Under the pieces are notes generated by a model. It saw nothing but the letters and a program-made list of their open reading frames with translations. It was not told the origin of the DNA and did no database searches. DNA of 64,000 nucleotides from positions 248,001-312,000 of the forward strand of contig NZ_CP141728.1 of assembly GCF_035621135.1 (NCBI RefSeq). The letters run 5' to 3'. Made by a program: the position numbers and the translations under genes. Source of the stretch: Sinanaerobacter sp. ZZT-01 (GTDB taxonomy: Bacteria > Bacillota > Clostridia > Peptostreptococcales > Anaerovoracaceae). Shown here in pieces: positions 1-64,000 of this stretch (positions within the stretch are counted from its first letter, which is position 1; every line of letters begins with the position of its first letter).

Positions 1-1
1 A

Positions 2-1162
2 CTAACAACCAGCGGATTTGCCCGTATGGCCTACGGTGCCGTATTACCCTACATGCAAGCATCAATGAATCTTTCTATTTCACAAACGGGTTTGGTTGGT
101 ACTGTAATGTTTCTTGGATATTTGTTGACCGTCGGTTTATCAGGAGTGCTTGCCGTACGGTGGGGTGCAAAGAAAGTATTGTTAAGTGGCGGCTTTTTAG
201 TTCTTGCAGCGATGATAGGCATTTCAGTATCCTCCTATTTCTGGATGATCTGCTTGTTCATGTTTCTTTCTGGTGCAGGCAGTTCTCTTGTTTTTACTCC
301 GCTAATGTCCATTGTAGTCGGAAGATTTCCACAAAAAAGAGGCATGGCACTAGGAATTCTGTTAAGTGGTGCAGGCATTGGAATGCTTTTAAGCGGGTTT
401 ATGATTCCTTTGTTAATTAAACACTTTCCTGACTTGGGCTGGAGATCTGTCTGGGTCTTTTTTTCAGTTGTATCCTTAATTGTTTTGATCATCGCATCAG
501 TCGTTTTGAGAAATCCTGATAACATTCAAAAATCGGAAATGGAAGAAAAACCTCAATGGCTAAAAAATAAAGAACTTACGAAAATAGCTTTTTTATACTT
601 TTTCCTTGGTTTGGCTTATTTAATACCAAACCTGTATCAAACAAGCTTTATGCTAAGCAAAGGCTTTTCCAATGAAACGGCGGGCTTTGTTTATGCAATA
701 GCAGGAATATTTAGTATTATTGGTGGGCCAGTCTGGGGGATTATTTCTGATAAAATCGGTTCACAGAAGACTCTTTTACTTGCATGGTGTTTTGCTGTAG
801 TTGGCGATCTCCTACCTATTGTACTTACAAACACAACAGGTTTTATAATATCTTCTATTATTTGGGGATCATCCATTGGCGGAATCGTAACCCTGATTCA
901 AGTAAAAGGATCGGAACAGGTACCACCTAAATATGTTTCGGCAGCAATTGGTTTTATTTCTATATTCTACGCAATTGGTCAAGCTTTAGGGCCAGGAGTA
1001 TCTGGATGGATTATTGATCACATGGGAAACTTTGCAGGTGCATATGGCTTTGGTGCCATTGTATATTTACTTGGAATTCTGTTGACGCTGAGATTAAAAA
1101 ATAAAGTTGTAAGTGTGGACGCAAAGCAATTAAAATTAGATACTCTGTCTAATCAACAATAG
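2..1162 (+). CDS. MFS transporter, 5' end cut by window edge
   Basis: Major facilitator superfamily secondary transporter of the inner membrane; substrate unknown. The frame is open to the left edge, and the residues before the first ATG (TSGFARMAYGAVLP) read as the end of TM1 of an OFA/YbfB-like carrier, so the true start lies outside the window. About twelve hydrophobic segments follow. MFS loop motifs are visible after TM2 (RWGAKKV, about residue 45 from the ATG) and at the matching place in the second half (SDKIGSQKT, about 240). A long cytoplasmic link (about 165-190) separates the halves. It ends in a short polar tail. No operon partner is seen downstream. The family is certain; the substrate is not. 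Confidence 0.88.
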   Translation, partial: LTTSGFARMAYGAVLPYMQASMNLSISQTGLVGTVMFLGYLLTVGLSGVLAVRWGAKKVLLSGGFLVLAAMIGISVSSYFWMICLFMFLSGAGSSLVFTPLMSIVVGRFPQKRGMALGILLSGAGIGMLLSGFMIPLLIKHFPDLGWRSVWVFFSVVSLIVLIIASVVLRNPDNIQKSEMEEKPQWLKNKELTKIAFLYFFLGLAYLIPNLYQTSFMLSKGFSNETAGFVYAIAGIFSIIGGPVWGIISDKIGSQKTLLLAWCFAVVGDLLPIVLTNTTGFIISSIIWGSSIGGIVTLIQVKGSEQVPPKYVSAAIGFISIFYAIGQALGPGVSGWIIDHMGNFAGAYGFGAIVYLLGILLTLRLKNKVVSVDAKQLKLDTLSNQQ

Positions 1163-1256
1163 ATTTTGCTGCTTATCATTCTTCTTGCTTACTCCTACCC
1201 GTTTGCCGGACAGGAGATGTACCATCATGACCTGTGGGGTTATCTATTTCGCAGAG

Positions 1257-1307
1257 ATGCCCCTCACTTCTATTAAGGAAAAATGAAGGAAGATGGACGG
1301 GTTCTAA
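1257..1307. repeat. Short repeat shared with 43347-43396
   Basis: The core ATGCCCCTCACTTCTA followed by TAAGGAAAAA and then TGGACGG recurs almost unchanged at 43347-43396, in front of the second sensor-transporter module. Here the repeat precedes the XRE operon promoter. In the second copy the flanks pair (CCCTCACTT with AAGTGAG), giving a hairpin; here the pairing is poorer. The function is unknown; it may be residue of a leader carried by mobile DNA. Confidence 0.6.
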
Positions 1308-1309
1308 AT

Positions 1310-1380
1310 AAAAATGTAAAGGAACATTGACAAAAATTTTCTTATGTAGTACAATAAAAATGTAAAGGGAACTTGTCAAA
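1310..1380 (+). promoter_or_regulatory. Promoter with two 25-bp direct repeats before XRE gene
   Basis: TTGACA (1327-1332) and TACAAT (1350-1355) with 17-bp spacing form a near-consensus sigma-A promoter. A 25-bp element beginning AAAAATGTAAAGG and ending in TTG-CAAA occurs at 1310-1334, overlapping the -35, and again at 1356-1380, just after the -10. Two such copies bracketing a promoter suggest autoregulation by the XRE protein encoded next. That role is inferred. Confidence 0.7.
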
Positions 1381-1398
1381 TAGTCAGGAGGTGCATCT

Positions 1399-1602
1399 TT
1401 GAAAAATATGCTCGAGCAATTAAGAAAGGAGCGAGGGCTAAATCAAGAAGAGTTTGCAAAAGCAATCCGAGTTTCAAGGCAAACTATTAGTTCCATTGAA
1501 AATGGAAAATACAATCCATCTTTAGATCTTGCGTTTATTATATCGGATTTTTTTGGGAAGCCCATAGAAGAAATTTTTATTTATGAAAGGAGAAAAAAAT
1601 GA
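1399..1602 (+). CDS. XRE-family transcriptional regulator (small, 67 aa)
   Basis: A single cro/C1-type helix-turn-helix DNA-binding domain fills the protein (about residues 5-60; recognition region VSRQTISSIENGK at 25-37, then IISDFF and PIEEIF). The start is TTG, placed six bases after an AGGAGGT ribosome-binding site (1386-1392). The stop overlaps the next ATG (ATGA), so it is coupled to the membrane protein that follows. This two-gene arrangement of a small YgzD-like regulator with a small membrane protein is common in Bacillota. It probably binds the direct repeats around its own promoter. Confidence 0.9.
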   Translation: MKNMLEQLRKERGLNQEEFAKAIRVSRQTISSIENGKYNPSLDLAFIISDFFGKPIEEIFIYERRKK

Positions 1603-2042
1603 GAAAAAGTCATTTGCTATCTGGAGTGTTGTTTGTATTAGCTGGTATCACTTGTATTGTTGTAGCATTAATGTTTGATACAAAATTAAACAGTCTATTA
1701 TTTGGAGTATCTGCTGCTCTAATTGTACCTGGCATTATGGAAATGCTTAAATATTTTTATTGGACTGCTCCCAAGAATAAGAAGAAATATGCAGAGCATT
1801 TAGAAAATGAGAGTATTGAACTACGTGACGAGCGTAAAGAAAAATTACGAGATAAATCAGGAAGACATGCTTATTTGCTAGGGTTAGTTATTATCAGCAT
1901 TTCCATAATAGTTTTTTCAATATCGGGGCAATTAGAGGTGGTTAAAAATACTAATTTAATTGTCATATATTTAGGTGGATATTTTATTTTTCAATATGTT
2001 GTCGGTATTCTTATATTCAAACATCTTGATAACAAATATTAA
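1599..2042 (+). CDS. Small membrane protein, partner of XRE regulator
   Basis: The family was not recognised. The 147 residues contain four hydrophobic segments: about 7-26, 31-50, 92-111 and 120-140. A charged cytoplasmic loop lies in the middle (about 58-90; rich in K, E and R, including LRDERKEKLRDKSGR). Both termini are predicted on the same side. Translation is coupled to the upstream regulator through an ATGA overlap, and the AAAGGAG site lies inside the regulator's last codons. The pairing suggests that the membrane protein senses or modulates something for the XRE protein, or is its main target. Confidence 0.75.
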   Translation: MRKSHLLSGVLFVLAGITCIVVALMFDTKLNSLLFGVSAALIVPGIMEMLKYFYWTAPKNKKKYAEHLENESIELRDERKEKLRDKSGRHAYLLGLVIISISIIVFSISGQLEVVKNTNLIVIYLGGYFIFQYVVGILIFKHLDNKY

Positions 2043-2080
2043 ACTCAGTGCATGCACACGTAGAAAAGTCATTCCCTTCA

Positions 2081-2222
2081 CATTACTTTCCAGATTCAAT
2101 ACACAGTAGAAGTTATTGTAGTTGCAATGCCTCCATACATTAAGTCTTCGCTTACAAAAAGTATTTACCGTCAGGGATAGATGAAAAGACACATAAGTTA
2201 ACAACGGAGCAAAAACTGCCAC
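2081..2222 (-). pseudogene. Fragment of CDP-alcohol phosphatidyltransferase gene
   Basis: Read on the minus strand this stretch gives APLLTYVSFHLSLTVNTF and then loses frame. The intact gene at 19393-19989 has APLLIYVSFQLSLTVNTF at the matching place. The DNA also matches 19460-19600 closely (for example CTTTCCAGATTC and the shared run ATTTACCGTCAG). Only the 3' third of the gene is present, with frameshifts and no start, so this is a dead partial copy. Confidence 0.8.
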
Positions 2223-2248
2223 ATCCGTAATGGCTTGAAGTAAAATGA

Positions 2249-2277
2249 TTCACTTTGCTAAAGAAATGAAGTATAAT
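2249..2277 (+). promoter_or_regulatory. Sigma-A promoter for the methyltransferase gene
   Basis: TTCACT (2249-2254) and TATAAT (2272-2277) are separated by 17 bp and lie about 40 bp upstream of the next start codon. The -10 is a perfect match and the -35 a partial one. Confidence 0.6.
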
Positions 2278-2314
2278 TAATATCATATAAATAAGCCAGG
2301 TGTAAGGAGCTAGC

Positions 2315-2833
2315 ATGAACGGATTTTTTTTACTAATTCCATTTCTATTGGTACGCTTTGGAGTATTAAGCTTATTAAATAAGAACGGCTTAAAACGTGC
2401 AGCTTTTTTTGCCCCATTAATTAGAACAGAAAAGGCAGCGTATTGGTTTTATCAAATTTCAAACGTTCTGTTTTTCATCTATCTATTCTTCCTTAAGGTC
2501 ACGACTGAGTCGTATTGGTTTTATGCAGGTTTGGTGATATATGCATTAGGCATCGTGCTATGTCTTGCTTCCGTATTCAATTTTGCAAATCCTGCTGAAA
2601 ATGGCATTAATGTTAAGGGATTATATCAGTTTTCCCGCAACCCGATGTATGTGGCATATTTTATTTGCTTTTTAGGCTGCGTACTACTTACGCAATCGTT
2701 CCTATTATTTATAATACTGCTGATCTTCCAAATATCATCGCATTGGATCATCCTGTCCGAAGAAAGATGGTGCATAAAGGAATTTGGAGAAGAGTACAAA
2801 AGTTATATGAATAAGGTAAGACGCTATATATAA
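2315..2833 (+). CDS. Integral membrane methyltransferase, ICMT/PEMT-like
   Basis: Probably an S-adenosylmethionine-dependent membrane methyltransferase of the isoprenylcysteine carboxyl methyltransferase/phospholipid methyltransferase superfamily. About five hydrophobic segments span the 172 residues. The family signature is at the C-terminal end: SRNPMYVAYF (about 106-115), the SAM-binding region, followed by a TM hairpin and then EERWCIKEFGEEYKSY (about 148-163), with the conserved glutamates and FG-x-x-Y. An AAGGAG site ten bases upstream supports the ATG. Bacterial members mostly have unknown substrates. It is followed closely by a P-loop kinase gene. Confidence 0.75.
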   Translation: MNGFFLLIPFLLVRFGVLSLLNKNGLKRAAFFAPLIRTEKAAYWFYQISNVLFFIYLFFLKVTTESYWFYAGLVIYALGIVLCLASVFNFANPAENGINVKGLYQFSRNPMYVAYFICFLGCVLLTQSFLLFIILLIFQISSHWIILSEERWCIKEFGEEYKSYMNKVRRYI

Positions 2834-2856
2834 TCAGCAAACAGAAAGGTACTTCC

Positions 2857-3357
2857 ATGAAAAATTTATACCTAATAGGCGGCACGATGGGAGCAGGAAA
2901 AACAGCTACCTGTCAAAATCTCAAACGAAAACTGAATAACAGCGTCTTTCTGGATGGTGATTGGTGCTGGGATATGCATCCTTTTCAGGTGACTGAGGAA
3001 ACAAAGCAGATGGTATTAGAAAACATCTGTTACCTTCTGAATAACTTTATTCGGTGTTCTGCCTATGAAAACATCATATTCTGCTGGGTGATGCACCAAC
3101 AGGCTATCATTGACGATATCCTTTCACGGCTGGATACTGCCAACTGTAAGGTGCATTCTATTTCCCTGATTTGCAATGAAATAGCCTTGCGAACCCGATT
3201 GGAAAAAGACATTGCTGCCGGTATTCGCACGGAAGATGTAGTCCTCAGAAGCATGGAACGAATCCCTCTTTACGAAAAACTGAACACCTGTAAAGTGGAT
3301 GTATCCGAAATCAGTCCGGAACAAGTAGCGGATTCTATCATAAAAATTGTTAAATAG
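2857..3357 (+). CDS. P-loop kinase-like ATPase (AAA_33 type)
   Basis: A small cytoplasmic nucleotide kinase-like protein of 166 residues. The Walker A loop is GGTMGAGKTATC (8-19). A second strand carries FLDGDWCWD (32-40), where the acidic residues may position magnesium and substrate. A lid-like segment IAAGIRTEDV with nearby arginines is at about 124-133. Such proteins phosphorylate or adenylate small molecules (shikimate-kinase/chloramphenicol-phosphotransferase fold). The substrate cannot be told from sequence. It starts 23 bases after the methyltransferase and shares its direction, so the two may be co-transcribed. Confidence 0.75.
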   Translation: MKNLYLIGGTMGAGKTATCQNLKRKLNNSVFLDGDWCWDMHPFQVTEETKQMVLENICYLLNNFIRCSAYENIIFCWVMHQQAIIDDILSRLDTANCKVHSISLICNEIALRTRLEKDIAAGIRTEDVVLRSMERIPLYEKLNTCKVDVSEISPEQVADSIIKIVK

Positions 3358-3447
3358 AAAAAAGAACAATATAGACCAGCTTGTTGCAAACAACTTCCTG
3401 CAATGCTAAAATTGAAAAGAAAATATGATTGTTAAGGAGAACCACAA

Positions 3448-3543
3448 ATGATAAAAGTAATAGCGCCAAGTAAAAATCCAAATTTTATTCCATTCGCCCA
3501 TATTTCATCTCTTTACCTTGTTTGTCATATCTCTTTCTTTTAG
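3448..3543 (+). pseudogene. Truncated 5' end of a gene cut by neighbouring insertion
   Basis: A good ribosome-binding site (TAAGGAG, 3433-3439) stands nine bases before an ATG opening MIKVIAPSKNPNFIPFAH. The frame then runs antisense into the 3' end of the flavoprotein gene and stops after 31 codons. The signals fit a real gene start whose body was replaced when the adjacent minus-strand block arrived. The original product is not recognised. Confidence 0.5.
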
Positions 3544-4045
3544 ATTTTATTTCTTCCATGCGGATTCTATATATATTTGTTCTTTTTAACCCAGCCTTAA
3601 TTGCCATATCAAAGTACATCATCTTTGTCGGGGTATATTTTTCGCATATAAGTCTCATGGCTTTGATACTTTCTTCCTCATCTTCAACTATTTCAACTTT
3701 GCCTTTTATTACTGCTGACTCATATTCAGTAGTAAATACACTGCTAATCAATAATCTAGCTTTAGATTCATCAGATGCGATTTCTTTTAATTCCTCTTCA
3801 GCAAAGTTATCTGGAATTCTTATCTCCCCTACAAATGCTACACTGACTCTCGGATTATTTGTCAATGTACGTACTTTTCTTCCATCCTTAGCTGAATGAA
3901 AGTAAAGATTTTCTTCATGTCTTACTATAGACAAAGGTATTCCATATGGTTCATCACCATCTATCATTGAGAGTATTCCGTATCTGGCCTTATCTATTAC
4001 ATGGTATCCAAAATCACTACTCATTTCTCTATCTTTTCTTCTCAT
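3485..4045 (-). CDS. NimA-like flavoprotein, pyridoxamine 5'-phosphate oxidase family
   Basis: A split beta-barrel flavin-binding protein of the PNPOx/nitroimidazole-resistance (NimA) family, probably cytoplasmic and dimeric. ARYGILSMIDGDEPYGIP and LYFHSAKDGRKVRTL are the typical FMN-contacting strands (about 20-65). The longer open frame begins nine codons upstream, but the internal ATG chosen here has AAGGAG nine bases before it, so MRRKDREM is the better start (186 aa). It follows the pyridoxal-kinase-like gene on the same strand with a gap under 50 bases. Co-expression with a B6 kinase and a MocR regulator fits a B6/flavin function better than drug resistance, but this is inference. Confidence 0.85.
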   Translation of the reverse strand: MRRKDREMSSDFGYHVIDKARYGILSMIDGDEPYGIPLSIVRHEENLYFHSAKDGRKVRTLTNNPRVSVAFVGEIRIPDNFAEEELKEIASDESKARLLISSVFTTEYESAVIKGKVEIVEDEEESIKAMRLICEKYTPTKMMYFDMAIKAGLKRTNIYRIRMEEIKSKRKRYDKQGKEMKYGRME

Positions 4046-4092
4046 GCTTATAAACTCCTTTTTACTATTCATTCTTCAAAGAATCAAATTTT

Positions 4093-4941
4093 TTATTTAT
4101 CCATTTTATCAAGCCAAGCTTCTATTGGTATCCCTCTGAATTTATCTACATTATCCTTACTCAGTATTATAATATCCTTTACATAATCCATAGCTTTTTG
4201 CACAGAATCCTGTAAAGGTTCTCCCAAAAGCACTTTTCCCATCATTACTGATGAAAATACATCTCCTGTTCCTGGAAATCTGACTGCCACATACTCAAAC
4301 GGAAGGCTAAAATATGCATCTTCTTTGGAATCGTAGCCCAATACAGCAGTATGATCCTTAAGATTTACACTTGTAATTACAATAGATTCAGAACCTAATT
4401 CTCTTAATCTATCTATTAATTCATATCCTTCTTTTAATGATATTCCTTCATTTTTAATATCTACACCTGCTAAGAACGCTGCTTCTGTATAATTAGGAAC
4501 AATATAATCTGCAACTGAACAGAGTTGTCTCATATATTTTATAGTTTGATTAGTTACTCCATTATATAACTTCCCGTCATCCCCCATAATAGGGTCTACA
4601 AATATTATGGTACCCTTCTGGGATTGTTCTTGGCAATAATCTGCTACAAGTCTTACCTGTTCCTCAGACGCAATAAAGCCTGTTGATATCCCATCAAAAT
4701 TAAATCCCAGCTCTTTCCATACAGATATTGTGTTTTTCATATATTCAGTTGTTTCCAATATTTCAAACTTTCCATAATCAAATGTGTTTGAAATCAATGC
4801 TGTGGGTAAATTATATAGATCAAAACCCATATGGGATAGTACAGGAATCATCGCAGCTAGTGCCACCTTCCCATAACCTGGCAAATCATTTATCAATAAT
4901 ATCTTGTCACTCAAATTATCCCTCTTTTCATACTGGTACAA
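4093..4941 (-). CDS. Pyridoxal/pyridoxamine kinase-like protein (PfkB superfamily)
   Basis: Likely phosphorylates pyridoxal, pyridoxine or pyridoxamine with ATP in B6 salvage. The fold markers are in order: LINDLPGYGKVAL near the N-terminus (substrate side), VDPIMGDDGKLYNG (115-128), PNYTEAAFL (149-157) and the catalytic anion-hole loop FPGTGDVFS with its general-base aspartate (222-230). The length of 282 is usual. The start is uncertain: the first ATG has no good ribosome-binding site, whereas a TTG at codon 10 follows AAGAGGG closely. It sits between the PNPOx-like gene and a MocR regulator, a classic B6 neighbourhood. Confidence 0.85.
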   Translation of the reverse strand: MYQYEKRDNLSDKILLINDLPGYGKVALAAMIPVLSHMGFDLYNLPTALISNTFDYGKFEILETTEYMKNTISVWKELGFNFDGISTGFIASEEQVRLVADYCQEQSQKGTIIFVDPIMGDDGKLYNGVTNQTIKYMRQLCSVADYIVPNYTEAAFLAGVDIKNEGISLKEGYELIDRLRELGSESIVITSVNLKDHTAVLGYDSKEDAYFSLPFEYVAVRFPGTGDVFSSVMMGKVLLGEPLQDSVQKAMDYVKDIIILSKDNVDKFRGIPIEAWLDKMDK

Positions 4942-5089
4942 AAGTTCGCTAATTAAATACTAATTCAAAACCCCGCTTATCATAAGCTAAAAATCCAACC
5001 TTAATTTTTTCATCTGTTCATTGGTGCGTTTTTATCTATATTAGATCAAATTCCTTTCATATACTTTCTTCCGTTTATAAGTATATTTC

Positions 5090-5119
5090 AAAATCGTTCC
5101 CGTATCAAGGAACGATTTT
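5090..5119 (-). terminator. Hairpin downstream of MocR gene
   Basis: A perfect 11-bp stem, AAAATCGTTCC with GGAACGATTTT, closes an 8-base loop just after the regulator's stop codon. In the minus direction the tail is only weakly T-rich. On the plus strand it is followed by a seven-T run, so it may act on both strands. Confidence 0.65.
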
Positions 5120-5141
5120 CAACTTTTTTTAGGATACAGTT

Positions 5142-6569
5142 TTACTCCATAAACAAATTCGTACGATTAAACCAAATGTCAGCAAGAAGTTCTATAGCTG
5201 GCACAATATCCTTTTCTTTAATCTTTCCATAACCTAATATAATGAAATTTCCTTGACTCGCACCATTGTTAAGCCAAAATGGGGATACCGGACTGACTTG
5301 AACACCACATGCTAAAGCTTTTTGAATAAGAACATCTTCTTTCTGTCCATCTGTAATTTCCATTAGAATGTGTAATCCCGCTTCATGACCATATATCCGA
5401 ACTTTACCGTTCATATTTTTTTTGATTGCATCAACCAAGATATCATGCTTCCTTTTTTGACTTAGACATAGTTTTCGAATATGCTTTTCCCAATGGCCAT
5501 CTCGCATAAGTTTAGCTAAAACACTTTGCTGAAGCAACGGAACTGTACACTGGTATCCTCTGTATTTTTCATTGTAAGCGGATAGTAACCAATACGGTAA
5601 TACCAAATATGCCATTCGTAAACCTGTTGATAAAGCTTTAGAAAAAGTTCCTACATAAATCACTCGCTCAGCTTGATCAATGGATTGCAGTGATGGAATC
5701 GGAAGCCCTTTGTACCTAAATTCGCTATCATAGTCATCTTCAATTATTACCATATTACGCCGATGGGCGAGATTTAAGATTTCCATTCGGTTTTGGATTG
5801 GCATAACAGCACCTGTCGGGAATTGATGTGATGGAGTAATATGAACCATAGGGACGGACATAGATGAAAGTCTTTTTATGTCAATACCATTCTTATCAAC
5901 TGGAACAGTTTGTATTGCAAAACCATTACTTTGAAATACTATACTTGCGCCATCATAACAAGGTTCTTCCATAGCAACATTCTTTTCACATGGAAAAATT
6001 CTTATGATAATTTCCAAAGCAAGTTGTGTACCACTACAAATAATAATCTGTTCTGTTTCGCACTTTACACCTCTGCTACGATACAAATATTGTTTTAGCT
6101 GTTGCCGCAGCTCTAAATCCCCTTTCACATCTCCAAACCCATGCACAAATTGTGCTTGGGGTCCATCAAGAATATCTGCTACATATGTACACCAGAGCTT
6201 ATTTGGAAAACTTGCAGCTTCTAGTTCTCCATACTGGAAGCTATATCGGATTTTATTCACATTCTTATCAGATTGCCCAGTTGATCGCTTTTCATGTTTT
6301 GGGTAATCAAATAATTCTTGGTGTAAATAAAAATCTAATTTATTAACAACATAGCCCGAACCCGGTATCCCCGTTATATACCCCTCCAGGGCAAGCTGTT
6401 CATAAGCATTTTTAACTGAATTTCTTCCAACCTTTAGCTCACTTGCTAATGCTCTTATTGAAGTAATACGTAAACCTTCAGGGAAGTTCCCGGATAAAAT
6501 ACCACTTTTAATTTGTTCATAAATTTGTTGATAAATAGGCAGACTACTATTACGGTCAATATGCAGCAT
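5142..6569 (-). CDS. MocR/PdxR-type regulator (GntR wHTH + aminotransferase domain)
   Basis: A transcription factor combining a GntR winged helix (about 10-75; RALASELKVGRNSVKNAYEQL) with a class I aminotransferase-like domain (about 110-475) that senses PLP. The cofactor pocket is intact: DDYDSEFRY at 278-286 and the Schiff-base lysine K311 in GTFSKALSTGLR. The ATG follows AAGGAGG. In well-studied PdxR proteins this class activates PLP synthesis genes or represses uptake/kinase genes according to PLP level. The pyridoxal-kinase-like and PNPOx-like genes follow on the same strand, about 200 bases away, and are the obvious targets. Confidence 0.9.
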   Translation of the reverse strand: MLHIDRNSSLPIYQQIYEQIKSGILSGNFPEGLRITSIRALASELKVGRNSVKNAYEQLALEGYITGIPGSGYVVNKLDFYLHQELFDYPKHEKRSTGQSDKNVNKIRYSFQYGELEAASFPNKLWCTYVADILDGPQAQFVHGFGDVKGDLELRQQLKQYLYRSRGVKCETEQIIICSGTQLALEIIIRIFPCEKNVAMEEPCYDGASIVFQSNGFAIQTVPVDKNGIDIKRLSSMSVPMVHITPSHQFPTGAVMPIQNRMEILNLAHRRNMVIIEDDYDSEFRYKGLPIPSLQSIDQAERVIYVGTFSKALSTGLRMAYLVLPYWLLSAYNEKYRGYQCTVPLLQQSVLAKLMRDGHWEKHIRKLCLSQKRKHDILVDAIKKNMNGKVRIYGHEAGLHILMEITDGQKEDVLIQKALACGVQVSPVSPFWLNNGASQGNFIILGYGKIKEKDIVPAIELLADIWFNRTNLFME

Positions 6570-6599
6570 CTTTTTTTACCTCCTTATAATTATCAATTA

Positions 6600-6733
6600 T
6601 ACACGATATTTCTTGTAGAGCTACATCCGTTAGTCTTGCACCTTCCTCACGAAACAAATAATCAAGAAATGCGTGTGCCGCTTCATAGCCATAACCCTTG
6701 CCCTGATATGCTCCGTTCATCATCCAGCGCTGT
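6600..6733 (-). pseudogene. GNAT acetyltransferase fragment
   Basis: Minus-strand reading gives YQGKGYGYEAAHAFLDYLF, the acetyl-CoA-binding loop (Q-G-K-G-x-G) and following helix of a GNAT acetyltransferase. No start and no complete fold are present. It lies between the MocR ribosome-binding region and a LysR fragment in another frame. The joint is at about 6735. Confidence 0.7.
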
Positions 6734-6974
6734 TTTTGTCCAAAATAGCTGTAATCTCATCCTCCACCCCCTCGTTGAGCGCAATGTACGGCAGATTTGG
6801 CAGCTCGAATCTGGTTCCAGGGTAATCATGTTGAAATCTCTTTATCATCCCAGGGAGCCACTGTGCAGAGACACTGTTAAATGTTCCAATTCTAATAGGA
6901 CCTTCACGAAGGCCATTGATCTCTCCGATTCGCTCGGAAAATCTACGTCTCGACAGCTTTGATAAATGCCTCAT
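6720..6974 (-). pseudogene. LysR-family regulator fragment
   Basis: Encodes the hinge and first strand of a LysR substrate-binding domain (EGPIRIGTFNSVSAQWLPGM and FQHDYPGTRFEL) without the N-terminal helix-turn-helix and without most of the effector domain. A normal member has about 300 residues; 84 remain. It runs out of frame into the GNAT fragment downstream, so two unrelated broken genes have been fused by deletion. Confidence 0.75.
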
Positions 6975-6995
6975 ATTGTGAGAGACTCTTGTGGA

Positions 6996-7535
6996 TTAAT
7001 TGTTTCCACTATCTTTGAAATCTGATATCAACATTCCATAAGTAATAGTGTCCGTCCATTCTCTCTTATTCCAGAAATCCTTAATAAAATGAGCCTCTTT
7101 ACGCATTCCAACTCTTTCACAAAGCTTTGCTGATGAAAGATTTCTAGCATCAAGATTTGCTTGTATGCGATGCACTCTCTCTATGTTAAACAAATATTCA
7201 ATCACACATTTTATATCTTCAGAAGCATAGCCCTTTCCTGAATATTGCTCATTAAATACATAACCTATTTCGACAGTTTCTTTCATTTGTGTATACCAGA
7301 CGGAAATATCACCAATCACCTTATTATCCACCTCACAAGCTAAGCTGACAGATGCTTCTTTGGTAAGCTGGTCAGCCATCAACTTCTTTTGAAATTTGTT
7401 ATTCTTAGAAGATGAAGTCCATGGTTCATGCAATAAAAACCTGCAGATGTTTTCATTGCTGTAAATTTCAAAAGCATCTTCAATATCTGTTTCCCTGAAA
7501 GATCTGATTTTGAGTCTGGTTGTCCTTAATTCCAT
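6996..7535 (-). CDS. GNAT N-acetyltransferase, RimJ/RimL-like
   Basis: Transfers an acetyl group from acetyl-CoA to an amine; the acceptor is unknown. Complete at 179 residues. The opening MELRTTRLKIRSFRETDIEDAF is the usual RimJ/RimL start. The acetyl-CoA pyrophosphate loop is YSGKGYASE (98-106), and the C-terminal half has the DARNLSSAKLCERVGM element (129-144) that marks this subgroup. It is intact, unlike the GNAT fragment just downstream. No operon partner is evident. Confidence 0.88.
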   Translation of the reverse strand: MELRTTRLKIRSFRETDIEDAFEIYSNENICRFLLHEPWTSSSKNNKFQKKLMADQLTKEASVSLACEVDNKVIGDISVWYTQMKETVEIGYVFNEQYSGKGYASEDIKCVIEYLFNIERVHRIQANLDARNLSSAKLCERVGMRKEAHFIKDFWNKREWTDTITYGMLISDFKDSGNN

Positions 7536-7847
7536 AATAAATCTCCCTAAATTTTTATTTAATCGATTATCTGTATTTTACCATATCAGCCTATTTTAAT
7601 CATCATAAATCTAAGATGGACAACCAAATACGTCGCAATATTCTAAATACTCTGCATTAAAACCACTTCTGAAAAAGGCGTTAAAGAAAAATTAAAATCA
7701 AACTTGTCAAAACTTTATTCTAAAACAAAAAAGTTCAGTTTTTTCTTCTATTGATGAGTTGGCAAGTGCTTTGTCATTCAAGCCCCCGCTCTATCCTAAT
7801 CAATTGCAAATTAGGAGGATCTGGTAACAAAAGAGCATTATCTTTGC
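7536..7847. other. Intergenic stretch, no gene supported
   Basis: AT-rich sequence between two minus-strand genes. The region next to 7535 should contain the GNAT promoter. A few short open stretches occur on the plus strand, but none has a start signal or a recognisable motif. Confidence 0.5.
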
Positions 7848-8264
7848 TTACAATTCAATGACATCTGCACTTTCAAAATTCAATACCACATTTGCGCTCG
7901 TAAAACTTATTTCATATAAAACTAGATTCTCACCTACCTGTTCAATTGTATTGGCATAACCCATTATTTTTTTACTAAACACTTCCGCTAGATGGAAAAT
8001 TGTCCTTTCGCTTTTTCTAACCACTCCTCTTGCTCGAACATGTTCATTACCCATATGGGGTATTGTAGTAAATGCAATTTCATTATTAGTTTCAAATTCT
8101 TTAACCTTTTCGTTGTCTCCAAAAGTCGAAAAGTAAATCAATTTCTTTTCTTCATCAAATATAAAATTTACAATTCTTACATTTGGAACGCTCGCTATAC
8201 ATGTTGCAAGAGCAATCTCCGTCTGAGTCGCCATCATTCTATAAAATTCTTTTTCTACATTCAT
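7848..8264 (-). CDS. Small pyridoxamine 5'-phosphate oxidase-family protein
   Basis: A flavin-binding split-barrel protein of 138 residues, cytoplasmic. The pattern ALATCIASVPNVRIVNF followed by LIYFSTFGDNEKVKEF (about 17-57) is the FMN-binding core. AFTTIPHMGNEHVRARGVV (about 64-82) forms the next strands. Such short members usually act as flavin or F420-like reductases of unknown substrate. It is transcribed away from a WYL regulator across a 99-bp region holding an imperfect palindrome, suggesting it is that regulator's target. Confidence 0.8.
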   Translation of the reverse strand: MNVEKEFYRMMATQTEIALATCIASVPNVRIVNFIFDEEKKLIYFSTFGDNEKVKEFETNNEIAFTTIPHMGNEHVRARGVVRKSERTIFHLAEVFSKKIMGYANTIEQVGENLVLYEISFTSANVVLNFESADVIEL

Positions 8265-8312
8265 CCTTATTTCACTCCCTTTGTGTTATTTAAGTTCATT
8301 TTACTTTTAAAC

Positions 8313-8331
8313 GGTGTCATATTGTGATACC
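8313..8331. promoter_or_regulatory. Candidate operator in divergent promoter
   Basis: GGTGTCA-TATTG-TGATACC is a seven-base inverted repeat with one mismatch, centred between the divergent flavoprotein and WYL-regulator genes. Its position fits a site for the regulator encoded at once to the right. Confidence 0.55.
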
Positions 8332-8363
8332 ATTTAAATATACTATTTTAAAAAGAGGGGAAA

Positions 8364-9308
8364 ATGAAAAAACCTGAACGCTTACAGGATCTGATGATCT
8401 ATTTGAATGGTAAAAATTCATTCAACCTAAAGGATGTTATGAATAAATATCAAATCTCAAAAAGTACAGCTTTGCGAGATATACAGTCACTTGAATCAAT
8501 TGGAATGCCGATATACTCACAGCAAGGTAGAAACGGGTATTATGGCATCCTCCCTAATCGATTGTTGTCACCCATTGTTTTCACCGTTGACGAGATGTAT
8601 GCACTCTACTTTGCTATGCTAACCCTTAGTGATTATCAAACGACTCCTTTTCACTTATCTACAACTGTGCTGAAAAACAAGTTTGAATTATGCTTATCCG
8701 ATGAGAAAAAGAATCAGCTCCGGAAAATGGAACGCATACTACAAATGGGTGGCACCAAGCATTTTAATGAAAGTAAATTCTTAAAAGACATCTTAGCATT
8801 TGCAACTGATAACAAGGTGTGCGAAGTTGAATACACGAAAAATTCTGCTACTCAGACATTTTATGTACAGTTCTTCAATATTTCTTCTTCATTTGGCCAA
8901 TGGTACACAACCGCTTTCAATTTTCAATCAGAGAAACCGATTGTCTTTCGTTGCGATAAAATATCGTCCATAATGGAATCCAAACATTATATTGCCAAAA
9001 ATTTATTAGAGTTTGATACGTCAAGTTTTGAGTTCTTCAAAAGTGCTGACGCAATTGATTTTAGGGTGGAAATCACACAAAAAGGTGTTGATAAGTTTTA
9101 TAAAGAAAACTATCCATCTATGAAATTAGAAATGATTGGTAGTCGATTTTATATCAACGGTTATTACAATGAAGGAGAAGAAAGTTTCATTGCAAATTAC
9201 CTTGTCTCTTATGGCAAACAAATACTTTCAATATCGCCAGAAGAATTAAAAAGCAGCATTAAAAATACCATAAGGGAGCTTGACTCTTATTATCTATCGG
9301 TAATCTAG
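8364..9308 (+). CDS. WYL-domain transcriptional regulator (YafY-like)
   Basis: A DNA-binding regulator with an N-terminal HTH_11/DeoR-like winged helix (about 3-60; NKYQISKSTALRDIQSLESIGMPI, split by the turn) and a C-terminal WYL ligand-sensing domain (about 140-310). The ribosome-binding site is AGAGGGG. The length of 314 is typical. Many such proteins repress or activate a divergent neighbour in response to a small molecule; here the neighbour is a PNPOx-like protein. Its stop overlaps the stop of the BceB-like permease by four bases in convergent orientation. Confidence 0.85.
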   Translation: MKKPERLQDLMIYLNGKNSFNLKDVMNKYQISKSTALRDIQSLESIGMPIYSQQGRNGYYGILPNRLLSPIVFTVDEMYALYFAMLTLSDYQTTPFHLSTTVLKNKFELCLSDEKKNQLRKMERILQMGGTKHFNESKFLKDILAFATDNKVCEVEYTKNSATQTFYVQFFNISSSFGQWYTTAFNFQSEKPIVFRCDKISSIMESKHYIAKNLLEFDTSSFEFFKSADAIDFRVEITQKGVDKFYKENYPSMKLEMIGSRFYINGYYNEGEESFIANYLVSYGKQILSISPEELKSSIKNTIRELDSYYLSVI

Positions 9309-11548
9309 CGCAACAATTCATTTTCTGATATATTCCGCTTAAATAAAGTATAGGTAACAGTTAAGTAGCAGACAAATATGAAAAGGAAAACGCCATATAC
9401 GCTGAATACATTCATCAGTATGTGATCTACTGTGATATATGGCCTGTAATCCCCATAATTCACTTTTAATAAGTATACGAAAATTGCTCCGGCACCACAT
9501 AAAGCCACAATAATAGGAACACCGAACCATACAGACATTTGCTGCCGTATCAGCTTCTTGATCTGGGTTCTATCCACTCCGATTTTTTCTATCACTCCAA
9601 ATCTCTGTTTGTGTTCAGTCGTATCGGTAAGTTGCTGCAAAGCTAAGATTGTAAGGGATATAACAATCAAGACCAAGCCTGTATACGCGCCTCCCAACCT
9701 AAGCATCAGCGAGTTGGATATTCCCTCGTTAAGCTGTAGAGTTCGAAGCCTCACATATCCGCTGTTTTTGGGAATCATACCACTGTTATTCAACCAAGGA
9801 TTGATTTGCTCGTCCATTTTGACGGCAAAATCGTGGGAAAGCGGTTTAGTCGTATTAGCAGCGTAATAGATGGTTGCAAGGGTGAGATTTTTACATATGG
9901 AATCCGGCAGAATATATACGGCTTTCATCCTGCTTGTAAAGATTCCCATGCCAACATTCATTTGATAATCTGCTCCTTGAACCTTAGTTAGCATGTTTTT
10001 GCCAGCCTGTATTTGTGTATGCTGCTGATTAAATGCCTCTATTTCTTCAGGTAAAGCCTTATGACTCCATGCTATGGCAAAACCCTTTTCAGACAATGAG
10101 ATTTTTTCGTGTCCGGATAAATTAAGAAGGTCATTGTAATTGCTGAGCGCGATACCCAGAACGGGCATATCCTTTTGAATCCGTATATCGAAATCACTAT
10201 CTTTCAAAAAATAGGTTTCTACTGTTGCACTCCCGGCTATTTCATAGCCTCCGACCGACAAATAGTGGTTCAGATAGGAGCTGTTTATCGCTGTTTTAGG
10301 TAATTGATTCATATTGTCTACCTGTGTATAAGCTGAAAATATTTGAACGTCATAGAGGGAACGTGCTTTCAAATATCCGTCCACCTGTGCGGTATAGGCA
10401 GGCAGCCATCCAAGCAAAACCAAAGAGAACAGAAAAGCGCAGGATAGAACTGCCATTGTTTTGGAATTCGTTTTTAGCTTTGAAATGATCTGCCCAAGTA
10501 AAAACAAATTCTGATAATTGAAACGCTTTGATTTCCTCTTCATCAGAACCAGCAACCATGAAAGTCCGCTAAAAAATGAAATTAGACTAAAAATGATCAT
10601 GCCAACCGCCAATACAGGAGGAACAAAGGTATAATAAGCCCCGGTGATGAATCCACTCCGCAGCAACTCATCAATTAGCCCCTGAAGCTGTAATTGCAAT
10701 ATTCCTGTAATCAGAGAAGTTACAGACAGCAGAATTGCTCCGAAGCTGCCATCTTTTTTCATCTTTCCGGTGACAAAAAGAAACATAAACACACAAAGCA
10801 GGAAGACAGCTGCACTGACAATATTAGCTCCTGTCATCCAAATTGCTTGCTCACTGAGCCGATTCCAAAAGGGCACGATTTTATGACTGCAAAGAAACAG
10901 AATACCAATATCCGCCACACAACTGGCAGCCATAGGAGAAAGAAGCATGTACTTTAGCGTAGAAGCACTTTCTGTTTTCTTGCTGTCGTTCAGCATATCG
11001 ATTATTTTCTGCTTGCGTATGATACGCACATTACCGATGCCAATGATCAGAAACAACATGGTAAAAAACAATAAAGTCCAGAGAATCGTGTCAGGGTAAA
11101 CAGAAAAATACGGCTTAAATACTTCCCCAAAGCTACTCATAATAATTGCACTTACAATTTGAGATAAAAGCATTCCGAGTACAACACCTAAGCAGACCGC
11201 TACAAGCCCCATCAGAAGCATTTCTATAAAAAAGAGAGTTGCTACTGTTCGCTGTTCCATCCCTATAATGGTTTGCAGTGCAAATTCCTTTTTTCTGCGT
11301 TTCATCATATAACAATTGACATAAGAAATAAGAAAAACAAGAAGCAACGCGATAACCGGGATGATGATTTTCATTTTTTCCGAAAAGTATTCCAGATTCA
11401 TCTGAATCGGCAGCCTGCTGTTATAGAAAGGGCTTGTGATGGATAAAAACCCATAAAAAAGTCCCACCGATAAAATCAAGGTCAGCATATAAATCAGATA
11501 GTCCTTTGCAGAATGCTTAACGTTGCGCAGGGCCAACTTAACGTACAT
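9305..11548 (-). CDS. BceB-like ABC transporter permease (FtsX family)
   Basis: The membrane half of an antimicrobial-peptide sensing and detoxification transporter. About ten TM segments are arranged as an N-terminal FtsX core, a large extracellular domain (roughly residues 400-610) and a C-terminal FtsX core with TM segments, the BceB architecture that binds bacitracin- or lantibiotic-type compounds. The ATG used here (MYVKLALRNVKHSAKDYL) has GGGAGG upstream, whereas the longer frame starts at a GTG inside that site. It overlaps the ATPase gene by 11 bases. It pairs with the BceRS-like genes upstream on the same strand. Confidence 0.88.
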   Translation of the reverse strand: MYVKLALRNVKHSAKDYLIYMLTLILSVGLFYGFLSITSPFYNSRLPIQMNLEYFSEKMKIIIPVIALLLVFLISYVNCYMMKRRKKEFALQTIIGMEQRTVATLFFIEMLLMGLVAVCLGVVLGMLLSQIVSAIIMSSFGEVFKPYFSVYPDTILWTLLFFTMLFLIIGIGNVRIIRKQKIIDMLNDSKKTESASTLKYMLLSPMAASCVADIGILFLCSHKIVPFWNRLSEQAIWMTGANIVSAAVFLLCVFMFLFVTGKMKKDGSFGAILLSVTSLITGILQLQLQGLIDELLRSGFITGAYYTFVPPVLAVGMIIFSLISFFSGLSWLLVLMKRKSKRFNYQNLFLLGQIISKLKTNSKTMAVLSCAFLFSLVLLGWLPAYTAQVDGYLKARSLYDVQIFSAYTQVDNMNQLPKTAINSSYLNHYLSVGGYEIAGSATVETYFLKDSDFDIRIQKDMPVLGIALSNYNDLLNLSGHEKISLSEKGFAIAWSHKALPEEIEAFNQQHTQIQAGKNMLTKVQGADYQMNVGMGIFTSRMKAVYILPDSICKNLTLATIYYAANTTKPLSHDFAVKMDEQINPWLNNSGMIPKNSGYVRLRTLQLNEGISNSLMLRLGGAYTGLVLIVISLTILALQQLTDTTEHKQRFGVIEKIGVDRTQIKKLIRQQMSVWFGVPIIVALCGAGAIFVYLLKVNYGDYRPYITVDHILMNVFSVYGVFLFIFVCYLTVTYTLFKRNISENELLR

Positions 11549-12305
11549 CGGATAAGTCACCTCCCAGCAGTGTCATTACATCAAGGATTTTCCCAAACAT
11601 CTGTTTTCTGCTTTGTCCCCCCCGCAGAATTTCCGCGAAAATTTGACCGTCCTTTAGGAACAGAATCCTCTTTGCATAGCTTGCTGTAAACGCATCATGG
11701 GTTACCATAAGAATGGTTGCGCCCAATTCTTGATTCATGGTTTGAATGGTCGTTAAAAGCATCTGCGCCGAACGGCTGTCCAGTGCCCCGGTCGGCTCGT
11801 CTGCCAGTATCAACTTGGGATTGTTGATCATAGCCCTTGCACAGGCACAGCGCTGTTTCTGGCCTCCTGAAACCTGATAAGGGAACTTATCCAGTATCTG
11901 CACAATATCCAGTTTTTCAGCAATCTGCTTTATGCGGGATTCAATTTCTCCTGCCGGAACCTTGTTGATAGTCAAAGCCATTGCAATATTTTCGCTGATG
12001 GTCAGTGTATCCAACAAGTTGAAATCCTGAAAGATAAACCCAAGATTTTCTCTGCGGAAACGGGCAAGTTCTTTTTCCTTGATTTCTGTAATATCAGTGC
12101 CACTTAATAGAATATGGCCTGCACTGACGGTATCAATGGTGGAAATACAGTTCAGCAAAGTTGTCTTCCCAGAACCGGAAGCCCCCATAATGGCAATAAA
12201 TTCACCGTTCTGCACCTCAAAGCTGATGTCATCGAGTGCTTTAGTAAGGTTGCCTTTATTGCCATAGTATTTTTCAATATGTTCAATACTTAATAGTTGA
12301 TTCAT
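11538..12305 (-). CDS. BceA-like ABC transporter ATPase
   Basis: ATP-binding subunit of the Bce-type exporter. Walker A GASGSGKTT (41-49), Q-loop IFQDFNLLD (91-99), signature SGGQKQR (146-152) and Walker [13 protein letters not shown] (165-176) are all intact, as in the MacB/LolD/BceA group. The ATG chosen follows GAGGTG; a GTG three codons earlier is less well placed. A perfect BceR-type box and a hairpin lie just upstream, so this operon is probably switched on by the response regulator encoded two genes upstream. Confidence 0.92.
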   Translation of the reverse strand: MNQLLSIEHIEKYYGNKGNLTKALDDISFEVQNGEFIAIMGASGSGKTTLLNCISTIDTVSAGHILLSGTDITEIKEKELARFRRENLGFIFQDFNLLDTLTISENIAMALTINKVPAGEIESRIKQIAEKLDIVQILDKFPYQVSGGQKQRCACARAMINNPKLILADEPTGALDSRSAQMLLTTIQTMNQELGATILMVTHDAFTASYAKRILFLKDGQIFAEILRGGQSRKQMFGKILDVMTLLGGDLSDVR

Positions 12306-12373
12306 ATTTTTCACCTCACATTCATTTTAACGAATAAAGAAATCTGATTGTATCTACTTTTCTTACAAAGTTC

Positions 12374-12387
12374 TTACAAAAATGTAA
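12374..12387 (-). promoter_or_regulatory. BceR-type binding box upstream of bceA
   Basis: TTACA-AAAA-TGTAA is a perfect 14-bp palindrome and an exact match to TNACA-N4-TGTAA, the motif established for BceR-like response regulators. It lies about 70 bases before the ATPase start, where an activator of the bceAB promoter should bind. Confidence 0.8.
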
Positions 12388-12388
12388 G

Positions 12389-12415
12389 AAGTGCAGGAAA
12401 TTTACTCCTGCACTT
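12389..12415 (-). terminator. Hairpin spanning the stop of the sensor kinase gene
   Basis: AAGTGCAGGA pairs perfectly with TCCTGCACTT around a 7-base loop that contains the kinase stop codon. In the minus direction TTCTTACATTTTT follows. It probably separates the bceRS transcript from the inducible bceAB transcript. Confidence 0.7.
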
Positions 12416-13415
12416 TCACAAAATCTCCTTTGGGGAAATACAACTCTACCTGTGTTCCTTGCCCGGATTCGGACGTTACGGCAATACCAATACCCAGCTT
12501 CTCACAAAGGCGTTTGCACAAGAACAATCCGATCCCTGTAGAGCTTTTCCCAGTTCTGCCGTTTTCACCGGTAAAGCCTTTTTCGAAAATCCGGGGAAGA
12601 TCAGTTCCTGATATCCCAACACCATTGTCACCAATGCCTAAAACAATTTGTCCTTGCTTGGAATTTGCCTCAAAGGTTATCTTTGGTTCTTTCTTACTGT
12701 ATTTTACCGCATTCGCAATGAGCTGATTCAAGATAAAGCCAATCCATTTTTCATCGGTATAGACCGTATCGTCACAATTATTTACTTCAACCGAAATATG
12801 GTTTTGAAGCAGATGCTGCTTGTTCTCTGCAACAGCGGCATGGATCATTTCTGACAATGAAACTTCCCTGATTAGATAATCCTTTTCAATATTTTCGCTT
12901 CTGGCATAATAAAGTGCCTGATCAGTGTAGTGGCTGACCTTTGTAAGTTCTGCCATCAGCTTTCGAGTGGTATCGGATTTGTTGTTTTCGCATAGGAGCT
13001 TCATTGCAGAAATAGGCGTTTTGACATCGTGTATCCATTGCTCAATATATTCCTTGTACTCCTTGCGCTCTCGTTTAGATTCCGACACCTGCTCTATCAT
13101 GGATTTATTTGCAGCTTTTAGAAGCCCATAATAAATTTTATCTTCTGTCAGTATTGGATACTCCATAACCTCTGAAATTAAATATTTTTTATCCAACCGC
13201 TCCAGTTGTAAAAGCAGCTCTGCAAAATGCCTTTTTCGGGAAAAGAAACGGACATTAATATAGCTTGCGGTAACTAAAATCCAGATAATCAGCAGAATTA
13301 AGGTGATGCTTGCCTGCACATTGACTGCCGATAAGAAAATCACACAGAAAAGCATGGATAGAGCATGAGTAATGATAACGGGGAGCTGATCTTTTAAATA
13401 CTCTTGATACCTCAT
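12402..13415 (-). CDS. BceS-like intramembrane-sensing histidine kinase
   Basis: Sensor kinase of the peptide-antibiotic module. Two closely spaced TM segments (about 13-31 and 36-55) leave almost no extracellular loop, the hallmark of kinases that sense through their ABC partner. The phosphorylated histidine is H129 in QWIHDVKTPISAMKLL. ATPase boxes are at the C-terminal end: NQLIANAVKYS (N box), GDNGVGIS (G1) and STGIGLFL (G2). The length of 337 matches BceS. It overlaps the response regulator gene by four bases. Confidence 0.92.
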   Translation of the reverse strand: MRYQEYLKDQLPVIITHALSMLFCVIFLSAVNVQASITLILLIIWILVTASYINVRFFSRKRHFAELLLQLERLDKKYLISEVMEYPILTEDKIYYGLLKAANKSMIEQVSESKRERKEYKEYIEQWIHDVKTPISAMKLLCENNKSDTTRKLMAELTKVSHYTDQALYYARSENIEKDYLIREVSLSEMIHAAVAENKQHLLQNHISVEVNNCDDTVYTDEKWIGFILNQLIANAVKYSKKEPKITFEANSKQGQIVLGIGDNGVGISGTDLPRIFEKGFTGENGRTGKSSTGIGLFLCKRLCEKLGIGIAVTSESGQGTQVELYFPKGDFVKVQE

Positions 13416-14077
13416 ATCAAATACCCCTGTCGGTGCTTTGTCCGAATAAAGTCCGTTACCCCGATGCTCTTTAATTTTTCCCGGATTCTCGTAATGTTTA
13501 CACTAAGGGCATTATCGTCCACATAGAGCTGGCTGTCCCAAAGGTATTCCACCAAATCCGCACGGGGAACAATCTTTCCTGCATTGCGAAAAAGATACAC
13601 CATGATTTTCAACTCGTTTTTCGTCAACTCTGCCAACTCTCCTTGATACTCAATCTTGCTGTTTTCCAGATGGAGAGTAACTCCCCCATATTTCAAAACT
13701 TCTGCATGCTCAGAAGCGTAGGTGCGTTTTAGCAGTGATGCAATACGAGCCAGTAAAATAGGTGTATTGTATGGTTTTGTGATAAAATCATCACCACCCA
13801 GCATGATGCTGTTCAGTTCGTCCATATCCGTGTTCCGACTTGTAACAAATATGATTGGCACATTGGAAAACGTGCGTATTCCCGAACAAATTTTAAAGCC
13901 GTTCTGCACTGGTAGGTTAATATCCAGTAAAAGCAGATGTGGAGGGTTGTTCTGTATTTCACTGATAATATTAAAAAAATCCTTTGGCAGGATTACTTCA
14001 TAACCATTGCTTTTCAGAAGCACCGATAACTCCTCTTGAATAACTGCATCATCTTCAATAATCATAATTTGATACAT
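13412..14077 (-). CDS. BceR-like response regulator (OmpR family)
   Basis: A 221-residue regulator with a receiver domain (acidic pocket EDD at 8-10, phosphoacceptor D52 in LLLDINLP, T79, K101) and a C-terminal winged helix (about 125-220). The longer open frame reads back into a decayed upstream gene; MYQIMIIEDD with AAGGAG ten bases before it is the correct start. It is expected to bind the TTACA-N4-TGTAA box in front of the ATPase gene. Between it and the MATE gene lies a remnant of the small HTH gene that is intact in the second module at 43476. Confidence 0.92.
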   Translation of the reverse strand: MYQIMIIEDDAVIQEELSVLLKSNGYEVILPKDFFNIISEIQNNPPHLLLLDINLPVQNGFKICSGIRTFSNVPIIFVTSRNTDMDELNSIMLGGDDFITKPYNTPILLARIASLLKRTYASEHAEVLKYGGVTLHLENSKIEYQGELAELTKNELKIMVYLFRNAGKIVPRADLVEYLWDSQLYVDDNALSVNITRIREKLKSIGVTDFIRTKHRQGYLI

Positions 14078-14089
14078 GAAATCATCACT

Positions 14090-14215
14090 CCTTTTTCCTG
14101 TTTTCTTCAGCCTGCCATCTGGTGCACTCATGGAAATTGCCCATGCACGCCCAAAGTTTAGTGTATACGTTGAAGAAAATAAATTCAAGTTAATAAACCT
14201 TAACTTTATCAGTCC
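14090..14215 (-). pseudogene. Collapsed copy of small HTH gene and its leader
   Basis: Minus-strand DNA here matches 43391-43447 (from GGACTGATAAAGTTAAG through GTATACACT) and then jumps directly to sequence equivalent to about 43578-43661 (GCATGGGC and GATGG-AGGCTGAA). It encodes the last part of that HTH protein (GRAWAIS and PDGRLKKTGK). An internal deletion of about 110 bases removed the start and the HTH itself but left the promoter-like leader and the ribosome-binding site of the response regulator. Confidence 0.8.
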
Positions 14216-15612
14216 CTCAAAGTCTTGTACAAGCAACAAGAAGGATCATCTCGTCCCACGAAAGTACAGGCTTTTTGCTTGATTTCTCCATTCAATTTTG
14301 CTGCTAAAATTCCCATGATGATAATCGTGATAATATCGGCAACCGGCTGCGCTGCTATCACTCCATTTAGTCCCATAAATTTAGGCAGAATCAAAATAAC
14401 AGGAATAAAGAATACGGCCTGACGCCCTGCACTTAATACCCATCCCCCTAATGCTTTACCTAGTGCAAGTGAGAGCATGGAGTAAATTGCTTCCATACCG
14501 TAAAAAGTGAATGTTATGATATTTATACGAAGAGCCAATGAACCTATCTTTATGACTGATGCATCATTTGTTGTAAATAAAGAAATAACCGGCTGCGGTA
14601 ATAAAATCATGAACAGCGTCATTAAAATACAAAAGAAGGTAGTCCATTTCACTGCGATCTTTGTCGCGCTCTGCAACCGTTCATATTGTCTTGCGCCATA
14701 ATTATATCCGGCAACGGGCTGAAAACCTTTTGCGAAACCAAATACCGCATAAATGCCCATAGTAATCACACGAGTTACAATCCCCATTGCAGCAATTGCT
14801 GCATCACCATATGGTTGTGCTGTCATATTTGTTAAGCTGATTGCTACACTGGTCGAAAGTTGAAAAACAAGTACTGCTATTCCAATTTTAAAAATTTCCC
14901 TGAAAATTTTACTCTCAAAACGAATTTCTTTAGGTGAAAAGTTAAAGATGCTTTTTTTCTTTGCTATGTAAGACAAATACATAATAGATGTTATGATTTG
15001 AGCAACCGCCGTTGCTGACGCAGCGCCTATCATTCCCATATGCAGACCATAAATACAAACAGGATCAAGAATAACATTCAGCCCCGCCCCAAGGATCATT
15101 GCAGTCATAGATACCTTAACCGCCCCCTCGCTTGAAGCAATATTGTTCATGGTAACATTAAAAATATTGAATATTGAACTGGCTACATAGATCATGGCAT
15201 ATTGTTTTACATAGGGGAAAATTGTTTCCGTTGCACCTAATCCCCATATTACTTTGTCTAAGAAGCACAATAAAAAAATGATTACCACTGTCCCAACAGA
15301 AAGGCTTAAATAAAGGGCAGTCGAAGCCACATGACTTGCTTCTTCATTTTTTCTTTCACCCAATAATCTGGATATATACGCCGCTGCACCGCCGCCAAAC
15401 ATGACTGCAATACCGACGATTGCTTGTCCAAGAGGGAAGGCTATCGATATTGCCCCCATTTGGCTTGTTCCTAATCCACCGACAAAATAAGCATCAACAA
15501 GGTTGTATATCCCTGTCACCAGCATGCCGATCATTGTCGGCAATCCCATTTTTAGTAGAAGCTGAGGGATTGGGGCTTCCCTTAACATTGTGATACGTTC
15601 TTCCTTATTCAT
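14209..15612 (-). CDS. MATE-family efflux transporter
   Basis: A cation-coupled multidrug/toxin exporter of the MATE (NorM/DinF-like) family with about twelve TM segments. The N-terminal landmark is MGLPTMIGMLVTGIYNLVDAYFVG, split by the first helix bend, followed by GTSQMGAISIAFPLG (about 48-62). The GFAKGFQPVAGYNYGA stretch (about 265-280) is the equivalent region of the second half. AAAGGAA precedes the ATG. The last residues extend into the HTH remnant. It is co-directional with the bce module downstream and may share its envelope-stress role, though no shared promoter is proved. Confidence 0.9.
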   Translation of the reverse strand: MNKEERITMLREAPIPQLLLKMGLPTMIGMLVTGIYNLVDAYFVGGLGTSQMGAISIAFPLGQAIVGIAVMFGGGAAAYISRLLGERKNEEASHVASTALYLSLSVGTVVIIFLLCFLDKVIWGLGATETIFPYVKQYAMIYVASSIFNIFNVTMNNIASSEGAVKVSMTAMILGAGLNVILDPVCIYGLHMGMIGAASATAVAQIITSIMYLSYIAKKKSIFNFSPKEIRFESKIFREIFKIGIAVLVFQLSTSVAISLTNMTAQPYGDAAIAAMGIVTRVITMGIYAVFGFAKGFQPVAGYNYGARQYERLQSATKIAVKWTTFFCILMTLFMILLPQPVISLFTTNDASVIKIGSLALRINIITFTFYGMEAIYSMLSLALGKALGGWVLSAGRQAVFFIPVILILPKFMGLNGVIAAQPVADIITIIIMGILAAKLNGEIKQKACTFVGRDDPSCCLYKTLRD

Positions 15613-15667
15613 GATAAAAATTCCTTTCGTTTAAAATTTGTGCACATTTATGAATGAAGTTGCGGTA

Positions 15668-16843
15668 TTACTTTTTTGAATGTAAAGCTGCAATAACAAT
15701 CTTCGTGATTACCCTACAATTGCTATTGACTGAAAGTATGGATTGATTTATTGATACTCTAACTTGATCTTGTTTCTTTTGCAGCTTTCTTGATCCTGAA
15801 ATTATGAATAGAACATTTTTATGTAATCCCGATTTTACGATTCGCAAACTTTTTATCTTACCATTCGCTTCGAATTTTTGAATTTCTTGTTCCGCTTTTT
15901 TATATATCAAGTCATACAGAACGGGATCGGTATCTAAATAATCAATTTGTATTGTTGTGTCACAATCCATTTGCAGATAAAGTTTATAAGAAATTTCATT
16001 GGCGATGTCGCTTAAAATGGCACTGTTTTCTTCCTCTCCCTCAATATGCATGGAAGCTACATAATGTCCAAGACCATAATCATGAATGATCAGGCTGTTG
16101 ATACCTTTGACTTGGGAATACTGCATAATAATAGTTGTAATTTTATCAACTAAGTCTTTATCCGGTGTTTGCCCTAACAATCTTTCTACAATTTCCATCA
16201 TGGATTTCAGACCTGAAAACATAATAAAAAAAGAAACCAGCAATCCGCACCAGCCATCAATTTTCCATCCGGTAAAATACTGTACAATAAGCGAAATCAT
16301 AATAGCTGTTGTTGCTGCCATATCACTGATGCAGTCAGAAGCAGTCGCTTTCATGGCGGAGGAATTTATTTTACATGCAATATTCTTATTGTAAAAAAAC
16401 ATATACAGCTTCACAAGAATGGAACAAATAAGTAAAAATACTATCATCCAGCTGAATTCTATGTTTTGAGGGATACGTATTGATGTAATGGAGTTTTTTG
16501 CTAATGTAGTGCCCATTACAAGTACTGCAAGTGCAGATAGAAATCCCATCAGCCATTCATACCTGCCGTGCCCGAATAAATGATTTTCGCCAGATCCAAT
16601 TCCGGCCAAGCAAAAGCCAAGAAACGAAGCTATGGAAGTAACTGCATCTGCTAAATTGTTAAAACCATCCGTTATAATAGCCGTTGATCCGCTTATAAGC
16701 CCTGAAAATAATTTAACTGTAAATAAAAGAGTATTTAGTAAAATCCCTATAGCGCTGCAAAGCTTCGCATAGGACTTCTGTACTGATTGTGACGCAATAT
16801 TCTCATAATCCTTTATCAATAGTCGAATCAGCAAAGACACCAT
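15668..16843 (-). CDS. Cation diffusion facilitator exporter, probably Mn/Fe type
   Basis: A proton-driven divalent metal exporter of 391 residues. Six TM segments (about 30-210) are followed by a long cytoplasmic C-terminal region. The TM2 site is N62-x-x-x-D66 (TDGFNNLAD) and the TM5 site is D-x-x-x-D (SDCISD), rather than the H-x-x-x-D of zinc exporters. HLFGHGRYEWL is the usual metal-entry loop. This pattern, plus co-translation with a DtxR/MntR-like regulator (41-base overlap), points to manganese or iron efflux. GGAGGG precedes the ATG. Confidence 0.85.
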   Translation of the reverse strand: MVSLLIRLLIKDYENIASQSVQKSYAKLCSAIGILLNTLLFTVKLFSGLISGSTAIITDGFNNLADAVTSIASFLGFCLAGIGSGENHLFGHGRYEWLMGFLSALAVLVMGTTLAKNSITSIRIPQNIEFSWMIVFLLICSILVKLYMFFYNKNIACKINSSAMKATASDCISDMAATTAIMISLIVQYFTGWKIDGWCGLLVSFFIMFSGLKSMMEIVERLLGQTPDKDLVDKITTIIMQYSQVKGINSLIIHDYGLGHYVASMHIEGEEENSAILSDIANEISYKLYLQMDCDTTIQIDYLDTDPVLYDLIYKKAEQEIQKFEANGKIKSLRIVKSGLHKNVLFIISGSRKLQKKQDQVRVSINQSILSVNSNCRVITKIVIAALHSKK

Positions 16844-17225
16844 TTATCATCCCTCCTCTCTTCGCTAATTGATTTTTCAGTGCTTCAAACGTTTCATCAC
16901 TTATGATATGTTCCATACAGCAGGCATCTTTTTCTGCTGTTTTCAGTGAAACTCCCAGATAGATTAACAAATCTCGAATTGTACAGTACCGTGCATAAAT
17001 TTTATTCGCATACTGCAGTCCATCCGCAGTGAGGCATATATTATTTTCGATAGCAGTAACATAATGAAGTTGTTTTAAATTTTTTATCATATGGCTTACA
17101 CTCGGTTTTGAATATCCCATAGCTTCGGCAATGTCTACATTTCTAACCTCATGCGATTGCTTATGAAGCAGTAAAATTGTTTTCATGTAATCCTCTCCTG
17201 ACTGGTGTAATTTCAAAGAACACAT
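16803..17225 (-). CDS. DtxR/MntR-family metal-dependent regulator
   Basis: A winged-helix regulator with a metal-binding dimerisation domain, 140 residues, the MntR size class without an SH3 domain. SGEDYMKTILLL (9-20) and DACCMEHIIS (about 97-106) carry the acidic, cysteine and histidine ligands expected for Mn/Fe sensing. The HTH includes MGYSKPSVSHMIKNL. An AAGGAGG site is very close to the ATG; a TTG three codons later is better spaced and gives MKLHQSGEDY. It heads a two-gene unit with the CDF exporter, so it likely derepresses or activates export when metal is high. Confidence 0.88.
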   Translation of the reverse strand: MCSLKLHQSGEDYMKTILLLHKQSHEVRNVDIAEAMGYSKPSVSHMIKNLKQLHYVTAIENNICLTADGLQYANKIYARYCTIRDLLIYLGVSLKTAEKDACCMEHIISDETFEALKNQLAKRGGMINGVFADSTIDKGL

Positions 17226-17238
17226 TCACCTCCTTACG

Positions 17239-17258
17239 AATGAATAATTTTATTCATT
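17239..17258. promoter_or_regulatory. Palindrome before MntR-CDF unit
   Basis: AATGAATAA-TT-TTATTCATT is a perfect inverted repeat just upstream of the regulator start, and a related TGAATGAATTTATTCA follows at 17295-17310. The half-site AATGAAT also makes up the palindrome in front of the nearby TetR gene (18067-18082), so cross-regulation is possible. Confidence 0.5.
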
Positions 17259-17322
17259 CATATATATAATAATTCTTTAAGTGCAAAAAGTCAATGAATG
17301 AATTTATTCAATAGGTCGTCAA

Positions 17323-17360
17323 TAAAAAAATACATGACAGCCAGCAGACTTTTCATGTAC
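17323..17360 (-). terminator. Terminator of TetR gene
   Basis: On the minus strand TACATGA pairs with TCATGTA around a 15-base loop and is followed by a run of seven T. It lies about 35 bases after the TetR stop codon. Confidence 0.7.
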
Positions 17361-17392
17361 TTTTTCTTTCACGTATATTCCTATTTTATATT

Positions 17393-18034
17393 CTAATTTG
17401 CCTTGATTCCTAAAACGCGTACCAGCATATCTTGCGTAAAATCAAAAAAGGATTGCATATACTCCTTCGCATTTTCAGTTGGCATTTCTGCGTGGAACGT
17501 GTGTATCAGACCGGTAATCAAAAATTGAGCAGTTCTAGGAGCATTGCTGCAACTGAAAGTTTTTTCTTTCACCCCTTGTTCTATAATCGGTATCATTACA
17601 GTCATCCATTGATAGGCTACATCATCCAACAGAATTGCCCTAATGCTTGATCCCTCATTATATCTCGATTCATACTCATGGTGATTCACCGAAAAATCAA
17701 ACATGCGGTTTATGACAAGATTCAATTTTTCAATTGCTGGGATATCCTGTGATATTGGAATTTTCATTTGTTCTACCGCTTGTATTGCATAATATTCTGA
17801 AGTTGCCGCAAATATTTCCGTTTTAGATTTAAAATAACGGTAACATAGTCCAGGAGATACATTCATCTTTTCAGCAATATCTTGAATGGTTGTATTTTCA
17901 TAACCTTTTTCAGAAAACATCTCTAATGCTGTTTCAATAATTTCCTGACGGCGTTCGTCCGGTTCTTTCGATATTCGTATTTTACGAGAACGACCATTCT
18001 CGCCCTCTGTGAATTTATTTTTTGACAATTCCAT
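17393..18034 (-). CDS. TetR/AcrR-family regulator
   Basis: A ligand-responsive repressor with an N-terminal HTH (about 25-72; FSEKGYENTTIQDIAEKMNVS then GLCYRYFKSK) and a variable helical effector domain, 213 residues. GGAGG stands before the ATG. A perfect 16-bp palindrome AATGAATATATTCATT lies 33-48 bases upstream of its start, the likely autoregulatory operator. It is monocistronic, with its own terminator. The regulated pathway is not evident; candidates are the small membrane protein upstream or the metal exporter downstream, whose promoter carries similar half-sites. Confidence 0.88.
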   Translation of the reverse strand: MELSKNKFTEGENGRSRKIRISKEPDERRQEIIETALEMFSEKGYENTTIQDIAEKMNVSPGLCYRYFKSKTEIFAATSEYYAIQAVEQMKIPISQDIPAIEKLNLVINRMFDFSVNHHEYESRYNEGSSIRAILLDDVAYQWMTVMIPIIEQGVKEKTFSCSNAPRTAQFLITGLIHTFHAEMPTENAKEYMQSFFDFTQDMLVRVLGIKAN

Positions 18035-18066
18035 AATATTCCTCCATTTAAATCACTTTGCGAGTG

Positions 18067-18082
18067 AATGAATATATTCATT
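18067..18082. promoter_or_regulatory. TetR-type operator (16-bp palindrome)
   Basis: AATGAATATATTCATT is self-complementary over its whole length and sits in the promoter region of the TetR gene. Confidence 0.65.
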
Positions 18083-18172
18083 ATCATCCATTTTTTATTT
18101 TTTGTCAAGGCAACGATAAATTGTCTACTATCATACCCCTACCACAAAAAAGAAGATGAAACAAAAAACATG

Positions 18173-18610
18173 CTATTTCAAGATACGCTTTTGCCATAAG
18201 GTCAGAAGTGGAAAGCCCAACTCAATAATCACATAAACAAGATCAATAGGCGATGGTATGCCACAAAACAGTAAGGAAATCAAACGCCCGATGCCTCCAC
18301 AGAAAAAGCATACAGCTATAACCCGTAGCGTTGTTTTATCACGGTCGATTCGCGGAATCATCCACAACAGAATTATACCAATGCCTAACCATAGACCATT
18401 GTAAAATCGAAAATTACTTTCCAGCATAAGAAGTCCGTTCGAGAATTCTTGCCCATCAGCAAAGCCGTAGTACCAGTTTACTGCACCATAAGCATATCCT
18501 AAATAGGCTGAAAATAAGGCTAATATACTGATCAAACCAAGAATCAACTGCATAATACGTTTTGATATCATTTTGCTTTTCATATTTTTTTTCATTACAT
18601 TATCTTTCAT
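18173..18610 (-). CDS. DUF4345-like four-TM membrane protein
   Basis: A small membrane protein of about 145 residues with four hydrophobic segments (about 20-42, 68-85, 95-115 and 122-140). NFRFYNGLWLGIGIILLW followed by a short charged turn and RVIAVCFFCGGIGRLIS is the arrangement seen in DUF4345 proteins, whose function is unknown. Several in-frame ATGs occur within the first 20 codons and none has a clear ribosome-binding site, so the start is uncertain. Its promoter carries the same ATATCG-N3-CGATAT palindrome as the PadR gene upstream, so PadR control is likely. Confidence 0.75.
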   Translation of the reverse strand: MKDNVMKKNMKSKMISKRIMQLILGLISILALFSAYLGYAYGAVNWYYGFADGQEFSNGLLMLESNFRFYNGLWLGIGIILLWMIPRIDRDKTTLRVIAVCFFCGGIGRLISLLFCGIPSPIDLVYVIIELGFPLLTLWQKRILK

Positions 18611-18652
18611 TATTTAAATTCACTCTTCTTTCTATATACATCAAATAGTTAT

Positions 18653-18667
18653 ATATCGTTTCGATAT
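18653..18667. promoter_or_regulatory. PadR-type operator before DUF4345-like gene
   Basis: ATATCG-TTT-CGATAT is a perfect six-base inverted repeat with a 3-base centre, located 43-57 bases upstream of the ORF. An identical arrangement lies before the padR-like gene. Confidence 0.75.
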
Positions 18668-18767
18668 TTCTGTTTAAAAAAAATGCACTTCCTTTTCTTT
18701 TTATATAGAAATGTGCCCCTAATTGGAAATAGGCCTTATTTTTTGTTTAGTTCCTGTGTTGTCATTT

Positions 18768-19298
18768 TCATATTTTTTCTCCTTCGATTTGTATTAATAA
18801 GTTTTTGCACCAGTCAATTATAAATTGATAATAACGAATACCATAGACCATTGTAGAATACACAAAAGTTAACTGATTCACATCATATGCTTCTTCAAGA
18901 TCCGATTTTTGTTTGCTTAACTGATTAAAACATAATTCTACTTCTGATATAAATGTTTTTAAATTTAATATTGCTTTTTCTTTAGGTAAATATTGATAGA
19001 AGTAGAAATGAACTAAATGCTCTTGTTTCGTTTTAGAAAAAACAATCGGGGTTTCAAGCCAGCTCAAAAAAGATGTCTTACCCATATCAGTAATGGCGTA
19101 TAGTTTTTTGAATTTACTACTCTCAACAACTTCATGGCAACTGATGTAACCTTTTTCCTCTAACCTTTTTAGCGCTGGATAAATGCTTCCAAAACTAGCG
19201 TCAAAGAAATAAGATGTGCAGTTTGCCATCCACTGTTTTAAATCATACCCGCTCATTTCTTCTTTCATCAGAAATCCTAAGATTATGTATTCTAACAT
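18768..19298 (-). CDS. PadR-family transcriptional regulator
   Basis: A winged-helix repressor of the PadR family with a C-terminal coiled helical region (PadR subfamily 1 length, 176 aa). MLEYIILGFLMKEEMSGYDLKQWM opens the domain in two halves around the first helix. FDASFGSIYPALKRLEEKGYIS, interrupted by the recognition helix turn, is the DNA-binding core. The open frame starts seven codons earlier at TTG, but AAGGAG lies five bases before the ATG used here. A palindromic operator overlaps its promoter, and a matching one precedes the membrane-protein gene downstream. Confidence 0.88.
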   Translation of the reverse strand: MLEYIILGFLMKEEMSGYDLKQWMANCTSYFFDASFGSIYPALKRLEEKGYISCHEVVESSKFKKLYAITDMGKTSFLSWLETPIVFSKTKQEHLVHFYFYQYLPKEKAILNLKTFISEVELCFNQLSKQKSDLEEAYDVNQLTFVYSTMVYGIRYYQFIIDWCKNLLIQIEGEKI

Positions 19299-19326
19299 AT
19301 GTTCTCCTTGTATCGTCAATATATAT

Positions 19327-19341
19327 ATATCGATTCGATAT
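19327..19341. promoter_or_regulatory. PadR-type operator before padR-like gene
   Basis: ATATCG-ATT-CGATAT, extended by one further T/A pair on each side, lies 29 bases upstream of the regulator start. It shares both half-sites and spacing with 18653-18667. Confidence 0.75.
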
Positions 19342-19392
19342 AATTAATATTATAATAGCAAACTTGGATTTGTCAATAGTGCCGCTTTCGCT

Positions 19393-19989
19393 TTATTGGT
19401 TCAGTTTTTGACAAATATATTTATTGTATTTCACTTTTTTTACCAACTCCTTTTGTTCCACTACTTTCCAGATTCGATATACAGTAGAAGTTATGGTAGT
19501 TGCAGTGGCTCCATACGTTAAAGCTTGGCTTATAAATGTATTTACCGTCAGAGATAGCTGAAAAGACACATATATTAATAATGGGGCAACATAAAAGAGT
19601 ATTATGGTGAACCTGCCTATAAAATCAAAAACAAACATTGCGTTTACTCTCGAATGCCTTTTTAATAAAAATGAAGTGATTACAAATTCTATAAATTTAA
19701 AAAGAATAACTGTCAAAAACCAAAATGGTGCTATTTTTAGATAAATCAAAGTACCGTATGAAGCTACAATATAGAATAAATCTGCTACAACATCAAAAGT
19801 TGCACCGAAACGAGATGTGTTCCCCGAAATTCTAGCAGCTTTACCATCTGTAAAATCCGAAAGAAAAATAAGTAAAGAAATTACGATAGGAACCAATACT
19901 CTGCCAAGGTTGTTTAGAATATAAGCATTTAGTAGGCACGTTAAAATAACCCTAGATATCGTTATCAAGTTAGGAATCCTCTTAGTCAT
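19393..19989 (-). CDS. CDP-alcohol phosphatidyltransferase family protein
   Basis: A membrane enzyme that joins a CDP-activated lipid to an alcohol, as in phosphatidylglycerol-phosphate or phosphatidylinositol-type synthesis. The catalytic motif is complete: D45-x-x-D48-G-x-x-A-R53-x8-G62-x3-D66-x3-D70. About six TM segments, 198 residues. The start used (MTKRIPNLITISR) has AAGGAG ten bases upstream and overlaps the stop of the flavodoxin gene (ATGACTAA), so the two are coupled. Pairing with a membrane-anchored flavodoxin is unusual. A broken partial copy of this gene lies at 2081-2222. Confidence 0.88.
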   Translation of the reverse strand: MTKRIPNLITISRVILTCLLNAYILNNLGRVLVPIVISLLIFLSDFTDGKAARISGNTSRFGATFDVVADLFYIVASYGTLIYLKIAPFWFLTVILFKFIEFVITSFLLKRHSRVNAMFVFDFIGRFTIILFYVAPLLIYVSFQLSLTVNTFISQALTYGATATTITSTVYRIWKVVEQKELVKKVKYNKYICQKLNQ

Positions 19990-20545
19990 TCTTCGATAAC
20001 TCCTTACCCAACTCATATGCTGTGTTTTCATTTTCTTCTTTCTTCAAATTCGTATCAAACTTAAATACTTTATAAGGTTTTACATCTTTAAGTGACTTTT
20101 CCATAGCATCAAACTCGTCCATACTGTTCATTGCTATTCCGGTAGAATACAGAACTACTTTTCCTAATGAATAATCCTTTATGCTCTTGATATAATCAAT
20201 CAATGCTTTCGACGAATTTGACCAATAGGCAGGCGAACCGAATATAACAACCTGATAACTCGAAATATCATAAGTCAATTTTTTTCCTGGATAATTCATG
20301 GTTACTTCATATCCGCTATCGTTAAGCCCTTTAGCAATTTGATGAGCCATCCGGCTGGAAATATTCGAAATTGAGGGTTGATATATAATCAAAGCTTTAC
20401 CAATTGGTTGTCCGTCGCTTTTTAGTACTTCCTCATGGTTTCCTTTCGGCAAGTTTGTTGATAAAATCATCAAGCAAAACAATACCACACATAAAATTAG
20501 TAGCACAAATATAATTCCGATAACTAAAAAAATTTTCTTTATCAT
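19982..20545 (-). CDS. Membrane-anchored flavodoxin-like protein
   Basis: An FMN-dependent electron carrier fold tethered by an N-terminal TM helix (about 4-29), with the soluble domain at 48-187. IYQPSISNISSRMA is the phosphate-binding loop and GSPAYWSNSSKALIDYI the isoalloxazine-side loop. The topology places the flavodoxin domain outside if the helix is a signal anchor, or inside if reversed; the positive residues MIKK at the N-terminus favour N-in, that is, domain outside. It is translationally coupled to the lipid synthase downstream and follows a soluble flavodoxin gene. Confidence 0.8.
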   Translation of the reverse strand: MIKKIFLVIGIIFVLLILCVVLFCLMILSTNLPKGNHEEVLKSDGQPIGKALIIYQPSISNISSRMAHQIAKGLNDSGYEVTMNYPGKKLTYDISSYQVVIFGSPAYWSNSSKALIDYIKSIKDYSLGKVVLYSTGIAMNSMDEFDAMEKSLKDVKPYKVFKFDTNLKKEENENTAYELGKELSKND

Positions 20546-20645
20546 TTTTTACCTCCTAATTATTATTTTTTATCTCTGTTAAATCTACTTCTGAATAATT
20601 TCCTCTCTTTGTTTTTATAGTAATTCGAATAAAATTACTCTCCAA

Positions 20646-21116
20646 CTATAAATTCAAAAGACCTTTCGCAAATATTCTGGCACTTTCCATATCTTTCTCA
20701 TCTGGATGCCCTTTTTCTCTGCCTGCTATAAATGCCCCTTTTCCTTTGAAGTTTAAATTAAATCCCAGTGGGCTATATTCACCGGAACAGCTGAACTCAC
20801 CTATTATTTTGCAGCCTTTTTCTGAAAGTTTATCTTTGACTGCATATAAATTTTTCGCCCCAAAGTATGCCGTGGTAAAAAACAGGAATACATTCTTGTT
20901 CATGTTGGGCATTTTCTCAATTAACGTATCTATCGTTTTATGGAACCCTGAACCATAGATACCCGAACCAAAGCCTATCAAGTCATACTTTGCCAGTTCT
21001 CCTATTTTGGCATCTTCAACCTTTACAATATCTGCATTCATTGTTTCTGCCATAACTTTTGCTATCTTCTTGGTATTCATTTTGTGATATGATTGATAAA
21101 TAATTAATGTTCTCAT
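20646..21116 (-). CDS. Soluble flavodoxin family protein
   Basis: A 156-residue flavodoxin. The N-terminal strand and phosphate loop read LIIYQSYHKMNTKKIAKVMA; GFGSGIYGSGFHKTIDTLI is the second FMN loop; FLFFTTAYFGAKNLYAVKDKL, broken by a turn, is the third strand region. No TM segment. Its promoter carries TGAATGA-N12-TCATTCA, a palindrome also present before the TetR gene upstream, so it is likely a target of that repressor. It probably feeds electrons to an oxidoreductase; the partner is unknown. Confidence 0.88.
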   Translation of the reverse strand: MRTLIIYQSYHKMNTKKIAKVMAETMNADIVKVEDAKIGELAKYDLIGFGSGIYGSGFHKTIDTLIEKMPNMNKNVFLFFTTAYFGAKNLYAVKDKLSEKGCKIIGEFSCSGEYSPLGFNLNFKGKGAFIAGREKGHPDEKDMESARIFAKGLLNL

Positions 21117-21170
21117 ATTCTTACCTTCGCCTTTCTCAATTAATATATTTTAAGTATGCTAAACCAGTTT

Positions 21171-21196
21171 TGAATGAACATTTTTATATTCATTCA
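21171..21196. promoter_or_regulatory. TetR operator before flavodoxin gene
   Basis: TGAATGA-N12-TCATTCA, matching in half-site and spacing the site before the TetR gene at 21902-21927. Confidence 0.75.
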
Positions 21197-21309
21197 TATA
21201 ATAGTATAAAGTATTTGTCGTTATTGAACATCATCTTAATAGATAATATTCATCAGTTTGCCACTTTATCAATTAAATTTTAGTAATAAAATGCCATGTT
21301 ACATTTCAC

Positions 21310-21882
21310 TTAGACCATCAAACCTTTCATGACGAACTCTGTTATGTGATCTAAAATATCGGGGAAATATTGCAATCCTATCTCTTCTTTGTGCGTATCA
21401 ATATTTATAATCGCTGTAAAAAAAGCCATTATAAATTCACGATCCATATCTGTTCTCATTTTCCCTTGTGACTGCCATTTTTCTATTAGCTCTTCAAAAT
21501 TGGTATATAAGAAATCAAATCGATCTGCCCCGTTATCTTCTCGGTATTGCTGCTCAATCTTCTTAAAGACATCTTTGTTATACCATTCTTTCAGTATAGG
21601 ATTTGAAACTATCCCTTTAATATTTAACGATAATAATTTTTTACTTAATGTTTTGGGGTCTTCATCAAGGTCAACGGACTTCATAATGCTTTTTTTTAGT
21701 AAAACGTTCTCGTTCAGAAAAATCTCCAAGAAGAGTTTCTCTTTGGATTGATAATAGTTGTAAAATGTACCGACTGCTATTCCAGCCATTTTTGTAATAT
21801 CGGAAACATTCGTATCCTTAAACCCTTTAGAACTGAATAATTCTTTTCCGCAAGTATAAAGAACCGCTTTTTTGTCTTCCAC
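21310..21882 (-). CDS. TetR-family regulator of flavodoxin unit
   Basis: A 190-residue repressor. The HTH is at about 10-57 (FSSKGFKDTNVSDITKMAGIA then VGTFYNYYQSKEKL, where FYNYY is the usual helix 3 end). The C-terminal effector domain belongs to no group I can name. Its own promoter contains TGAATGA-N12-TCATTCA, and the downstream flavodoxin promoter holds the same site, so both are probably repressed until a ligand, perhaps a redox-active or aromatic compound, binds. Confidence 0.9.
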   Translation of the reverse strand: MEDKKAVLYTCGKELFSSKGFKDTNVSDITKMAGIAVGTFYNYYQSKEKLFLEIFLNENVLLKKSIMKSVDLDEDPKTLSKKLLSLNIKGIVSNPILKEWYNKDVFKKIEQQYREDNGADRFDFLYTNFEELIEKWQSQGKMRTDMDREFIMAFFTAIINIDTHKEEIGLQYFPDILDHITEFVMKGLMV

Positions 21883-21901
21883 TTTTTAGCCCTCCAGTAT
21901 A

Positions 21902-21927
21902 TGAATGAATTTATTTTAACTCATTCA
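21902..21927. promoter_or_regulatory. TetR operator, autoregulatory
   Basis: TGAATGA-N12-TCATTCA 20-45 bases upstream of the TetR start codon; the same half-sites and spacing as 21171-21196. Confidence 0.75.
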
Positions 21928-21954
21928 TATTATAGTACAGCTATTATTTTTTGT

Positions 21955-22131
21955 CAATTTAATTTTTGGTATAAGTATTTAAGTTGTTTAAGATACTCTA
22001 TTTGTTCCTTCTCTGTTTTCTTAGAGTGAGTTCTTCACTGCATGAGCCATGATGTCACCTACCATAGGGCACCAAGATAGCAGATTTCTCCCTTGATAAG
22101 ATGTCCGGTAATGCTGTTTTGCAATGCGATA
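21955..22131 (-). pseudogene. Coding-like debris, unidentified
   Basis: One minus-strand frame reads SYQGRNLLSWCPMVGDIM and AHAVKNSL before a stop. A second frame ends EQIEYLKQLKYLYQKLN with a stop. Both look like protein-coding remains joined by a frameshift, but the family is not recognised. It lies beyond the end of the HelD operon. Confidence 0.35.
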
Positions 22132-22353
22132 TTAGTCCTCGTCAAATATCTCTACGACCTCAAACCCCTCCTCGTTAATGGCATCACACAATTCATCTTC
22201 AGTTAATATACCACGGCCGTACTCCACAAGAATGGATTCTTCTTCTAAATTTAACATAACTTTATCCACGCCGCTCATACCCTCTAAAATTCGGGATACG
22301 GCACTACCCATTGGCATATTGTCCATGCCCTCAACAACGATAACCTTTTTCAT
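22132..22353 (-). CDS. HMA-like small protein lacking the CxxC metal site
   Basis: 73 residues with the beta-alpha-beta-beta-alpha-beta pattern of heavy-metal-associated (copper chaperone) domains: KVIVVEGM, SAVSRILEGMSGV, VMLNLEEESILVEY, TEDELCDAINEEGFEV. Where a chaperone has GMTCxxC, this protein has G9-M10-D-N12-M-P-M15, so both metal cysteines are replaced. It is therefore unlikely to carry Cu(I) in the usual way; methionines may bind weakly, or the domain may serve in protein contacts. It is the last gene of the HelD operon, nine bases after the carrier-like gene, with a GGAGG site. Confidence 0.75.
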   Translation of the reverse strand: MKKVIVVEGMDNMPMGSAVSRILEGMSGVDKVMLNLEEESILVEYGRGILTEDELCDAINEEGFEVVEIFDED

Positions 22354-22362
22354 CGTTTCCTC

Positions 22363-22596
22363 CTATTCTGCAATCAGTGCATCCACATATTTGACCACAT
22401 CATTTACTGTCCGAAATGTATGGACATCTTCATCATGAATTGTCACCTCAAAACGCTTTTCAATTTTAATCATCAGTTTTGCAATATCAATTGGCTCAAT
22501 ATCGTATTCCGGTGTTAGTGGCGTTCTGCCACTTAATTCATTTTCAGAAGCACTTATGACCTCACACAGCAAAGAAATAATAATATCCAACGTCAT
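22363..22596 (-). CDS. Acyl-carrier-protein-like protein lacking the PPant serine
   Basis: 77 residues aligning through the acyl carrier fold: PLTPEYDIEPIDIAKLM (26-42), IEKRFEVTIHDEDV (45-58) and TVNDVVKYVDALI (63-75). The phosphopantetheine attachment motif D-S-L is E34-P35-I36, so the modified serine is proline and the protein cannot be a normal acyl carrier. The ATG overlaps the HelD stop (ATGA), giving tight coupling. A structural or regulatory role beside HelD is possible; no precedent is known to me. Confidence 0.75.
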   Translation of the reverse strand: MTLDIIISLLCEVISASENELSGRTPLTPEYDIEPIDIAKLMIKIEKRFEVTIHDEDVHTFRTVNDVVKYVDALIAE

Positions 22597-24836
22597 ATCT
22601 CGATACCTCCTTGAATGAATGCACTTTTCTCACCGGTATAAAATAGATTGAGACGATGCAAAGCTCGGGTGCTGGCAATGTACAGCAGCTTTTTATCATC
22701 AACGGAATGATAACTCTCTTTATTTGCACCGTAAATTAACACAGAATCAAATTCTAATCCTTTTGACATAGTGATCGGGATAATAAATACTCCTGCTGTA
22801 TTCAGGTCTTCACCTGAGTGAACTAAATGAAGACTCAATCTATCTTTTAATCGACGATAAAGGGATTCTGATTCCTGTGCATCCTTACATATAATTCCGA
22901 TGGATTGGTAGCCTTGGTTTTTACTATAAACAGCTTCTTCGATTATTTTTCCATCGAGCAAATCTATGCTATCAGCTTTGATAACCTGCGGTATGTCACC
23001 GCTGCGGTTAAAACTTTCAAAGAGCGTGGCATCATCCAAAAACTGCATACTGAATGAAAGTATCTCTTTGGTGCATCGAAAACTTTTATTCATGGCCATT
23101 AAGCAAGAGCTGTTAGGCTGTAAAATATTAGTAATTCTCTCATATAGGCTCATGGTCTCCTGCTTTTCAATCGTTTGATTGATATCACCCAATATGGTAT
23201 ATCGTGCATTTGGAAACAATTGCTTTAATATCTCAAAATGAAGATCGTAGTAGTCTTGTGCTTCATCCACTACAACCTGCCGGATGTTCCTGTAGGTATC
23301 ATTTGTACCAATCAATAACTGCAAATAAGTTACAGCCAAAGCATCCTCATTTTGAAGAGTAGAATCTGTGAGTTGTTCCTTTGAGTAGGACAGTATTTTC
23401 TCAATGTTGTTTGGCAACTCAGTTTCTGCTGAAAGAGAAAGCAATAAATTATCTGAGTTTATCAATTTTTTGTAAAGTGAAACAGGATTTAATTTTATAA
23501 ATTCATCAACTTTTTGAGCAAGAAGAGTGCTTTCTTTGATAGACAGTTCTCTTGCATATTCTTCCCAATCAAAAGGATGCTCAGGATCTTCCCTTGCTTG
23601 CCGCAACAGTTTAGGCATCCGACCTTTACGCATCTCATGTATTTCGTTAAAAATATGCTGGCGTAGATGGCTCAGTTTTATCGCCAAGCTACTTCCGTTC
23701 ATTTGAAGCACACGATTTTTTAAATACTGCCCTGTAAAAACGGTTTTTCCATCATACTCAATATCAGGAAAGACGATATGAGATGTTGGAAGGCTGTCTG
23801 CATATCTGTTTAGTATTCTGCCAAATGCTTTGGACATTTTGAATTCCATTGCTTGCTTTTGCAGTGCTTTTGCCGAGGATGATGCACAGGAAATCAGCAT
23901 TTCAGTTTGGTGATAGCGAGACTGAAATGCCGGCTTGTCTGGTAAACTATCCGTTATCAGATCATCAAACACAATAGATTTCACTTCATCCTCACCCAGC
24001 TCAGGCAATACATTGGAAATATATTCTTCGAACAGTGTATTAGGAGATAGAATAATAATGTCAGATGACTTCAGGCGACTTGAAAGCCCCTGATATTTGA
24101 GGTAAGCCACACGATGTAAAGCAATAGAGGTTTTGCCACTTCCGGCAATTCCCTGAACCATAAGCAGGTCGTGGGTACCATCTCGGATGGCGATATCTTG
24201 ATCCTTCTGGATGGTTTCTACAATGCTTTTCATTTTGCTGGAGGTATTTCCGGATAGCATTTTGCGTAAAAATTCATCTGCAATCTGAACATCGGCATCA
24301 AAAAAGTACTCGAAGACTCCTTTTTTTATTTCATATTGCCGTTTCAGACCAATATCTCCCGTAATGCGGCCACCCGGTGCATCATAATGTGCATTTCCGG
24401 TTTCAAAACGGTAAAATAGGCTGGCAATAGGAGAACGCCAATCGTAGATAATAATTCCTTTCTCCTGATCATTAAATAATGTTCCTCTGCCAATATAGAC
24501 TTTTTCGTACTGTTCTTCAGCCTCCATACAAAAATCAATTCGGGCGAAATAGGCTGACTGTGATAATCGTTCCAGCAACTGGATCGTTTTAGTACTGGAT
24601 TCTATTGCAAAAGTATTACTGGCAAGCGGTTGATAGAATTGGCTTAACTGTACCGCTCCGTCAAAATTATCTGCGGAGTGGGAGGCATTCTCCCACATAT
24701 CCCGATTAGTTTCTCTTAAATCTTCTATGCTTTTGGAGTTATCTTTTTTAGCATCCTCCAATTGCGAGTGAATAACTTCAAGAATCTCATTGTAATGAGC
24801 AAGTTCAGTATTTAATACCTGTTCATAGTTTTCCAA
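22593..24836 (-). CDS. HelD-like RNA polymerase recycling ATPase (SF1)
   Basis: A 747-residue UvrD/Rep-like ATPase of the HelD type, which in Bacillus and actinobacteria removes stalled RNA polymerase from nucleic acid and can give rifamycin tolerance. A long N-terminal coiled coil (about 1-55) represents the arm that enters the secondary channel. Then come IIIYDWRSPIASLFYRFE (about 123-140), Walker A GIAGSGKTS (about 229-237), VVDEAQDYYDL (Walker B, motif II), GDINQTIEKQ (motif III), SFRCTKEI (motif IV), SKGLEFDSVLI (motif V) and YIASTRALHRL (motif VI). It starts 47 bases after the TetR stop. Confidence 0.88.
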   Translation of the reverse strand: MENYEQVLNTELAHYNEILEVIHSQLEDAKKDNSKSIEDLRETNRDMWENASHSADNFDGAVQLSQFYQPLASNTFAIESSTKTIQLLERLSQSAYFARIDFCMEAEEQYEKVYIGRGTLFNDQEKGIIIYDWRSPIASLFYRFETGNAHYDAPGGRITGDIGLKRQYEIKKGVFEYFFDADVQIADEFLRKMLSGNTSSKMKSIVETIQKDQDIAIRDGTHDLLMVQGIAGSGKTSIALHRVAYLKYQGLSSRLKSSDIIILSPNTLFEEYISNVLPELGEDEVKSIVFDDLITDSLPDKPAFQSRYHQTEMLISCASSSAKALQKQAMEFKMSKAFGRILNRYADSLPTSHIVFPDIEYDGKTVFTGQYLKNRVLQMNGSSLAIKLSHLRQHIFNEIHEMRKGRMPKLLRQAREDPEHPFDWEEYARELSIKESTLLAQKVDEFIKLNPVSLYKKLINSDNLLLSLSAETELPNNIEKILSYSKEQLTDSTLQNEDALAVTYLQLLIGTNDTYRNIRQVVVDEAQDYYDLHFEILKQLFPNARYTILGDINQTIEKQETMSLYERITNILQPNSSCLMAMNKSFRCTKEILSFSMQFLDDATLFESFNRSGDIPQVIKADSIDLLDGKIIEEAVYSKNQGYQSIGIICKDAQESESLYRRLKDRLSLHLVHSGEDLNTAGVFIIPITMSKGLEFDSVLIYGANKESYHSVDDKKLLYIASTRALHRLNLFYTGEKSAFIQGGIEI

Positions 24837-24883
24837 GTAAACACCTCATTTCTATACAGCATATTTATTTTAAATGATTGCAC

Positions 24884-25486
24884 CTAATCATTACTTATAA
24901 GACATAATCGAAACATACGGACGGCTTCACGGGTAATATAAACCTTTAGCTCAGCTTCATTTTGGATTAAACCTCTGCCTAAAAGATAATTTGATATTTC
25001 ACCCACAACGTAGCAGTGCGTATTATGAAGCACTCGTTTGCTCGTATCTGCATTTGGATATTGTCCATAAAGTTCTTTCCATATTTGGGATATATATTGA
25101 TTCAGCATTTTGTTTGTAGCTTCTGTAGCTTCAATATCTCCCTGCGGCCGGTCACCATCAATATATTCATGCCATGCCAGTCGGAACCAGCCTTTATTAT
25201 CCAGATACATTTCAACAAAGGCTTCAAAAAAATAGGAAAGGCGCATTTCTGCAGTATTTGCTATATCCAGCTTTTTTGTAAGCATTTTCATAAATATCTC
25301 CTGTATGGCAGCATGTGTTTCCCATAACAAATCATTATATGAGGGAAAGTAATTATATAAATTTGTATGGGCGCATCCTAATGTCCGGGCTATCTCCCGA
25401 AGATTAAGACCTCGCAAGTCGCTCTTATTTCGCATCAGTTCAAGAGCTGTTTCAACAATTTGCTCTTTTGTTATATTCTTTTTCAT
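24884..25486 (-). CDS. TetR-family regulator of HelD operon (WHG-type C-domain)
   Basis: A 200-residue repressor. N-terminal HTH: LNLREIARTLGCAHTNLYNYF (about 25-45). The C-terminal domain has W-x-x-G-like spacing (GWFRLAWHEYIDG) typical of a subgroup of TetR proteins. Two overlapping ATTACC-N3-GGTAAT palindromes occupy its promoter. It is the first gene on the same strand as helD, which follows after 47 bases without a visible terminator. TetR, HelD, ACP-like and HMA-like genes therefore probably form one autoregulated operon. Confidence 0.85.
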   Translation of the reverse strand: MKKNITKEQIVETALELMRNKSDLRGLNLREIARTLGCAHTNLYNYFPSYNDLLWETHAAIQEIFMKMLTKKLDIANTAEMRLSYFFEAFVEMYLDNKGWFRLAWHEYIDGDRPQGDIEATEATNKMLNQYISQIWKELYGQYPNADTSKRVLHNTHCYVVGEISNYLLGRGLIQNEAELKVYITREAVRMFRLCLISND

Positions 25487-25504
25487 TTTTTACCTCCGAG
25501 TTAT

Positions 25505-25532
25505 ATTACCGTCGGTAATTACCATCGGTAAT
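25505..25532. promoter_or_regulatory. Tandem overlapping TetR operators
   Basis: ATTACC-GTC-GGTAAT (25505-25519) and ATTACC-ATC-GGTAAT (25518-25532) overlap by two bases about 20-45 bp upstream of the TetR start. Two dyads offset by 13 bp are consistent with cooperative binding of two dimers. Confidence 0.8.
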
Positions 25533-25656
25533 ATAAGCATACTACCCTCATTTCTTTTTGTCAAGAATTTGCTACTATTCGTCATTGCATATATAATTGA
25601 TGTATATTGCTTTGTCGAAAGGAAGTTGGATATAGATTATATTTCTGTATTCATTT

Positions 25657-26427
25657 TTAAATTAAATCAGTTAATACAAAGGCATTTATCGCTCTATCAT
25701 CCTTTTCTGCTGTAACAATAATGGAATCGACTCCGAAATACTCTCGTATATTTTCTTTTGTAAGTATTTGATCCGTTTTCCCTACAAGAAATTTGTTTCC
25801 TTTTAAAAGTAAAGTCTTATCCGCAATCGTGAGCGCATGATTTGGATAGTGTGTATTCATTACACAGGCAATTCCTTTTTCTTTTGCTAGTCTTTTAATT
25901 ATTTTCAGTATTGTGATCTGATTTCCAAAATCAAGGTGAGATTCTGGCTCATCCAATATCAGCAATTGAGGTTCTCCGACTAACGCACGGGCAAGCAACA
26001 CCATTTGAAGCTGTCCGCCGCTTAACTGATTACAGGATTTATCACGAATCGCTGAAATGCCTACCTCTTCCAAGGCTTTGTCAGCTAACTGATAATCCTT
26101 TTCCCCAGGTGATGCAAATGCAGGCAGATACTTTGCTCTGCCAAACACAACCATATCCCTGACTGAATACGGAAATGAAAAGCGATGAGCCTGCGGTACA
26201 TATCCAATCTGTCTTCTTGCGTTACCAGTATCCTTTCCATCAATGAGTGAATGACCTGATTTCCACTTATAAATCCCCATCAAGCATTTTAAGAAAGTAG
26301 TTTTTCCTATGCCGTTTGGCCCCATAACAGCAATTACTTCACCTTTTTGAAGCGATAACGTAATATCCTGCAAAATAGGTGTATCTGCTGTATAATAAAA
26401 ACTTCCTTTTTCTACACGAAGCAACAT
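25657..26427 (-). CDS. FecE/BtuD-type ABC importer ATPase
   Basis: ATPase of an iron-chelate/cobalamin-type importer. Walker A GPNGIGKTT (36-44), PQAHRFSFPYSVRDMV (Q-loop region), signature LSGGQLQ and Walker B LLILDEPESHLD are intact. The length of 256 is standard. The start shares a base with the permease stop (TAATG), so the genes are coupled. Substrate is set by the binding protein encoded two genes upstream. The operon also includes MarR and O-methyltransferase genes. Confidence 0.9.
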   Translation of the reverse strand: MLLRVEKGSFYYTADTPILQDITLSLQKGEVIAVMGPNGIGKTTFLKCLMGIYKWKSGHSLIDGKDTGNARRQIGYVPQAHRFSFPYSVRDMVVFGRAKYLPAFASPGEKDYQLADKALEEVGISAIRDKSCNQLSGGQLQMVLLARALVGEPQLLILDEPESHLDFGNQITILKIIKRLAKEKGIACVMNTHYPNHALTIADKTLLLKGNKFLVGKTDQILTKENIREYFGVDSIIVTAEKDDRAINAFVLTDLI

Positions 26428-27470
26428 TATGATTCTCCCTTCATTCGGTTATAAATGAGTGCAAAGAACGGTGCCCCGATTAACGCTGTTAGTATTCCAA
26501 TTGGTATTTCAGCTGCAGTCAGATTGCGGGCAACGCTATCTACAATCACCATAAAAATTCCACCAAGCAGCATAGATGCAGGAAGTAAGCCCTCGTGGTT
26601 CACCCCCATAATTCTTCTGGATATATGGGGAATAACCAGACCTACCCAGCCGACAATGCCGGAAACCATTACACAGGCAGCTGTAATAATTGTACTGAAC
26701 AGAATAACCGCTATCCGTGCCGCTTGCGGATTTACTCCAAGGGAATATGCCTCTTCTTCTCCCAGTGACAAAATATTAAGCTGCCACCGTAAAAGTAGCA
26801 GCCCAGCAATTCCCATAACAATTGGCAAAATAATTATTTTTAAATCATTGAATTCTTTATTTGCAAAGCTACCCATTAACCAGAATGTAATTGTAGGAAG
26901 TTGATCGTTTACATCAGCAACATATTTAATCAGTGATGTCAGCGCAGAAAAAACCGAGGTCACAATAATCCCTGATAAAATATAGGACATGGTTTGCGCT
27001 TGCCCCTTGGCTCGAACCATAAAAAGTGTTAGGAACATACTGATCAGTCCGAATCCTAACGACAATACGGATGTCATCACACCCATGCCGGATGTAAGGA
27101 GTATTCCAAGCGCTGCACCAAATCCAGAACCGGAACAAACACCAAGAATATCAGGGCTGACAAGAGGATTTTGAAATAGCCCCTGCAGGGAGGCTCCTGC
27201 TATGGACAAGCCTGCTCCAACGAGTAACGCAATCAGAATACGCGGCAGCCGGACTTGAAACAGAACATGCTCCGCAACTTCAAAGCCCGGATACGAAACT
27301 CCAGATAGTTTTGCTTCTATCAGCTTTAAGACATCCCCATATTCCATATGGTAACGCCCTCCAAAAAGTGACGCTACCATTACAAGAAAAAGGAGCCCTG
27401 CGAGCAAAATAAACTTTAATTTAACATTATTTTTGGTTTTTATTGTTTTTCGTTTTTTAATCATAATCAT
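26427..27470 (-). CDS. FecCD-family ABC permease
   Basis: The permease subunit, 347 residues, with about ten TM segments (BtuC fold). RLPRILIALLVGAGLSIAGA (about 75-94) is the family-specific loop-helix, and GWVGLVIPHISRR (about 270-282) is the cytoplasmic coupling region that contacts the ATPase. The N-terminal KKRKTIKTKNNVK is strongly basic (inside). Coupled to neighbours on both sides by one-base overlaps. Probably imports an iron chelate or haem-like compound. Confidence 0.9.
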   Translation of the reverse strand: MIMIKKRKTIKTKNNVKLKFILLAGLLFLVMVASLFGGRYHMEYGDVLKLIEAKLSGVSYPGFEVAEHVLFQVRLPRILIALLVGAGLSIAGASLQGLFQNPLVSPDILGVCSGSGFGAALGILLTSGMGVMTSVLSLGFGLISMFLTLFMVRAKGQAQTMSYILSGIIVTSVFSALTSLIKYVADVNDQLPTITFWLMGSFANKEFNDLKIIILPIVMGIAGLLLLRWQLNILSLGEEEAYSLGVNPQAARIAVILFSTIITAACVMVSGIVGWVGLVIPHISRRIMGVNHEGLLPASMLLGGIFMVIVDSVARNLTAAEIPIGILTALIGAPFFALIYNRMKGES

Positions 27471-28576
27471 TATTTCTGCAACTGTCGCGGACTAAGCACA
27501 GCAGAAATCAGCTCCTCCTCCAGCGTAATTTTGTACATCCTGCTGTAATACTCTTGAAACAGCATTTTAAAATCACTCTCACTCAACAACTCCGGATAAC
27601 TTTTTGAGATCATCCAAAGCGGTGTAAGCGGAGCATCCGAGCATGGTGCGCCCCATGAATAGATTCCCTGTGGAATATCAAAGATTGTGTTGTTTTTATA
27701 AGCGGAAAGCAAGTCCCAGTCCTGTCCATTCATTTTATTATTCAACATAGCAGAAGCCGGGCTTCCGATAAATACATAAATAAAATCGGGGTTCCACTCA
27801 TAGAGCTGTTCCATGCTGACTTCAGCCTGTCCTGATATTTCTGCTGCCGCATTGACAAGACCACTTTTTTCAAACCACGTATCTGCATAAGTTCCGCTTC
27901 CATATACGGAAATCACACCTCCCGTATTGCTGAAAAGAAATAGTGCAGTCTTTTTTTCTCCTGTATATGTATCGAGAACCTCTGCTCCCTTTTTGTTGGA
28001 AGCTTCCCATTCGTTCTGAAGCGAAACAGAATCATCTACCTCAAATATCTTACGCATCAGGTTATCCCATGCGATCGTAACCGTTTCCGGATTGTTATCT
28101 CCTTTTTTCATCATATCGACAATCGGTATCCCCAAATTTTCAATGCCCGATTTCTGAGCTTCTCCATAGTAAAACACAATATCCGGTTTGAGATTTAAAA
28201 GCTCCTCAGTATTAGATACAAAACCTTCGCTTACAAATGAGGTCTCAACACCATTCCAATTTGGGAAAAGCTTGCTTACAATTTCAGTATTTGAAGTCGT
28301 AAAGGCTCTGGAATTAGCCCCTACAATCCTATCGGGATCAGAAATAACTCCCAAAAGTACGGATGTCGTTGGTGGGGATATGATAACTATACGCTGAATT
28401 TCTGCTGCCGTCGGCACAGTCACGGTGTTTCCGCCTAAATCGGTTATCATTCTCGTCCCTGATTCTGATGAATTTTTAGACTCGGTAACAGATGCATCTT
28501 CTGGCGCCCCACAGCCTGCGAAAGCCACAGTCAAAACAATCGATAAAATTAAGAACCATATTTTATTAGATTTCAT
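27470..28576 (-). CDS. Iron-chelate-type substrate-binding lipoprotein
   Basis: Solute-binding protein of the FecB/BtuF class, 368 residues. A signal peptide ends in the lipobox VAFAGC (cysteine about residue 22), so it is a membrane-anchored lipoprotein. TMITDLGGNTVTVP-like opening (MITDLGGNTV), RIVIISPPTTSVLLG and LNLKPDIVFYYG are the usual landmarks of class III binding proteins. The ligand may be a siderophore, haem or corrinoid. Iron is favoured by the DtxR-type box at the operon promoter. Confidence 0.88.
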   Translation of the reverse strand: MKSNKIWFLILSIVLTVAFAGCGAPEDASVTESKNSSESGTRMITDLGGNTVTVPTAAEIQRIVIISPPTTSVLLGVISDPDRIVGANSRAFTTSNTEIVSKLFPNWNGVETSFVSEGFVSNTEELLNLKPDIVFYYGEAQKSGIENLGIPIVDMMKKGDNNPETVTIAWDNLMRKIFEVDDSVSLQNEWEASNKKGAEVLDTYTGEKKTALFLFSNTGGVISVYGSGTYADTWFEKSGLVNAAAEISGQAEVSMEQLYEWNPDFIYVFIGSPASAMLNNKMNGQDWDLLSAYKNNTIFDIPQGIYSWGAPCSDAPLTPLWMISKSYPELLSESDFKMLFQEYYSRMYKITLEEELISAVLSPRQLQK

Positions 28577-28593
28577 TTTATTCCTCCCGTTAT

Positions 28594-29046
28594 TTAAAAA
28601 TGATTTTCTATCAAATCATTTGCATGCTTCAAAAATTCCTGAATGATATGAAGTTCGTTATCATTTAAGCTTTCAAGATAAGCAAACAACGGGCGGTCAC
28701 ATTCCTGATGATACTGGTTATGAAGCTTATAAGCCATTTCCCCTTTTTCTGTAAGGAAAAGGCAAAAGCGCTTTTTATCCTCGTCATCCTCCTTTTTCTC
28801 GAGAAAACCGTGTTCTTCAAGTTTTCGGACAGTTTTTGCTACTACAGCACGTGTTACGTTAAAGTTGCGCGCCATTTCAGAAATAAAGATACCTGGATGA
28901 TCACCTATCATTTTAATCATGTGGATTTCCCCACGATAGAACTGCATTCCTTCTAAGCCAAAATCTAATACATTTGTCTTTCCATTGGCTATTCGCTCTG
29001 TCATCTGTATAAAATCACTAATCACAAGTTTTTGTAACTTTTCCAT
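28594..29046 (-). CDS. MarR-family regulator of importer operon
   Basis: A 150-residue winged-helix regulator: ISEMARNFNVTRAVVAKTVRKLEEHGFL (two halves: recognition helix TRAVVAKTVRKL) then the wing KKEDDEDKKRFCLFLTEKG (about 88-106). It overlaps the methyltransferase by 29 bases and ends 17 bases before the binding-protein gene, so it is embedded in the operon it probably controls. Two TTGTATG-N5-(C/T)ATACA dyads cover the -35 and -10 of that operon and are the best candidate sites for it. Confidence 0.87.
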   Translation of the reverse strand: MEKLQKLVISDFIQMTERIANGKTNVLDFGLEGMQFYRGEIHMIKMIGDHPGIFISEMARNFNVTRAVVAKTVRKLEEHGFLEKKEDDEDKKRFCLFLTEKGEMAYKLHNQYHQECDRPLFAYLESLNDNELHIIQEFLKHANDLIENHF

Positions 29047-30070
29047 CTTGGAGACCTCTCGTTCTTTTTAAGTAAAATTCGCCTTGCAACCCTTCAAATA
29101 CTCCACCGTCATCATCACTATGAATATGTTGAAATCCATGTCTTGTTAAAGTATTTTCAATATCCTTTTTTGTAAGCAGTACATCCAGTCCATCCAAATG
29201 GCTAGATAACCAGCCAAGAATACTCTCCGGCGGTTCCTGATAATCCTCGCTGACATTATGGGTAACAACATATAGGTAACCATTTGATGTTAACGCGTTA
29301 TATAATTTGTTCATCACGGAGTCCAAATGGTCTTTTGCAAAGTCCAGTACGCCTGAGGCAATAATCAGATCATATCCTTTTCCGATATCATCTGCATTAA
29401 AGTCTCCTTCTATCACACTTACATGCTCCGAGAGGTTTCTTTCTGACACTAATTCACGTGGCAGCCGCGCTACGTTAGGATGCTCAAAAACAACACTTTT
29501 GCAATTCGGAAAGGTAATTGCAAGTTCCATCGCAAGAATCCCTGAGCCTCCTCCGAGGTCAAGTATCTTCTTAGGGGTTTTATTTCCATAAAGACTTGTA
29601 ACTGCTTGAATCAGAGACTGAACACGCCCTGTATACATTTCAGGAATACTCACCCGTGCAGCCTCATAAAAATCATATACCCCGATCCCTTGATTATTGT
29701 TTAGAACGTTTTTGTTAGGGCCGTTTATCAAACGCTCTTCGATATTTTGCAGAGACATCATTTTCTCTCTAAAAAGAATACTCTCGCCCAAATAAGCTGA
29801 ACTGTTTGGATTTAAAAAATCATTACTCTGCGGCGTATTTCTATAAACTTCGTTACTTTTTTCAAGTAATCCAATGGATGCTAATGCATTTAGCACAAAA
29901 GATACATTCCGCTCATTTAAGCCTGATTTCGTTGCAACAGATTTTGGAGCTTCCCAGTTTTCCAGATAAGAGAACAACTTCACCCTTAATGCTGATAAAA
30001 GTAGCTCTGTTTCTCGTTTTTGATGAAGCATTTTATAATACAGCTTTTGATTTTCTTTTGATTGATGCAT
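29018..30070 (-). CDS. SAM-dependent O-methyltransferase (family 2 type)
   Basis: 350 residues with an N-terminal winged-helix dimerisation domain (about 20-90; SALRVKLFSYLENWEAPKSV in two helices) and a Rossmann methyltransferase domain. Motif I is DLGGGSGILAME (171-182). FEHPNVARL and EGDFNADDIGKGYDLIIASGVL, split after the acidic loop, follow. It resembles hydroxyindole/hydroxyneurosporene-type methyltransferases. As first gene of an iron-chelate import operon it may modify the imported chelator or a related small molecule, but no chelator synthase is present, so this is speculation. Confidence 0.82.
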   Translation of the reverse strand: MHQSKENQKLYYKMLHQKRETELLLSALRVKLFSYLENWEAPKSVATKSGLNERNVSFVLNALASIGLLEKSNEVYRNTPQSNDFLNPNSSAYLGESILFREKMMSLQNIEERLINGPNKNVLNNNQGIGVYDFYEAARVSIPEMYTGRVQSLIQAVTSLYGNKTPKKILDLGGGSGILAMELAITFPNCKSVVFEHPNVARLPRELVSERNLSEHVSVIEGDFNADDIGKGYDLIIASGVLDFAKDHLDSVMNKLYNALTSNGYLYVVTHNVSEDYQEPPESILGWLSSHLDGLDVLLTKKDIENTLTRHGFQHIHSDDDGGVFEGLQGEFYLKRTRGLQDGKVTKTCD

Positions 30071-30090
30071 TATTTCACTCCCTTTCGTTG

Positions 30091-30106
30091 GTTAGCCATT
30101 GCTAAC
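30091..30106. promoter_or_regulatory. DtxR-type box at methyltransferase-importer operon
   Basis: GTTAGC-CATT-GCTAAC, a perfect six-base dyad between the promoter and start codon. The same half-sites and spacing occur before the SUF operon (33630-33645). Half-sites resemble the iron-regulator DtxR/IdeR consensus (TTAGGTTAG / CTAACCTAA). Confidence 0.7.
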
Positions 30107-30109
30107 TTA

Positions 30110-30156
30110 TTGTATGCCAAGTATACATCCTTTTTAATTGTATGTCAAGCATACAA
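30110..30156 (-). promoter_or_regulatory. Promoter overlapped by two MarR-like dyads
   Basis: On the minus strand TTGACA (30148-30143) and TATACT (30125-30120) are spaced 17 bp, an excellent sigma-A promoter. The -35 lies inside dyad TTGTATG-N5-CATACAA (30138-30156), which is perfect. The -10 lies inside a second, imperfect dyad (30110-30128). A repressor bound at both would block polymerase. Confidence 0.8.
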
Positions 30157-30310
30157 TTAAATTATTGGAAAGCCTTATTTAATAAAATATTCTAGGAAAT
30201 TCTACATTGATAGAAAAACCTTCTTAGTTGCATCCATATTCCATTCAGATTTTAGAAATAGAAAGTTCAATGAATTATCTTTAAGATTACTTAATGATAT
30301 TTTTTACAAT

Positions 30311-30497
30311 ATCATTCATTATTCATTGGTAGGGAAATGTGGAATTGGCTTCCTTGGTTAGATTTACTCTCAACAAAAACTTTTCCATTATGTGCTTCTA
30401 TGATGCTTTTTACAATATCCAATCCGTGTTCCTGACTGAATACCGTCTTAGTATCACAAAATTTTTGAATTATTATTCCGTTTAGTCCCGTACCATT
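30311..30497 (-). pseudogene. Histidine kinase C-terminal fragment
   Basis: Minus-strand frame reads TVFSQEHGLDIVKSIIEAHN and then GKVFVESKSNQGSQFHISLP before a stop. This is the G2 box region and last strands of a sensor-kinase ATPase domain. The N-terminal 85 percent of such a gene is missing; upstream it abuts a flavoprotein fragment. Confidence 0.75.
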
Positions 30498-30659
30498 AGA
30501 TAGGATTTTCCGCTGAACCGTAAATGCTTTTTATAGCAGGATTTTCGTTGAGTGCGCGTGTTTTAAGTTCCTTATCATCTACAAAAGTCACTTTACCGCT
30601 TAAGTGTAGATTTTCCCTTTTTGTCCACGTTTCGTATCACCTAGATTTTTCAAATCCAT
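30496..30659 (-). pseudogene. Mixed gene remains: PNPOx-like and FeoA-like pieces
   Basis: One frame gives NLHLSGKVTFVDDKELKTRA followed by NENPAIKSIYG, resembling a pyridoxamine-phosphate-oxidase-like flavoprotein. Another frame opens with MDLKNLGDTKRGQKGKIYT, which resembles the start of FeoA (L-x-x-G-Q-K-G-x-I). Neither is complete. If the FeoA reading is right, the DtxR gene just upstream once preceded a ferrous-iron transport gene. Confidence 0.4.
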
Positions 30660-30801
30660 ATTGTTTATTTCGCCTCTTGAGTTTTTTATTACAGCCCATT
30701 TACAGAAAAAGGCTGCATGCAAGCAACATGCGGTCTTTTTCTGTAAATAAATAGCATTGAAACATACTACACATATACATCGAAACATTTCACTTTGCGT
30801 T

Positions 30802-31227
30802 CTAAAATGTCGAACTGCTTATTGGGCAGTTCTCCCTCTGGCAGTATCGACAATGGACGTCTACGAAATTCAAGATTTCTATCATAGCCTGGGTAGTCTC
30901 TACGCTCACGACATGCTCTAAATCGCAAGCCTCAGTATCTGCACTTTTTTCATCTACATTAAAAACTTTATTCAAAAAATTTTTAATGACTGAGAACTTA
31001 TTTACTATTGATTCAGCCTCTAATTTTCCTTTAGTAGTAAGGATAACTCTACGACCGCCACCTCGTTCCACTAGCTCTTTTTTCTGCAAAAGATTAACAG
31101 CGACACAAGTACTTGATTTCGCCACATTTAGTTTGTCAGCAATGTCTACTATCCTGACTCCATTGCCGCAATCCAACTCGTAGATGACTTTTAAATAATC
31201 CTCGTTGGACTCAGTAAGCTTAATCAT
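30802..31227 (-). CDS. DtxR-family iron/manganese regulator with Cys-rich tail
   Basis: A 141-residue metal-dependent regulator. Winged helix: DKLNVAKSSTCVAVNLLQKK (about 26-45). Metal-binding dimerisation part: EACDLEHVVSVETTQAM (about 98-114) with the family's cysteine, glutamate and histidine ligands. It ends HCRYCQRENCP, three closely spaced cysteines that could bind a metal or Fe-S cluster. A GGGGGG site precedes the ATG. It is the last gene after sufB on the same strand, 47 bases away. GTTAGC-N4-GCTAAC boxes before the SUF and importer operons are its probable targets. Confidence 0.88.
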   Translation of the reverse strand: MIKLTESNEDYLKVIYELDCGNGVRIVDIADKLNVAKSSTCVAVNLLQKKELVERGGGRRVILTTKGKLEAESIVNKFSVIKNFLNKVFNVDEKSADTEACDLEHVVSVETTQAMIEILNFVDVHCRYCQRENCPISSSTF

Positions 31228-31274
31228 ACATTTTTCCCCCCTTCTATGTTTTATCTGTCATGTTATAAATTGGG

Positions 31275-32474
31275 TCATTTTTCTCCATGCCCGGCAATTT
31301 CGGCTATCTCTGCAATTTGCGCATCGAGTTCCGCGCCTAGCCCCTCAATATCCGTTCCTAAAAAACCTCTGATAATCATAGAGATTGCTTCCAACTCTTC
31401 CATTCCACGGGACATTAAGTACTCTACCTGCTCCGGAGCGATTTTTCCGATACTAGCCTCGTGACTTAAACGGGCATCCGGATGATGGGATTCCACCCCC
31501 GGAATCGACTGAACATATCCCTTACCTGCGGTGTCAAGCAACATGCTCGCACAGTCCACATGTCCCTTGCACGGTGCGTTGGCAATAATCAAACCAGATT
31601 GGTGCATGATCCCTCCAGTGCATACTCCCCTATGTAAAAGTTCGGCACTAGTGTCCTCCGCGTTCATATATACGTTTCCTCCCGTATCGATGAAAGAGCC
31701 AGGCGCACCAAGCACTACGGTCAGATATTTTGCGGAAGCGCCCTTTCCATTCAGATAAGTTTGCGGGTTCATTTTCACCTGCTTGGCTGCCTTTAGTGAA
31801 ATGTAGTTGCTTTCATAACGTCCGTTCTCCCCCACAATTGTTCCAGTACGCGGAAAGACCATTACCTCTGATCCCCATGAATGAACCATGGTACTGGTAA
31901 ACTTTGCGTTTTTTCCAATATAATACTCTTCCACCGCAAGGTGATGCCCATCCTTGACGCTGGACTCCGTCATGCACCCTGTAATTAACTCCAATTGTGA
32001 ATTTTCTTCCAAAATTACAATATTGTGAACTATTTGAGTAAGATTATTGCTTGCCATATACATTGCTGTTTGGCAGGGAAGCATCACCTTCGCATCCTTT
32101 TTAACATGTATGAAAAAGCCAATTGGTTTCTGCTCAGCGGCACATTTTTCAGTAATTTCATCAAAATCCCGAGCTACCGCCTTAAAGGAATATTGTTTCT
32201 CCAACCATTCATAGCGCTTAAACGCTGCAAAGATGGGCAGCATCTCAAATTCGTCGCTATTATTAAGCGTGTAGATTGGTTGAGACTGACGGTCGCGAAC
32301 AACCATCGTGGCAGAACGGCTTTCACTACCAATTAGAACGCCTACTTCAGCCAGTGCCTTTTTATCTGCCAGTCCAATCTGTTCAGGCTCAATCGGGCTT
32401 TTAGAATCTTCGTTTTGTATGACATCAAAGTTATCGTTTTTATCTTTATTGTTATTTTCATTAATAATATTCAT
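31275..32474 (-). CDS. sufB: SufB/SufD-family Fe-S cluster scaffold protein
   Basis: Scaffold subunit partnering SufC for Fe-S cluster assembly. 399 residues from the ATG used, which follows AGGGGGGC and lies five bases after the sufC stop; the longer frame starts inside sufC. The beta-helix core is clear (AKFTSTMVHSWGSEV, YLNGKGASAKYLTVVLG), and the C-terminal part has HHPDARLSHEASIGKI, including the conserved SHEA segment. Only one SufB/D-type gene is present, and there is no SufS, SufU or SufD, so this is a minimal SufBC-type system. Confidence 0.9.
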   Translation of the reverse strand: MNIINENNNKDKNDNFDVIQNEDSKSPIEPEQIGLADKKALAEVGVLIGSESRSATMVVRDRQSQPIYTLNNSDEFEMLPIFAAFKRYEWLEKQYSFKAVARDFDEITEKCAAEQKPIGFFIHVKKDAKVMLPCQTAMYMASNNLTQIVHNIVILEENSQLELITGCMTESSVKDGHHLAVEEYYIGKNAKFTSTMVHSWGSEVMVFPRTGTIVGENGRYESNYISLKAAKQVKMNPQTYLNGKGASAKYLTVVLGAPGSFIDTGGNVYMNAEDTSAELLHRGVCTGGIMHQSGLIIANAPCKGHVDCASMLLDTAGKGYVQSIPGVESHHPDARLSHEASIGKIAPEQVEYLMSRGMEELEAISMIIRGFLGTDIEGLGAELDAQIAEIAEIAGHGEK

Positions 32475-32479
32475 ATAGT

Positions 32480-33241
32480 TTACTGCCCCCCTATACAACG
32501 TACACATTCCTCGTAGCCGTATTTGCTGATGGTATCCAGTATAATTGCTGGATTGCCTGAGCAGCCAATACTACCATCTCGCATGACATGGGCTTTATCA
32601 ATATTGAAAAATTGGAGAATACTTCCACTGTGTGTTATGATAAGTCCGGAATTTCGTTTTGCTTTCCGCTTTTCATCCGGAGAAAATAATTTGTTAATCA
32701 GGTCTCCCACTAACGTTAGTGATTCAATATCAACACCAGAATCCGGTTCGTCCATCATAGAAAACGCAGGTGACATTGCTAAAAGCTGCAGTAGTTCCGC
32801 ACGCTTGATTTCTCCACCAGACAGCCCATCGTTTACATTTCGATCCAGAAAACCTTCCATATTAGCGGTTTGAGCAAGTTCGACCAACTTTTCCTCCGGA
32901 TTTTCCTCATTGCGCAGTATGTACCGCAGAACGCTTCGTAGCTTTACTCCGTCGATCGTAGATGGTCGCTGCTGGGCGATGGCAATGCCAATCTGAGCCC
33001 GTTCGCAGACGTCAAGCTTCGTAATGTCCTGTCCTTTATACAATATCTGTCCCTGTGTCACTGTGTATCCCGAAAACCCCATGATCGTCATCATGAGAGA
33101 AGTTTTTCCACTGCCATTCTGTCCCAAAAGCGCATGTACCTCTCCATTCGGAATTGTAAGATTTAAATGGTTCAGCAGATTTTTTCCACCTGCTTGAACA
33201 CAAAGATCTTTAATTTCCAGTATATTTATGCAATATTTCAT
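32480..33241 (-). CDS. sufC: SufC-family ATPase
   Basis: The ABC-type ATPase that drives the SufB scaffold; not a transporter. Walker A GQNGSGKTS (40-48), signature GLSGGEIKRAELLQ and Walker B FSMMDEPDSGVD are intact; the DEPDSGVD form is diagnostic of SufC. The length of 253 is standard. The ATG overlaps the upstream 65-aa gene by four bases (ATGA). Cytoplasmic. Confidence 0.92.
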   Translation of the reverse strand: MKYCINILEIKDLCVQAGGKNLLNHLNLTIPNGEVHALLGQNGSGKTSLMMTIMGFSGYTVTQGQILYKGQDITKLDVCERAQIGIAIAQQRPSTIDGVKLRSVLRYILRNEENPEEKLVELAQTANMEGFLDRNVNDGLSGGEIKRAELLQLLAMSPAFSMMDEPDSGVDIESLTLVGDLINKLFSPDEKRKAKRNSGLIITHSGSILQFFNIDKAHVMRDGSIGCSGNPAIILDTISKYGYEECVRCIGGQ

Positions 33242-33435
33242 TTTGTTTGATCTCTCCTCTCTTTCGCTTCGTCAGGTAAATGTGATGAAACTGGTGTCTC
33301 TGTATCGCAAAATGATGGCATCCATCCCCAGCAATAAGAGAAGTATGATTGGAAATAATTTGAAAAGTGTTTTGTAAAAGCTAAGTAAGACTCTTCATCG
33401 TACTTTGTCAGCCGTTTGTCTTTTCTGGCTTTCAT
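33238..33435 (-). CDS. Unrecognised 65-aa protein coupled to sufC
   Basis: Unknown family. The protein is basic at the N-terminus (MKARKDKRLTKYDEESY), aromatic in the middle (FSNYFQSYFSYCWGWMPSFC) and acidic at the end. Two cysteines (about 34 and 43) lie in the aromatic stretch. AAGGAG stands before the ATG and the stop overlaps the sufC start (ATGA), so it is very probably translated. Its place in an iron-controlled Fe-S operon suggests a role with SufBC or iron, but nothing in the sequence proves it. Confidence 0.7.
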   Translation of the reverse strand: MKARKDKRLTKYDEESYLAFTKHFSNYFQSYFSYCWGWMPSFCDTETPVSSHLPDEAKERRDQTK

Positions 33436-33450
33436 ATTGTTCTCCTTGTA

Positions 33451-33579
33451 TTATAAAGTAATCGTTAATAAACTCCATACTGAGGCTGCCACCATGACGC
33501 CAGCGGCAAATCCTCTCATGGCGCGCTGAACGCCATCACTCATGGACTTTTGTTGCTCGTATTTTTCATCTCCTTTCAT
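33451..33579 (-). CDS. 42-aa membrane micro-protein, ZIP-like helix
   Basis: Too short for ordinary gene callers. The residues run MKGDEKYEQQKSMSDGVQRA and then a single hydrophobic segment containing GFAAGVMVAASVWSLL. This segment closely resembles a TM helix of ZIP metal transporters (G-F-A-A-G-V-M-I-A-A-S-x-W-S-L-L). It is the first frame after the DtxR-type box and lies 15 bases before the next gene with its own AAGGAG site. It is either a true micro-protein or the remaining start of a lost ZIP gene. Confidence 0.6.
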   Translation of the reverse strand: MKGDEKYEQQKSMSDGVQRAMRGFAAGVMVAASVWSLLTITL

Positions 33580-33629
33580 GCAATTGTTCAGAAGAAATTA
33601 ATCTGCCGAAAAGATTTATATTTCAAACA

Positions 33630-33645
33630 GTTAGCATTCGCTAAC
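33630..33645. promoter_or_regulatory. DtxR-type box before SUF operon
   Basis: GTTAGC-ATTC-GCTAAC, the same dyad and spacing as 30091-30106, lies about 50 bases upstream of the micro-protein start. It followed by CTACATTC, extending the right half to GCTAACCTA, which resembles the DtxR consensus even more. Confidence 0.75.
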
Positions 33646-33811
33646 CTACATTCAAAAAAAATTTGCCTTTGGCAACTGCAAATTCCATCTTTATGCACGT
33701 AAAGTTTAATAAATACTTTACTATCTTTACTATCTACAGTATAAACCCAAATATCAGTAAATAAAAATATAATATTATATATGTATTTATAATTGTTAAT
33801 ATATTGATTTG

Positions 33812-33849
33812 TATAAAAAAAGGCATACCAATTTATTTGATTGGTATGT
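33812..33849 (-). terminator. Terminator of LysR gene
   Basis: On the minus strand CATACCAAT pairs with ATTGGTATG around a 7-base loop, followed by CC and a run of seven T. Confidence 0.8.
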
Positions 33850-33862
33850 CCTTCTGCTCTAA

Positions 33863-34747
33863 TTAAACTGTGGCATTAAAATATAGCGTTATATATTCAC
33901 GGAAATTTCTTGCCGCTTTTGAAAAATATCGTTGCTCTTTCCATGCAAGTCGTAGAATATTCTTAAAGTCAATCCCATCGATCTTAAGCAAAACAACAGA
34001 CAACTCCTTTTTCTCATCCTCAGAACACGGTAAAAAAGATACACCCAGCCCTGCTTCGACCAAATTAATAACCGCCGTGAACTCACTGCACTCACAGATG
34101 ATATTTGGCACAAATCCATTCTTCTTGCAAAGTTCATCACAGAATTCCTGTTGGCTATAATTAGCTTTTAATCCAATAAAAGCTTCGTCTTTCAAATTCT
34201 GAAAAGAAACTGTTCGGTATTTAGCAAGGGGGTGCGATGGTGGTACTGCTAAATAAATGTCCTCCTCTGCCAATTTCATAGTTGAGATATTAGAATGCTC
34301 ATCAATCGTATTCATAAAAGCAAAATCAATTTCATCTTTATCCAATAGATTAAGTTTTTCTCTATCATCACCTAACTGTGTAATATGGAAATTTACTTTT
34401 GGATGAAGACGTGCAAAGTTGCCTATAAGATTACCGAATTCTTTATTTAAAGATGTAGTTGCAAAAGACACAGCGCCCATTTCACTTCCGGACAGATCGG
34501 ATATCTCCTGTCGTCCTTCATCAACTTCTTTCAATATTCTATTAGCCCGTTTTAAAAACGTTTTTCCATATTCATTTAAAACTATATTACGTCCTGTCCG
34601 ATTAAACAAGGGAACTCCCAAGTCCGCCTCCAACTTAGCAATCATGGCACTTAAGGCGGGTTGAGCAATTTGCAACACATCGGCTGCTCTTGTCATATGT
34701 TGCATGCTAGCCACAGTTTGAAAATATTTAATTTGCAGCAAGTCCAT
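33863..34747 (-). CDS. LysR-family transcriptional regulator
   Basis: A complete 294-residue LTTR. The N-terminal winged HTH reads MDLLQIKYFQTVASMQHMTR then AADVLQIAQPALSAMIAKLE (1-40). The effector domain starts at about 90 (GAVSFATTSLNKEFGNLIG). The first helix and recognition helix are intact. The gene directly upstream is debris rather than a divergent target, so the regulated gene is unknown. It has its own terminator. Confidence 0.88.
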   Translation of the reverse strand: MDLLQIKYFQTVASMQHMTRAADVLQIAQPALSAMIAKLEADLGVPLFNRTGRNIVLNEYGKTFLKRANRILKEVDEGRQEISDLSGSEMGAVSFATTSLNKEFGNLIGNFARLHPKVNFHITQLGDDREKLNLLDKDEIDFAFMNTIDEHSNISTMKLAEEDIYLAVPPSHPLAKYRTVSFQNLKDEAFIGLKANYSQQEFCDELCKKNGFVPNIICECSEFTAVINLVEAGLGVSFLPCSEDEKKELSVVLLKIDGIDFKNILRLAWKEQRYFSKAARNFREYITLYFNATV

Positions 34748-34910
34748 AAAGCACCTCCATATTAATAAATATTTTATTAATATTTCACTCGTATCAATAA
34801 CTATTTATGTATCATACCGTAACACGGATAATAGAAATTATCAAGCGCATTCAAATATCCAAATGAATTATCCGAGAATACCGTAGAAACATCTTTCAAA
34901 AATTCGCTAG

Positions 34911-35045
34911 TTAATAAATTCCTTTTTTCCAAACCGCCTTCCCACTTTCCACAATCCCACGCTGTCGTTTTGACAGCTTCAAAATTCCCTGCCGTTCCAG
35001 TTCAGCCAACGCATTCTCTGTCTCCACAATTTCCCGTTGGAGCGC
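34911..35045 (-). pseudogene. Unidentified coding fragment
   Basis: A minus-strand frame gives ALQREIVETENALAELERQG followed by ILKLSKRQRGIVESGKAVW and a stop. The amphipathic helical pattern and codon use look like real coding sequence with higher GC than its flanks, but it lacks a start. The family is not recognised; it may come from a mobile element. Confidence 0.4.
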
Positions 35046-35179
35046 ATCATACTAGCTCTAAATTCATAAGCTTCTTTTTATTAACCGTGATTTTTCTTAT
35101 ATCCCTAATCTCAATATATTCTTGTTGTTTTTATATTTATTTTTTAATTTTGCAAACTGCAATTCAATAATTTAGTAGG

Positions 35180-35216
35180 TAATAAAAATAAAAAAAGACC
35201 AAGTCTATAGGTCTTA
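35180..35216 (-). terminator. Terminator downstream of AraC-type gene
   Basis: On the minus strand AAGACC pairs with GGTCTT around a 9-base loop, followed by TTTTTTATTTTTATT. Confidence 0.75.
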
Positions 35217-35287
35217 ATTTGACCTAAGGCTTAGCCTTTAATTTATATCAATTTTTACCACGAGAATATGACCATTATATAAAGTTA

Positions 35288-36163
35288 CTATTTTTTTTCA
35301 ACAGCAATCCATATTTCGCTTTCATAATCTTGCGAATTCATATCACCATCAGGATACACCTCAAAGTCTACTTCATTTTTAGGTATATAGTCCGATGTTG
35401 GGAAAAATTCGGTATAAATTCTATGCCACATATTTTGTATTGCTATTGGCATTGCACCTTTACATTTGAAGATTGCCCAAGTGCTCGATTTAATTTGATT
35501 TACTCTAAATCCATCAGGTACTGGATTCCCATTGTATCCCGTTGCAATTGAATATGAAAATTCTTTAGTATTGTCACAATTATCTCCATAGCAAATGCCT
35601 AAAATCAGATTATCAAGCTCTGTACCTACACAAAATTCACACAGCTTTTGAATTGTACCATCATTACGTGAGGCGTCCCAAAATAATGGAATTCCCTTCA
35701 TATTTTCCTCATTTTTTGTACTGAACAGTTTCACTTTTTCAATGACCTTAAATGCTTTCTTTTCTTCAATTCTGTAATTCATCACAGTTCCACCTTCCAA
35801 AACTAATTTTACGGTAAGTTTTGAAAATGATTTTAGATTCTTACCACAGGATTTTGCTTTTGATGGTGTAACGCCATGAAATTTGCTGAATGCTCTTCCA
35901 AAACTTTCAGAACTGTCATAGCCATACTTTATTGCAACATCAATAACTTTACCGTTAGAGGAAACAAGTTCACTTGCTGCAAGTGTAAGCCGTCTTTCAC
36001 GGATGTATTCTCCAAGCGTCTGTCCACATAAAATTCCAAATACACGTTGAAAATGATAACTTGATGAATATGCTCTTTTAGCAATTTCATCATAATCAAG
36101 ATTTTCTGTAATGTTATCTTCAATATAGTCAATCGCTCGTTGTATTCCTGTAATCCAATCCAA
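35288..36163 (-). CDS. AraC-family regulator with GyrI-like effector domain
   Basis: The N-terminal pair of AraC helix-turn-helices (about 8-105; NLDYDEIAKRAYSSSYHFQRVF, split by a helix break, and VIDVAIKYGYDSSESFGRAF) is joined to a C-terminal GyrI-like/SOUL ligand-binding domain (about 115-291). This architecture (Rob/BltR-like order AraC-GyrI) usually senses lipophilic drugs or cations and activates efflux or detoxification. 291 residues, as expected. A terminator follows. The target is not visible nearby. Confidence 0.88.
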   Translation of the reverse strand: MDWITGIQRAIDYIEDNITENLDYDEIAKRAYSSSYHFQRVFGILCGQTLGEYIRERRLTLAASELVSSNGKVIDVAIKYGYDSSESFGRAFSKFHGVTPSKAKSCGKNLKSFSKLTVKLVLEGGTVMNYRIEEKKAFKVIEKVKLFSTKNEENMKGIPLFWDASRNDGTIQKLCEFCVGTELDNLILGICYGDNCDNTKEFSYSIATGYNGNPVPDGFRVNQIKSSTWAIFKCKGAMPIAIQNMWHRIYTEFFPTSDYIPKNEVDFEVYPDGDMNSQDYESEIWIAVEKK

Positions 36164-36285
36164 TCATTTCACGCCCTTTCCGTATGAGTTAATTATATGA
36201 GAAGTGCAACTTTCTTTCGTGACTTTTTGTGCTGTTAGATGTAGGAATAAAAAAACACTTTTATTCCCATTTCTAAGCCTCAAAA

Positions 36286-36430
36286 TCAGCCCAAAACTAC
36301 AACATATTGTGTTTGAATGCTACTTTTTCCATCCGAACCACATTTCGTCATAAGAACCACACATTCCGTATGCCTTGAGCAGGCAATAATGGTGTCGTGA
36401 AGAGCTGGTGGTTCCTTGGTGGCACCTATG
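36286..36430 (-). repeat. RHVE-tail repeat, copy A
   Basis: One of five related minus-strand sequences in the window. The peptide frame reads KEPPALHDTIIACSRHTECV followed by VLMTKCGSDG. DNA matches copy B (56417-56560) at roughly seven bases in ten by eye over the shared part, including the run GATTTTGAGGCTT. It resembles the C-terminal end (HVE-S/T-V-x-L-L) of RlmD/RumA-type 23S rRNA uracil methyltransferases, but it is too short and decayed to be sure. Confidence 0.6.
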
Positions 36431-36472
36431 GCTTTCATATCCTTATATCATAGCACATTATATTTAGTTTTT

Positions 36473-36590
36473 TTAGCTGTTTCTCCGATGCAGCAGGGCT
36501 ATGGACTCTACATGCCTTGTGGTGGTGATAATGATGCCGTTGGAAGCTGGTAGCCCCTTGGCGGTGAGGTGCACGTTACTGCGCCTTGAT
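36473..36590 (-). repeat. RHVE-tail repeat, copy D
   Basis: The frame reads LTAKGLPASNGIIITTTRHV and continues ESIALLHRRNS before a stop. It is the best preserved tail in the family. The DNA shares CC-CCAAGG--C-ACCAGCT and CATCATTAT with copy A. Confidence 0.6.
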
Positions 36591-36721
36591 ACTTCTTAAG
36601 CAGATGAAAAACTACCTTTTCTTATATAATTGCATTTTGACAACCTTAAAGGGCATCTTGAGTAGGTATCGTTGCTTTATTAAAATTGTAAAGCTATACT
36701 TTATACAGGATAAGAAAGAAG

Positions 36722-36907
36722 GTGAAATATTTGAAATTAACGATACATAAAGATCCCAAAGCTTCTGAAACGGAAATCACAATAATTTGTCCTGAAGTCG
36801 ATGAACGGCTTATAAGACATAATAACGTTCCATCGGAGCATTATCATAGGGAGTTCCGGCACGACTCATACTCTGTGTTATTCCCCACATCTCACAAAAA
36901 CTTGTGA
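36722..36907 (+). pseudogene. LytTR-type regulator, N-terminal fragment
   Basis: Begins KLTIHKDPKASETEITIICP then EVDERL, the usual N-terminus of small stand-alone LytTR DNA-binding proteins (K-I-x-I-D-P-x-x-x-E-x-E-I-x-I-x-C-P). After about 35 residues the similarity stops and no LytTR domain follows. A GTG or TTG start with AAGAAGG upstream suggests a former live gene truncated by rearrangement. Confidence 0.6.
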
Positions 36908-37015
36908 AATCTTTTAAGTGATATAACGCCAAGTTCATGTAGCTCTTTTTTTACATAGTAGATTTTAAATCTATCTGCAACATTTGAAACAACCTTATAC
37001 CCACCAGGTATTGTC
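36892..37015 (-). other. Coding-like fragment, minus strand
   Basis: An open stretch gives STIPGGYKVVSNVADRFKIY and YVKKELHELGVISLKRFHKF and a stop. The composition looks like a DNA-binding or replication-type protein end, but I cannot assign it. No start is present. Confidence 0.3.
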
Positions 37016-37147
37016 GAAATTTATTTTGTAGGTATGTTTGGTTTTTGACTGCCTTGTCAATACTTTTATGTAATAATTTTCAGTTTCAATCCACAGCTGA
37101 ATCGGAGCTGTAATTAAAAGCAAATGAAAATCATGGAGGAAAAATAG

Positions 37148-38107
37148 ATGAAAAAGGCACTTAAGATAACCGGCAAAGTATTACTATGGATTTTGGGGAT
37201 AATAGTCGGATTAGTGATAATTTCAGCAGTAACACATAACATTCTGAAGCCAATTGAAAAGAACAAATATGAAATCGGTCAGACGATAAATATAGAGGGT
37301 CAAGATATGCAGGCTTATGTAACTGGCTCAGGAGAAAAAACAATCGTGTTACTAAGCGGTTTAGGAACTGCATCACCAATTACTGATTTTATGCCTTTAG
37401 CGGAAAGATTAAGTGAAGATTATAAAGTTGTAATTCTTGAATATTTTGGGTACGGCTTTAGTGACACGACAAAGAAGGAGCGTTCCAATGAAAATATTGT
37501 AAATGAAATAAGAGAAGCACTGAAAGAACTAGAAATTAGTGGACCATATATATTGATGCCTCACTCGATATCAGGCGTATATTCGTTGTACTATGCAATA
37601 AATTATCCAAATGAAGTGGAAGCAATTATTGGAATTGACGAATCTAGACCTAACCAAACAAAAACCAATAAATATGAAAATATGTCGCCAAGTTTAGCGC
37701 TACTTAACACTCTGGGAATCATAAGGGATATTACATTTCTATTACCAAATGTTGATGATGGTATGAATGAAAATAATTTTTACTCTGCTGAACAAGTTAA
37801 ATTTAAAAAAATTGCAACAGCTTGGAATAGTGTAAATACCTCTGTAATAAATGAAATGAATATGGTGAATACAAACACAAAAGAATTATATGACATGAAA
37901 TATCCAAATGATTTACCTGTGCTTTCATTTTTAGCAAAAGATACTGTGGACACAGATAATGAGTGGCTATCCCTTCATGAAGAAGTAATATCAAATTCTA
38001 CGATACAAAAGATTGAAACGCTTCGTGGTGGGCATTATTTACATTGGACAAATGCTGATAAAATTGCCGAAATTACAAAAGAGTTTATTTCCACACGTTT
38101 AAAATAG
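37148..38107 (+). CDS. Alpha/beta hydrolase, membrane-anchored
   Basis: A 319-residue esterase/lipase-fold protein with an N-terminal TM anchor (about 8-28) and the catalytic domain most likely outside the membrane. The nucleophile elbow is PHSIS (serine about 141) in the MPHSISGVYSLYYA context, a known variant of G-x-S-x-G. LLSGLGTASPITDF carries the oxyanion-hole region, and the histidine is near LRGGHYLHW (about 298-302). GGAGG before the ATG. It stands alone, with a hairpin after the stop. Substrate unknown. Confidence 0.87.
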   Translation: MKKALKITGKVLLWILGIIVGLVIISAVTHNILKPIEKNKYEIGQTINIEGQDMQAYVTGSGEKTIVLLSGLGTASPITDFMPLAERLSEDYKVVILEYFGYGFSDTTKKERSNENIVNEIREALKELEISGPYILMPHSISGVYSLYYAINYPNEVEAIIGIDESRPNQTKTNKYENMSPSLALLNTLGIIRDITFLLPNVDDGMNENNFYSAEQVKFKKIATAWNSVNTSVINEMNMVNTNTKELYDMKYPNDLPVLSFLAKDTVDTDNEWLSLHEEVISNSTIQKIETLRGGHYLHWTNADKIAEITKEFISTRLK

Positions 38108-38144
38108 TTTCACAAATGAAATTATATACTATAATCACTTCCCA

Positions 38145-38178
38145 ACTATAGGTTGAGTTCCTTGATTCAACCTATAGT
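38145..38178 (+). terminator. Hairpin after hydrolase gene
   Basis: ACTATAGGTTGA pairs perfectly with TCAACCTATAGT around a 10-base loop. The downstream tail is only mildly T-rich, so terminator strength is uncertain. Confidence 0.6.
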
Positions 38179-38268
38179 ACTTGCTCCATTTCTTATTGAA
38201 GCGGCAAATGAAGATCTGAAAAATGAAGGTGATGGCGATGCAGTAGCCTTTCTAACTATTTTGGGAAT

Positions 38269-38460
38269 CTATGGGGAGATGATATTCCCTGCATATATTG
38301 CTTGGCAAATGATAGTATTTAAAAATAATGTCATGAAGACCCACTGGTTCCTCGGTGGAAGGTTATTTTTCTTGAAAACGGGTTCTAACACACTCTTTAC
38401 TACTTCGTCATTCAATATTCTCAAAGATCTCATATACATACCACCTTTCCACAGTCTCAT
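38269..38460 (-). other. Short ORF holding RHVE-tail repeat copy E
   Basis: A 63-codon frame (from the internal ATG: MRSLRILNDEVVKSVLEPVF) follows phzF on the same strand with a GGTGG site, but no family is recognised. Its middle DNA (about 38335-38365, CCACCGAGGAACCA and TCTTCATGAC) matches copy A of the RHVE repeat. It is probably gene debris rather than a working gene. A plus-strand frame over the same DNA is hydrophobic but equally unassigned. Confidence 0.35.
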
Positions 38461-38468
38461 ATGGCAAA

Positions 38469-39335
38469 TTATAATTCAACCTCTAGTTCCTTAATATCAA
38501 TTGCCTTTCCACCTACACGAACTCTAATGATTTCTCCATCATCCATTTCTACTGATGCCAGAATCTCAGAAGGCATTTCCATAGTATACCCCTGCTCCAT
38601 CACTATGTTTTTTGCCTGGTCTATACTAAGTCTACCGTGATGAGTCAGATATGAACTTAAAGCGCCATTTGCAGTCCCACAGGCAGACTCTTCCGGAATA
38701 CCATAGAGCGGAGCCAAATTCCTACAATGCGCTGTTCCACCAAGTGTTTCAAGAGTGAAAAGATGATAACCTATTGTATTGTATTTTCTACTCATCTTAG
38801 CCACTTTCACCATATCTGGCACAGTTCTATTTAGAATTTCCAAGCTCCGTATTGGCACCATAATATCACGCATACCCGTTGAAACAATTTGAGGAAAAAT
38901 ATCCTCTGCAAGGTCCTCAATCCTTAAGTTTAGTGAGTCTGCAATCTCAGCTTTATCAACGACTTCATAAAAACAAGGTAGCGCTTGATCCATCATGATT
39001 AGATGATCATCCATAACTTCCACATTTAAGACTCCAGCTCTTGTTTCTTGACTATAATTGCCTGGCATAAGTATTCCACGTTCAGCCATTAGGTAAAATG
39101 CTCCAACAGTTGCGTGACCGCAAAGATCCACCTCCTCAACGGGTGTAAAAAATCGGACTTTAAAATCTGCGCATTTCGATTTTGTAATGAAGGCTGTTTC
39201 TGAAAAGCCTATTTTCTCAGCTAATTTCTGCATTTCATTATCCGTTAGATCGTTTGCATCTAAGACAATTGCAGCAGGGTTTCCACCGCCTTGTGTCTTT
39301 GCAAATGAGTTCATTGTAAACACTTTTATGAGCAT
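38469..39335 (-). CDS. PhzF-family isomerase/epimerase-like protein
   Basis: A diaminopimelate-epimerase-fold protein related to PhzF, 288 residues from the ATG used, which follows AGGAGG at six bases; the longer frame starts inside that region. FTMNSFAKTQGGGNPAAIVL (5-24) and the catalytic-glutamate region GFSETAFI with FTPVEEVDLCGHATVGAF split by the loop are typical. It acts on an unknown small molecule. It is divergent from a MocR regulator (about 125-bp gap), a common pair in Bacillota, and is therefore that regulator's likely target. Confidence 0.9.
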   Translation of the reverse strand: MLIKVFTMNSFAKTQGGGNPAAIVLDANDLTDNEMQKLAEKIGFSETAFITKSKCADFKVRFFTPVEEVDLCGHATVGAFYLMAERGILMPGNYSQETRAGVLNVEVMDDHLIMMDQALPCFYEVVDKAEIADSLNLRIEDLAEDIFPQIVSTGMRDIMVPIRSLEILNRTVPDMVKVAKMSRKYNTIGYHLFTLETLGGTAHCRNLAPLYGIPEESACGTANGALSSYLTHHGRLSIDQAKNIVMEQGYTMEMPSEILASVEMDDGEIIRVRVGGKAIDIKELEVEL

Positions 39336-39461
39336 ACTCTTCCTCCTAAAAAACATTTAATTTTACCCTAGGTAATGTTATACTTAATACTATATCGCGA
39401 ATCTGCGCTCATATAAAGTGCCAGAATTTAAAATTATAATAGTGCCAGAAAGAAGTATAAT

Positions 39462-40883
39462 ATGTATGAATTTACATTTCAATTTGACTTAAAAAAAAGC
39501 ATACCAAAATATCAACAACTCTATCAATACATTAAAGCAGAGATTTCTAATGGGTATCTTGCTGCTGGAACTAAGCTCCCCTCCACTAGAAACCTATGTT
39601 CTCACCTTGGAATAAGCCGCAATACCGTTGATACCGCATATGGGCAATTACTGGCTGAAGGCTATTTAGTCAGCAAAAAAAAGAGCGGATACTATGTTTC
39701 CGATGATATACGTGCACATATGTTTACTCCAAAAGAAATAAATAGTGCCTTATTAACATCTGTCGAATCGAACGAAACCAATGATTATCCTTCCGTTAGA
39801 TATGACTTCAAATATGGGCAAATCGATCAAAATAACTTTCCATATTCAATCTGGAAAAAATCTGTTACTCAGTGGCTCACCAGCTCGAAGTCTGACGGAC
39901 TGAATTATGGTCATCGTCAAGGGGAACTATCACTTAGGCAGGAAATCGCCTCATACATTAGAAATGCACGAGGGGTGAAGTGTACGCCTGAACAAATCAT
40001 CCTCACGTCCGGAACGCAAATGTCTCTAGACTTAATCTGTAAATTGTTGAAATATGAACACCATTCTGTAGCTGTAGAGAATCCAGGATACATTGGGGCT
40101 AGAACTATTTTCTGTGCAAATGGCTATGAGATGGTGCCCATATCCTTGGACTCAGCTGGAATTAACATTAATCAATTAAAAGACAGTTTTATTCGTTTGG
40201 CGCTAGTAACCCCTTCTCATCAATTTCCTTCCGGTATGATTATGCCCATTTCAAAGAGATTAGAACTCTTAAAATGGGCTGATGAAAATGATGGCATCAT
40301 TATTGAAAATGATTATGAGGGTGAATTCAGTTATATCGGAAATCCAATCCCCAGTCTCCAAAGCCATGATGAGAATGGGCGAGTTGTATATCTGTATAAT
40401 TTTTCAAGTTCTTTGCTTCCTTCTGTAAGAACCAGCTTTTTTGTGTTGCCACCGACTCTATTCGTAAAGTATCAAGAATTATTCACTTCTCTTGAACAAA
40501 CTGTTCCAATTATTGAACAGAAGGCTATAGAATATTTTATTGCAGAAGGTGCTTGGGAAAAGCACATACGTAAAATGAAAAACATTTATTCAAAAAAATT
40601 TGTCATCCTATCTGAAGCAATTCAAAAGTATATGAATGGTCGGGTAGAAATTATAGGAAATAAAGCAGGTCTTCACATTCTCTTGCGGGTTAAAACCCAC
40701 TATACAGAAAAAGAATTGATTGAAATTGCAAAAAAAGCTGGAATTCGAGTATATCCTACAACTCAATATTGGTTAGGAAATCCGCTTGAAGAATGCCCAT
40801 TGATTTTACTGGGTTTTGGTGGTATGGATATTAGCGAGTTTAACGAGGCCATTCATCTACTCAGTAATGTATGGTTTAAGTAA
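39462..40883 (+). CDS. MocR-type regulator lacking the PLP lysine
   Basis: A GntR winged helix (about 12-78) plus an aminotransferase-like domain (about 115-473). Aligned to the MocR at 5142-6569, FSKAL with K311 corresponds here to F314-S315-S316-S317-L318, so the Schiff-base lysine is serine. The neighbouring acidic element is ENDYEGEFSY instead of EDDYDSEFRY. Residues such as TPSHQFPSG remain. It may bind PLP non-covalently, bind another ligand, or act constitutively. It is divergent from phzF and ends convergently in a 31-base overlap with the element protein. Confidence 0.88.
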   Translation: MYEFTFQFDLKKSIPKYQQLYQYIKAEISNGYLAAGTKLPSTRNLCSHLGISRNTVDTAYGQLLAEGYLVSKKKSGYYVSDDIRAHMFTPKEINSALLTSVESNETNDYPSVRYDFKYGQIDQNNFPYSIWKKSVTQWLTSSKSDGLNYGHRQGELSLRQEIASYIRNARGVKCTPEQIILTSGTQMSLDLICKLLKYEHHSVAVENPGYIGARTIFCANGYEMVPISLDSAGININQLKDSFIRLALVTPSHQFPSGMIMPISKRLELLKWADENDGIIIENDYEGEFSYIGNPIPSLQSHDENGRVVYLYNFSSSLLPSVRTSFFVLPPTLFVKYQELFTSLEQTVPIIEQKAIEYFIAEGAWEKHIRKMKNIYSKKFVILSEAIQKYMNGRVEIIGNKAGLHILLRVKTHYTEKELIEIAKKAGIRVYPTTQYWLGNPLEECPLILLGFGGMDISEFNEAIHLLSNVWFK

Positions 40884-41371
40884 TCTGACACAACAAGGAT
40901 TAGAAAAATGATAAAACCCAGTAGAACGGTGCGAGTTCTTCGTTCATAAACGACAAAGCAGTCTGCAAACTGCAGAGTATTGATTAGGGATGGGCGTTCA
41001 TCGCCGAAATACAGAGCATAAAAAACAGCCTTAACTCTTACCGAATCAAGGCTTTCGTTATCTTCTGTTTTGCTGTTAATACTTTTAATATCATAGTCAA
41101 GCAAGCTAAAGCTGTAACGCATGTCTTCAATATGCATTCTGAATTCCACGGATGCTTTTTCAGATATAGCACCACCGTTAAAGGATAATTCCAGTGCTGT
41201 GCTGTTATGACTTGCAGTTCCTGAAAGAATTTCAAGGATTAAAGCTATGGTGACAATGATAGGGGAAAGGATTGCCACGATAATCCACCCCACCCCTTTT
41301 CTGAGTTTGCCATTCGATAAAACCGCAGCGGCTGCTTTGGCAATTAGAATGGGATCCGCAATAATAATCAC
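40853..41371 (-). pseudogene. Truncated conjugative-element protein (CD1108-like)
   Basis: N-terminal part of the lysozyme/NlpC-type protein of Tn916/CTn-like elements: DPILIAKAAAAVLSNGKLRK, GVGWIIVAILSPI (TM), then DSVRVKAVFYALYFGDERPS and CFVVYERRTRTV. Full-length members continue into cell-wall hydrolase domains; here the frame leaves the family after TRTV and ends at 172 residues. It marks a decayed integrative conjugative element. Confidence 0.75.
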
Positions 41372-41423
41372 CTCCTAAATGCAAAAATCACTCACCATGC
41401 AGTGAGTGATTTCATCTTATTAT

Positions 41424-42368
41424 TTACATCGTAAACTCTTGTGTCAGCTTAGGTGCGTTTTCTTGTTCTTGACGTGAAAGTTCTTGTTTCAGCAATAGCT
41501 CCATGCTATAGTCGAGGATTTTCCCCTTCCTTTCCGTTAGCATCACCTTATAAAAATCTTTCTGAACCTCTGTAATGGCAGGAATTTCTTCCACCAGCTT
41601 ATTGAGTACATCCATATCAATACGTCCTGCAATCCTTTTCAGTGCTCGATTACAATCCTCATTTTTCAGTGAGGAAATATAATCAAAGTAAGATATTTTT
41701 TTACCATCTTCTAAAATAGCAGATGTGGGAAACACATAAACACGCTGATTGATTTCCTTCTCTTCATTCAACACTTTCTGCATCCCTGTCTGATCCATTT
41801 GCGGATACAGGCAGGAACCACAGTCATAAACCGGAGCAATCTCAGCATACTGCTGTTGTTCATCAATTAGGATACCCCAGTTTCCGTTGTGACGGTCAAA
41901 GTTTCCTAAGAAGGCATCTGCAACAAACATATCCCAAAAGAAATCCTTTAGCTTTTGCGGTTCCACAAGGGATTGTTCATCAATTGCTTTCATGATAGAA
42001 GAGAGTTCTGTGCCATATCCGCTTTGCTCGCTGTCCACGCAGGTGTTTTTGAGATGGGCAAACTCCATCAATTTTTTCCCGTCAGCAGTAAAGTCCTTAC
42101 AAGCCACTACGATTTTTTCTTTTCCTCTCTTATCCGTATATCTTCCAAGCAGTGTATCCTGTACAGTAAATCCAAGCGTTTCAAAGATATGACAGGCTAA
42201 ATATTCACTGATACAGCTGTTGGTATAGCTCATCACTTTGCTTTTTGTTGGTACCGGCGGAAACTTCAGCATATAGCTTGTACCGTCATATAGCACATTG
42301 ATTTTATTTCCGTTGGCACCGCCGTAACCTTTAAATTTATTGACTTGGCAAGTTGTAAAATCAATCAT
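41424..42368 (-). CDS. HipA/CtkA-like kinase, toxin candidate
   Basis: A serine/threonine-kinase-fold protein of the HipA/CtkA group, 314 residues from the ATG used (AGGAG nine bases upstream; the longer frame overlaps the regulator). The catalytic loop is GNFDRHNGNWGIL (aspartate about 158) and the metal-binding segment is VYDCGS (about 181-186). The N-terminal KFKGYGGANGNKINVL is the nucleotide-binding glycine-rich part. It follows an XRE gene, forming a type II toxin-antitoxin-like pair. The protein target is unknown. Confidence 0.82.
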   Translation of the reverse strand: MIDFTTCQVNKFKGYGGANGNKINVLYDGTSYMLKFPPVPTKSKVMSYTNSCISEYLACHIFETLGFTVQDTLLGRYTDKRGKEKIVVACKDFTADGKKLMEFAHLKNTCVDSEQSGYGTELSSIMKAIDEQSLVEPQKLKDFFWDMFVADAFLGNFDRHNGNWGILIDEQQQYAEIAPVYDCGSCLYPQMDQTGMQKVLNEEKEINQRVYVFPTSAILEDGKKISYFDYISSLKNEDCNRALKRIAGRIDMDVLNKLVEEIPAITEVQKDFYKVMLTERKGKILDYSMELLLKQELSRQEQENAPKLTQEFTM

Positions 42369-42372
42369 TTTA

Positions 42373-42816
42373 TCACTCCTGTTCTTCTCCATGGAGATAT
42401 TTTGTTCTCAGATAATTGGCCTGTTCTTCTGAAATGATACCCGACCAGAGGTCTGCATTGATAGATCCATACAGCTCTCCCCACAGACAGTCCATGTAAG
42501 ATACCTTATCTTTTTCACCTTGCACATAATCATTAATTGCCTTTTGGAGATGGGCAGAGAGGTTCGTTTCCAAGTAGGAACGATCACTGGGTTTTCCGTT
42601 TTTCTGACTTTCAGAAGGCTCTACTGTGAGCGCTAATATATCTTCTATGGTCATACCAAGTGCCCCCGACAGCTTCTGAAGGGTTTGAGCATTACAGCGT
42701 GTCAGGCTTGTTTTGCCGGAGCAGATATCCGAGAGAGTTGCCCAAGCAATACCGCTTGTTTTTGACAGGCTGTATCTGGACATTCCTTTTTCTTTTAATA
42801 ATTCATTTATTGTCAT
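42373..42816 (-). CDS. XRE-family antitoxin/regulator (HipB-like)
   Basis: A 147-residue protein with an N-terminal HTH (MTINELLKEKGMSRYSLSKT, then GIAWATLSDICSGKTSLTR) and a helical C-terminal region (about 85-147) likely to contact the kinase. The longer frame starts 17 codons upstream, but MTINELL is the natural domain start. A perfect 18-bp palindrome (ATATCGGA-CT-TCCGATAT) lies 20 bases upstream and is the expected self-operator. The stop is a few bases before the kinase start. Confidence 0.85.
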   Translation of the reverse strand: MTINELLKEKGMSRYSLSKTSGIAWATLSDICSGKTSLTRCNAQTLQKLSGALGMTIEDILALTVEPSESQKNGKPSDRSYLETNLSAHLQKAINDYVQGEKDKVSYMDCLWGELYGSINADLWSGIISEEQANYLRTKYLHGEEQE

Positions 42817-42835
42817 TTTAATCACCACTATCATT

Positions 42836-42853
42836 ATATCGGACTTCCGATAT
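42836..42853. promoter_or_regulatory. Operator of HipB-like regulator
   Basis: ATATCGGA-CT-TCCGATAT, perfect 8-base arms, 20-37 bases upstream of the regulator ATG. Placement over the core promoter fits autorepression. Confidence 0.8.
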
Positions 42854-43096
42854 ATCGTCAATAGCAATTACAACTATGACAAAAACAATTACCACCATTT
42901 CATGCCGTCAAAAGATGCCCCTATCCCATTTCCTTATTCATTATCTTCCACCTGCCTTTCCAAACAATTTTTCCTTGTATGTCGGAGCATGAACCACAAG
43001 GTTATATCGCTCGTTACCGCATTTATACATATAAAATTTAGAATCCACCGCACATAATCCCTGCCCAGCCGGGAAAGGTCTTTGGTATATGAAACA

Positions 43097-43142
43097 GCGT
43101 GTTAGGGTCTGCGTTTTGCAACACAAGGATACCCTAACACGC
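43097..43142. repeat. Strong hairpin in element remnant
   Basis: GCGTGTTAGGGT pairs perfectly with ACCCTAACACGC (12 bp) around a 22-base loop that itself holds TGC-GTTTT-GCA. There is no T-run. It lies among conjugative-element debris and could be a former origin-of-transfer or recombination structure. I have no proof of function. Confidence 0.6.
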
Positions 43143-43173
43143 TTGCAAAAGCTATACCGAAAGCCGCTAAATA

Positions 43174-43260
43174 TTACGTTGCCTGAGTCTGTGCATTGGA
43201 GACGATGAGGCTCTCCACACACTCCTCAATACTCCTGCCGTCAGGGAGAAAATGAAGATT
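43174..43260 (-). pseudogene. C-terminal fragment of an element-encoded protein
   Basis: Minus-strand frame NLHFLPDGRSIEECVESLIV and SNAQTQAT then stop. GC-richer than the flanks and coding-like, consistent with the mobile-element debris on both sides; family not recognised. Confidence 0.4.
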
Positions 43261-43346
43261 TAAAAATCTGATTTTGTACGACAAAAAAGTTTCCTCGTTT
43301 CATCTTGGCTACACACTCCTTTCCAACGAGAGAGAAAGCATAAAAA

Positions 43347-43396
43347 AATGCCCCTCACTTCTACTAAGGAAAAAGTGAGAGGGTTGGACGGACTGA
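43347..43396. repeat. Short repeat shared with 1257-1307
   Basis: ATGCCCCTCACTTCTA with TAAGGAAAAA and TGGACGG, as at the first site. Here CCCTCACTT can pair with AAGTGAG after the loop. It stands just upstream of the conserved leader of the second sensor-transporter module. Confidence 0.6.
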
Positions 43397-43447
43397 TAAA
43401 GTTAAGATTTATTATCTTGATTTTATTCGCTTCTCCGTATACACTTA
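43390..43447 (+). promoter_or_regulatory. Leader conserved between the two TCS-ABC modules
   Basis: This stretch (GGACTGATAAAGTTAAG through GTATACACTTAA) matches the minus strand at about 14160-14215 at most positions. CTTGAT and TATACA with 16-bp spacing could be a promoter. Its conservation in front of two different sensor-transporter modules suggests a regulatory role. Confidence 0.55.
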
Positions 43448-43475
43448 AGCAAAGATATATCATGGAGGAATACAA

Positions 43476-43661
43476 ATGCTTGATTATATATCTGTGCAGC
43501 AGGCAGCAGTTAAATGGAAAATTTCAGAACGCAGAATACAAAAACTCTGCGAAGAAAATAGGATTGATGGGGCAGTTCGCTTTGGTCATGCATGGGCGAT
43601 ACCAAAGGATGCTTCAAAACCTGCAGATGGTAGGCTGAAAGAAAACAGAAAAAAGGAGTGA
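43476..43661 (+). CDS. Small excisionase/MerR-like HTH protein
   Basis: 61 residues: ISVQQAAVKWKISERRIQKL (5-24), CEENRIDGAVRFGHAWAIPK (25-44) and then a basic tail. This is the winged HTH of excisionase-like or helix-turn-helix-17 proteins. GGAGG precedes the ATG. It ends four bases before the response regulator, so it is the first gene of the module and probably binds DNA in the leader or elsewhere. The homologous gene upstream of the first module is reduced to its tail. Confidence 0.8.
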   Translation: MLDYISVQQAAVKWKISERRIQKLCEENRIDGAVRFGHAWAIPKDASKPADGRLKENRKKE

Positions 43662-43665
43662 TACA

Positions 43666-44346
43666 ATGAAACGAATTCTTGTGGTAGAAGATGATGTAAT
43701 GCTGAATTCCGGGTTGTGCTATAACCTCGAACTGGATGAATATAAAGGGATTCCCGCCCATGATGCGGCAGCGGCTTTGGAGAAGGTAACGAATGAGAGC
43801 TTTGATCTGGTGATTCTGGATGTGAATCTGCCGGATGTCGATGGCTTTGAACTGTGCAAAAAAATCAAAGCCAAACGGGATATTCCGGTAATATTTCTGA
43901 CCGCTCGTGATCTGGAAGCCGACGTAATGAAAGGCTTTGATTTAGGCGCAGATGACTACATCACAAAGCCGTTCAATATAAATATTTTTAGAAAAAAAGT
44001 GGCCGCTGTTTTGAAGCGGTCGGGAGAGTCGGCAACGCAAAGGCTTTATCTATGCGAAGACCTTGTAATAGACTTCGACAAGCTGACAGCAACCATCAAG
44101 AATGAACCGATCGTTTTCACACCCACGGAGTATAAAATTCTGAAAATCTTTACGAGCAATCCCGGTGTACTGCTTACTCGGCAGCTATTGCTGGAAAAGC
44201 TGTACGATGTAGATGCAAACTTCGTGGATGAACACACTTTAACCGTCAACATCAATCGTTTAAGAAACAAGATAGAAAACGGGGATAGAAAATACATCAA
44301 AACAGTTTACGGTATGGGTTACCTATGGGCAGGTGATAAGGAATGA
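43666..44346 (+). CDS. OmpR-family response regulator of second module
   Basis: 226 residues. Receiver: EDD (8-10), D52 in LVILDVNLP, K102 region ITKPFN; winged helix at about 130-224 (VFTPTEYKILKIF and VNINRLRNKIENG). AAGGAG site overlaps the HTH stop. Coupled by ATGA overlap to the kinase. Together with the downstream ABC/FtsX genes it makes a peptide or cell-wall-stress sensing module of the VanRS/BceRS broad class. Confidence 0.92.
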   Translation: MKRILVVEDDVMLNSGLCYNLELDEYKGIPAHDAAAALEKVTNESFDLVILDVNLPDVDGFELCKKIKAKRDIPVIFLTARDLEADVMKGFDLGADDYITKPFNINIFRKKVAAVLKRSGESATQRLYLCEDLVIDFDKLTATIKNEPIVFTPTEYKILKIFTSNPGVLLTRQLLLEKLYDVDANFVDEHTLTVNINRLRNKIENGDRKYIKTVYGMGYLWAGDKE

Positions 44347-45380
44347 AAAAGAATTTATCTACAAGAGGAATCTATATCGGAGTCGGTGCTGCTTTTCTTG
44401 TCCTTATGGTATGCTTTTATATCATTTTGTTTTACAATACCAAAAACCGGATAATCCTTGGATCGGCTATTATTTTTCCCCTGCTGGTTCTTCTGCTGGG
44501 AATTACTTTGATCAGTCTGATAAAAGGAAAGCTGACAGCTTTTTCCGATTCTTTGAATGCCTGTATTGATGACATTGTAAGCGGAAAAGAGGATGTGACC
44601 TTTGAGTTAGAATCGGAAACACTGATTGGCAAATTCAACCATAAACTCCAGCGCCTGTACGAGATCATGCAAAATGGAAAAAGACAGGTTCAGGAAGAAA
44701 AACAATCCATACAAGAAATGATTTCCGACATTTCCCATCAAGTAAAAACTCCGATGGCAAATCTAAAAATGTATAATTCCACTTTGCTGGAGCGACAGCT
44801 TACACCAGAGAAAGCACAAGAGTTTCATGAACGGATGAAATCACAAATTGACAAGCTGGATTTTTTGATGCAGGCAATGGTGAAGATGTCCCGGTTGGAA
44901 ACAGGTGTGATAACCCTCACCATTTCTCCTGCACCAATTTATGACACCATAGGGCTTGCACTTTCCGGCATTGAACGAACAGCAGATCGAAAAAAAATGG
45001 AAGTAACCGTGGACTGTAATCCCGCCATCATTGTACCCCATGATAAAAAGTGGACAGCGGAAGCCTTGTTTAACATTCTGGATAATGCAGTAAAATACAC
45101 ACCATCAGGCGGCAGGTTATCTGTGATGGTGGAGCGTTGGGAGATGGCAACGAAAATTGACATCACTGACACAGGCAGAGGCATTCATGAACAGCATTAT
45201 GCGCAGATATTCAAACGCTTCTATCGGGAAGATGAGGTACATGAATTCAGCGGCATCGGCGTTGGCCTTTACCTGTGCCGTGAAATCATCTCCAAACAGG
45301 GGGGTTACATTCATGTGAAATCCGAAATTGGCAAAGGTTCCACTTTCTCGGTGTTCCTCCCAAATGAAAGGCAGCTTTGA
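44343..45380 (+). CDS. Sensor histidine kinase of second module
   Basis: 345 residues. Two adjacent TM segments (about 11-31 and 38-60) with a very short loop, so sensing is probably intramembrane or through the permease. The phosphoacceptor is H132 in DISHQVKTPMANL. N box NILDNAVKYTP, G1 DITDTGRGI and G2 GIGVGLYLC follow. A 126-base gap with several TGTGA-type repeats separates it from the ATPase gene. Confidence 0.92.
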   Translation: MKKNLSTRGIYIGVGAAFLVLMVCFYIILFYNTKNRIILGSAIIFPLLVLLLGITLISLIKGKLTAFSDSLNACIDDIVSGKEDVTFELESETLIGKFNHKLQRLYEIMQNGKRQVQEEKQSIQEMISDISHQVKTPMANLKMYNSTLLERQLTPEKAQEFHERMKSQIDKLDFLMQAMVKMSRLETGVITLTISPAPIYDTIGLALSGIERTADRKKMEVTVDCNPAIIVPHDKKWTAEALFNILDNAVKYTPSGGRLSVMVERWEMATKIDITDTGRGIHEQHYAQIFKRFYREDEVHEFSGIGVGLYLCREIISKQGGYIHVKSEIGKGSTFSVFLPNERQL

Positions 45381-45506
45381 GAGCTGTCTTTTTTCTATGC
45401 AGAATGAAATGTCTCAAAACTGTGACAATTGATTTTGTGATGAAACTTTTTGGTGACATTTGCTTTGTACAATAAAGAGGATAAAGTGAAAACAGGAGGA
45501 TTTACT

Positions 45507-46172
45507 ATGAGCATATTAAAGACTAATGAACTGAAAAAGCAATATGGAACCGATGCAAATCTTGTGAAAGCCTTAGATGGTGTTATCTTGAATGTGGAAC
45601 CGGGCGAATTTGTGGCAATTGTCGGCACATCCGGAAGCGGCAAGTCCACTCTGCTGCATATGCTCGGTGGACTGGACACCCCTACCTCCGGCAGCGTAGA
45701 AGTAGGTGGAAAAGAGCTTTCGAAAATGAATGACGAGCAGCTCACAATTTTCCGGCGCAGAAATATTGGATTCATCTTCCAGAATTATAACCTTGTACCC
45801 ATTTTGAATGTTTATGAAAATATCGTCCTGCCCATTGAGTTAGATGGCGAAAAGCCCGACAAAATCTTCCTTGATAAAATTGTGAAGATGCTGGGACTGA
45901 CAGAAAAGCTGAACAACTTACCTAACAACCTCTCCGGAGGCCAGCAGCAGCGTGTTGCAATTGCAAGAGCACTGGCAACCAAACCTGCGATTATTCTTGC
46001 GGATGAACCCACTGGGAATCTAGATAGCAAGACCAGTCAGGAAGTGCTTGGACTTCTGAAAATGACAAGCCAGCAATTCAATCAGACCATCGTTATGATT
46101 ACCCATAACAATGAAATCGCTCAGCTTGCTGACCGTATCGTGCGGATTGAAGATGGACGGATTGTGGCGTAA
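45507..46172 (+). CDS. ABC transporter ATPase of second module
   Basis: 221 residues from the ATG used (CAGGAGG seven bases upstream); the longer frame starts in the promoter. Walker [10 protein letters not shown] (40-48), IFQNYNLVP (Q-loop), [15 protein letters not shown] and [11 protein letters not shown] are intact (MacB/LolD/BceA class). TACAAT at 45470-45475 is a likely -10. Fourteen bases separate it from the permease. Confidence 0.92.
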
Positions 46173-46185
46173 GGGGGGCGAAACA

Positions 46186-48696
46186 ATGTTTGAGAATAAT
46201 AACAGAAAAATCGTAAAGAAACTTGCAGTAAAAAACATGAAAGCTAATCGCAATCGCAGCCTGATTATGGTCACCGCAATTTTCTTAACAACGGTTCTGA
46301 TTTCGTTTATCTTAACGGCCGGATTCAGCTTCTTTACAACCATGCATGAAGCCTCCGAAGCGGCACCGGGGCCGGGCGCAGACGGAGCACTGATCGGCAG
46401 CAAAGCTGTCTACGAAAAGGCTGTGCTGCAGGAAGAGGTCGAATGGGCGGACTTTGTAAGAAAATGCAGCACGACATCCTTGCACAATGATGCGTTTGCC
46501 GGTGTTCAAACAGAGCTGTTTGCACCAGATAAGGGTTTCTATACCAACAACTATATCACCTTAGCAAAAGGCGACTTTCCGAAAGTGAAGACCCAAATTC
46601 TGATTTCCGATACGCTCGCACAAAAGATGGACGTACAAGAGTTACACACAGAGATTCCTTTACAGGTAGTCGTATTGCAGGATGGAAAAGAGCTTGAAAC
46701 CGAAATCTCTATGGAAGTCTGCGGAATCTATAAAAACCCATTAGCAAATATCAGCAGCGTCTATGAAGAAATTTATACGGCTCAAGGCTTCATTGACACT
46801 TATAATCCCGAACTGTCTGAAAATCAGAACTTGATTTATGTTAAGCTCAACAACTTGAATCCTTTTTTGCTAAAAAGCGATGTGTTCAATAAATTGTCTG
46901 ATCTGAGTGAAGCAGTCAATGCAGATTCTGTTCAAACGAGACATTATATGGAATTTGCTTACTCATTTACACTTGTGCTTCCTTTACTTTTCTTTGTGTT
47001 ACTAATCATGATGAGCGGATATTTTCTAATCCATAATGTTTTTTCCATCTCTTTGGCATCGGATATCCGATGGTTTGGAATGATGAAAACCATTGGTACA
47101 TCGAAAAAACAGCTCCAGTCCATGTACATGAAGCAAATACGCTTTTTAGCTTGTATAGGCATTTTTTTAGGAATTCTAGCCGGATATGGCGTAGGCCTGT
47201 TATTGGCTCCAGAAGTCATTCGAATGACAGATTACTATCTTTACTACAAGGCACCAAACTTGTGGCTGATACTGTGTTTCACAGTCTTGTTTTCATGGTT
47301 TACGGTCTGGATTAGCTGCTCCAGAACACTTCGGAAAGCAGCCTCCTATTCCCCCATTGAAGCAGCCCGTTTTATCCCCCGTCATAAAAATAAAGTATTT
47401 ACCGTTATTTCATTCGCGTTGAGCGGAATGATTTTCTTGACTGTTTGCAACGTGGCTTTCGGGTATCAGGTCGAGAAGATGGTTGACCGGTATAATCAAG
47501 ACGAGGCTCAAATTGTTCATATCGCCAGCATGTGGGATTTAAATGAGCCTTATAAGCCCATTTCAAAGGAACTGCCTTCTTCTATAGAAAAGCTACCTTT
47601 TGTAGAAAGCTTTGATATTGTATACCGAGCAAAAACCATGCCTGATTTGATAGAAACAGTTTCTCAAAGAATGTATGAGAATTTTTTAGCGGAGGTTAAG
47701 CTTGAGGGAAAGCTTAAAGCCGAAATCGATGCAATCGCCCAGGTGCAAGGTGACCGTAACTTTGTTTATTTCTTACCGAACGGAAATACAAAGCTGGGAA
47801 TCTGTGGTTTACCTGCTCGAAGGCTGGAACAGGAAGCCGCCTATATAAAAGTTCAGGAAGGGCAACTAGATATAGAAAAATTCAAATCGGGCAGCTATAT
47901 TTTGTATCAGGATGTTGATTATTTGAATGTAACCGATCAGCAGGTCGATCAAAACCAGAAAATTCATGCAGGCGATGTCCTGGATTTATCTTTTTACGAT
48001 GATGTATCTGGAACATATAAAACAAAGCGATTGACGGTGATGGCCGTTATAATGAAAATGGATAAGTATGGAACGGGCAATATTGCTTACAGCAATATTG
48101 TAATGCCGGACACACTTTTCCAATCCATATATCCCAATTATGACGAGCGTATATCAAGTATACAGATCATTTCAAAGGACAGCCTTAACGGACAGCAAAT
48201 AGAGGAACTCACGGGTTTATTGGAAAAAGAACATAATGTTCAACTTCGTATAGACTCCCGTTATGAGGGCAGAGACTATTATACGCATCGCAAAGCTGCT
48301 ATTACAATTTTAGGATTTTTCTTGGCGTTGGTGCTGGGTATCATTGGAATATCCAATATGGTGAATACACTAATTACTGATACGCTTGCGCAGAAAAAAA
48401 CGATACTCATTTTTCAGGCTGTAGGCATGACAAAAAAGCAGCTTTGGAGGTTCCTTTTCAAAAACAGTTTGAGGCTCTGCCTTATATCAGCAGGGATTAT
48501 GTTGGCGGCAGGAAGCTATCTTTCGGTTACGATGGCATCATCTTCCATGTTTACAGGGTTTAATCCGACTCTCTTTGGGTTAAACTTTTTGCTCCTACTC
48601 GTCTTTATGGGGGCGTTGTGTGCCACCATTTCCTCCATTATGACCCGACAGCTAAATAAGAAATCCGTAGTGGAACGGCTAAGAGCATTCGAATAA
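46186..48696 (+). CDS. FtsX-family ABC permease of second module
   Basis: 836 residues from the ATG used (AAGGGGGG upstream). The N-terminal TM (about 22-45) is followed by a large extracellular domain (about 50-260), a three-TM FtsX core (about 265-390), a second large domain (about 430-700) and a C-terminal FtsX core (about 710-830, GIIGISNMVNTLITDTLAQK). This duplicated layout differs from the ten-TM BceB protein of the first module, so the two systems probably recognise different compounds. A hairpin follows the stop. Confidence 0.88.
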   Translation: MFENNNRKIVKKLAVKNMKANRNRSLIMVTAIFLTTVLISFILTAGFSFFTTMHEASEAAPGPGADGALIGSKAVYEKAVLQEEVEWADFVRKCSTTSLHNDAFAGVQTELFAPDKGFYTNNYITLAKGDFPKVKTQILISDTLAQKMDVQELHTEIPLQVVVLQDGKELETEISMEVCGIYKNPLANISSVYEEIYTAQGFIDTYNPELSENQNLIYVKLNNLNPFLLKSDVFNKLSDLSEAVNADSVQTRHYMEFAYSFTLVLPLLFFVLLIMMSGYFLIHNVFSISLASDIRWFGMMKTIGTSKKQLQSMYMKQIRFLACIGIFLGILAGYGVGLLLAPEVIRMTDYYLYYKAPNLWLILCFTVLFSWFTVWISCSRTLRKAASYSPIEAARFIPRHKNKVFTVISFALSGMIFLTVCNVAFGYQVEKMVDRYNQDEAQIVHIASMWDLNEPYKPISKELPSSIEKLPFVESFDIVYRAKTMPDLIETVSQRMYENFLAEVKLEGKLKAEIDAIAQVQGDRNFVYFLPNGNTKLGICGLPARRLEQEAAYIKVQEGQLDIEKFKSGSYILYQDVDYLNVTDQQVDQNQKIHAGDVLDLSFYDDVSGTYKTKRLTVMAVIMKMDKYGTGNIAYSNIVMPDTLFQSIYPNYDERISSIQIISKDSLNGQQIEELTGLLEKEHNVQLRIDSRYEGRDYYTHRKAAITILGFFLALVLGIIGISNMVNTLITDTLAQKKTILIFQAVGMTKKQLWRFLFKNSLRLCLISAGIMLAAGSYLSVTMASSSMFTGFNPTLFGLNFLLLLVFMGALCATISSIMTRQLNKKSVVERLRAFE

Positions 48697-48817
48697 GTTG
48701 TTTTTTATCACAATTATCATCGTTTGATATCAAGCATGGAAAATTCCTCAAATGTGATAAAAGTGCATTCAAAGTTTTACAAACTGTTTCTTCAAATATT
48801 ACACCATAACAGGTGGC

Positions 48818-48852
48818 ACCCGCCGAATAAAAAAAACGGCGCTCTGGCGGGT
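48818..48852 (+). terminator. Hairpin after second module
   Basis: ACCCGCC pairs with GGCGGGT around a 21-base loop containing an eight-A run. No T-run follows, so it is a weak or atypical terminator. Confidence 0.45.
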
Positions 48853-48973
48853 CATTCTTCATGCCTGAATATCTAAATCATCCCTCCAAGCCCGTGAAGT
48901 TTGGGGGATTTCACGTTCACCACCTCTTGTCCTTCGTTTTCAATCACATTTTGAAAATTTGGAGGACAAGCAT

Positions 48974-49324
48974 ATGAAAGAATACACACTAATTGTAAAA
49001 AGAAGACGAGTTCCCGTCACCTATGAGGTATATAAAGCCTATTATCAAGAATATGAACACGAGAGATACCTGAAAAACAAAGCTGCCAAGCACGAACACT
49101 CTTTGGAGCAATTTATCGAAACTGGCGTATCCATAGAATTTGTCAGCTTGGACAGCATAACTCCTGTTGAGGATGAGGTTCTGAAGACAGAACAGATTGT
49201 TTACCTTTACCGCTGCTTGGACAAGCTGAACGCACAGGAACAGCAAATTCCTTTCTGCAGGTGCCGTGGTGGGTGCAATCTGTGGCGCCACTGCTGCACT
49301 TGCCAATATTGGGATTTTGGATAA
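48974..49324 (+). pseudogene. Truncated sigma-70-like factor of a mobile element
   Basis: Starts MKEYTLIVKRRRVPVTYEVY after GGAGG and continues KAYYQEYEHERYL, the N-terminus of a small sigma-70-like protein common in clostridial conjugative elements. DSITPVEDEV and CLDKLNAQEQQI lead towards region 4, but after LNAQEQQI the frame turns into cysteine-rich nonsense. At that point a different gene begins in another frame, so region 4 was lost by deletion. Confidence 0.65.
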
Positions 49325-49598
49325 TCGTCGACATACCAGTAATGGGGCTGGATTTCTTGAAATGTTTTCTCCCTGCTATAAAGGACAGAGTTTTTATATA
49401 GACGAGTCCTCTGTAGCAGATAACAACCTCATTACTGCAGGTTCTGCCGGAGGATTGTTGTGGGCAAAACAAATCATTGAGTATTTAGATGTATTTCAGT
49501 CAGAAACACTGGAGGCCTGGTATCTCTATTTTAGCACCAGTAAGCCTGCACATTTCTTTGCCCTGATGCAAACTTTGCCATCTAACAATGAAATTTGA
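49248..49598 (+). pseudogene. DJ-1/PfpI-family protein, 3' part only
   Basis: Begins abruptly FLSAGAVVGAICGATAALAN, where the nucleophile-elbow cysteine is C in AICGAT. It continues RRHTSNGAGFLEMFSP, DNNLITAGSAGGLLWAKQII and EAWYLYFSTSKPAHFFALMQ to a normal stop. This is the C-terminal 60 percent of a DJ-1/PfpI glutamine-amidotransferase-like protein. It has no start of its own and overlaps the truncated sigma gene out of frame. Confidence 0.75.
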
Positions 49599-49776
49599 TA
49601 CAGCTTTTCCTTAAGCAGAATGCCATTCGTATAAAAATTGAGGACAGCCTTGCTGATAGTGCAAGACTGTCTTCATATATTTTCACCATCACATCCCGAG
49701 TATAGTCCGAGTATCCTTGCAAAAGGACGGTGGACAGATTTCCGTTTTCATATTTCTTACCCTTTCCACTGTTCAT
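49582..49776 (-). other. Unassigned minus-strand ORF, probably debris
   Basis: The 64-codon frame MNSGKGKKYENGNLSTVLLQ then GYSDYTRDVMVKIYEDS looks protein-like in its first two thirds. It ends over the DJ-1 gene's 3' end. No ribosome-binding site is evident. I cannot assign it. Confidence 0.25.
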
Positions 49777-49844
49777 AATTTGTGCGTTGAAGCTCTCGCT
49801 TTAATATGATAAGCTTATTATAATTTGTGAGGTGATTTGAAATT

Positions 49845-50465
49845 ATGGACGGTATTGTTTTTGATAAAGATTTTACAAACGCATATAGGGATAAATACAA
49901 CGAACCATGCGACTGCGAACAATGTAAATTATTTTTATCAGAATTCCCCAAAAAATATTCGCTTCTGATAGCGTTCTTATCAGAGTTCGGCGTAGATCCT
50001 TTTTATCCACTTGAGATTATGGACCTTGGTATTAAAGATGAATTATTACAGCGAGAATATATGGTTTACTATGCTGTAAAAGGATATTTGCCGGTACCAA
50101 AAATGACCACAGCAATAGGTGATGTAAGTGTCACTATGAGGAACGATGACATCGCAAATGAATCCTATGCAAATACCGATATGCAAGTGCCTTTCTTTGT
50201 TATTGAACTAAGTGATATATTTTTAAACGATAATAAAGCTGTGTTTACAGAAGCTGTTAATACAGGTAGAGAGATAGAATTCTCTTACAATGGACAGCAT
50301 TTTTTTGAAAGTAGAAACAGCCATAGTGATTGGTATATCTATTGCGAAGAAACAAAAGAAACACAGAGCTTTCCATATGCACAGGAACTAATTAAAAATA
50401 CTATCTTACAAGGTAATAATATTAATAATCTTTGGAAGCAAATATCCTTAGATTGTATACTATAA
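49845..50465 (+). CDS. Hypothetical protein with CxC-x2-C N-terminus
   Basis: Unknown 206-residue protein, no TM segments. An early CDCEQCKLF (about 23-31) precedes SEFPKKYSLLIAFLSEFGVD, with PFYPLEIMDLG next. The C-terminal third (about 140-206) starts REIEFSYNGQHFF and contains DWYIYCEETKETQSF, a beta-rich module. The two-part layout recalls immunity or SMI1/KNR4-like proteins, but I saw no decisive motif. GAGGTG precedes the ATG. It lies between element debris and a broken IS. Confidence 0.65.
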   Translation: MDGIVFDKDFTNAYRDKYNEPCDCEQCKLFLSEFPKKYSLLIAFLSEFGVDPFYPLEIMDLGIKDELLQREYMVYYAVKGYLPVPKMTTAIGDVSVTMRNDDIANESYANTDMQVPFFVIELSDIFLNDNKAVFTEAVNTGREIEFSYNGQHFFESRNSHSDWYIYCEETKETQSFPYAQELIKNTILQGNNINNLWKQISLDCIL

Positions 50466-50534
50466 GCGCACCCTTTTGTCACAACTTATTTTAGGCTACA
50501 CAATAAAATCTATCTAATTACGCAAAAAAGGCAC

Positions 50535-50893
50535 TGTACTATGAACCGACCCCCAAAAGTTAGACCTAGAATCTAATGATTGGAGGTCGGTTTTATTATG
50601 CCAAAATACAGTTTTGAATTTAAAAAGCAGGTTGTTGAAGCCTATCTAAAAGGAGAAGGTGGTTATACGTTTCTAGCTGAGAAGTATGGAGTTACGAATA
50701 GGCGTCAAGTTTTAAATTGGGTTCATTATTACGAGGAATTCGGTGATGAAGGACTATTTCGTTCTAGAAAAAATGAGAGTTATTCTTTTGAATATAAGCT
50801 TCATGTGGTAGAGTTATATTTATCAAGTGAAGTTTCATATCAAGAGCTGGCTCTTTCTGAAGGAATTAACAATAATGCATTAATTGCAAAATA
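50535..50893 (+). mobile_element. Left end of IS3-family (IS150-group) element, truncated
   Basis: The terminal sequence TGTACTATGAACCGACCCCC followed by AAAAGTTAGAC is a typical IS150-group inverted repeat. The orfA coding region follows. No right end or orfB was found in the next 600 bases, so only about the first 360 bases survive. Confidence 0.75.
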
Positions 50894-50894
50894 G
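50598..50894 (+). pseudogene. IS3-family transposase OrfA, truncated
   Basis: Two tandem HTH_28-type helix-turn-helices: YSFEFKKQVVEAYLKGEGGY and YSFEYKLHVVELYLSSEVSY. The frame stops at NNALIAK-TAG; the next codons still read VNDFRTAH, so the stop replaces the conserved tryptophan of the I-x-x-W motif, and family similarity ends soon after. The start is the internal ATG with GGAGG upstream. Not functional on its own. Confidence 0.75.
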
Positions 50895-51008
50895 GTAAAT
50901 GATTTCAGAACTGCACATACCTCATAATTAATAGTTTACAGCACATCCATTTTTCCTTATTGAATCTCTCATGGTTGAAATAATATTGCATAAACATCAT
51001 CTAGAGTT

Positions 51009-51461
51009 TCAAGTTTTTATATATATTAAATCAAAATATTTTTTTAATGTTTCAACCAGATCATAGTCTCCTCCTGTTGAACTCCGGTTTACAGCTAGGC
51101 TTAAAAATGCAGATGCAAAACAATACGATAAATCTTCAGTAAAATCATTTAATCTAAAGCGGAACATATGATTTTCATGTTCCATATCAATATAAACTTA
51201 ATTTTTTGATATTTCTTTATTAAATTTGCAGCACCCTTTACATGAATTTGCTTAACTTTCCAGCATTTATCAAGCCATGTTGTTTCATTTTCTATCTCCT
51301 TTAAAATAGTTTCTATATCTTCATCGACTAAAGAAAAATTAAATGTCCTCTTTATAATATTGCAGACTTCACATATTTCATTAATAGTTACATGATCAAA
51401 CCCATTATTCTTGAAAGTTCAATAGCTTTAATGAAATTGTATGTTTTATATTTTCAATCAC
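51009..51461 (-). pseudogene. TetR-family regulator, frameshifted
   Basis: Starts GTG after GGGAGGGA and reads VIENIKHTISLKLLNFQE, then after a frameshift NGFDHVTINEICEVCNIIKR with TFNF, a TetR HTH. It continues DEDIETILKEIENETTWLDK, and after a second frameshift at a run of six A reads MEHENHMFRFRLNDFTEDLS with YCFASAFLSLAVNRSSTGGD to a stop. All parts are in order, so this is a recently dead gene with at least two frameshifts. Confidence 0.75.
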
Positions 51462-51593
51462 ATTTATCCCTCCCGTGTATATATGTCATTATCTCCGAAA
51501 AATCTACTTCTTTAATATAAATCTATATTTTTTAAATAATATTAATCATTATCGCAGGTTTGACCGTTAATCTATGTGAAAGGAGTCAAAGCA

Positions 51594-52094
51594 GTGCAAG
51601 ATAAAGAATTAATTAAACAAATAAAACGCGGACATATCGAATATGCAAATGAGTTGATTGAACGTCACTATTCTGCTATTTTGCGATATTGTGCATGGCA
51701 TTGTTCTGATTCTGAACGAGCCGAAGATTTAACGCAAGAAACTTTTTTGCGGGTATCCCGGAATTTCAGTCAATATGATCATCGTGGCAAATTTCGAGCC
51801 TATTTATATACGATTGCCCACCGACTTTGTATTGACGAATCCAGAAAGCAAAAACTTTATGCACTTGATGAAGACGTAGGGGATTCCAAAGATTACTTTT
51901 CGGAAGTAGAAAATCGTTCTGAAATAAATAACTTATTAAAACGCTTATCACCGCCACAGCGTGAAGCGATTATTCTTAGGTTTGCAGAAGGATTGAGTTT
52001 TCAGGAAATATCCCAAATAACAGGCGTTCCTATCCGAACCATTCAAAGCCGTGTGAGGTTAGCTTTAGCAATTATGAGAAAGGAGAATCCATGA
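51594..52094 (+). CDS. ECF-type RNA polymerase sigma factor
   Basis: 166 residues. Region 2 at about 10-75 (IERHYSAILRYCAWHCSDSE and RAEDLTQETFLRVSRNF) and region 4 at about 108-160 (LSPPQREAIILRFAEGLSF and GVPIRTIQSRVRLAL) are complete. A GTG six codons downstream of the first in-frame GTG is used, because AAAGGAG lies eight bases before it. The stop overlaps the next gene (ATGA). It heads an operon of membrane protein, ABC transporter and VanY, which it probably transcribes during envelope stress. Confidence 0.9.
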   Translation: MQDKELIKQIKRGHIEYANELIERHYSAILRYCAWHCSDSERAEDLTQETFLRVSRNFSQYDHRGKFRAYLYTIAHRLCIDESRKQKLYALDEDVGDSKDYFSEVENRSEINNLLKRLSPPQREAIILRFAEGLSFQEISQITGVPIRTIQSRVRLALAIMRKENP

Positions 52095-52840
52095 ATAGAA
52101 AAAATATCAAAAACGCCCTTAGTAAAGGGCCTGTCCCGAAACGTCTGCTGGAAACACAGCATTTGTGCAAGGTCATTTTGAATGAGCAACAAGTAACCCG
52201 GGAAGAAGAACGAACTGGTTTTTGGATTTTTTTAAGCGATATATTTCGCCATTCCGGGTTACGTCTTTGGGGAATGCAGATATTGATTCTAACCGTTGTA
52301 TGCGCTGGCATCCTATCCGTTCACAATGTGCCTAATGCGATTCCTCTATTTACGCCATTGTTTCTTTTGGCCAGTATTCCTTCACTATTTCAGAATCAAA
52401 CTTACAATATGTGTGAAATAGAAGCCGCCACAAGAGCCTCTGGTGCACAAATCGTTCTGGCAAAATTAGTTTTGGCCGGGGCTGCAGACTTAATTTGCTT
52501 GTCCATTACCTTGGCACTGGCGGCCATTAAAACAGATTTTTCTGCGAATATGTTTCAGTTAATTCTGTATGCGGTTGTCCCTTTTTTAGGATGTATGGTG
52601 GCTATGCTTTGGTGTATCCGAACGTGTAAGCGACATGCATTTCAAATCAGCATGATTGTATGTTTTTCTACGAGTATGTTTGCTGGAGGTTTATCCCGAT
52701 TAGCGCCTAAATTGTACCAACTATCTGCTATTGGATTATGGATAATTGCTTTTGTTATATTTACTTGTTTTTTTGTCAGGGAAATTTATTTTCTGACAGA
52801 AGCCAGAAAGGAAGGAAAAATGTATGGATCTATCGCTTAA
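52091..52840 (+). CDS. Six-TM membrane protein, candidate anti-sigma or ABC subunit
   Basis: 249 residues. A soluble N-terminal part (1-60; KGPVPKRLLETQHLCKVILN) is followed by about six TM segments (roughly 62-80, 86-104, 130-150, 158-176, 190-205 and 213-232). No zinc-finger anti-sigma motif (H-x3-C-x2-C) is seen. Its position directly after an ECF sigma, overlapping it by four bases, suits an anti-sigma factor. Overlap with the ABC ATPase on the other side suits a transporter component. Family not recognised. Confidence 0.7.
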   Translation: MNRKNIKNALSKGPVPKRLLETQHLCKVILNEQQVTREEERTGFWIFLSDIFRHSGLRLWGMQILILTVVCAGILSVHNVPNAIPLFTPLFLLASIPSLFQNQTYNMCEIEAATRASGAQIVLAKLVLAGAADLICLSITLALAAIKTDFSANMFQLILYAVVPFLGCMVAMLWCIRTCKRHAFQISMIVCFSTSMFAGGLSRLAPKLYQLSAIGLWIIAFVIFTCFFVREIYFLTEARKEGKMYGSIA

Positions 52841-53699
52841 TCGATTGTCAAAACAATTTGGTCCTAAAATCGCTGTTGACGGTATCACCGCTAGCTTATC
52901 TCCAGGGATTTATGGCTTATTAGGAGCAAATGGAGCGGGTAAAACCACTTTAATGCGAATGCTATGCGGGATATTGGAACCTTCATCCGGTGAAGTTCTG
53001 TTTAACGGACAGAGTATTATGGATATGGGACCTCGATATCGAAACGTTATCGGTTATTTGCCACAGGATTTTGGATATTATCCAGATTATACGGCCCATG
53101 AATTTCTGATGTACATTGCGGCACTAAAAGGCATTCCACGTATTGCCGCTGGCAAGCGAGCGAAGGTATTATTAAATATGGTAGATTTAAGCGGTGTAGC
53201 TAAAAAGAAAGTAAAAACATTTTCAGGTGGAATGCGCCAGCGCCTTGGGATTGCGCAAGCGCTCTTGAACAACCCTAAAATATTGGTGCTTGATGAGCCA
53301 ACTGCCGGACTTGACCCCAAGGAACGTGTTCGTTTTCGAAATTTGATAGCCGACTTTGCCAGTGACAAAATTGTTTTGTTATCTACACATATCGTATCGG
53401 ATATTGAAGCAATTGCAGATAAGGTATTCCTTATGAAAAAAGGAAACTTTTTGCTCCAAGGCACGATACCAGAACTGGTTCAGGAAGCTGAAGGAAAGGT
53501 TTGGGAACTAACGGTTTCTCCACAAGAAGCAAGAGAGTGGGAAGATACTGTTACTGTTGCAAATCTACGTCATAGCAATGAGCAGGTTATTCTCCGCATT
53601 ATTTCTGAGAAACAGCCGTCCCCCTATGCAATGTCTTGCGCAGCCACCTTAGAGGATTTATATCTGTACTATTTTCCAACAGAGGAAGGAGTTAAATAA
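52824..53699 (+). CDS. ABC transporter ATPase, BcrA/CcmA-like
   Basis: 291 residues. Walker A GANGAGKTT (34-42), LPQDFGYYPDYTAHEFL (Q-loop region), signature FSGGMRQRLGIAQAL and Walker B ILVLDEPTAGLD are intact; the C-terminal 70 residues form the extra domain of ABC-2 exporter ATPases. It overlaps the membrane-protein gene by 17 bases and is followed with no gap by its permease. Likely exports or protects against an envelope-active compound. Confidence 0.9.
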   Translation: MDLSLNRLSKQFGPKIAVDGITASLSPGIYGLLGANGAGKTTLMRMLCGILEPSSGEVLFNGQSIMDMGPRYRNVIGYLPQDFGYYPDYTAHEFLMYIAALKGIPRIAAGKRAKVLLNMVDLSGVAKKKVKTFSGGMRQRLGIAQALLNNPKILVLDEPTAGLDPKERVRFRNLIADFASDKIVLLSTHIVSDIEAIADKVFLMKKGNFLLQGTIPELVQEAEGKVWELTVSPQEAREWEDTVTVANLRHSNEQVILRIISEKQPSPYAMSCAATLEDLYLYYFPTEEGVK

Positions 53700-54911
53700 A
53701 TGGAACTATTTATATTAGAACATAAAAAGCTATGGCGAAAAAAGAATCTCAAAATATGTGTTTTTCTTTGCTTTGTGTATATCGTAATTTTTGGAAGCAT
53801 TTTGTCTTACCAGTGGTTTAGTTTTGGAACTTCTAATGACTATACAAGTACATTCGGTAACAATTTTGATGGCTATTCAAATATTCGCAACAATCAAACC
53901 TATGCGGATCAGTGGCGTGGACCTCTTACAGATGAAACATTGCAGCATATGGTAAGAGATTATCAGGATAAATCCCAGTCAGGCCAACGGCAAGACTATG
54001 AAATGACTGACTGGAATACACTGAATACATGGGTAAAAACGTTATGGCCTAAATTAGAAAAATCAGAAAACCCATATATGATGCTTGACTACGTTGACCC
54101 GGATAAACTTACTGGTTTTTATGAACGTAGGCAGCAAGCAGTTGATTCATTTTTAGAACTAAATGGACAGACCGGACAAGAAAAAAGCTATTTTTTAAAT
54201 ATGGATGCCAAAACACCTATACCTTTTAACTATGATTGGGTAGAAGGCTGGTCAACAGTTGTTGCCAATTTTGTGAGTGGCATTGGTATGGTGATGGCTT
54301 TGTTTATAGCGATTGTACTATCGCCCATGTTTTCTGGTGAATGGCATAATAACACAAAATCCCTTATTGTTACAACCAGAAATGGATGGCAAAAAACGGC
54401 ATTAGCAAAAATCGGCGTTGGCATTGCGTTCACTTTAGAACTATTTACTTTAATTTCCATAGGAGCAATTGGCGCACAGCTTTTGTTTATGGGTACCCGT
54501 GGTTGGGACATGCCAATTCAGGTTATAAAGTTACTGGCTACTGCCCCCATGAATATGCTACAAGCAGAGATTTATGAGTATGCATATGTTTTACTGGCAT
54601 CCCTTGGATTTACTGGAATTACGCTGCTTCTCTCTTCACTGCTGAAAAGTAATTTTGCATCATTGTTGGCAAGCTTGGCCGTGGTCTATGTTCCAATGGC
54701 AATTGCTCAATTTGTTCCGATTTGGGTGCAAAAGCTACTTGATTTGCTTCCCTTCGTTGGGCAGTCAACGGATATATTCCGCACAAACGCATATCACCTG
54801 TTTGGCAAAGTAGTATGGTCGCCTTACTTACTAATAATTGTTCCTGTGTGTCTGGGAATACTGTGTATTCCTATTACCGTTACTCTTTGGTCACGGAGAA
54901 TGAAAGCATGA
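53700..54911 (+). CDS. ABC-2 type permease
   Basis: 403 residues. A first TM (about 18-38), a long extracellular segment (about 40-175; rich in N, D, W and Y), then five more TM segments (about 190-215, 235-260, 295-320, 325-350 and 372-395). MELFILEHKKLWRKKNLKIC is the cytoplasmic start typical of ABC-2 permeases. It begins at the base after the ATPase stop, with GGAAGG in the ATPase end, and overlaps vanY by four bases. Confidence 0.85.
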   Translation: MELFILEHKKLWRKKNLKICVFLCFVYIVIFGSILSYQWFSFGTSNDYTSTFGNNFDGYSNIRNNQTYADQWRGPLTDETLQHMVRDYQDKSQSGQRQDYEMTDWNTLNTWVKTLWPKLEKSENPYMMLDYVDPDKLTGFYERRQQAVDSFLELNGQTGQEKSYFLNMDAKTPIPFNYDWVEGWSTVVANFVSGIGMVMALFIAIVLSPMFSGEWHNNTKSLIVTTRNGWQKTALAKIGVGIAFTLELFTLISIGAIGAQLLFMGTRGWDMPIQVIKLLATAPMNMLQAEIYEYAYVLLASLGFTGITLLLSSLLKSNFASLLASLAVVYVPMAIAQFVPIWVQKLLDLLPFVGQSTDIFRTNAYHLFGKVVWSPYLLIIVPVCLGILCIPITVTLWSRRMKA

Positions 54912-55594
54912 TGAAAAAGGAAGTTTTTCATGAGGCAAAGAGAATAACCAGATTGCTCCTTATGTTCTTTCTGATATTTATTGCTTACGTTTTAGCAGCA
55001 AATGGACTGCTGTCTACTTCTGTAAAAAATTATGCCAGCATAGATCAAGATTGGAATTTGATATTAGTTAATCAAGATAATTATATTCCTGATGACTATG
55101 ATATAGAGCTGACCGTGCTATCGAATGGAGAAAGTGTTGATTCAAGAATCTATGCCAACTTACAGGATATGTTTGATAACGCCAGAGCCGCAGGGATTTA
55201 TCCCATAGTGGTGTCAGGATTCAGAACACAAGAGAAGCAACAAAGCCTTTTGGATGATAAAATAGAAGCATATAACGTGGAGGGTCATTCAAAAGCAGAA
55301 GCTCGCAAGCTGGCTGAAAATTGGGTTGCCGTCCCGGGTACAAGCGAACATCAATTGGGGATTGCTGTTGATATAAATGCAGATAAATCAAAATCAGCCA
55401 GAAATGAAGTTTATAGTTGGCTTGCGAAAAATGCCTATTACTATGGGTTTATTTTACGCTATCCGTCTGATAAAACGGATATTACCGGTACCATTTATGA
55501 GCCTTGGCATTATCGCTTTGTGGGAGAAGATGTTGCAAAAGAAATATATTCCAAAGGTATTTGCCTAGAAGAATACATAGATGGGCTTAAATAA
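54908..55594 (+). CDS. vanY: VanY-type D-Ala-D-Ala carboxypeptidase
   Basis: A zinc DD-carboxypeptidase that trims the terminal D-Ala from peptidoglycan precursors, lowering the target for glycopeptides. 228 residues; N-terminal TM anchor (about 14-33) with the enzyme outside. IVVSGFRTQEKQQSLL, WVAVPGTSEHQLGIAVDINA (zinc H and D) and the last zinc ligand in YEPWHYRFVG are all present. Two ATGs stand side by side; the first overlaps the permease stop. As a stand-alone VanY under an ECF sigma it more likely remodels the wall under stress than gives full vancomycin resistance. Confidence 0.9.
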   Translation: MMKKEVFHEAKRITRLLLMFFLIFIAYVLAANGLLSTSVKNYASIDQDWNLILVNQDNYIPDDYDIELTVLSNGESVDSRIYANLQDMFDNARAAGIYPIVVSGFRTQEKQQSLLDDKIEAYNVEGHSKAEARKLAENWVAVPGTSEHQLGIAVDINADKSKSARNEVYSWLAKNAYYYGFILRYPSDKTDITGTIYEPWHYRFVGEDVAKEIYSKGICLEEYIDGLK

Positions 55595-55637
55595 TGCTTT
55601 TTACTTATTATCGTTGCATTGAAAAGGAGGAAGAACG

Positions 55638-55821
55638 TTGAACGATGAAAATTGGATTTTATGTCCCGTTTGTGGGAATGAAACACGTATGAAAATCCGT
55701 AAAGATACGATAATAGAGAGTTTTGCACTATTTTGTCCGAAATGCAAACAGGAAACCTTAATCAATATACTACAGTTTAATAGTTGTTAAAGAGCCAGAC
55801 GCTAAGACGCAGAGCCGATAA
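55638..55821 (+). pseudogene. Cysteine-rich KTR protein, frameshifted
   Basis: TTG start after AAGGAGG. It reads NDENWILCPVCGNETRMKIR then FALFCPKCKQETLINIL, two zinc-ribbon-like CPxC pairs, and stops after 50 codons. In the next frame KEPDAKTQSR and a stop follow immediately, the usual end of KTR-domain proteins carried by clostridial conjugative elements. A single frameshift near 55783 therefore separates the tail; the zinc ribbon is intact and may still fold. Confidence 0.75.
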
Positions 55822-56183
55822 CCGATTCTTATAAATCTCCAAAGAAGGAATATAACTGATGATGGCGGCTTTGAAGCTAATGCGAACCAAGGCCTCTATT
55901 TTTATATTTAGTAGGTCACATAATACATTGCTTTCAACCTCGGCGGCCTTTGGGAATGGAGATAACTATGACTCTAGTGACACCTTTGTTTTGCCGAGTC
56001 ACTGCATGAGCAGGTCAATCAGCGGGTGAAACGCATCCATGGGAAGGCATATCTTTTTTTGATGAGATTCAGGAAGTCGTGATGAAATCGATATGAGCAG
56101 CGACAGATTGAAGCATATGAATATCCGTGAGTTCCTGGTGTTTGAGCAATGGAATTGAATCTCTTCTATTTCCCTTTGAATAA
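55822..56183. other. Gene-poor stretch with untraceable remains
   Basis: Between the KTR gene and a strong hairpin. A 57-codon plus-strand frame (from MMAALKLM) and a minus-strand frame containing SRLPESHQKKI and LSPFPKAAEVES are open over parts of it, but neither has a start signal plus a recognisable family. Probably decayed element DNA. Confidence 0.4.
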
Positions 56184-56227
56184 ACAAATGCCCGTCATGG
56201 TTTGTATGCCATGATGGGCATTTGTTC
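56184..56227 (+). terminator. Strong hairpin (18-bp stem)
   Basis: AACAAATGCCCGTCATGG pairs with CCATGATGGGCATTTGTT with one G-T pair around an 8-base loop, followed by CAATTTTATTTT. It is one of the most stable hairpins in the window, able to end transcripts from the vanY side and, less well, from the other side. Confidence 0.7.
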
Positions 56228-56416
56228 AATTTTATTTTATACTCTGTATACAGATAAGTTCACATCGGCAATACCATACGTTTTGGCTAAAAAAACATAC
56301 CCACCTTCACCATTTAAGTATGAATCAACCACCTTTTTTTTTGAGTTCATAGCTATATTTTGTAAAAACGCCCTATGTCATCTATATTTTAATCATTTTT
56401 TAAGGCTCAAAAACGG

Positions 56417-56560
56417 CACTTTTTTGACCATTTCCAAGCCTCAAAATCGTTCCAAAACCACAACATCTTGTGATCAAAGTCTAATTTTTGTCCTCTGAAC
56501 CACAATACTTCATCATTATTATCGCTTCAACATGGCTTGAACAGACAAAAAAGATGTCAT
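56417..56560 (-). repeat. RHVE-tail repeat, copy B
   Basis: Minus-strand frame LNDIFFVCSSHVEAIIMMKY then CGSEDKN and a stop, followed by sequence shared with copy A (TTTTGG then GATTTTGAGGCTTGGAAATGG in place of TTAGAAATGG). After the stop another frame reads DHKMLWFWNDFEAWKW. Confidence 0.6.
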
Positions 56561-56629
56561 TTAAATCTGGTGCCCCCATGGTAGCATACTTTATATTCTG
56601 CAATGAGAAAGAAGTACTCACGAAGGAAT

Positions 56630-57262
56630 TTATTTTATATATATTTCAAAGTTCAATGAACTATTATTGAGTGTCACTAACTTTTTATTTGAATTACTCA
56701 ATTCAGAATTAAAAATTATTTCAGCTTTAGTAATTCCTTCCTTGTAGCAAACAATCGGAAATAGCTCTTCTACCTTTTTATTAGGTTTTCCTGGCAAAAC
56801 CAACTTGTGCAGATTCTTAATCCTGTATGCTCCTCCATTGGAATATTTGAACTCTTCTTTCAGCCTCTTTTTCCATCCAGTCGTGTCAAAGCGATACTTG
56901 ACCAAAAATATAGTTGGGAAAAGCTGTTCTTCGTTTACGGTCACTGTTGTATGAGCTTCAATATCCTCCCCAATTCGATAAGAAAGTTTTTTTTCATCGA
57001 ACAAATTAAATGTCTTTTCCAGTGGTTGTAATGGAATAAAAGCAACACCACTTAATCCATTAAAAGAACTCGCTTTCTTACCAAAGCGAAGTTTAAACTT
57101 AATAAACTCTATATTAATTTGCCCGAAATTAATTCCTACACTTGAATAGTCCTTACTTTCAGAATATGGCCACGCATATGGAAGCTCAAAGATTTCTGAA
57201 AACTCTTTAGCCAATTTTTGTGGATAATCAGTTTCAATCATTATATGATCTAAAGTAAACAT
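56630..57262 (-). CDS. VOC/glyoxalase-like domain protein
   Basis: 210 residues of the vicinal-oxygen-chelate type. The N-terminal LDHIMIETDYPQKLAKEFSE (4-23) is the first beta-alpha unit; VGINFGQINIEFIKF (about 42-56) is the second. FNGLSGVAFIP and a longer C-terminal extension (about 120-210) follow. Classic VOC metal ligands H6 and E in INIEF are present, but the rest of the site is unclear. Related proteins are annotated only as glyoxalase-like. No operon partner. Confidence 0.7.
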   Translation of the reverse strand: MFTLDHIMIETDYPQKLAKEFSEIFELPYAWPYSESKDYSSVGINFGQINIEFIKFKLRFGKKASSFNGLSGVAFIPLQPLEKTFNLFDEKKLSYRIGEDIEAHTTVTVNEEQLFPTIFLVKYRFDTTGWKKRLKEEFKYSNGGAYRIKNLHKLVLPGKPNKKVEELFPIVCYKEGITKAEIIFNSELSNSNKKLVTLNNSSLNFEIYIK

Positions 57263-57421
57263 TTTGTCCCCCTTAAATATGGATATTTAGAATAACAAAT
57301 TACCGTTTTATTAGAAGTATCTTCAATTTCTATTTTTGCACTGTAACTATCAAAATCTTTTGTGTTAATAAAACGACCGTTTCATCAAATATTAAAATAT
57401 TTGCTTATATAAAATACAAGT

Positions 57422-57485
57422 TTAGCAATCCGAACGACATAATTCGACAATGCACTCCACATGGCTCGAGAGGACAGTATGAATG
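57422..57485 (-). repeat. RHVE-tail repeat, copy C
   Basis: Minus-strand frame HTVLSSHVECIVELCRSDC then stop; the same HVE signature as copies A, B and D, with TTCGGATTG matching TTCGGATGG of copy A. Confidence 0.55.
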
Positions 57486-57616
57486 TCTTATGCCTTTGGT
57501 TGTTCATAGGATGGCATTTTTAACCTATCGGGTCGCTTGTGGAGACATATCAATCTTTTCCATAAATTCAGTTGCAATACATAATCAAAAATTAAGTTAA
57601 TTTTTTCTTTCAATAA

Positions 57617-60600
57617 TTACTCGATAACAGTTTTTGTCATATCTTTCAATAAACCTGCTGCTGTTTTTTCATTTCCAGCAAGACATCCCCTGTCACCGAA
57701 TACTAAAAATGAATCCTTTGCTCTTGAAACTGCAACATTCATTAAATTCGCTGCCTTATTAATAAAGAAGCAGCCATCTTCATTACCATATACACTTGAA
57801 AATATGATTACTTTTCGCTCTGCGCCTTGAAAGGTATGTACTGTTCCAACATCAATAAATTGTGCATAATTAGGAATCTCTTTTTTTATCATTGATTTAA
57901 TCAGAATACTTTGACTTTTAAATGGAGTAATAACGCCAACCAGCTCCTTTTCATTGATGTCAGTCTTGCTCTTTTTTCTATAGCAGTCTACTATGGTGGT
58001 ATAATGATATTTTAACCAGGTAATAATCTGCATAGCTTCCTCTTTATTCCGTCTGCTTGTACCAGATTTCTGCGATTTAGACACCGTTATTTGTTTATGT
58101 CCCATTGCCGGGAGAAAATCTATAAGTGCATTCTTGTTGTCCTCAAAAAAGCTTCCACGTTTCGGCTCCAATTTTTCCTCATATACCAATTTATTACAAT
58201 ATGCCACAATCTCATTGTAGCATCTACGATGTTCACTTAAGAATAGACCCTTTTTATATTTATCAAATGCACAGGATAATGCTGCTACATTCATAATACT
58301 AGACTGTGAGCAATTCAGCCCATTTATTTCAAGTTTTTCGTATTGTTTTTTGTCTTCAATAACTCCGTTGCTTATTGCCATAGCAATATCAAGCGGTCTT
58401 ACAGTTCCCCACACAGGCGGTATCTGTTTCTCATCTCCAACAACAACCGCTTTTTTTGCCAATGAAAAAGAAGGTGCTGCTATCTCCGGTGATATCTGTC
58501 CTGCCTCATCAACAATTAGTAAATCTATGTAATTATACATATAATATTGTTTTTTCTCATTGCCATCATATGCGTGAAATTGTTTTGGCAACATAAAGAA
58601 TGTCATAACCATACATGGTGATATCATTGCCAATCTACGATACATATTGTTTAGAACACCTTCAAAGGTTTTTCCCTTCTGTTTATCGCTTATAGGATTC
58701 TTCTCTAAAAGCCATCTGCTTTCATAATAATGAACTGCCAGCCAAAATTCAGCATATCTAACTCTATCTAGCAAATCATTCAATTTACAAACATCAAATT
58801 GATTCCAATCGATATCTTCTTTTTCTTTCAACAGTACTATTTGATATTTTGCAAAAGCGTGAACAGTTGCTTTTAAAGTATCCAGTTTTTCCTCGATTGT
58901 AAAAAGCTTTTCCTCGATTTGACTTATTTCTTTTTCTACTACTTTTCCATTGTCCGTTAATCTTACTATTTCATTGTCATTTTCAGTAATCATCCGGTGA
59001 TAGATATTTTCTATTTCTTCAATCTTCATATTACGTCTTAAGAACCTTAATTCATCATCCTCGATAAAAGAAAATGACCATGCTAATATCTTATTTCTAA
59101 AACAAGGCAAAAACTTTAATAGCCGAACATACCAAGGCAGTTTGTCATATGAATTCCTCCAGTCAAAACATCTGGCCAAATATCGCTGATTTTTATTCTT
59201 TACATTATAAATGTTTTCCAGTATATCTTTTTTCTCTTTTTCTTTCTCTTGTTTATAGGTTCGTAGCTTACGAACATATGTTACATAGCTGTCTTCACCA
59301 AGAATTTCTTTGATTTCTTCAATTTTAGAAAAACACTCAACCCTCTCTGTATTTAGCTTATACAATTTTCCCCATAATACATTTGAACAGATTGAAAAAT
59401 CTGTTTCTTCCTCTCCCAAGTAATTGCTGTATTCCTCCTGAAAACTTTCTTTTGCCTTCTCTCTATTTTCTGATGATTCAAGTATATCGACAAATGCTCC
59501 ACCATTTACCGTTGTATACTGATAATGATTTTTTTCTGCCTCTCTTATTTTCCCTTTCGATGGAAAATATGTTGCAAAACTATTGGTTCCTGTAATCCAT
59601 TTCTTTTCTATATTTGATATTCCAATTACATCGATTTTTCCAAATGAATCAATTATATTCGTAACTGCCTGATTATTTGTTGAAGCTGCAACTATAATTG
59701 GTGCTTCTGCTTTTTTTAATGCTGCATCAACATACATATTTGCAACAACAGACTGCAGCAAAGTTGTCTTTCCTGTTCCTGGAGGCCCACTTACTGATAA
59801 AATATCACCTTCCTCTATTTCATCAAAATGATTTATTGCTTCTCTTTGAGAAGGCGATAATGAGTACTCCCCACCCATTTGTCCAACATGTCTTTTCATT
59901 TTATCTATGTTGGTATTCACAAAAAGTTTCCTTGCTGGTTCTGTTTTCCCATTTGTCAGTTTCGCATACAACTTATTTTCATCATTGTTCCAGAGATCAT
60001 TATATAACTGCATAATATGGAACGATGCACTGACTGTTGTATCTAGAAATAGATAATATTTTCCATCTAATTTTATTTTTTCATTTTTACTATAGATGTA
60101 TTGATCCTCGAATTTGGCATTTGTAACGTGCTCATACATTTTTATTGCATATTCTAAATACTTATTCCATGAATCAATTTGATTTCTTTTATCCGTTGTT
60201 ATTTCTAAATATTCATCATATTTATCACTATCTCCAATGGCAATCTGTGGATCTTCAATTGGATCTAAATATTCTCTTGGTATCCACGGCATCTTTCCTT
60301 CATCTGGCGGAATCAACTGTCCGCTTCTATTGATACTGACTGGAAGAAAGAAAATTGATAACATTTCTTCTATATTATTTTCCGTCTTTTCACTATCCTC
60401 AAATTCTGTGGCTACTGTTTTTAGTGCTATAATAACTTGCTTAATGTTTTCCTTTGATTCATCATCTACATCAATATCTTGCTCATGCTTGTCTCTTTGT
60501 AAAAAGTCATATATAGACTCACCTATACATCCAGTTTTTAATTCTTTAAATGATATTGTACAAAAATCATTATTCTTATATTCATGAGTCCCCTGCGAAC

Positions 60601-60643
60601 TAGCCGCTACGGCATTTCTAAAGTATTCTGTAATTTTTTGCAT
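57617..60643 (-). CDS. Large SF1 helicase-like ATPase (UPF1/DNA2 type)
   Basis: 1008 residues. The N-terminal 260 residues are unassigned. Then come SPSQREAI (Q motif), Walker A GPPGTGKTT (286-294), LLIVDEAGQISPE (motif II, about 720), VVGDEKQIPPVWG (motif III), SLSEHRRCYNE-like FLSEHRRCYNEI (motif IV), GTVHTFQGAERKVIIF (motif V) and MNVAVSRAKDSFLVFGD (motif VI). A long coiled-coil insert (about 430-650, ending before the second RecA half) separates motifs I and II. It lies beside an Mrr-type nuclease, so a defence role is plausible. Confidence 0.85.
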   Translation of the reverse strand: MQKITEYFRNAVAASSQGTHEYKNNDFCTISFKELKTGCIGESIYDFLQRDKHEQDIDVDDESKENIKQVIIALKTVATEFEDSEKTENNIEEMLSIFFLPVSINRSGQLIPPDEGKMPWIPREYLDPIEDPQIAIGDSDKYDEYLEITTDKRNQIDSWNKYLEYAIKMYEHVTNAKFEDQYIYSKNEKIKLDGKYYLFLDTTVSASFHIMQLYNDLWNNDENKLYAKLTNGKTEPARKLFVNTNIDKMKRHVGQMGGEYSLSPSQREAINHFDEIEEGDILSVSGPPGTGKTTLLQSVVANMYVDAALKKAEAPIIVAASTNNQAVTNIIDSFGKIDVIGISNIEKKWITGTNSFATYFPSKGKIREAEKNHYQYTTVNGGAFVDILESSENREKAKESFQEEYSNYLGEEETDFSICSNVLWGKLYKLNTERVECFSKIEEIKEILGEDSYVTYVRKLRTYKQEKEKEKKDILENIYNVKNKNQRYLARCFDWRNSYDKLPWYVRLLKFLPCFRNKILAWSFSFIEDDELRFLRRNMKIEEIENIYHRMITENDNEIVRLTDNGKVVEKEISQIEEKLFTIEEKLDTLKATVHAFAKYQIVLLKEKEDIDWNQFDVCKLNDLLDRVRYAEFWLAVHYYESRWLLEKNPISDKQKGKTFEGVLNNMYRRLAMISPCMVMTFFMLPKQFHAYDGNEKKQYYMYNYIDLLIVDEAGQISPEIAAPSFSLAKKAVVVGDEKQIPPVWGTVRPLDIAMAISNGVIEDKKQYEKLEINGLNCSQSSIMNVAALSCAFDKYKKGLFLSEHRRCYNEIVAYCNKLVYEEKLEPKRGSFFEDNKNALIDFLPAMGHKQITVSKSQKSGTSRRNKEEAMQIITWLKYHYTTIVDCYRKKSKTDINEKELVGVITPFKSQSILIKSMIKKEIPNYAQFIDVGTVHTFQGAERKVIIFSSVYGNEDGCFFINKAANLMNVAVSRAKDSFLVFGDRGCLAGNEKTAAGLLKDMTKTVIE

Positions 60644-60669
60644 AGCTTTTGCAATTCCCTCTTTCTTAT

Positions 60670-61011
60670 TTATTCCAACTCATTCTCTCCAAATAAATAA
60701 TATTCATGAATCTCAAAATTTGTAGGAAGCCTTAAATAGTGCTCTGGATTTTCATTAATCTCATCTTCCAACCCTTAGTTATCCAGCCCAGTAATCAGTA
60801 TATTCGCAAGAAAAACACCTTCTCCTGTCTCCATATCCAGGAAATAAGTAACAATCATCTAATGTTGGATCACAAACCCGTACATTATAAATAGCAATAC
60901 CAAATAAATCTATAATTACATTTACCTTATTATCTTTTGCACATATGATAATAAGGTATGATTTAGCTTATCTTCTTTTTCCTTGGCTAATATATTATCA
61001 ATACTCAACAT
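60670..61011 (-). pseudogene. UPF0158-like gene, decayed
   Basis: Starts MLSIDNILAKEKEDKLNHTL, loses frame, then reads TYFLDMETGEGVFLANILIT and, after an in-frame stop, INENPEHYLRLPTNFEIHEY to the end. YLDxETGEVV and LPTKFEIHEY are the two hallmarks of UPF0158 proteins. At least one frameshift and one stop disable it. It lies between the helicase and the endonuclease on the same strand. Confidence 0.65.
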
Positions 61012-61021
61012 TCTTTAAATA

Positions 61022-62026
61022 CTAATCCGCCTCGTCCTTAACTACCGGTATGTAAACCATCTTCAAAGGAATCATCTTTCTATACTTCTGGCTTAAGTCC
61101 TCATAGTACTTCAAAATCAGATCCACCAATTCCGTACCATTGATGCCACGGATAATTGGAGTACTTTCCAGATACTTCTGTGCATTTTTTGTATAATTGG
61201 AAAGGGTAACGAATAGACCATAATCGCCCTCACGCATTGCACCTTTCAGAGACTGAATTGTAGCTTCCCTAATATCGCTATCCTGACTCTTCACCTGCAC
61301 AAGTATTCTCGGTGGTAGTTCATCTTTGTATGCCGTTATATCTATACCACTATCACCTCCATGAGCAGAAACCATTGTTCGATATCCCATTGCTCTAAGA
61401 AGGTCTGCCACAAATCCCTCAAATTCATATCCCTTCAAGTTTTTACTCAGCTCTTTCAAAATAAAGTCTTTGGTTGTCTCTACGATTTCTTCAGCAGTTG
61501 CTCCAACGCTCTCGTCTTCTTCACCCTCTGTAGTCAGCGCAGTCTTTTTGAATCCTTTATCCAATGCTGACAAATATTCATCTGCATAATTTTTTACCGC
61601 AAAGAAAGACAAAGCAGCACCAACTTCATAAAGGGCACCCTGTGAAAATGCTGTCCTTGGAAGGTGTTTCAGCCATTTCACTTTATGTTGCTGCACATAT
61701 TCTGTGACTGTCTCATCATAGAAATATCCACCTTCGACAGTACCTATATTAATCTGGCGATCAATTTTTGAAGGGAAAACCACATAATCGCCAACTTGAA
61801 CTTCATGTGCGAAACGGAAAAGCATACCTGCACCATTGGCCACGCTACCTTTCTTAGCTTTCGGATACTCTTTAAGATATTTTTCTTTAAATGCCTCCCT
61901 ACTAGCTTCTATTTTACTAAGATCACCCATCTTTTTCCAACCAATAGCAATAACATCCTTCTGTAAGAAAAGGTTGTCATCCATGGTATGTATTCCCCAT
62001 ATTCGTTTTTCTTCTTTGTCAGCCAT
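61022..62026 (-). CDS. Mrr-type restriction endonuclease with PUA/EVE-like N-domain
   Basis: 334 residues. The N-terminal part (about 8-120; KRIWGIHTMDDNLFLQKDVI, VGDYVVFPSK, INIGTVEGGYFYD) resembles the modified-base- or RNA-binding EVE/PUA-like module found on restriction enzymes. The C-terminal part is a PD-(D/E)xK Mrr nuclease: E203 in YEFEGFVADLL, D229 in GGDSGIDITAY and Q244-V-K246 in ILVQVKSQ, with the helix ATIQSLKGAMREGDYG after it. All catalytic residues are present. It probably cuts modified foreign DNA. Upstream of the decayed UPF0158 gene and the helicase. Confidence 0.87.
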   Translation of the reverse strand: MADKEEKRIWGIHTMDDNLFLQKDVIAIGWKKMGDLSKIEASREAFKEKYLKEYPKAKKGSVANGAGMLFRFAHEVQVGDYVVFPSKIDRQINIGTVEGGYFYDETVTEYVQQHKVKWLKHLPRTAFSQGALYEVGAALSFFAVKNYADEYLSALDKGFKKTALTTEGEEDESVGATAEEIVETTKDFILKELSKNLKGYEFEGFVADLLRAMGYRTMVSAHGGDSGIDITAYKDELPPRILVQVKSQDSDIREATIQSLKGAMREGDYGLFVTLSNYTKNAQKYLESTPIIRGINGTELVDLILKYYEDLSQKYRKMIPLKMVYIPVVKDEAD

Positions 62027-62302
62027 TATGCTATATCTCCTTATTCTATGTCCAGTACCTTATACCCCAAATCTTCCGTATTCTGATACGGAATAATATG
62101 TAATACATTCATCTAATCTAGTACCAATGTATCAAAATCAACCTTTGATGCTACGAGAATCAAGGTAGACAACCCCAGTTAACCTATCAGTCCTATGCTC
62201 CTAAAGACTCTATCAATAAAGTAGATTAAATCCATTTTTTACCATTAATTCACTTATCAATTATACTTATTTTAACACAGATCACATTTTCTTTCTACCG
62301 AA

Positions 62303-62346
62303 AAAGCCGTTGATTAAAAGTATATGAACCTTCAATCAACGGCTTT
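62303..62346. terminator. Bidirectional-looking hairpin
   Basis: AAAGCCGTTGATT pairs perfectly with AATCAACGGCTTT (13 bp) around an 18-base loop, 14 bases from the recombinase tail's stop. In the minus direction A/T-rich flanks give TTTTTCGG, a moderate terminator tail. Confidence 0.7.
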
Positions 62347-62359
62347 CTGATACCATTTT

Positions 62360-62608
62360 TTACATTTCCACATCTATCTCCAGACCAGACTTGAATTCCA
62401 CTGTAAGCCTATTCTCATAAACTGTAACCTTCTCAATCAACTTCCTCACCAACCTCTCATCATATACCAGCAACTGACATCTTTGCTCTTCCAGAAAGAC
62501 TTTCATCTCTTCAATCCGCTGAAGCCTGCCATCCTGTTCTGCCTCTGTGATGGTTTCGATATTTGTATCCCAGTCCCTATAGCTAATCAGGCCTGTGATA
62601 TTTTGTTT
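62360..62608 (-). pseudogene. Large serine recombinase, C-terminal tail
   Basis: The minus-strand frame reads ITGLISYRDWDTNIETITEA and then LVYDERLVRKLIEKVTVYEN and RLTVEFKSGLEIDVEM to the stop. The D-E-x-L-V-R-x-L-I-E-K-V-T-V-Y pattern closes the zinc/coiled-coil part of Tn4451/TnpX-type recombinases. The catalytic domain is missing, so the element it once moved can no longer be excised by it. Confidence 0.7.
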
Positions 62609-62685
62609 TTAATTTGTTAATTTCCCCAATGTGGAGGTAGATAGGTTGATTGTTCAAATCTCGCTCTATCTATCTTTTGGCAAAC

Positions 62686-62823
62686 TTACTTCTTGCCGGG
62701 GTTGGTTTGTGCTAACGCACTGCCTGCTACAAACCTTGATGTACTACTGTAATGGTTGTCTTTCAAAATTCTGCTTGCTTTTGATTCAACACACTTTGAA
62801 GTTTGCTTTGAGTTTTTTGCCAT
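62686..62823 (-). CDS. 45-aa basic, Ser/Lys-rich small protein
   Basis: Residues MAKNSKQTSKCVESKASRIL and onward to SRFVAGSALAQTNPGKK. GAGAGGTG stands ten bases before the ATG. Lys/Ser-rich proteins with an A-S-K-A-S-x-x-L and a V-A-G-S-A-L-x-Q motif are common in clostridial and mobile-element DNA, always without known function. It has no TM segment; the basic composition suggests nucleic-acid or ribosome contact, which is inference. Confidence 0.6.
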   Translation of the reverse strand: MAKNSKQTSKCVESKASRILKDNHYSSTSRFVAGSALAQTNPGKK

Positions 62824-63087
62824 GTTCTTCACCTCTCTTTCTTATATATTCAAGTCTCCTGACCTGTTATAATAAGATTAACACTTTTGTTTTTTTGCCC
62901 GTTGAACAATCTTCAACACTAAACTAGCTTATACCTATATTGGAGGGTGTATTTTGTTCAAAAGACACCCCCTTACTATATGAAATTGACAAATTCACTG
63001 AATTTTCCGTTGAAGAAAGTTCAACAAAAATATTTTTGAGCAAAAAAATAGACCAGACTTTACGTCTAATCTATTTCTCATAGGTAT

Positions 63088-63903
63088 TTATTTTGGTTCT
63101 GGAGGTTGGTGAATTAAGTTTTCGTACTTCTGGTCGACTAATTCTTCATAGATGTCATCATAGTCAGTAGCCCATTTTAAATGTAGTAGAGAATCATATA
63201 TACCATTTTCGGCACCTGTTTTTCCGGGGAGATATGGATTTAATGGAAGTTGTGCTAGTTCAAGCATTTTATTACTTACAAGAAACGGAATATGTATACC
63301 CAAGCACGTCGATATAACGTTAACCTTTGTAAGGTTCGCTCCCTTTGTTAAATTACTGATTGTTCTTTTGTTTAGCCCAGTAGTGCTTTCCAACAATCCG
63401 AAAGTATAGTTGCATATATTTCTGCTTATTAGCTTCTTTAATGCTTCACCAAATTCCAAACCACTGATAGCCGCAAGCATTTCTTGAGACATTTCGTTTA
63501 CCAAACCATATTGATTAACTAAATCCTCGTCGATTTCATCATAGTAGTTAAATGATTTACTTGCCATTGCTGCTGGAAGTGTAATGTAATGAAGCTGTCC
63601 AGTCTCTTTATCTACAACAAATTGAAGAAAGCATTCTTCCTCGTGAGTTTTAGCATAGGTTGTAAGACGAATTCTGCCATTCGCATCACGCTCAATATAC
63701 TTGCTATCATTAATGCATAGCTTATTGTCGATGAAAGCAAAACAGTCGGTTTCAACCATGCAAGCCAGTGCTTTGCTCTCTGAATACCAGTTTTGTAGTG
63801 TAGCTGTCTTTACAGAAGATACATAGGTTTTGCCAACCATATTTTCTTCGGATATTACAACACCAACAACACGTTTTTCCTTTGGTTCATTTATTCTTTT
63901 CAT
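63088..63903 (-). CDS. Hypothetical protein with XRE-like HTH
   Basis: 271 residues from the ATG used (AAAGGAG 11 bases upstream; the longer frame starts inside the leader). The first 140 residues are unassigned (RVVGVVISEENMVGKTYVSS and beta-rich sequence). A helix-turn-helix-like region follows at about 175-210 (FGLLESTTGLNKRTISNLTK then GANLTKVNVISTCLGIHIPF). Similar proteins accompany phage or element modules as regulators. It is divergent from a gene leaving the window, with a 16-bp palindrome in between. Confidence 0.6.
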   Translation of the reverse strand: MKRINEPKEKRVVGVVISEENMVGKTYVSSVKTATLQNWYSESKALACMVETDCFAFIDNKLCINDSKYIERDANGRIRLTTYAKTHEEECFLQFVVDKETGQLHYITLPAAMASKSFNYYDEIDEDLVNQYGLVNEMSQEMLAAISGLEFGEALKKLISRNICNYTFGLLESTTGLNKRTISNLTKGANLTKVNVISTCLGIHIPFLVSNKMLELAQLPLNPYLPGKTGAENGIYDSLLHLKWATDYDDIYEELVDQKYENLIHQPPEPK

Positions 63904-63936
63904 AAATACAATATCTCCTTTCAAAAAAATCACCTA

Positions 63937-63964
63937 TTGACAAATAGTCAGTACTGACTATATT
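63937..63964 (+). promoter_or_regulatory. Promoter with perfect palindromic operator
   Basis: TTGACA (63937-63942) and TATATT (63959-63964) are separated by 16 bp. The spacer holds TAGTCAGT-ACTGACTA (63945-63960), a perfect 16-bp palindrome. Bound protein would block the promoter of the plus-strand gene and probably act on the divergent gene as well. Confidence 0.75.
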
Positions 63965-63980
63965 AAAAAGGAGTGATAAT

Positions 63981-64000
63981 ATGATTCCACTATACATTCT
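63981..64000 (+). CDS. Start of a gene leaving the window
   Basis: AAGGAG at 63968-63973 and ATG eight bases later open MIPLYI. Only six codons are visible, so nothing can be said of the product. Confidence 0.5.

Follow-up and report, generated by a model that had tools for sequence, protein, structure and literature searches.

HelD frees RNA polymerase that has stalled and, in some bacteria, shields it against rifampicin. To our knowledge, little is known to tune HelD besides the delta subunit of RNA polymerase, a small, acidic protein. In Bacilli, passages of PMC8655204 present delta as an auxiliary protein that works with HelD, and the Bacillus subtilis helD gene lies under two convergent promoters that sense rifampicin (passages of PMC12802891). 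In chromosome folding, AcpP, the carrier of type II fatty-acid synthesis, binds MukB, an ATPase, at its coiled coils, and MukB requires it for ATPase activity (passages of PMC8602292). AcpP also does carrier work in fatty-acid synthesis, and lysine/arginine mutants of MukB no longer hold it.

The locus compared here with these systems lies in the window, the whole 64,000-nucleotide stretch of Sinanaerobacter sp. ZZT-01 DNA that was analysed. Table 1 lists its features. The four genes run as the initial annotation had them, all in one direction: TetR, HelD, a 77-residue carrier-like protein, and a 73-residue protein resembling heavy-metal-associated (HMA) copper chaperones, whose gene starts 9 bases behind the carrier-like gene.

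Table 1. Features of the helD locus (window positions)
Feature	Position	Strand	Basis
TetR-type repressor gene tetR, 200 aa	24884-25486	minus	Pfam TetR_N (just under cut-off), homologues before helD
helD, class I HelD, expected RNA-polymerase recycling motor, 747 aa, TTG start	22593-24836	minus	HelD_BACSU, PDB 6wvk, motifs
Serine-less carrier-like gene, 77 aa, overlapping helD by ATGA, with E-P-I at the phosphopantetheine site	22363-22596	minus	
HMA/CopZ-like gene, 73 aa, N12 and M15 replacing metal-binding cysteines	22132-22353	minus	
Sigma-70-type promoter-like site TTGACA-17-TATGCT, putatively for the whole gene row	25536-25564	minus	consensus scan, 10/12 matches
Two abutting 13-bp operators (TTACCNNNGGTAA x2), directly behind the -10 hexamer	25506-25531		

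The window HelD scores 568 bits against the NCBIfam model HelD_BACSU (curated cut-off 419) and is homologous to chain H of PDB 6wvk over residues 40-742 (E 6e-116). It carries the SF1 ATPase motifs GIAGSGKT, DEAQDY, GDINQ, KSFRCT, and TRALH. According to passages of PMC8655204, class I HelD is marked by DWR[A/S]P in its N-terminal domain; the window protein has DWRSP at residue 132, and the pattern occurs in 13 of the 15 rows of its HelD clade (the contig truncates L005, and L124 has no match). Like B. subtilis class I HelD (YvgS; PDB 6wvk), with which it shares DWR[S/A]P, Walker A, and DEAQDY, the window protein is expected from its sequence to recycle RNA polymerase. Unlike its B. subtilis counterpart, the window helD is followed by a carrier-like gene, and some loci of this kind are preceded by tetR. 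Clade-specific HelD residues were considered as the outline of a docking surface, and this was set aside: the 30 sites are scattered, with no single patch.

The neighbourhood recurs. In 17 loci across Bacillota, helD is immediately followed by a carrier-like gene, so the pairing is not a single find; in one of them (L119) an IS110 transposase gene is inserted between the two. Profile searches over overlapping samples of 148, 22, 398, 54, and 25 genomes gave family-level carrier matches of 70-141 bits from 14 distinct genomes, and in all 14 the gene lies behind helD; the ordinary acyl carrier proteins (ACPs) listed in two of these searches reach at most 60 bits, and in the other three the threshold hides them. 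In the HelD tree, drawn without L113, the relevant proteins form one clade (SH-aLRT 100), 14 of whose 15 members carry the carrier gene. The exception, L120, has a HelD of this clade and no carrier gene, which shows the partner to be dispensable at least once. The gene was not found at 52 HelD loci outside the clade, four of which (L037, L041, L047, and L048) offer fewer than 700 bases downstream. L006 and L116 duplicate the L002 contig. The pairing in distantly related bacteria suggests that an old metabolic fold, the carrier fold, has become a dedicated partner of the transcription machinery.

Two other readings were tried and not adopted. An origin on mobile elements found no carrier relatives in one viral-contig scan and no carrier match on plasmids, within these sets; plasmid HelDs (29 of 29 records) and the single phage HelD are below 60% identity. 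For replacement of delta by the carrier there is no clean exclusion either way: of 16 genomes that have a HelD of this clade, 6 show a delta match, 5 of them above the cut-off, and 10 show none; the partner is therefore not simply a delta substitute. Like delta, the carrier-like protein would be a small auxiliary of HelD, but it belongs to a different protein family. Among defence-system models, HelD gave weak UvrD-type matches, and the TetR, carrier-like, and HMA-like proteins gave none.

The tandem operators that the initial annotation assigned to TetR were found as two abutting sites, TTACCGTCGGTAA (25506-25518) and TTACCATCGGTAA (25519-25531), just after the promoter-like site. Together they form an 18+18-nt inverted repeat, 89% complementary. 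The pattern TTACCRWYGGTAA with at most one mismatch matches three times in the window against 0.23 expected; the two exact matches are both at the operator. Stronger evidence from sequence than this chance estimate is the recurrence of the site pair with TetR, together with the recurring gene order. TetR homologues precede helD in L002, L003, L113, and L114, and in each of these the promoter-like site and operators are also readable 5' of tetR. All five loci with TetR, the window included, thus have a palindromic operator in the repressor's own promoter, in the form of the double operator; none of the remaining 13 clade loci has it (L004 and L005 offer almost no upstream sequence). TetR and the double operator are shared with one distant lineage, L113/L114, and the L114 HelD branches off first in the clade as drawn. 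The TetR protein itself scores 20.5 bits against Pfam TetR_N, just below the cut-off of 24. Sigma-70-type sites are not in excess across the region as a whole (15, against a shuffle mean of 13.7). A looser operator pattern has one further match elsewhere within the window. Because TetR is present in only 5 of the 17 carrier loci (L004, L005, L128, L130, and L135 are unjudgeable or judged over a few hundred bases), its control lies outside the core of the arrangement.

The locus is probably a TetR-controlled operon for one HelD subfamily, with a dedicated small partner of the ACP fold that carries nothing. This reading draws on the promoter-like site with its double operator, the close co-directional genes and their ATGA overlap, on the one HelD clade that the carrier gene sets apart, on serine loss in the carrier, and on a conserved change in the surface of its helix II. 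We infer that TetR would occupy both operators, covering the transcription start, and be displaced by a small molecule, whereupon HelD and its carrier-like partner would be produced together. The partner would then use its altered helix II, with helix III, to dock on HelD or on RNA polymerase beside HelD, and so might adjust HelD's grip, ATP hydrolysis, or dissociation. The closest working parallel appears to be AcpP with MukB (passages of PMC8602292), where, as proposed here, a carrier fold partners an ATPase that has an antiparallel coiled coil; perhaps the carrier-like protein sets HelD activity as AcpP does for MukB. In contrast to AcpP, the carrier-like protein is dedicated, serine-less, and much less acidic in helix II, and its binding to HelD or RNA polymerase is putative, as is any link of the locus to rifamycin tolerance. 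A broader picture, which we put forward tentatively and as somewhat short of an even bet, is that this ancient HelD subfamily is a two-part machine. A chemistry-less carrier with changed charge on its recognition face would clamp a transcription motor, and in some lineages TetR and an HMA fold without its metal site would turn it into an inducible kit that rescues RNA polymerase when it stalls or is blocked by a drug.

A dedicated small HelD partner, traceable by sequence across Bacillota, would provide a handle whose testing takes two purified proteins. If the reading is correct, a carrier fold of core metabolism has clearly given up its chemistry here and become a protein-binding part, with the changed residues listed, and carrier on HelD would be the transcription counterpart of AcpP on MukB. 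A literature search (titles and abstract openings of the best matches, made noisy by the word 'held') returned no report of HelD paired with a carrier-like protein and no fitting report of serine-less carrier proteins; nor does the arrangement of helD with the carrier gene or TetR appear in the searched passages of PMC8655204 and PMC12802891.

The same genetic evidence would be expected if the carrier-like protein were instead a brake, which keeps HelD inactive or strips it off RNA polymerase so that the recycled enzyme restarts; release of TetR would then yield a self-limiting pulse. Co-translation fits an inhibitor as well as an activator, and for mycobacterial HelD the mechanism of polymerase release was termed unexplained before the study in PMC11464796. 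The evidence here does not tell activator from inhibitor, and L120, which lost the carrier gene and kept HelD, is a mild argument against an essential one. We regard a brake as unlikely, although it is the strongest of the alternatives.

A partner that serves something besides HelD, for example an unrelated complex merely co-regulated with it, is distinctly improbable. The proposed carrier-HelD binding is sequence-based, and the HMA-like gene shows that the operon can acquire extra genes. Nonetheless, the carrier lies beside HelD in 14 of 14 family genomes while the other neighbours differ, and as TetR is not always present, shared TetR regulation is not what holds the two genes together.

The dedicated-partner reading draws further on the protein itself. 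The carrier-like protein scores 37.5 bits against Pfam PP-binding (cut-off 20.8), and its best NCBIfam acyl carrier match is 39.8 bits, below the cut-off of 71. The Pfam score makes it likely that annotation labels genes of this kind acyl carrier protein and nothing more, which would hide them from view. Its model is a four-helix carrier fold (pLDDT 89.4), with TMq of 0.79-0.90 to ACP structures among the 50 Foldseek matches listed. It shares fold and overall sequence with AcpP but lacks the serine and the preceding aspartate, is charge-reversed at two positions of helix II, and has its own helix III motif. The E34-P35-I36 that was read in place of the usual D-S-L is plain in the alignment. 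The phosphopantetheine serine is missing from 16 of the 17 HelD-linked carriers; L004 keeps it, in T-S-L, so its loss in the family is not absolute.

Alignment was made without L113, a near-copy of L114 that is partly masked and has helD broken into two frames, and without L135 and L136, which were found later and are counted in the 17 only. The comparison set comprised 34 ordinary ACPs: 2 of the 8 PP-binding places in the window genome, and 16 from each of two profile searches, which listed more. Drawn from that genome and two families, some of them as near-copies, they are less independent than 34/34 suggests. In what we take to be E. coli ACP numbering for E41, E48, and E49, the family compares with this set as follows: serine, 1/14 against 34/34; aspartate before it, 0/14 against 34/34; K or R at E41 in 14/14, against E in 34/34; K or R at E48 in 14/14, against E or D in 34/34; and H at window position 59 in 12/14, against E in 34/34. 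Net charge of helix II runs from -1 to +2 in the 14 family members and is -5 in all 34 ordinary ACPs. Position E49 is K or R in 12/14; it is not diagnostic, because ACPs of solved structures also show K or R there (they have D at E41). By eye, the L135 and L136 carriers have Lys at both helix-II positions. The helix III region bears a family-specific motif, I-H-D-E-D-V-H-T-F. Metal binding by the histidines of I-H-D-E-x-V-H-T-F is not favoured: L128 has Tyr in place of both H54 and H59, and the two positions vary elsewhere.

These residues bear on the chance that the protein is still loaded, by some non-standard route or in certain species only, and thereby informs HelD of the state of fatty-acid or other metabolism. 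The T-S-L of L004 and the intact fold in the model of the window protein would allow it. Yet the serine is gone from nearly every member and the preceding aspartate from all 14 aligned rows, the charge has changed in the helix that ACP partners read, and even S36T of E. coli ACP is not modifiable (passages of PMC3340395); we give this very little credence. That both small genes are decayed, functionless hitch-hikers behind helD, as the loss of defining residues in each and the carrier-less L120 might hint, is less credible still in view of dN/dS far below 1, family-specific residues kept in 14/14, and the lack of an internal stop in the carrier gene among the 17 loci read (L113 partly masked).

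In the close set, NG86 dN/dS is 0.03-0.16 for the carrier and HMA genes and 0.09-0.12 for tetR, with up to 0.25 by methods other than NG86; for helD, dN/dS is 0.13-0.20. Selection on the carrier gene is, by these estimates, purifying. Ordinary homologues with D-S-L and CxxC do exist elsewhere, as decay would also predict, but dN/dS well below 1 and substitutions kept throughout the family speak against simple decay. The proposal in the initial annotation that both small proteins were repurposed therefore stands well for the carrier-like protein, given its missing serine, purifying selection, and altered helix charge; for the HMA-like protein, known from four related loci, it is plausible.

The HMA-like protein scores 17.7 bits against Pfam HMA (cut-off 24.8) and at best 38.5 bits against NCBIfam CopZ models (cut-off 91). 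Its model (pLDDT 76.6) predicts a beta-alpha-beta-beta-alpha-beta order like that of CopZ/HMA copper chaperones, which are of similar length, and gives TMq of 0.56-0.70 to HMA structures among the Foldseek matches listed; a ferredoxin-like fold is a candidate assignment at these values. In contrast to those chaperones, it has both cysteines replaced: N12 and M15 stand where a CxxC relative has them, as first noted, and N12-x-x-M15 recurs in 4/4 loci. The gene is present in 4 of the 17 carrier loci, all closely related; by this distribution it is a local, younger accessory, added in one sub-branch. One outside relative was found in a sample of 291 genomes: it is part of a P-type ATPase, and keeps CxxC.

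The four-gene row read from the sequence in the initial annotation is real: the TetR-type gene, helD, the carrier-like gene, and the HMA-like gene lie closely spaced, in that order, on one strand (see table). The end of helD and the start of the carrier-like gene share an ATGA overlap, and a Shine-Dalgarno-like AAGGAGGT for the overlapping gene lies within the helD 3' end. A gap of 9 bases separates the carrier-like gene from the HMA-like gene, which has an AGGAGG of its own. Judged from this spacing, all four genes probably share a single transcript.

Positions and strands of the genes and of the promoter-like site, in window coordinates
Feature	Position	Strand	Remark
TetR-type gene	24884-25486	minus	
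helD	22593-24836	minus	
carrier-like gene	22363-22596	minus	77 aa
HMA-like gene	22132-22353	minus	73 aa
promoter-like site TTGACA-17-TATGCT	25564-25536		upstream of gene row

The HelD belongs to class I, as indicated by its DWRSP motif and a curated model. The carrier-like protein is modeled with an ACP fold (pLDDT 89.4), and the 50 Foldseek matches listed are, judging by their titles, carrier proteins or complexes containing one. It lacks the phosphopantetheine serine, and two tested features place it outside the ACP family proper, with the fold retained. Besides the carrier-like gene, the genome has another ACP-like one, for an ordinary ACP with D-S-L (locus L063). Elsewhere in this genome (G000:C1:1541019-1558370), very long open frames (1045 to 2677 aa) contain five PP-binding domains, suggesting a non-ribosomal peptide or polyketide cluster.

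A HelD scan of genome contigs, made with exact short peptides and hence blind to distant relatives, found four loci: Anaerovorax odorimutans (L002), Desulfosporosinus sp. FKB (L003), an Oscillospiraceae MAG (L004), and a Neobacillus MAG (L005). All four genes are present in the first two; L005 begins inside helD and has both small genes. The three-gene neighbourhood of helD and both small genes recurs in L002, L003, and L005. L004, which begins near helD, has a carrier-like gene with T-S-L and lacks the HMA-like gene; at the latter's expected place (2555-3075) are a DUF6290 gene and a ParE-type toxin gene, likely a toxin-antitoxin pair. HelD is 86% identical between the window and Desulfosporosinus, members of different families, which suggests horizontal transfer.

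Wider searches used a profile, A1, built from eight carriers. In two of the genome searches its matches split into HelD-linked proteins (70-141 bits) and ordinary ACPs (at most 60 bits). Of 148 genomes in the window's family, 4 gave family-level matches, as did 3/22, 4/54, and 3/25 genomes of further sets and 3 of 398 genomes of the phylum, the window's own counted. These sets overlap and yield 14 distinct genomes, in every one of which the carrier-like gene lies 3' of helD. At the profile threshold used, another genome of the window's genus (G708) gave an ordinary ACP alone. With L003, L004, and L005 the loci number 17; the serine site is occupied by P at eight of them, by A at five, and once each by N, K, H, and S. 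Five carriers (L117, L118, L124, L135, and L136) share a longer tail ending W-[YFH]-Y or near; these tails have an acidic stretch and an aromatic end (GWYYS, WWHYS, GWFYK, AWFYE, and AWYYEY). The tail, which the window protein lacks, could be a docking peptide. At L119, an IS110-family transposase gene on the opposite strand (5229-6026; PF01548, 76.4 bits) separates helD from the carrier-like gene, both of which are still open frames.

The initial observation proved informative as well as real, and the strongest part of the finding is that the carrier-like protein is a marker of one HelD subfamily. In a quick, midpoint-rooted tree of 67 HelD rows, 15 form one clade (SH-aLRT 100), and 14 of these have the carrier-like gene; it was not found at the other 52 loci, within at most about 1.5 kb on each side. 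Parsimony requires 2 changes, versus a shuffle mean of 13.0, and none of 500 shuffles reached so low a count. A single gain and a single loss would explain the pattern most simply, the member without the gene being L120, whose genome (G507, 80% complete) gave an ordinary ACP alone. The early branches L114 and L130 have proline at the serine site. By simple parsimony, by eye, this suggests a loss of the serine that predates the diversification of the clade, and L004 may have acquired its serine secondarily. (The HelDs of L114 and its near-copy L113 carry roughly 40 additional residues, in frame, in the C-terminal part, and the L113 helD is broken into two frames.)

Is the missing serine simple decay? 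We compared 14 family members with 34 ordinary ACPs in an alignment; the ordinary ACPs, some of them near-copies, come from the window genome and from two families. At positions E41 and E48 (we take these, and E49, to follow E. coli ACP numbering), all 14 family members have K or R, versus E or D in 34/34 ordinary ACPs; helix II net charge is -1 to +2, versus -5. One of the solved ACPs has D at the E41 position, and E49 is K or R in some, which makes E49 on its own a poor marker. Helix II of ACP is the acidic face expected to read partners' basic patches, and M44I has an intermediate effect on ACP contact with SpoT (PMC3340395). Isoleucine occupies the M44 site in 12 of the 14. Pairwise dN/dS in the close set (NG86, maximum likelihood, and YN00) was 0.03-0.16 by NG86 for the two small genes, with one pair saturated, and up to 0.25 for one HMA pair by maximum likelihood and YN00; tetR gave 0.09-0.12 (NG86) and helD 0.13-0.20. 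Decay of the carrier-like gene is rejected by the family-wide K/R at E41 and E48, the charge shift, and dN/dS well under 1.

Repurposing, proposed for both small proteins, is well supported for the carrier-like protein, which recurs with HelD, has a changed surface, and is under purifying selection. The HMA-like protein is best regarded as a local addition outside the core. Its weaker model (pLDDT 76.6) suggests a CopZ-like fold, without cysteines. The gene, under purifying selection by dN/dS, is confined to the close set (4/17 loci); the cysteine loss noted in the window holds, with N-x-x-M in all four. In a sample of 291 genomes of the class, a profile search at 1e-10 gave a single match outside the window, to a P-type ATPase whose HMA domain has CxxC.

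Beside the observed gene order, overlap, linkage, selection, and changed surface we set a model in which the carrier-like partner would bind HelD, or RNA polymerase beside HelD, and would thereby set the HelD cycle, as activator or brake. The nearest precedent is AcpP, which binds MukB coiled coils and is required for MukB ATPase activity (PMC8602292); the HelD partnership we infer from the genes. HelD likewise has a coiled coil, in an N-terminal arm additional to its ATPase (PMC12802891). Some HelDs are known to act in rifamycin tolerance (PMC10719064, PMC12802891).

TetR is attached to part of the HelD subfamily: homologues lie immediately 5' of helD in the window, L002, L003, L113, and L114. 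The tandem operators first noted in the window are borne out, with two abutting TTACCNNNGGTAA sites just 3' of the -10 region at all five TetR loci; the pattern was not found at 13 other clade loci, truncated loci among them. In the window the operators adjoin without a gap, forming an 18+18-nt inverted repeat. They are the only two exact matches to TTACCRWYGGTAA there; the looser TTACCNNNGGTAA has one further match, far away. Because the promoter scan found no excess in the upstream region (15 sites, versus a shuffle mean of 13.7), the promoter call relies on where the site lies and on four other loci that share its layout. Since the L114 HelD branches off first in the clade as drawn, the pairing of this TetR and this HelD is either ancient or the result of transfer. 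A perfect TTGACA-17-TATAAT site (12/12; minus strand, 21929-21957) precedes a second TetR-type gene (21310-21882), which adjoins a flavodoxin-like gene (20646-21116) and a weaker flavodoxin-like one (19982-20545).
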